Assembly: GCA_002718935.1 (NCBI GenBank)
Contig: PBFV01000083.1
Location: 1 to 15,068, forward strand
DNA: 15,068 nt
DNA from: Verrucomicrobiales bacterium
GTDB lineage: Bacteria > Verrucomicrobiota > Verrucomicrobiia > Limisphaerales > UBA1100
Direction: 5' to 3'
Below the pieces are notes generated by a model. The model made no database searches. It was given only the letters and a program-made list of their open reading frames with translations, and had not been told where the DNA came from. Each line of letters begins with the position of its first letter. Within the stretch, counting starts at the first letter, position 1. The translations under genes and the position numbers were made by a program. Of this stretch, positions 1 through 15,068 are shown one piece after another.

Positions 1-36
1 ATTCGTCGGAGGGCGATGCTGGGGCCGATAATACAC

Positions 37-51
37 CCGGTGATTCACCGG
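37..51. repeat. 15-base palindrome beyond the 3' end of the oxidoreductase gene
   Basis: The sequence CCGGTGATTCACCGG reads as two 7-base arms around a single T. It lies 19 bases past the stop codon of the minus-strand oxidoreductase gene. Read on the minus strand it could fold into a short hairpin, but the T-run lies before the hairpin (ACTTTTTCT) and none follows it, so it is not a standard intrinsic terminator. It could be an mRNA 3'-end stabilising hairpin or a protein-binding site. The other bases from 1 to 69 show no gene I can support; they are the edge of the window. Confidence 0.35.
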
Positions 52-69
52 AGAAAAAGTAGGTTAGGC

Positions 70-1404
70 CTACGCGTCCCAGCCGTGAGGTTCGAGGACT
101 TCGTTGCGGCCAGGGTGGCGGACGGCGCGCGGGGGGAATTTCATGTCGAAGGAAACTTTGTCGGGGACGAGTTGTTCCTTGGAATCAAGCATCATTTCCT
201 GAGTGACCTTTTTGCCGGTGTAGGCGGCTGTACGGGCCATGATGGCGGCTAGAGTAGTTTTGATCATGCGATCACCGGTGTTGAGCGGTTTGCCGTCGCG
301 GATGGCGGCGTACATTTCGTCGTGCTCGGTTTGATAGCCGTTGTTGTTGCGCTCATCATTGGGGCCGGGGGTCCAGCGCCAGATGAGGCCGTCCTTGTTG
401 CCAAAGGCGTGGGCTTTGCGGCCGCTCTCGCCGACGTAGCGACCCTTGGTGCCGTATACGCGGTCCCACGTGCCGTTCTCGCAGTTATCCATTTGACGGC
501 AGTAGTGGTAGCCTTGGGTGCCGTCGGCCCAGGTGAATTCCACGCCGAAATGGTCGTAGATGTTGCCTTCGGTTTCGCCGCGGTTTTGGCGGCCGCCATT
601 GGCGACTGCGTAGGCGGGCACTTCGTCGTTCTTGGCCCAGAGCATTTTATCGATGCTGTGGACGGCCTGCTCGACGATGTGGTCGCCTGAGAGCCAAGTG
701 AAGTAGTACCAGCGGCGGATCATGTACTCGACGTCGGTCTTGGTGTTGTGCCGGCCCCACTTGGGGTAGCGTTTGCGGGCGTTGTTGTTGTAGCTGGAAA
801 AGATGGCCTGAATGTCGCCGAGATCGCCGCCGAGCAGGCGCTTGTAGGTGTCGCGCTGAGCATAGGTCCAGCGCCAGACAAAGCCGTCGACAATGGAGGT
901 GCCCTGCTTTTTGGCCTTGGCGATGGATTTCATGACCGAATGTACGCCGGGCGCGTCGGTGGCCATGGGTTTTTCGGCAAATACGTGTTTGCCGGCGTCT
1001 ACGGCAGCCTTGATGTGCATGGGGCGAAAGCCGGGGGGCGTGGTGAGGAGTACGACGTCTACTCCGCTATCGATTACCTTTTGGTAGGCGTCCAGTCCGA
1101 CATGCACGCGGGATTTGTCGACGTTCACCTTGCCGGGGTGAATCTTTTTCATGGCGGTGAGGCCGGCCTCCGCTTTGTCGGCAAAGGCTTCGCCGATAGC
1201 GTAGAGTTCCACGTTGCTATCGGCCTTGAGGGCTTGGTTGACGGCGCCGGTGCCGCGACCGCCGCAGCCAATCCAGCCGATCTTCAGCTTGCGACTGTCG
1301 GGCTTGCCAAAGGTCACAGTTGGCAGGGCTAGTGCTGCGGTGGCCGTGGCGGCGGTGGAAGTCTTTAGAAAGTTGCGTCGGCTTGGGTCGTTTGTGTTTT
1401 TCAT
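70..1404 (-). CDS. Tat-exported Gfo/Idh/MocA family oxidoreductase
   Basis: This 444-residue protein is a predicted NAD(P)-dependent sugar or polyol oxidoreductase acting outside the cytoplasmic membrane. The N-terminus carries a twin-arginine signal, SRRNFLKTS (residues 8-16), then an Ala-rich hydrophobic stretch ending near residue 32. The Rossmann fold begins with KIGWIGCGGRGTG (41-53), a GxGxxG dinucleotide site. The family's EKP motif is at 144-146 (HVFAEKPMA), and the C-terminal catalytic face shows EQAVHSID, with H249 and D252. Length and order fit the family, and the Tat signal fixes the start. Such exported members are abundant in Planctomycetota and Verrucomicrobiota; some relatives (GH109) are glycosidases that use NAD, so glycosidase activity is an alternative. 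The gene stands alone on the minus strand, divergent from the pyrophosphatase gene. Family assignment is secure; the substrate is unknown. Confidence 0.93.
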   Translation of the reverse strand: MKNTNDPSRRNFLKTSTAATATAALALPTVTFGKPDSRKLKIGWIGCGGRGTGAVNQALKADSNVELYAIGEAFADKAEAGLTAMKKIHPGKVNVDKSRVHVGLDAYQKVIDSGVDVVLLTTPPGFRPMHIKAAVDAGKHVFAEKPMATDAPGVHSVMKSIAKAKKQGTSIVDGFVWRWTYAQRDTYKRLLGGDLGDIQAIFSSYNNNARKRYPKWGRHNTKTDVEYMIRRWYYFTWLSGDHIVEQAVHSIDKMLWAKNDEVPAYAVANGGRQNRGETEGNIYDHFGVEFTWADGTQGYHYCRQMDNCENGTWDRVYGTKGRYVGESGRKAHAFGNKDGLIWRWTPGPNDERNNNGYQTEHDEMYAAIRDGKPLNTGDRMIKTTLAAIMARTAAYTGKKVTQEMMLDSKEQLVPDKVSFDMKFPPRAVRHPGRNEVLEPHGWDA

Positions 1405-1474
1405 GGCTTGGAAAACGTGGCGGCAGGTTAGGCTTGCCCTGTCGGGCGGTCAAGTATCCATGACGCGCGTTTTC

Positions 1475-1493
1475 TTGACAAAAACCCTATAAT
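1475..1493 (+). promoter_or_regulatory. Putative -10 box (TATAAT) of the hppA promoter
   Basis: A perfect TATAAT is at 1488-1493, about 95 bases before the hppA start codon. A perfect TTGACA is at 1475-1480, but only 7 bases separate the two boxes instead of about 17, so they cannot serve as the -35/-10 pair of one sigma-70 promoter. At the correct distance (about 1465-1470) the sequence GCGCGT does not resemble a -35 box. The likeliest reading is that TATAAT is the -10 box of hppA and that TTGACA is coincidental or belongs to another site. Confidence 0.4.
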
Positions 1494-1503
1494 TAGGCAA
1501 AAA

Positions 1504-1546
1504 CGCCGCGCCCGGCGAAGGTTCTGGCCAAAGGAGGGTTCCCATT
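1504..1546 (+). promoter_or_regulatory. hppA leader: GC hairpin followed by a distant Shine-Dalgarno-like site
   Basis: A small hairpin (CGCCG at 1504-1508, loop CGCC, CGGCG at 1513-1517) is followed by AAGGAGGG at 1531-1538, the strongest ribosome-binding-like sequence in this leader. It is about 50 bases before the hppA ATG, too far to serve it directly. An ATT triplet at 1544 has ideal spacing and opens a 7-codon frame that ends at TGA 1565-1567, in the same frame as hppA. This could be a leader peptide using a rare start codon, a translation standby site, or chance. Nothing here matches a riboswitch class that I recognise. Confidence 0.2.
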
Positions 1547-1588
1547 CCCATACACCTTACGCCGTGATGGTTTGCAGTTGAAAAAACG

Positions 1589-4045
1589 ATGAACGAAAAA
1601 GTGCTATACATCATTCCCGCCGTGGGATTGATCGCCCTCTTGTACACCTATATGCGTGCCCAATGGGTGTCCGCTCAGGATCCCGGCACGGATCGCATGA
1701 AGCGGATTGCCGGCTACATCACCGACGGCGCGATGGCGTTTCTGCGGGCTGAATATTCCAAACTGGCGTGGTTTGTGGTTGCGGTTGCGGTGCTTTTGGC
1801 GCTGACGCAGGCCGAGCATTCCAGCCCGCTCATTGCGCTTTCCTTCGTGGTCGGCGCCACGTGCTCTGCGCTCGCCGGCTTTATCGGCATGAAAGTAGCC
1901 ACCAAAGCTAACGTCCGCACCGCACACGCCGCCCGTACGGGACTGGCTTCCGCGCTCAACGTCGCTTTCCGTGGCGGCTCGGTAATGGGCATGGGCGTGG
2001 TGGGCCTTGGGGTGCTGGGGCTTTCCGGATTGTTTTTCTTTTATTACGGCCACTTCGATTCCTCCACGTCGGCGGGCATGAATAAGATTCTCACCGTGCT
2101 GACGGGCTTCTCGTTTGGCGCCTCCTCCATTGCGCTCTTCGCGCGTGTGGGCGGTGGTATTTACACCAAGGCGGCGGACGTGGGCGCGGATCTCGTGGGT
2201 AAGGTTGAGGCGGGTATCCCCGAGGATCATCCGCTTAACCCTGCTACTATCGCCGACAACGTGGGCGATAACGTGGGCGATGTGGCTGGTATGGGCGCGG
2301 ACCTGTTCGAAAGCTACGTTGGCTCCATGATTGGCGCGATGGTGCTCGGCGTGTTGCTGATGAGCCTACCGGAGTTTATTGGTATCGAAGGTGGCCTCGG
2401 AGCGATGGGGGTGGTGATGTTGCCCTTATGCCTCGCAGCCGTCGGCATCATTGCCTCAATGATTGGCACGATGTTTGTGTCCGTCGAGGAAGGCGGCGAC
2501 CCCAAGGCCGGCCTCACGCGCGGCGAACTTACCGCAGCGGTCATCATGCTGGTGGGTGCCTATTTTCTCATCAACGGTCTGCTGCCCGCAACGTGGGAGT
2601 TGGACGGCGCCACCTACTCGGCCATGGGCGTTTTTTATGCCAGCTTGATCGGCCTTGCCTGCGGGCTGGGCATTGGGTTTGTCACCGAATATTACACCGG
2701 CTTTAACAAGGCCCCGGTGGAGGAAATTTCTATTCAATCCGCCAAGGGCGGTGCGGCCACGAACATCATTTCCGGCCTTGGCGTGGGAATGCGTTCAACG
2801 ATGTGGCCCATCCTGTTTCTCGCCACCGCCATTCTGGGCGCGTATCACTTTGCCGGCCTTTACGGCATCGCGATTGCCGCGGTGGGCATGCTTGCCAACA
2901 CCGGCATCCAACTCGCTGTGGACGCCTACGGCCCTGTGGCCGACAACGCCGGCGGCATTGCTCAGATGGGTGAACTGCCCGAGGAAGTACGCGCCCGCAC
3001 GGATAACCTAGATGCGGTGGGCAACACCACCGCCGCCATCGGCAAAGGCTTCGCGATTGGTTCGGCTGCCCTTACCGCGCTGGCGCTATTTGCCGCGTAC
3101 ATGGGCGTGGCAAAAATCACTTCCATCGACATTGCAAGCCCCAGCGTGATGGCCTGTTTATTCGTGGGAGCCATGTTGCCTTTCCTGTTCTCAGCCATGG
3201 CAATCGAAGCGGTGGGGCGCGCCGCGGCCGATATGATTAAGGAAGTTCAACGCCAGTTTAAAAAAATTCCTGAATTGAAAGCCGCCTTGGCCAAGATGAA
3301 GGATAACCATGGTAAACCGGTTGAAGAATGGAGCGAAGAAGACCGCAAGGTTTATGAAGCCGCCGACGGCAAGGCCGAGTACGCCAACTGCGTTTCCATT
3401 TCCACCACTGCCGCCATTCGCGAAATGATTAAGCCGGGCATGCTCGCCGTGCTCACACCTGTGGTGATTGGTTTTGGGTTCAAATATGTATATGGAATGA
3501 GCGAAAATGCAGAAATCGCTGCCCAAGCCGGCTCGCTTGCTGCGATGGCCCTGGGCGGTCTGCTCGCGGGCGTGACTGTCAGCGGCGTGTTGCTTGCGCT
3601 CTTCCAAGCCAACGCCGGTGGCGCGTGGGATAACGCCAAGAAAATGTTCGAGGAAGGCAATGGCGTGGAAGTGGACGGCACCTATCACAAGAAAGGCAGC
3701 GACGCTCACAAGGCCGGCGTGGTGGGCGATACCGTGGGTGATCCGCTCAAGGATACCTCCGGCCCGTCACTGAACATTCTTTTGAAGCTGATGAGCGTGA
3801 TCGCGCTGGTAATCGCCCCGCTGCTGGTTGATGCCAAGTCCGGCGATTCCGGGAACGACAGCAACGCCACCGAAGCGCCGCCTATCGGGGACACGACCGG
3901 CTCGGCCAGTGGCCCTGAAGGTGACCCGCAGCCAGGGGTGCAGGAAAAAAACCAGACATCGCAGGGTACAAACACTCCGGGAGATAAAACAACCCCGGGA
4001 GTGCAGGAGAAAATCAATCCAAAGGGTGATCCGGACAACAACTGA
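1589..4045 (+). CDS. hppA: K+-dependent membrane-bound ion-pumping pyrophosphatase
   Basis: This 818-residue polytopic inner-membrane protein hydrolyses pyrophosphate and uses the energy to pump Na+ and/or H+ out of the cytoplasm. Landmarks are [18 protein letters not shown] starting at residue 188 (K194, D197, D201), the DNVGDNVGD motif at 223-231 (D223, D227, D231), and [17 protein letters not shown] near the end (D714, D718, D722). These are the Mg-pyrophosphate site residues of the family. In [10 protein letters not shown] (478-487), A482 and G485 replace the Lys and Thr that mark K+-independent enzymes, so K+ dependence is expected. The pumped ion cannot be decided by eye. A charged insertion (about residues 560-590) extends a cytoplasmic loop. 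After the last helix (about 750) there is an odd hydrophilic tail of about 68 residues. The start is fixed by an in-frame TGA at 1565 upstream and by the first helix beginning right after it; no nearby ribosome-binding site is visible. Confidence 0.97.
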
Positions 4046-4061
4046 CCCCGGCAACAATTAA

Positions 4062-4099
4062 CCTCTCTGAAGAGGGCCGCCCTTCGGGGCGGTTTTTTT
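4062..4099 (+). terminator. Rho-independent terminator of hppA
   Basis: Two adjacent hairpins follow the hppA stop. The first is CCTCT-CTGA-AGAGG (4062-4075). The second is CCGCCC-TTCG-GGGCGG (4077-4092), a 6-base GC stem capped by the very stable TTCG tetraloop, followed directly by seven Ts (4093-4099). The second hairpin alone is a textbook intrinsic terminator for the plus strand. It separates hppA from the convergent marR-type gene, whose stop is at 4141. On the minus strand no T-run follows the hairpin, so it should act mainly on hppA. Confidence 0.92.
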
Positions 4100-4140
4100 G
4101 TGGGGAAGTCCGGGGGCTCCTTGGCGGTCAACCTCGCTGG

Positions 4141-4635
4141 TTACTTCTTCCGCCCAGCTTCCTGAGCGGCTTCCTGACAGGCGTCGGCGACTTTGGCGAG
4201 CTCTTCAAGAAATGCGTCGCGCTGGTTTTCGGGCAGTGCGCTGAGGAGTTCGCTCTGGAGATCGACGGCGGCAGCGCGCAGCTCGGTGAATTTTTCCGCG
4301 CCGGCAGGCAGCAGCAGAATGCGCTTGGCGCGGCGGTCCGTCTCGTGCGGAACGCGCTCGAGCCAGCCATTGTTTTCCATGCGCTCCAAAAGGGAGGCGA
4401 CGGTGTTGGGGTCGCTGGACATGGACTTGGTGAGCTCGCTTTGGGTAAGGCCGGCAGGATTTCCTTCGCTGAGGGTGCGCAGCACGGTAAATTGATCAGG
4501 CGTGGCGCCGGCGTGGCTGATGTGCCGGCGAAAGGCTTGGTTTAGGCCGTACCAGGCGCGGCGGAGCAGGAGCGGCAGGCGTTTGCGCTCGGGGGAATCG
4601 ATGGGGAGATCGTCGTTAAAGTGTTCCTCTGGCAT
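4141..4635 (-). CDS. MarR-family transcriptional regulator
   Basis: This 164-residue protein is a dimeric winged-helix DNA-binding regulator. The recognition region runs from TPDQFTVLRTL (about residue 45) through the HTH LTQSELTKSMSSDPNTVASL (63-82), then ERMENNGWLERV and the wing motif TDRRAKRILLLPAG (99-112), which matches the conserved DxRxK wing of MarR proteins. N- and C-terminal helices would form the dimer interface. I chose the ATG at 4635 because the reading frame extended upstream to 4749 gives an unconserved-looking leader and would place the inverted repeat at 4665-4686 inside the gene; 164 residues is also near the family norm. No clear ribosome-binding site precedes it. The gene is divergent from the seven-gene plus-strand series, and MarR proteins often repress an adjacent divergent operon until a small, often aromatic or carboxylate, ligand binds. 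Control of that operon is an inference. Confidence 0.9.
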   Translation of the reverse strand: MPEEHFNDDLPIDSPERKRLPLLLRRAWYGLNQAFRRHISHAGATPDQFTVLRTLSEGNPAGLTQSELTKSMSSDPNTVASLLERMENNGWLERVPHETDRRAKRILLLPAGAEKFTELRAAAVDLQSELLSALPENQRDAFLEELAKVADACQEAAQEAGRKK

Positions 4636-4658
4636 GATTGGGCTGGGTGTTGACGTAT

Positions 4659-4718
4659 TCAAAGAATCGTACGTACAGGTACGATTTCTGCCTTGCATTT
4701 CCCAGCGAGTAAAGTCAT
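4659..4718 (-). CDS. Possible 19-residue leader peptide upstream of the MarR gene
   Basis: On the minus strand GGAGGAG (4728-4722) precedes an ATG at 4718-4716 that opens a 19-codon frame, MTLLAGKCKAEIVPVRTIL, ending in TGA at 4661-4659, 23 bases before the chosen MarR start. This Shine-Dalgarno match is better than that of almost any real gene start in the window. The frame runs across the 4665-4686 inverted repeat, so translation could affect any RNA structure there. The short spacing (3 bases from GGAGGAG, 5 from its GGAGG core) and the tiny size leave chance a strong alternative. Confidence 0.2.
   Translation of the reverse strand: MTLLAGKCKAEIVPVRTIL
4665..4686. promoter_or_regulatory. 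22-base inverted repeat, probable MarR operator
   Basis: AATCGTAC (4665-4672) and GTACGATT (4679-4686) are perfect 8-base inverted arms around a 6-base centre, GTACAG. The overall size fits a site for a MarR-family dimer, and the location fits too: between the divergent regulator gene and the propeller-transporter-dehydrogenase series, 29 bases before the MarR start and 90 before the propeller gene start. A TTGACG at 4650-4655 could be a plus-strand -35 box, but I find no convincing -10 partner. The operator assignment is inferred from symmetry and position. Confidence 0.55.
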
Positions 4719-4728
4719 TAACTCCTCC

Positions 4729-4760
4729 GGCCCAAAAAAATGCCGTCATTGGCGTGGGCC
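4729..4760. promoter_or_regulatory. Imperfect inverted repeat in the 5' leader of the first propeller gene
   Basis: GGCCCA (4729-4734) pairs with TGGGCC (4755-4760). Inside it GCC (4742-4744) pairs with GGC (4751-4753), with an A-run bulged on one side. In RNA read from the plus strand this would form a bulged hairpin 16 bases before the ATG at 4777, in a leader with no visible ribosome-binding site. It may influence translation; it may also be chance. Confidence 0.2.
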
Positions 4761-4776
4761 CAAACCTTGTATCATT

Positions 4777-7080
4777 ATGAAGTTAATGCACTTTTCCCGT
4801 TTCAGCGCCGCGGGTCTTCTGGCGGTTGCTCTTACATCGCAGGCGGCGGTCACCGGCTGGACCAACTGGCGCGGTCCGCATCAGGCGGGGCGTTCGGATG
4901 AGAAAAATCTGCCTGACAAACTGGTGGTTTCCGGGCCGGGCAAAAATCTCCTTTGGACACATGACATCGCCGGGCGCGGCAGCGCGGTCATCGCCGGGGG
5001 CAAGGTGTACGCGTGGGGTTATCGCGGGGACGGCCCGGATTTGCAGGAAGTTTTGCTGTGTCTTAACGAGGCGGACGGCAAGAAAGTGTGGGAGCATGCC
5101 TATAATGATTACCTGAGCGACACAGTGTACAGCCGCTACAGCGTGGGTTCGCCCACCGTGGATCCGGAGACCGGCTGGATTTATCTGATGACCACCAACG
5201 GCGGCGTGAAATGCTTCAGCCCGGACGGCAAGATGCAGTGGGAATACTCGTTGATGGAACGCTTTGGCCGGCTCACTTTCCCGAACGGCCGCACCGGTGC
5301 GGCGGTGGTCGACGGCGATTTGGTGATCGTCCGCGGCGTGACCAGCTACTGGGGCAAACAAGGCCCCGCGCGCGATCGTTTTTATGCCTTCAAGAAAAAG
5401 ACCGGCGCCCCGGTCTGGGCCAGCACCCCGGGCGTGGCGCCCAAGGACAGCTCCTTTTCCACTCCGGTACTCGCTAATCTCAATGGCCGTCGCGTGTTCT
5501 ACGCCGGCACCGGCGATGGCAATGTGGTGTGCGTGGACGTGCGCACCGGCCAACCGCTCTGGCGCTTCCAAGCCTCGCAAGGCGGCGTGAACAGCAGCGT
5601 GGTGATTCACGACGGAGTGCTCGTGACCATTCACGGCAAGGAAAACATCGATGCCGCTGAGGAAGGCCGCATGATCGGCCTGAAACTGCCGACCACCCTG
5701 GCCGCCCCCGGCGAGGCGCAAGTGATCCTCAAGGATAAGGATCTGAAGATTGCCGACGGCAAAGGCTGGGAGCTGTGGCGTCATCTGTTTGCCATGTTCA
5801 CCAGCAGCCCAGCGCTGGCCGATGGCCGTGTGTATCAATTCACTAAGACCGGCGTGCTGGTGTGTGTGGACGCCAAGACCGGCAAGGTGCATTACTCCGA
5901 AAAGCTCAACAACGACCAGATCCACTCCTCACCCTTGTACGCCGACGGCAAGCTGTACGTGTGTTTCCCGAACGGTAAAGTAAAGGTGCTGCGACCCAAG
6001 GCCGACGGGTTGGAGATTCTCCACGAGCTGGAGCTGGAAGGCGGCATCCTCGGTTCGCCCACCGTGTGGAACGGCAAGATCTACATTCACACGATGAAAA
6101 AGCTCTACTGCTTCGGCAAGGCCAGCGGCGATCAGCCCAAGGCCAAACTGCCGGCCGCCCCGGCCAAGCCGGCGGATTCCAAGGCGGTGGCGCTGCAAAT
6201 CGTGCCCGGCGATGTGCTGCTGAAGCCCGGCGAAAAACTCAACCTCACCGTCAACACCATCGACCAATACGGCAACGTGGTGGAGCGCGGCGTGAAGGCC
6301 ACGTTTGAAAAATTCATCCCGCCCACTGCCCGGGTAAAGACCAGCATGAATGCCAGCGTGAGCGGCAACGCAATCACGGCCGACGCTAAAAACGTGGCCA
6401 GCGCCGGTGCCTTCAAGGCCACAGCCGGCGGGCTCACCGGCCTGTTGCGCGGCCGCATCCTGCCGAAGATTCCCTACACACAGGATTTCGAGGGGTACAA
6501 CCTCACGGTGGATCACGTCGGTGACGGCGTAAAGTTTGCGTACCCGCCGCTGGCGTGGACCGGCGCTCGCCTCAAGTGGGAGGTGCGCGATCTGGACGGC
6601 AACAAGGTCTTTCGCAAGACACTTGACCGCGTGCTCTTCCAGCGGGCCATTACCATTTTTGGCGACCCGGAATCCAGCGGGTACACCATTGAGTGTGACG
6701 TCATGACCGACAGCGCGCGGCGCGGCCGGTCGATGGGCAACATCGGCGTCATGAACCAGCGATATTTCATCGCGCTCATTGGCAACCAGCAATTGCTGGA
6801 GGTCAGCAGCAACCATGAGCGTGTGAAGGAAAGCGTGCCCTTCAAATGGTCCGCGAAAAAATGGTACACCCTCAAAACCCGCGTGGACGTGGCGGCCGAT
6901 GGCAGCGGCGTGGTGCGCGCGAAGGTCTGGCCTCAGGGCGAGCCTGAGCCGGCCAAGTGGACCATCGAAGTAAAACACAAGAACGCCCACAAAAAAGGCG
7001 CCCCTGGCATCATCGGCTTCTCCCCGCAGAGCCTGAAGGCCGTGTTTATCGACAACATCAAGATCACCCGGAACCAGTAG
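4777..7080 (+). CDS. Exported PQQ-type beta-propeller protein with Ig-like and lectin-like C-terminal domains
   Basis: This 767-residue protein begins with a Sec-type signal peptide (Arg at 8, hydrophobic 10-20, probable cleavage after SQAA near residue 24), which is why I chose ATG 4777 over the in-frame ATG at 4693. Residues about 27-450 form a PQQ-like propeller. It opens with WTNWRGPHQAGRSDE and shows repeated blades of the form G-x-VYxxxxxGxVxCxDxxTGxxxW, for example NVVCVDVRTGQPLWRF and GVLVCVDAKTGKVHY. A Pro/Ala/Lys linker leads to an Ig-like domain (about 470-565) and then a concanavalin-A-like sandwich beginning YTQDFEGYNL and ending FIDNIKITRNQ. I recognise no quinoprotein dehydrogenase catalytic site, such as a vicinal disulfide, so it may be a scaffold or binding protein rather than an enzyme. 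It heads the plus-strand operon, 22 bases before a second propeller gene. Confidence 0.9.
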   Translation: MKLMHFSRFSAAGLLAVALTSQAAVTGWTNWRGPHQAGRSDEKNLPDKLVVSGPGKNLLWTHDIAGRGSAVIAGGKVYAWGYRGDGPDLQEVLLCLNEADGKKVWEHAYNDYLSDTVYSRYSVGSPTVDPETGWIYLMTTNGGVKCFSPDGKMQWEYSLMERFGRLTFPNGRTGAAVVDGDLVIVRGVTSYWGKQGPARDRFYAFKKKTGAPVWASTPGVAPKDSSFSTPVLANLNGRRVFYAGTGDGNVVCVDVRTGQPLWRFQASQGGVNSSVVIHDGVLVTIHGKENIDAAEEGRMIGLKLPTTLAAPGEAQVILKDKDLKIADGKGWELWRHLFAMFTSSPALADGRVYQFTKTGVLVCVDAKTGKVHYSEKLNNDQIHSSPLYADGKLYVCFPNGKVKVLRPKADGLEILHELELEGGILGSPTVWNGKIYIHTMKKLYCFGKASGDQPKAKLPAAPAKPADSKAVALQIVPGDVLLKPGEKLNLTVNTIDQYGNVVERGVKATFEKFIPPTARVKTSMNASVSGNAITADAKNVASAGAFKATAGGLTGLLRGRILPKIPYTQDFEGYNLTVDHVGDGVKFAYPPLAWTGARLKWEVRDLDGNKVFRKTLDRVLFQRAITIFGDPESSGYTIECDVMTDSARRGRSMGNIGVMNQRYFIALIGNQQLLEVSSNHERVKESVPFKWSAKKWYTLKTRVDVAADGSGVVRAKVWPQGEPEPAKWTIEVKHKNAHKKGAPGIIGFSPQSLKAVFIDNIKITRNQ

Positions 7081-7102
7081 CAATCCTCAAACTCCAAGCA
7101 TT

Positions 7103-8797
7103 ATGAAAAGCAAATCCTTCTTTATCTCCGGCGGCCTGAGCCTGCTGGCGGGCGTGGCCATCATCGGCACGCAAACCAACTGCCAAACCGACGGCGGCGG
7201 CGACGCCAACGGATCGGACAACGGCGTGCCGCCCCTGCCCTCAGGGGCGGCGAGCGCGCCCTCCCCCACGCCAGTGGCCAACCTTGAGGTGCCCAAGGGC
7301 GGCCAGGATTGGCCGGTGTGGAGTGGCAACGGCAGTGGCAACCTGTACTCGCCGGAAAAAAACATCCCCGCCAGCTTTGACCCGGGCAAATTCAAGAAAG
7401 GCACTGAGGACATCGACCTGAGCACGACGAAGAACGTGCGCTGGGCCGCCAAGCTCGGCAGCCAAAGCTACGGCAACACCACCGTTTCCAACGGCAAAGT
7501 GTACGTGGGCACTAACAATGAAACACCGCGCGACAAGCGCCACGTGGGCGACCGCGGTATTGTGTATTGTCTCGATGAAAAGACCGGCGAGCTGGAATGG
7601 CAGCTGGTCGTACCTAAGCTGGGCGCTGGCAAGGTGAGCGACTGGGAATACCTCGGCATTTGCTCCAGCCCCGCCGTGGAAGGCAACCGCGTGTACGTGG
7701 TGGCCAACCGCTGCGAAATTCTCTGCCTCGACACTGAGGGCATGAAAAACGGCAACCAAGGTTTTCAAGGTGAAGCCAAGTACATGGTGGACAAGGGCAA
7801 GGCCCCGCTGGAGCCCACCAACAAGGATGCGGACATCATCTGGCGCTTTGACATGCGCGAAGAGCTCGGCGTGTTCCCGCATAACATCGCCAGCAGCTCG
7901 GTGCTGATCGTGGGCGACCTGCTCTTTTGCACGACCTCTAATGGTCAGGATTGGAGCCACCTGAACATCCCCGCTCCGCAGTCCCCATGCATTGTGGCGC
8001 TGAACAAGAAAGACGGCACTCTTGCCGGCGAGGAAGCCGAAGGCATTGGCAAAAGCATCCTGCACTGCAACTGGTCTAGCCCCTCCAAGGGTAAGATCAA
8101 AGGCAAGGACGCTGTGTTCTTTGCGGGCGGCGACGGCGTGCTCTACGCCTTTGACACGAAGTTCAAGAAGGACGAGGAAGGCTACGAGATTTTCAACACG
8201 CTGTGGAAGTACGACTGTGTGCCGGCCGATTACAAGAAGGACAAGGATGGTAACGAGATCAAGTACCCCGCCGCCGAGGGGCCGAGCGAGTTGATCGCTA
8301 CGCCTACTTACTATAAAGGCAACGTGTACGTGGCCATTGGCCAGGATCCTGAACATGGCGAGGGACTCGGTTGCCTCTCTTGTGTGGATGCCGATACCGG
8401 CAAGAAGATTTGGGAGTACAAAAAAATCCAGCGCACCATTTCCACCTGCGCCATTGATCCAGAATCCGGCCTGCTGATCGCCTCTGATTACACCGGTTAT
8501 GTTTACTGCCTCGACGCCAAAACCGGCAAGGAGCACTGGATCTACGACACCAAGGCCCACATGTGGAGCAGCCCGCTCATCGCTGACGGCAAAGTGTACA
8601 TTGGTGACGAGGATGGTGATCTCACCGTGCTACCGCTCAAGGCCAACTTCAACCCGAAGGAAGACGAGCCCATCTTCGAGACCAACATGCTGGTGCCCAT
8701 TTACTCCACCCCCGTGGTGGCCAACGGCACACTGTACATCGGCACGCAAACCCACCTGTACGCCATTCAGGCCGACGGCAAATCCGCCACTGAATAG
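7103..8797 (+). CDS. Second exported PQQ-type beta-propeller protein, Cys-rich
   Basis: This 564-residue secreted protein has an N-terminal hydrophobic signal (residues 5-22) and then TQTNCQ, with Cys27 followed by a Gly/Ser/Asn/Pro-rich linker to about residue 65. That layout is lipoprotein-like, but the bases before Cys encode Q-T-N rather than a normal lipobox, so lipidation is doubtful. The propeller starts at QDWPVWSGNGSGNLYS and has typical blades such as GIVYCLDEKTGELEWQL and GYVYCLDAKTGKEHWIYD, ending in LYIGTQTHLYAIQ. About a dozen Cys residues lie in the mature part, suggesting disulfides. It is a paralogue of the upstream gene but lacks its Ig-like and lectin-like domains. As in its neighbour I see no clear quinoprotein active site, and PQQ binding is unproven. 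It lies 22 bases after the first propeller gene and 27 before the next gene, consistent with one transcript. Confidence 0.9.
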   Translation: MKSKSFFISGGLSLLAGVAIIGTQTNCQTDGGGDANGSDNGVPPLPSGAASAPSPTPVANLEVPKGGQDWPVWSGNGSGNLYSPEKNIPASFDPGKFKKGTEDIDLSTTKNVRWAAKLGSQSYGNTTVSNGKVYVGTNNETPRDKRHVGDRGIVYCLDEKTGELEWQLVVPKLGAGKVSDWEYLGICSSPAVEGNRVYVVANRCEILCLDTEGMKNGNQGFQGEAKYMVDKGKAPLEPTNKDADIIWRFDMREELGVFPHNIASSSVLIVGDLLFCTTSNGQDWSHLNIPAPQSPCIVALNKKDGTLAGEEAEGIGKSILHCNWSSPSKGKIKGKDAVFFAGGDGVLYAFDTKFKKDEEGYEIFNTLWKYDCVPADYKKDKDGNEIKYPAAEGPSELIATPTYYKGNVYVAIGQDPEHGEGLGCLSCVDADTGKKIWEYKKIQRTISTCAIDPESGLLIASDYTGYVYCLDAKTGKEHWIYDTKAHMWSSPLIADGKVYIGDEDGDLTVLPLKANFNPKEDEPIFETNMLVPIYSTPVVANGTLYIGTQTHLYAIQADGKSATE

Positions 8798-8824
8798 ATA
8801 GCGCCGGTACTGCTGCGACCCGCG

Positions 8825-9343
8825 ATGAGGTACTTTATTGCCGCGCTTGTGGTGTCCCTTTGCTGGGCCCATCAGGACTGGTTTATTTGGCCAATCCTGC
8901 AGGGGTTCGACGGCGAGGACTCGTTCCTTGGCTACCTGAACACCGCTGAGCATGAGCTGAAGTTCGGCCTGCCCGCTGGCTTGGGCTATCAGGTTTTTCT
9001 CTCCTTCCTCACCGCTGCTGTCTGGCTATTGGCCGTGTGGAAGGCGTGGCCCAGTGAACTGGAGCAGTGGGCCGAGACCGGTGGCGGTCGGGGGAACCGC
9101 GACCGTGGACGCAGCCAGGGCGGGCGCAACCGGCGCAGCGGCGGCGAACGCAAATCGGACAACGGCGGCAAGGCCCCACGCACCGAGCAGAAATCATCCT
9201 CCGAAAACGGCGGCGGCAATGCCCGCGGAGAAGGCACAGGCCGACGCCGACGCCGGCGCGGTGGCCGGGGCCGCAACCGCGGCGGCAATGACAACGGCGG
9301 TTCCGGTCAATCCAACGGCGGCAACGCACCCGCAAAATCATGA
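8825..9343 (+). CDS. DUF3311-like two-helix membrane protein with Arg/Gly-rich tail
   Basis: This 172-residue protein has a first membrane helix at about 3-22, a short extracytoplasmic loop, and a second helix at about 52-74 (GLPAGLGYQVFLSFLTAAVWLLAVWKAWP). The HQDW near the first helix, the GLP before the second and the position directly before an SSS transporter gene match the small DUF3311-type partners of such transporters. That family assignment is from memory and is tentative. Residues about 86-172 are a disordered, strongly basic tail with several GGR, RGR and RNR units and a run of six Arg at 140-145. The positive-inside rule puts both ends in the cytoplasm. Its stop overlaps the transporter start by four bases (ATGA, 9340-9343), implying translational coupling. 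A role as an accessory subunit or stability factor for the transporter is an inference; the tail is unusual. Confidence 0.75.
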   Translation: MRYFIAALVVSLCWAHQDWFIWPILQGFDGEDSFLGYLNTAEHELKFGLPAGLGYQVFLSFLTAAVWLLAVWKAWPSELEQWAETGGGRGNRDRGRSQGGRNRRSGGERKSDNGGKAPRTEQKSSSENGGGNARGEGTGRRRRRRGGRGRNRGGNDNGGSGQSNGGNAPAKS

Positions 9344-11487
9344 TCGATCTCCCCCTCATCGCCACCAGCTCATTGCCCGTGTGGATTGTGCTTGGATACC
9401 TGCTGCTGCTGCTGGCGCTGGGCGTTTACAGTGGCACCCGTTTCCGCGGCACCAGCAAGGATTACTTTGTGGCCAGTCGCTCGATCGGTTCTTTCATGCT
9501 GCTGATGAGCGTGTTCGGCACCACCATGACCGGCTTTGCCCTCGTCGGATCCACCGGCAAAGCCTTCACCACGGGAGTGGCCACGTATGGCGCGCTCGCC
9601 TCGTGGAGCGGCATCATTCACTCAGCGGTCTTTTTCGTGATCGGCCTGCGCCTCTGGGCCATTGGCAAACGCCACGGCTACGTGACGCAGGTGGAATTCT
9701 TCAGGGCCCGGTTTAATTCGCATCACCTCGGCACCGTACTTTTCGTGCTGCTCGTGTTGCTCATCATCCCGTACCTGCTAATTGGCATCATCAGCGCCGG
9801 CAAATTTGTGCAGGGCACCACCAAGGGCATGTTCGAGGCCGGCTGGCTGGTCGGCGGCATCCCGCCGTGGCTCACCGGCTTGATCATCTGTAGTGTGGTT
9901 CTCAGCTACGTTTTCCTCGGCGGCGTCCGCAGCGCCGCGTGGGCCAATACCTTCCAAACCATCATCTTCATGCTCACCGGCGTCATCGCCTTCCTAATGA
10001 TCTCCAAGGCGGTGGCAGATAGAACTGAGTCAGGCAGCGGCAGTGTGGTGGAGAACGTCCGGAGGGCGACTGAACTGGTGGAACAAAAGATCCCCGACCG
10101 GCTCACGATGGGTAAATCTGAGCAGGAAGTAACTCAACACGCGGAACAAACAGATACATACGATATCTCCGTCAATTGGTTTGATGGTGTCAAAGAATAT
10201 GGATTGGAAGAGGCAAAAATGATGCTTCAAAGGCCTGAATCATTGGTGGCCAAGCCATTGGAACCAAAGCCTTCAATGTCACACATGGTTTTCATTACAT
10301 TCCTATTCATTCCGTTGAGTGTAGGAATGTTTCCGCACGTGTTTCAGCATTGGCTCACCGCAAAATCAGCCAAAAGTTTTCGCCTCGCAATTGTAGGGCA
10401 CCCAATATGCATCGCCATCGTCTGGTTGCCTTGCATTTTAATCGGGGTTTGGGCGGCTGGGCTCAAGGCCGCTGGTGAGTTGGACCCACCTTCATTGCCA
10501 CTTTCATTATCTGATGCCAACAAGACCGTACGCAGTTTGAGTTTTGATTTGCATGAATTCACCAAGAAGGATTTTCCGGCTATTACTCAATTTTCCACAA
10601 ACCAGTGGTTGGCCGCGGGCACGGAATACACTGAGGCCCGAAAGGCATTAAAAGATGCCAGTGAAAACATGAATTCCGCTATTGAGGAATTCGTGCTTAA
10701 GCCGGCAAAAGACAACAATGGTTCCGCACTGCTTGCAGCATCGGTCGCCAACTTAACTCAGGTATCCAGTCATCTGGATGCGCTTGCCAAGCGATTAAAA
10801 TCAGACGCGAACAAAACGGAAGAATTCCAGTCTATGGTCTCTCTGGTTAGCGGAGTTTCACACAAGGCGAAAACGATGGTGATCAATTCCAAAAAGACGA
10901 ATATGAACACCGTGCTGGGCGCGATGGTGGGACAGTTGGTTGGCAATCCGTGGCTATTGGGACTGTTAATGGCGGGAGTACTGGCGGCGATCATGAGCAG
11001 CCTTGATTCACAGTTTGCATGTTTGGGTACGATGTTCACCAATGACATTGTGATCGCCACCAAAGGAAAGGATTTTTATAGCGATGCAGACAAGGTGAAG
11101 ATTGCGCGGTGGTTTGTGATTGGCGTCGTGACCGTGGCCTTCTGTATGTCGCTATTGTTGGCCAACTCCAGCGTGTTTAATCTTGGGCTTTGGTGCTTTA
11201 GCGGGTTTACGGCGTTGTTCCCGATTGTGGTGGCGGCGTTGTACTGGAAACGAGCGACGGCGGTGGGCGCGTTTGCGTGCATCTTTGTGACGGCAGTGTT
11301 ATGGACGTACTGGTTCCACCAGTCTGGTTACGGGGCAAATAAGGCATTTGCGGTATATGGTATGTTACCGGTGGCGCCTCTTACATTGGCCTCGTCCGCG
11401 GCACTAGTAATAGGTTCCTTGTGTAGCAAGTCACCTGAATCGCGTTTGGTGAACCGCTTTTTTCCCCGCGCGCAAAACGGGGCGTGA
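9340..11487 (+). CDS. SSS-family sodium:solute symporter with two large insertions
   Basis: This 715-residue inner-membrane transporter should couple Na+ entry to uptake of a small solute. About 13 membrane helices can be drawn: near 13-31, 48-70, 84-108, 129-153, 175-195, 203-223, 315-335, 350-375, 524-551, 583-606, 612-633, 637-658 and 673-695. Family signatures are VASRSIGSFMLLMSVFGTTMTG in the second helix, YVFLGGVRSAAWANTFQ (190-206), and AAIMSSLDSQ, where S553 and S554 match the Ser pair that binds Na+ in characterised members. Most SSS proteins have 450-600 residues. The excess here is in two hydrophilic stretches, about 226-313 (loop 6-7) and 383-521 (loop 8-9), the latter predicted mostly helical. 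It is coupled to the preceding gene by ATGA, and its own TGA overlaps a GTG that may start the ligase gene. The substrate is unknown; a carboxylate, alcohol or sugar acid would suit the downstream enzymes. Confidence 0.93.
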   Translation: MIDLPLIATSSLPVWIVLGYLLLLLALGVYSGTRFRGTSKDYFVASRSIGSFMLLMSVFGTTMTGFALVGSTGKAFTTGVATYGALASWSGIIHSAVFFVIGLRLWAIGKRHGYVTQVEFFRARFNSHHLGTVLFVLLVLLIIPYLLIGIISAGKFVQGTTKGMFEAGWLVGGIPPWLTGLIICSVVLSYVFLGGVRSAAWANTFQTIIFMLTGVIAFLMISKAVADRTESGSGSVVENVRRATELVEQKIPDRLTMGKSEQEVTQHAEQTDTYDISVNWFDGVKEYGLEEAKMMLQRPESLVAKPLEPKPSMSHMVFITFLFIPLSVGMFPHVFQHWLTAKSAKSFRLAIVGHPICIAIVWLPCILIGVWAAGLKAAGELDPPSLPLSLSDANKTVRSLSFDLHEFTKKDFPAITQFSTNQWLAAGTEYTEARKALKDASENMNSAIEEFVLKPAKDNNGSALLAASVANLTQVSSHLDALAKRLKSDANKTEEFQSMVSLVSGVSHKAKTMVINSKKTNMNTVLGAMVGQLVGNPWLLGLLMAGVLAAIMSSLDSQFACLGTMFTNDIVIATKGKDFYSDADKVKIARWFVIGVVTVAFCMSLLLANSSVFNLGLWCFSGFTALFPIVVAALYWKRATAVGAFACIFVTAVLWTYWFHQSGYGANKAFAVYGMLPVAPLTLASSAALVIGSLCSKSPESRLVNRFFPRAQNGA
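10021..10902. other. AT-rich mosaic segment inside the transporter gene
   Basis: Hand counts of 60-base lines give about 38% GC at 10141, 10261 and 10501 and 47-50% at 10081, 10201, 10681 and 10801, against 62% at 9361 in the same gene and similarly high values in the neighbouring genes. Codon choice shifts as well, with more A- or T-ending codons. The stretch covers both hydrophilic insertions and the two helices between them, and the reading frame stays open throughout. This could mean recombination with a homologue of different composition or relaxed codon selection in a fast-evolving region. The boundaries are approximate. Confidence 0.6.
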
Positions 11488-11523
11488 CGAGCGCAACCAC
11501 TTGGGCAACATTGAACGCCCCGC

Positions 11524-11530
11524 AGGAAAA
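11524..11530 (+). promoter_or_regulatory. Ribosome-binding site deciding the ligase start
   Basis: AGGAAAA sits in the run between the transporter stop and the ATG at 11538, about 7-10 bases upstream of it. It is one of the few plausible Shine-Dalgarno sites in the window and favours ATG 11538 over the GTG at 11484 that overlaps the transporter stop. Confidence 0.4.
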
Positions 11531-11537
11531 AGAATTT

Positions 11538-12629
11538 ATGGCTGAATTGGATCAACAAGTGCAGGAAGCCAAGGCCGCGCTCGATGCGCAGGCCGTGGAG
11601 ATTGTGAAGTGGCATTTTTCGCCCGAAACCGGTTGCCCGTTCTGGCTCGATTGGGCCAAGGAGGCCGGCTGGAATCCGGCGGAGGAGATCACGTGCTTCG
11701 ACGATATCATCGCGAAGTTTCCCCACTTCCAGGACGAGTGGCTGCGTGACAAGCAACCGGAGGTGTGGGTGCCGCAGGAATTCAAGGGGCAGCCGTTCAA
11801 CATTTTTGAAACGGGCGGCACCACGGGCATGCCCAAGCAGCGCATCGGCTGGAACGATTACAAGGTGGATTATAGCGAGTTTTCCGACACGCTGGATGAC
11901 GAGGCGTTTCCGAAGAATCATTACTGGCTGATGGTGGGCCCGACGGGGCCGCGCCGGTTGCGGCTGGCGATTGAGCACCTGGCCAATGTGCGCGGGTGTT
12001 CGTGCTATTTTGTGGATCTCGATCCGCGCTGGGTGAAGCGGTTGATCAGTGAGAAGCAGTTTGACCAGGCCAAGGCGTACATGGAGCACGTGGTGGATCA
12101 GGCCACAACGATCATGAAGCATCGCGAAGTGAGCGCGCTGTTTACCACGCCGAAGCTGCTCGAGAGCATCGCCGAGCGCTGCGAGGCGGAAGGCGGCAGC
12201 CTGTACGAGAGCGGCGTGCGCGGAGTGTTCTGCGGCGGCACCACGATGGATCCGCAGTACACGCGCTTCCTGTGCGAGGAACTGCTCGAGAACAAGATCG
12301 GGTTCGTGCCCACCTACGGCAACACGCTGATGGGGCTGGCCAAGCACAAGCCGTTGACGGCCGAGGACAAGTATTCCATCACCTACTACGCGCCGCAGCC
12401 GCGCGCGGTACTGCGCGTGGTCAACCCGGATACGGACGAGCCGGTGGATTACGAGGAGTGGGGCCGCGTGGAGTTGACCACGCTGACGAAGGAATTTTTC
12501 ATGCCGCGCTTCCTCGAGCGTGACGAGGCCATCCGCCGCGCGCCGATCGACACCTACCCGTGGGACGGCGTGGCCGAGGTCCGGCCCTTTGGCGCGCTCA
12601 CCAAAAAGATCGTGGAAGGCGTTTACTAA
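11538..12629 (+). CDS. Short ANL-superfamily adenylating enzyme, PaaK/LuxE-like
   Basis: This 363-residue cytoplasmic protein should activate a carboxylic acid with ATP to an acyl-adenylate, then probably to a thioester. The ANL P-loop is FETGGTTGMPKQR (E91 to R102; canonical form SSGTTGxPK). A second Gly-rich stretch is VFCGGTTMD (231-239). TYGNTLMG (Y260 to G266) occupies the place of the YGxTE adenine motif, and GRVELTTLTKEFFMPRFLERD (R324, R328, D329) parallels the region of phenylacetate-CoA ligases with the ribose-binding Asp. The length is near LuxE (about 370) and shorter than PaaK (about 430); little of the mobile C-terminal domain is left. LuxE's acyl-accepting Cys near the C-terminus is absent (the protein ends TKKIVEGVY). 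A GTG at 11484 would add 18 residues and overlap the transporter stop. The aldehyde dehydrogenase gene follows after 27 bases. Fold assignment is good; the acceptor (CoA, a protein or the next enzyme) is unknown. Confidence 0.8.
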   Translation: MAELDQQVQEAKAALDAQAVEIVKWHFSPETGCPFWLDWAKEAGWNPAEEITCFDDIIAKFPHFQDEWLRDKQPEVWVPQEFKGQPFNIFETGGTTGMPKQRIGWNDYKVDYSEFSDTLDDEAFPKNHYWLMVGPTGPRRLRLAIEHLANVRGCSCYFVDLDPRWVKRLISEKQFDQAKAYMEHVVDQATTIMKHREVSALFTTPKLLESIAERCEAEGGSLYESGVRGVFCGGTTMDPQYTRFLCEELLENKIGFVPTYGNTLMGLAKHKPLTAEDKYSITYYAPQPRAVLRVVNPDTDEPVDYEEWGRVELTTLTKEFFMPRFLERDEAIRRAPIDTYPWDGVAEVRPFGALTKKIVEGVY

Positions 12630-12656
12630 ACCAACAATCCAACAACTGAATTTATC

Positions 12657-14105
12657 ATGCTGAACATTCCTGTATTACGCTGGGGCGAACCGTACGAGAG
12701 CCTCGAGACCGATGAGGTCATACATCACCGCACCGGCGAGGTGCTGGCCAAGGTGGGCCAGGCTAATCCCGGCCTGCTCGCGCGCGATATGCGCAAGGCC
12801 GACCGCGCCCGCGAACTGCTCCGCGAGATTCCGATCAAGGATCTCATTGAGATGATGAAAAAGGCCGGCGACCTGTATCTCAACGCCACCCTGCCGCTCG
12901 GCGATGGCGAGCAAACACCGGACGATTTTGCGCGGCAACAGTCCGCCTCCACCGGTCTGCCGGAGCACATGTGCAAATTCAACATGGAGAAAAACCACTT
13001 CGTGTTGAACAACATGGACCAGATTTTCGACGCGCTCACCCGCGGACTGGACCTCGAGATTCTCGAGCGCGGCTTTGGCGTGGAGGAACGCGGCGTGCCG
13101 GTCAGCTATCAGGCACAGTCTCCCGTGCTCGGCATGGTGTTGCCCAGCAACTCGCCTGGCGTGCACACGCTGTGGATGCCGGTCATCCCCATGCAGATCG
13201 GCCTCGTGCTGAAGCCCGGCCCGCAGGAGCCGTGGACGCCCTACCGCATGTTCGCAGCCTTCACCGAGGCCGGCGTGCCCAAGGAAGCCATCGGCATTTA
13301 TCCCGGCGGCCCGGACATGGGCGCGGAAACCGTGGCCCGCTGCGGCCGCGTAATGATTTTCGGCAGTACGCAAACCGTGAAGAACTACGCCGGCAACGAG
13401 CAGGTGCAGGTGCACGGCCCGGGCTACAGCAAAATTCTCCTCGGCGACGATGTGGTCGATCAATGGGAGGGCTACATCGATTTGATGGCCGACAGCATTT
13501 ACAAGAACAGCGGCCGCGGCTGCATCAACTGCTCCGGCGTGTGGGCCTCGCGGCACACCGAGGAAATCGCCGCGGCGATCGCCGAGAAGGTCGGCGGTTA
13601 CGAAGTGAAGGATCCCACCGATCCCGAGGCCGGTCTCGCCGCCTTCACCGTGCCCAATCAGGCCGAAGCCATTTGGGGCATGATCGAGGAAGGCTGCGAG
13701 GAGAACGGCACCACGCACGTCACCGCCAAGCACGGCGACCGCCTCGTGCAGATGGAGCGCTGCGATTACATTCGCCCAACCATCCTGCACTGCGATTCGC
13801 CCGACCGCAAGATGGCCAACACCGAGTACATGTTCCCCTTCACCACCGTGGTGGAATGTCCGCAGGAACAGATGATCGACAAGATCGGCGGCACGCTCGT
13901 CGCCAGCGCCATCACCAACGACGAGGCGTGGGCCCGCCAGCTCACCGATGCCACTAATATCGACCGCCTCAACATCGGCGCCATCCCCACCATCGCCCTA
14001 AACTGGCTCCAGCCGCACGAAGGCAGCATCGTCGATTTCCTGTTCAACGCGCGTGCCTACCAGACTTCCGACGAACGCCTGAAACGCCTCTGCAACGGCG
14101 GCTGA
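12657..14105 (+). CDS. Divergent aldehyde dehydrogenase / acyl-CoA reductase-like enzyme
   Basis: This 482-residue protein of the ALDH superfamily interconverts an aldehyde and an acyl-thioester or acid with NAD(P). Visible landmarks are PSNSPG (163-168; N165 at the oxyanion-hole position of the usual PWNxP motif), LVLKPG (K186, cofactor Lys), IFGSTQTVKN in the place of the FTGS NAD-site motif, and NSGRGCINC, with the probable catalytic C289 and a second Cys at 292. E390 in TEYMFPF stands for the Glu of EEIFGP. Where normal ALDHs have the general base in ELGG, this protein has VHGPG (H253), so the usual base is missing, as expected for an enzyme that works by thiol transfer rather than hydrolysis. 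Length and Cys position are close to the LuxC acyl-CoA reductases (about 480, Cys286 in Vibrio harveyi). The gene lies 27 bases after the ligase and 31 before an alcohol dehydrogenase. Superfamily is sure; the direction is inferred. Confidence 0.85.
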   Translation: MLNIPVLRWGEPYESLETDEVIHHRTGEVLAKVGQANPGLLARDMRKADRARELLREIPIKDLIEMMKKAGDLYLNATLPLGDGEQTPDDFARQQSASTGLPEHMCKFNMEKNHFVLNNMDQIFDALTRGLDLEILERGFGVEERGVPVSYQAQSPVLGMVLPSNSPGVHTLWMPVIPMQIGLVLKPGPQEPWTPYRMFAAFTEAGVPKEAIGIYPGGPDMGAETVARCGRVMIFGSTQTVKNYAGNEQVQVHGPGYSKILLGDDVVDQWEGYIDLMADSIYKNSGRGCINCSGVWASRHTEEIAAAIAEKVGGYEVKDPTDPEAGLAAFTVPNQAEAIWGMIEEGCEENGTTHVTAKHGDRLVQMERCDYIRPTILHCDSPDRKMANTEYMFPFTTVVECPQEQMIDKIGGTLVASAITNDEAWARQLTDATNIDRLNIGAIPTIALNWLQPHEGSIVDFLFNARAYQTSDERLKRLCNGG

Positions 14106-14136
14106 ACAAGTCCGCGCCACGAGGCGTCTACCTGCA

Positions 14137-15068
14137 ATGAGCCACCCCGCCGAACTGGTTGACCAAGCGAGCTTTGACACCACGCTGCATCTGCGGCTGG
14201 TGTTCGGCAACGGCACGCTTAGCCGGCTAGGCGAACTGGCTTCGGAACACGGCGCAGGCAAGGTTTTGCTCGTGACCGATCCCGGCATTCGTGCCGTGGG
14301 CCATGTGGACCGCGCACAAGCCAGCCTTGAAGCCGCCGGTTTGTCCGTGGCCATTTACGATCAGGCCAAGGAAAATCCCACGACGGAGTGCGTGGCCGAG
14401 TGTGTGGAATTAGCCAGAGCCGAGGGGATCGATTTCATCGTCGGCCTCGGTGGCGGCAGCTCAATGGACACCGCCAAGGGTTGCAATTTCCTGCTCACCA
14501 ATGGCGGCGAGATGAAGGATTATTGGGGGGTGGGCAAGGCCTCCAAGCCGATGCTGCCGCTCATCGCCATCCCCACCACCGCCGGCACCGGCAGCGAATG
14601 CCAAAGTTTTGCGCTCATTTCCGATGCCGTCACGCACGCCAAGATGGCCTGTGGCGATCCCAAGGCGATGGCCAAGGTGGCGATCCTCGACCCCGAGCTC
14701 ACACTTTCCCAACCGCTGCGCGTCACCGCCTGCACGGGCATTGATGCCGTGGCGCACGCTGTGGAATCCGCCGTCACCCGCAAGCGCAACGACACCTCAC
14801 AGGAATATTCGCGCGTGGCGTTTGGGTTGCTTAGTGAAAGTTTGCCGCGGGTGTTAGCAAATCCTGATGATCTTGAGGCACGTGGCCGCATGCTGCTCGG
14901 TGCCGCCTTTGCCGGCACGGCGATCGAACACAGCATGCTGGGTGCAGCGCATTCGGCGGCCAATCCGTTGACGGCGCACTTTGATGTGATCCACGGGGAA
15001 GCTGTTGGTTTGATGCTGCCTCACGTGGTTCGCTTCAATGGCGAAGATGAAAGCATCTCTCAAATTTA
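14137..15068 (+). CDS. Iron-type (group III) alcohol dehydrogenase, 3' end outside the window
   Basis: The first 310 residues of an NAD(P)-dependent alcohol dehydrogenase are present; the frame is still open at the window edge and family members usually have about 380-400. The dinucleotide motif GGGSSMD is at 105-111, followed by IPTTAGTGSE, a strong family signature. All four metal ligands are present with the spacing of FucO-type enzymes: D203 and H207 in GIDAVAHAVE, H272 in GAAHSAANP and H286 in VIHGEAVG. The metal is probably Fe2+, possibly Zn2+. It would interconvert an alcohol and an aldehyde in the cytoplasm. Its place 31 bases after the aldehyde dehydrogenase gene suggests that the two share the aldehyde intermediate. 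I chose ATG 14137 because the typical N-terminal strand FGNGTLSRLGEL (23-34) follows at normal distance. Relatives include lactaldehyde, 1,3-propanediol and hydroxybutyrate dehydrogenases, so the substrate is open. Confidence 0.93.
   Translation, partial: MSHPAELVDQASFDTTLHLRLVFGNGTLSRLGELASEHGAGKVLLVTDPGIRAVGHVDRAQASLEAAGLSVAIYDQAKENPTTECVAECVELARAEGIDFIVGLGGGSSMDTAKGCNFLLTNGGEMKDYWGVGKASKPMLPLIAIPTTAGTGSECQSFALISDAVTHAKMACGDPKAMAKVAILDPELTLSQPLRVTACTGIDAVAHAVESAVTRKRNDTSQEYSRVAFGLLSESLPRVLANPDDLEARGRMLLGAAFAGTAIEHSMLGAAHSAANPLTAHFDVIHGEAVGLMLPHVVRFNGEDESISQI

Follow-up and report, generated by a model that had tools for sequence, protein, structure and literature searches.

What could a verrucomicrobial operon accomplish in which an adenylating enzyme (the ligase), an aldehyde dehydrogenase (ALDH), and an iron-containing alcohol dehydrogenase (Fe-ADH) follow a transporter and two beta-propeller proteins? 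The window analyzed here is the entire contig G000:C83 (15,068 nt). An earlier note on it had described three adjacent enzyme genes joined to a transporter and propellers. Both descriptions hold: the ORF listing of the window contains the three genes as ORFs that all run in the same direction (11484-15068), together with the transporter and propeller genes (Table 1). Because the window spans the whole contig, the Fe-ADH gene is truncated by the assembly.

A second copy of the gene set was found on contig C23, including an intact Fe-ADH of 394 aa that is 93% identical to the window copy over the common part. This copy is unlikely to be an assembly duplicate because the two are only 77-83% identical in DNA; a mixed bin may be an alternative source. 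The GTG start of the ligase overlaps the stop codon of the sodium:solute symporter (SSF) gene. Within the ligase ORF, a AGGAAAAA stretch lies immediately 5′ of an ATG at 11538, which suggests that this ATG may be the true start, giving a protein of ~363 aa. A sigma-70 scan of positions 4000-15068 returned 0 promoter-like sites compared to a mean of 3.5 in shuffles, and a phage-family scan yielded nothing useful.

Table 1. Predicted features of the window, with a supporting model
Feature	Position	Strand	Support
Membrane pyrophosphatase	1589..4045	+	NCBIfam NF001955, 1092 bits
MarR-family regulator, divergent from operon	4141..4749	-	Pfam MarR, 46.6 bits
prop1, PQQ_2/BamB-like beta-propeller, 768 aa, C-terminal extension	4774..7080	+	Pfam PQQ_2, 98.8 bits
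prop2, PQQ_2-like beta-propeller, 564 aa	7103..8797	+	Pfam PQQ_2, 81.7 bits
172-aa protein, hydrophobic N-terminal part, Gly/Arg-rich tail	8825..9343	+	
Sodium:solute symporter (SSF)	9340..11487	+	Pfam SSF, 115 bits, 2 stretches
EhpF/GriC-type adenylating enzyme, 381 aa from GTG	11484..12629	+	Pfam AMP-binding, 31.7 bits
EhpG/GriD-type ALDH, 482 aa	12657..14105	+	Pfam Aldedh, 91.5 bits
Iron-containing alcohol dehydrogenase, 310 aa, open at window end	14137..15068	+	Pfam Fe-ADH, 181.5 bits

Relatives of the three enzymes

The top PDB match of the ligase is EhpF (3hgu; 146 bits, E = 2e-41), with ligase residues 16-381 aligned to EhpF residues 5-369. The alignment extends to a common EGVY terminus, the ANL C-terminal domain is absent, and the Pfam scan finds no domain beyond AMP-binding. 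The ligase motifs are invariant across the aligned homologues. Overall identity with Pantoea EhpF is low (27%), and tblastn gives 28-37% with homologous genes in phenazine, Streptomyces, and haloarchaeal plasmid loci. These alignments place the ligase among EhpF-type adenylating enzymes that lack the ANL C-terminal domain. In a tree, the verrucomicrobial ligases form a separate clade on a long branch, and their substrate may therefore differ from that of EhpF; the clade has low internal divergence and includes many lineages. Other identities for the ligase were also considered. Its weak NCBIfam matches (F390 synthetase, DVU_1553-family ligase, and PaaK) reach 17-26 bits, far under their cut-offs. 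The earlier note had proposed a comparison with PaaK; the haloarchaeal PaaK model NF041878 scored 17.4 bits (cut-off 700), and no other PaaK model in NCBIfam matched at E<=0.01. With scores so far under the cut-offs, PaaK and F390 synthetase were ruled out.

The ALDH shares 20% identity with Pantoea EhpG. Its catalytic Cys289 is kept in 26 of 26 aligned sequences, and in the same 26 the position of the classical Glu, located by alignment to a classical ALDH, is occupied by His. In hydrolytic ALDHs this Glu is the general base. The His sits in an HGPG-SK motif that resembles the QGPG-SK of EhpG. By its aligned residues, then, the ALDH is an EhpG-type partner with the catalytic Cys retained and the Glu replaced. 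We also surveyed 72,556 plasmid records and found an ALDH match (E<=1e-15) in 17, all of which contained a ligase homologue, within 300 bp in 16 records and at 2.1 kb in one; ligase homologues were present in 28 records, 11 of them with no ALDH match at this threshold. A CoA-acylating ALDH was ruled out by the score of the NCBIfam CoA-acylating MMSDH model (34.6 bits, far under its cut-off). No shell protein genes of a propanediol or ethanolamine microcompartment were found among the Pfam-scanned neighbours.

Among solved structures, NAD-dependent methanol dehydrogenases come closest to the Fe-ADH. Its D-H-H-H residues, which we take to be the metal ligands, are retained.

Several known systems resemble parts of this gene set. 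EhpF and EhpG of the Pantoea phenazine cluster, whose role concerns D-alanylgriseoluteic acid, likewise combine an adenylating enzyme without a C-terminal domain and a neighbouring ALDH, with common motifs and a replaced Glu. They differ in that their cluster makes an antibiotic and contains an MFS transporter and an SDR, with no Fe-ADH or propeller adjoining. LuxC and LuxE of luminous bacteria activate an acid, hand the acyl group to a Cys, and reduce it to the aldehyde. The LuxE/LuxC resemblance drawn in the earlier note is one of mechanism and does not extend to family: neither LuxE PF04443 for the ligase nor LuxC PF05893 for the window and C23 ALDHs gave a match at E<=10, a setting at which HMMER filters remove most matches above 0.1. 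Pantoea EhpG itself scores 19.6 bits against the LuxC Pfam model, below the cut-off of 21. Plasmids of the haloarchaea Halalkalicoccus jeotgali and Halomarina sp. PSR21 carry the same order of SSF, EhpF-like ligase, and EhpG-like ALDH. These loci differ in being archaeal and in having no Fe-ADH match at E<=1e-4 in the stretches examined, and in Halalkalicoccus an SDR follows on the opposite strand; we know of no function for either locus. In grixazone biosynthesis of Streptomyces griseus, GriC/GriD convert an aryl acid through acyl-AMP to the aldehyde, according to PMC10179220. As described there, these proteins are likewise an AMP-binding enzyme and a reductase, and they differ in their substrate, 3-amino-4-hydroxybenzoate, and in serving an antibiotic pathway. 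The gene tables of PMC11278526 also cover EhpF and GriC/GriD.

Co-occurrence and two modules

We examined the distribution of the gene set across a sample of 288 Verrucomicrobiota genomes, counting ligases at E<=1e-60. The ligase, ALDH, and prop1 pick out the identical 12 genomes, which span six family labels, and the Fe-ADH was found in those 12 plus one weak match. The chance of two identical sets of 12 from 288 is 1.9e-21 assuming that genomes are independent, which does not hold; the co-occurrence exceeds chance. The earlier note had named rare co-occurrence of the three genes as counter-evidence, and instead the trio is found together in 12/12 ligase genomes. This shared genome set holds even with the genes spread over two to four loci.

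As neighbours, the genes are less constant. Among 59 loci with >=5 kb downstream of the ligase, 22 contain both ALDH and Fe-ADH, 8 contain ALDH without Fe-ADH, and 27 contain neither within 5 kb. In Verrucomicrobium sp. BvORR106 (locus L080) the operon is contiguous. In four whole genomes examined with a solitary ligase, the ALDH and Fe-ADH are found elsewhere in each genome. In genome G235, prop1-prop2-SSF and ligase-ALDH-ADH lie on separate contigs. We find that the gene set divides in two: prop1, prop2, and the transporter form an exported/uptake module, and the ligase, ALDH, and ADH a cytosolic one. Within the window's family, G288 has the ligase and ALDH with no Fe-ADH match, G294 and G300 have the ligase and Fe-ADH with no ALDH match, and G299 has the Fe-ADH alone.

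The phyletic pattern of the trio is common to the propellers as well, a point missing from the earlier note. At E<=1e-60, prop1 matches exactly the 12 ligase genomes, the match in one of them, G059, being marginal and partial, and the best 11 prop2 matches fall in 11 of the 12. Both propellers are apparently exported, from the look of their N-termini. We also considered whether they are true PQQ enzymes, and this is unsupported. Quinoproteins match the prop2 profile over short stretches only, and TIGR03075 (NCBIfam, PQQ-dependent alcohol dehydrogenase) scores 37.3 bits on prop2 with a cut-off of 480.05. A vicinal Cys pair is important in PQQ-dependent alcohol dehydrogenases; Cys-Cys is absent from prop1, prop2, and all 23 rows of the prop2 alignment, some of which are partial. 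Residues that prop2 does conserve include W, H, D, and N. PqqC was detected in 0/12 ligase genomes and likewise in 0/14 control genomes, so this result is uninformative alone.

The SSF, a probable importer, has a long insert separating its two Pfam-matched stretches. Its place between prop2 and the ligase is occupied by an MFS transporter in 11 other loci. The only one of these scanned (L054) has an aromatic acid/H+ symport model as its best match (67.9 bits, far under the cut-off of 418.55), and a sialate symport model scores almost equally (57.3 bits).

A possible route from acid to alcohol

We favor, with a probability of about 0.68, an EhpF/EhpG (GriC/GriD)-type two-component carboxylate reductase acting with an alcohol dehydrogenase and tied to an uptake module. 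The SSF (elsewhere the MFS) would bring in a carboxylate, probably aromatic, and the single-domain adenylating enzyme would convert acid and ATP to acyl-AMP and PPi. The ligase is without the domain through which acyl groups normally reach CoA, and acyl-AMP would for this reason donate its acyl group to the catalytic Cys of the ALDH. The ALDH in turn has no Glu to hydrolyse the thioester, so the acyl-enzyme would be reduced by NAD(P)H, giving an aldehyde that the Fe-ADH would convert to the alcohol. The two propellers would contribute to this process from outside the cytosol, perhaps by binding the substrate or processing it ahead of import. The earlier note had proposed a single pathway between acid and alcohol, with an activated acyl group and an aldehyde as intermediates; its case is strengthened by the presence of the trio in every ligase genome of the sample, even unlinked, and by the placement of ligase and ALDH in a family that includes known carboxylate reductases. 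Literature searches found no earlier description in PVC bacteria, in agreement with the note. Against the reductase model, it supplies no reason for two propellers alongside cytosolic enzymes.

The same enzymes could instead supply an aryl alcohol or aldehyde, specialised or structural, that the cell exports, by analogy with the phenazine and grixazone pathways. The known relatives do sit in biosynthetic clusters, futalosine-pathway genes surround some distant relatives, and a prephenate dehydrogenase gene lies 3′ of the Fe-ADH on C23 (its cluster is present in 5/95 loci). We regard this as unlikely, given that the Pfam-scanned neighbours, which are part of all neighbours, include no phenazine-type scaffold genes, that importer-family transporters and propellers are found instead, and that the clade shows little divergence across many lineages. 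Running the pathway oxidatively is a distinctly unlikely alternative, in which an alcohol would be imported, the Fe-ADH would yield the aldehyde and the ALDH the acyl-enzyme, and the ligase, running in reverse, would form acid and ATP from acyl-AMP and PPi. Its appeal lies in the methanol dehydrogenases closest in structure to the Fe-ADH, and small-solute import by the SSF is compatible with both directions. However, the relatives with a described reaction convert acid to aldehyde (PMC10179220), the pyrophosphatase beside the operon in some relatives would deplete the PPi needed in reverse, and an adenylating enzyme is superfluous for simple oxidation.

We think it very unlikely that a PaaK-like acyl-CoA ligase and a CoA-acylating ALDH operate here, as they do in fermentation or microcompartments. 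The weak NCBIfam matches of both enzymes point this way, but every such score is far under its cut-off; the ligase aligns to EhpF through its last residue and therefore leaves no room for a CoA-handling domain, and the plasmid ALDHs closest to the window ALDH are all in records with an EhpF-like gene. A further reading, to which we give little credence, is a bacterial analogue of fungal aryl-alcohol redox cycling, in which an extracellular aryl-alcohol oxidase is paired with intracellular aryl-aldehyde reduction. The quinoprotein-like propellers would oxidise the alcohol outside, the acid would be imported, and the trio would re-reduce it to the alcohol, so that a small molecule would carry electrons out of the cell. 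The fungal system would share the layout of an oxidising protein outside and reductases inside, and cycling would explain the common phyletic pattern of the exported pair and the cytosolic trio even when unlinked. The outside enzyme in fungi is a flavoprotein. The propellers have no known oxidase activity; such activity is putative, and no PQQ hallmark was found.

If the two-component carboxylate reductase is the correct reading, an enzyme pair so far described in a few antibiotic pathways would be widespread in an ecologically common, poorly understood phylum. The reductase would lie in a five-protein unit whose two propellers belong to a family for which few functions are known, and the gene set offers a testable handle on the function of such propellers. 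It also hints that aquatic and soil bacteria carry out a conversion of acid to alcohol not previously recognised, and at possibly useful CoA-free carboxylate reductases.

Accessory genes

The 172-aa protein has no Pfam match, and its cluster is present in 4/95 loci, with more matches in L043, L132, and L134; in L029 its slot is occupied by a DUF3311 protein (31.2 bits, cut-off 30). The pyrophosphatase, which adjoins the operon in some relatives only, is equally placed in L032 (the same contig as L131), L037, L041, and L134, and removal of ligase-made PPi is only a possible accessory role for it. A MarR regulator is divergent upstream in 26 of the 55 related loci with >=7 kb upstream.

The ligase and its aldehyde dehydrogenase partner

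A sequence search of solved structures gave EhpF, the adenylating enzyme of a Pantoea phenazine cluster, as the top relative of the ligase (aligned across almost all of the protein at 146 bits), compared with 23 bits for the next solved class, 4-chlorobenzoate-CoA ligase. The stretches ETGGTTGxPKQ, YGNT and FLERDE are invariant across the ligase and its homologues (alignment, n=13), and since the ligase and EhpF end at the same EGVY terminus, the ligase lacks the ANL C-terminal domain. Its start is likelier at the ATG at 11538 than further upstream, because the ribosome-binding-like AGGAAAAA precedes this ATG. In a tree of 36 chosen ligases, the 26 rows of this clade are split by a 100/99 branch from 10 natural-product, archaeal and futalosine-cluster rows. 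Branches within the clade are short; the order outside it is unsure because the tree program warns of long branches meeting.

Ligase homologues occur in 28 of 72,556 plasmid records. The eight inspected comprise three phenazine-type clusters (Pantoea, E. coli and Burkholderia ubonensis), three Streptomyces loci and two haloarchaeal loci, and several of the Streptomyces plasmid copies are annotated as 'arylcarboxylate reductase'. Searching the same records with the ALDH at E<=1e-15 gave matches in 17, all within the 28 and leaving 11 ligase records without a match at this threshold; 16 of the 17 pairs lie <=300 bp apart and one at 2.1 kb. This confinement of ALDH matches to ligase-homologue records is strong evidence that the ALDH is the EhpG-type partner of the ligase. 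The two haloarchaeal plasmids encode an SSF transporter, an EhpF-like ligase and an EhpG-like ALDH, ordered as in the window, a possible cross-domain parallel. The earlier note had likened the two enzymes to LuxE and LuxC, and as a family assignment this gave way in a Pfam profile check, where Aldedh was the sole ALDH match and neither LuxC nor LuxE appeared at E<=10. Cys289 is invariant in all 26 aligned ALDHs, as is a His at the position of the classical Glu general base; this position lies in a motif shared with EhpG.

Features of the window and related loci (window genes in order)
Feature	Coordinates	Strand	Remark
Gfo/Idh oxidoreductase		-	first gene
Membrane pyrophosphatase	1589-4045	+
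MarR regulator		-	precedes + strand run
prop1	4774-7080	+	beta-propeller
prop2	7103-8797	+	beta-propeller
172-aa protein	8825-9343	+
SSF transporter	9340-11487	+
Ligase	11484-12629	+
ALDH	12657-14105	+	type A
Fe-ADH	14137-15068	+	cut by contig end
Second operon copy	L018:1-3957		contig C23, same bin
ALDH of second copy	L018:1314-2717		type B
Haloarchaeal plasmid loci	L135:5559-9617; L138:6538-10407
Futalosine/menaquinone-type clusters	L030:8999-16254; L031:6010-15247; L114:6868-13089		distant EhpF-like genes

Distribution and organization of the gene set

All co-occurrence searches used the same 288 Verrucomicrobiota genomes. The ligase was found in 14 at E<=0.001, 12 of them at 1e-158 or better and two distant (1e-22, 1e-24). 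At E<=1e-60 we observed the ALDH in 12 genomes (worst 1.6e-112), Fe-ADH in 13 (G081 weak at 1.8e-64, the others 3.7e-105 or better), prop1 in 12, a count covering matches at this threshold alone and no weaker ones in other genomes (11 at 8.2e-208 or better), and prop2 in 25 (11 of the 12 ligase genomes at 8.5e-161 or better). The remaining ligase genome, G059, has a prop1 match barely inside the threshold (6.4e-62, residues 14-304 only); its prop2 gene (3.1e-109) lies at the ligase locus, and score alone would not pick it out since the best of the 13 non-ligase genomes reaches 6.3e-121. The ligase, ALDH and prop1 sets are the same 12 genomes, spanning six family labels (f1, f3, f5, f8, f30 and f35, with f8 holding six). 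Two identical sets of 12 would arise with a probability of 1.9e-21 if independent, a yardstick only because the genomes are not independent. Among 20 genomes of the window's own family, several incomplete or fragmented, 13 have the ligase, 11 the ALDH, 13 Fe-ADH, 10 all three and six none; the exceptions are G288 without Fe-ADH, G294 and G300 without ALDH, and G299 with Fe-ADH only.

Two short peptide patterns, run against a species collection, matched at least 578 relatives, and 80 loci were kept: 74 titled Verrucomicrobiota, three plain 'bacterium' and three bearing other-phylum names (Planctomycetaceae, Phycisphaeraceae, Vicinamibacteraceae). In the 59 loci with >=5 kb downstream of the ligase, ALDH follows in 30 and Fe-ADH in 24 (ALDH only 8, Fe-ADH only 2, neither 27). 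Both partners are downstream in 22 loci. The proposal that the three genes form one set holds for shared presence in genomes, and their gene order is more variable. Upstream, in the 55 loci with >=7 kb, prop1 and prop2 each occur in 43 (both in 42), an SSF gene within 3 kb in 19 and a divergent MarR gene in 26. Where no SSF match was obtained, 11 loci have an MFS gene in the very slot separating prop2 from the ligase. In some loci the set is extended by a TonB receptor gene, or downstream by a third propeller gene and one for a HemN-like radical SAM protein.

The ligase is separate from both ALDH-Fe-ADH and prop1-prop2 in G187, G190 and G199; four contigs of G234 hold ligase, ALDH, Fe-ADH and prop1-prop2, and G235 has prop1-prop2-SSF on one contig and ligase-ALDH-Fe-ADH on another. 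Because these groups sit apart, the gene set is two modules, one for the outside and uptake and one cytosolic. The propellers are apparently exported, their N-termini having been judged by eye.

Two ALDH types and the second operon copy

The window spans the entire contig C83 (15,068 bases), and its bin (~71% complete) contains a second copy of the operon on C23, followed by CbiX and prephenate dehydrogenase genes. This copy could reflect either a genuine second operon or a mixed bin. Identity to the window is 98% for the SSF end, 79% for the ligase, 42% for the ALDH and 93% for Fe-ADH. Type A ALDHs (window, L032-L039) and type B ALDHs (C23, most others) are ~42% identical and share the same operon slot; the bin has both, and L098 is intermediate (61% to type A). 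Flanking genes are more alike between the two operons than the ALDHs, and the type switch is, judging by sequence, an in-place replacement. The residue after KPG is Pro in the four aligned type A ALDHs and L098, whereas the other 21 have Arg in 18 cases, Lys in two and His in one, perhaps a cofactor change.

Proposed pathway and substrate

For the grixazone pair GriC/GriD, the published account describes acyl-AMP formation and reduction to the aldehyde (PMC10179220). From the gene anatomy, the ligase would convert acid and ATP to acyl-AMP and PPi, the acyl group would pass to ALDH Cys289 and be reduced with NAD(P)H to the aldehyde, and Fe-ADH would yield the alcohol. The full-length Fe-ADH from C23 gave ErcA, choline dehydrogenase and lactaldehyde reductase as top models, all far below cut-offs, and its nearest solved structures are NAD-dependent methanol dehydrogenases. 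The residues that we take to be its metal ligands are all present.

The relatives, and weakly the MFS transporter, suggest an aromatic substrate: the one MFS protein scanned (L054) scored best with the NCBIfam aromatic acid/H+ symport family (67.9 bits, far below cut-off), followed by sialate symport (57.3) and MhpT (57.1). Distant EhpF-like genes also lie in three futalosine/menaquinone-type clusters, a setting hinting at naphthoate-type acid reduction; that of L030 (and L031, by cluster) also has a class III aminotransferase and a U32 peptidase. No description of this reductase in Verrucomicrobiota appeared among the best matches (10-20 where more papers matched) listed from the open-licence literature. 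The enzyme pair itself is of a known kind; what looks undescribed, judging by those matches, is its setting in a conserved unit of transporter, propellers and Fe-ADH.

A sigma-70-type promoter scan of 4000-15068 gave 0 matches against a mean of 3.5 in shuffles. The membrane pyrophosphatase has a low-complexity C-terminal tail with PGVQEK present twice. The 172-aa protein is hydrophobic in its N-terminal part and Gly/Arg-rich in its tail; its cluster has members in 4 of 95 loci, with more matches in L043, L132 and L134. At 715 aa, the SSF transporter is longer than every other member of its 32-protein cluster (median ~550), its two matched halves separated by a long insert.
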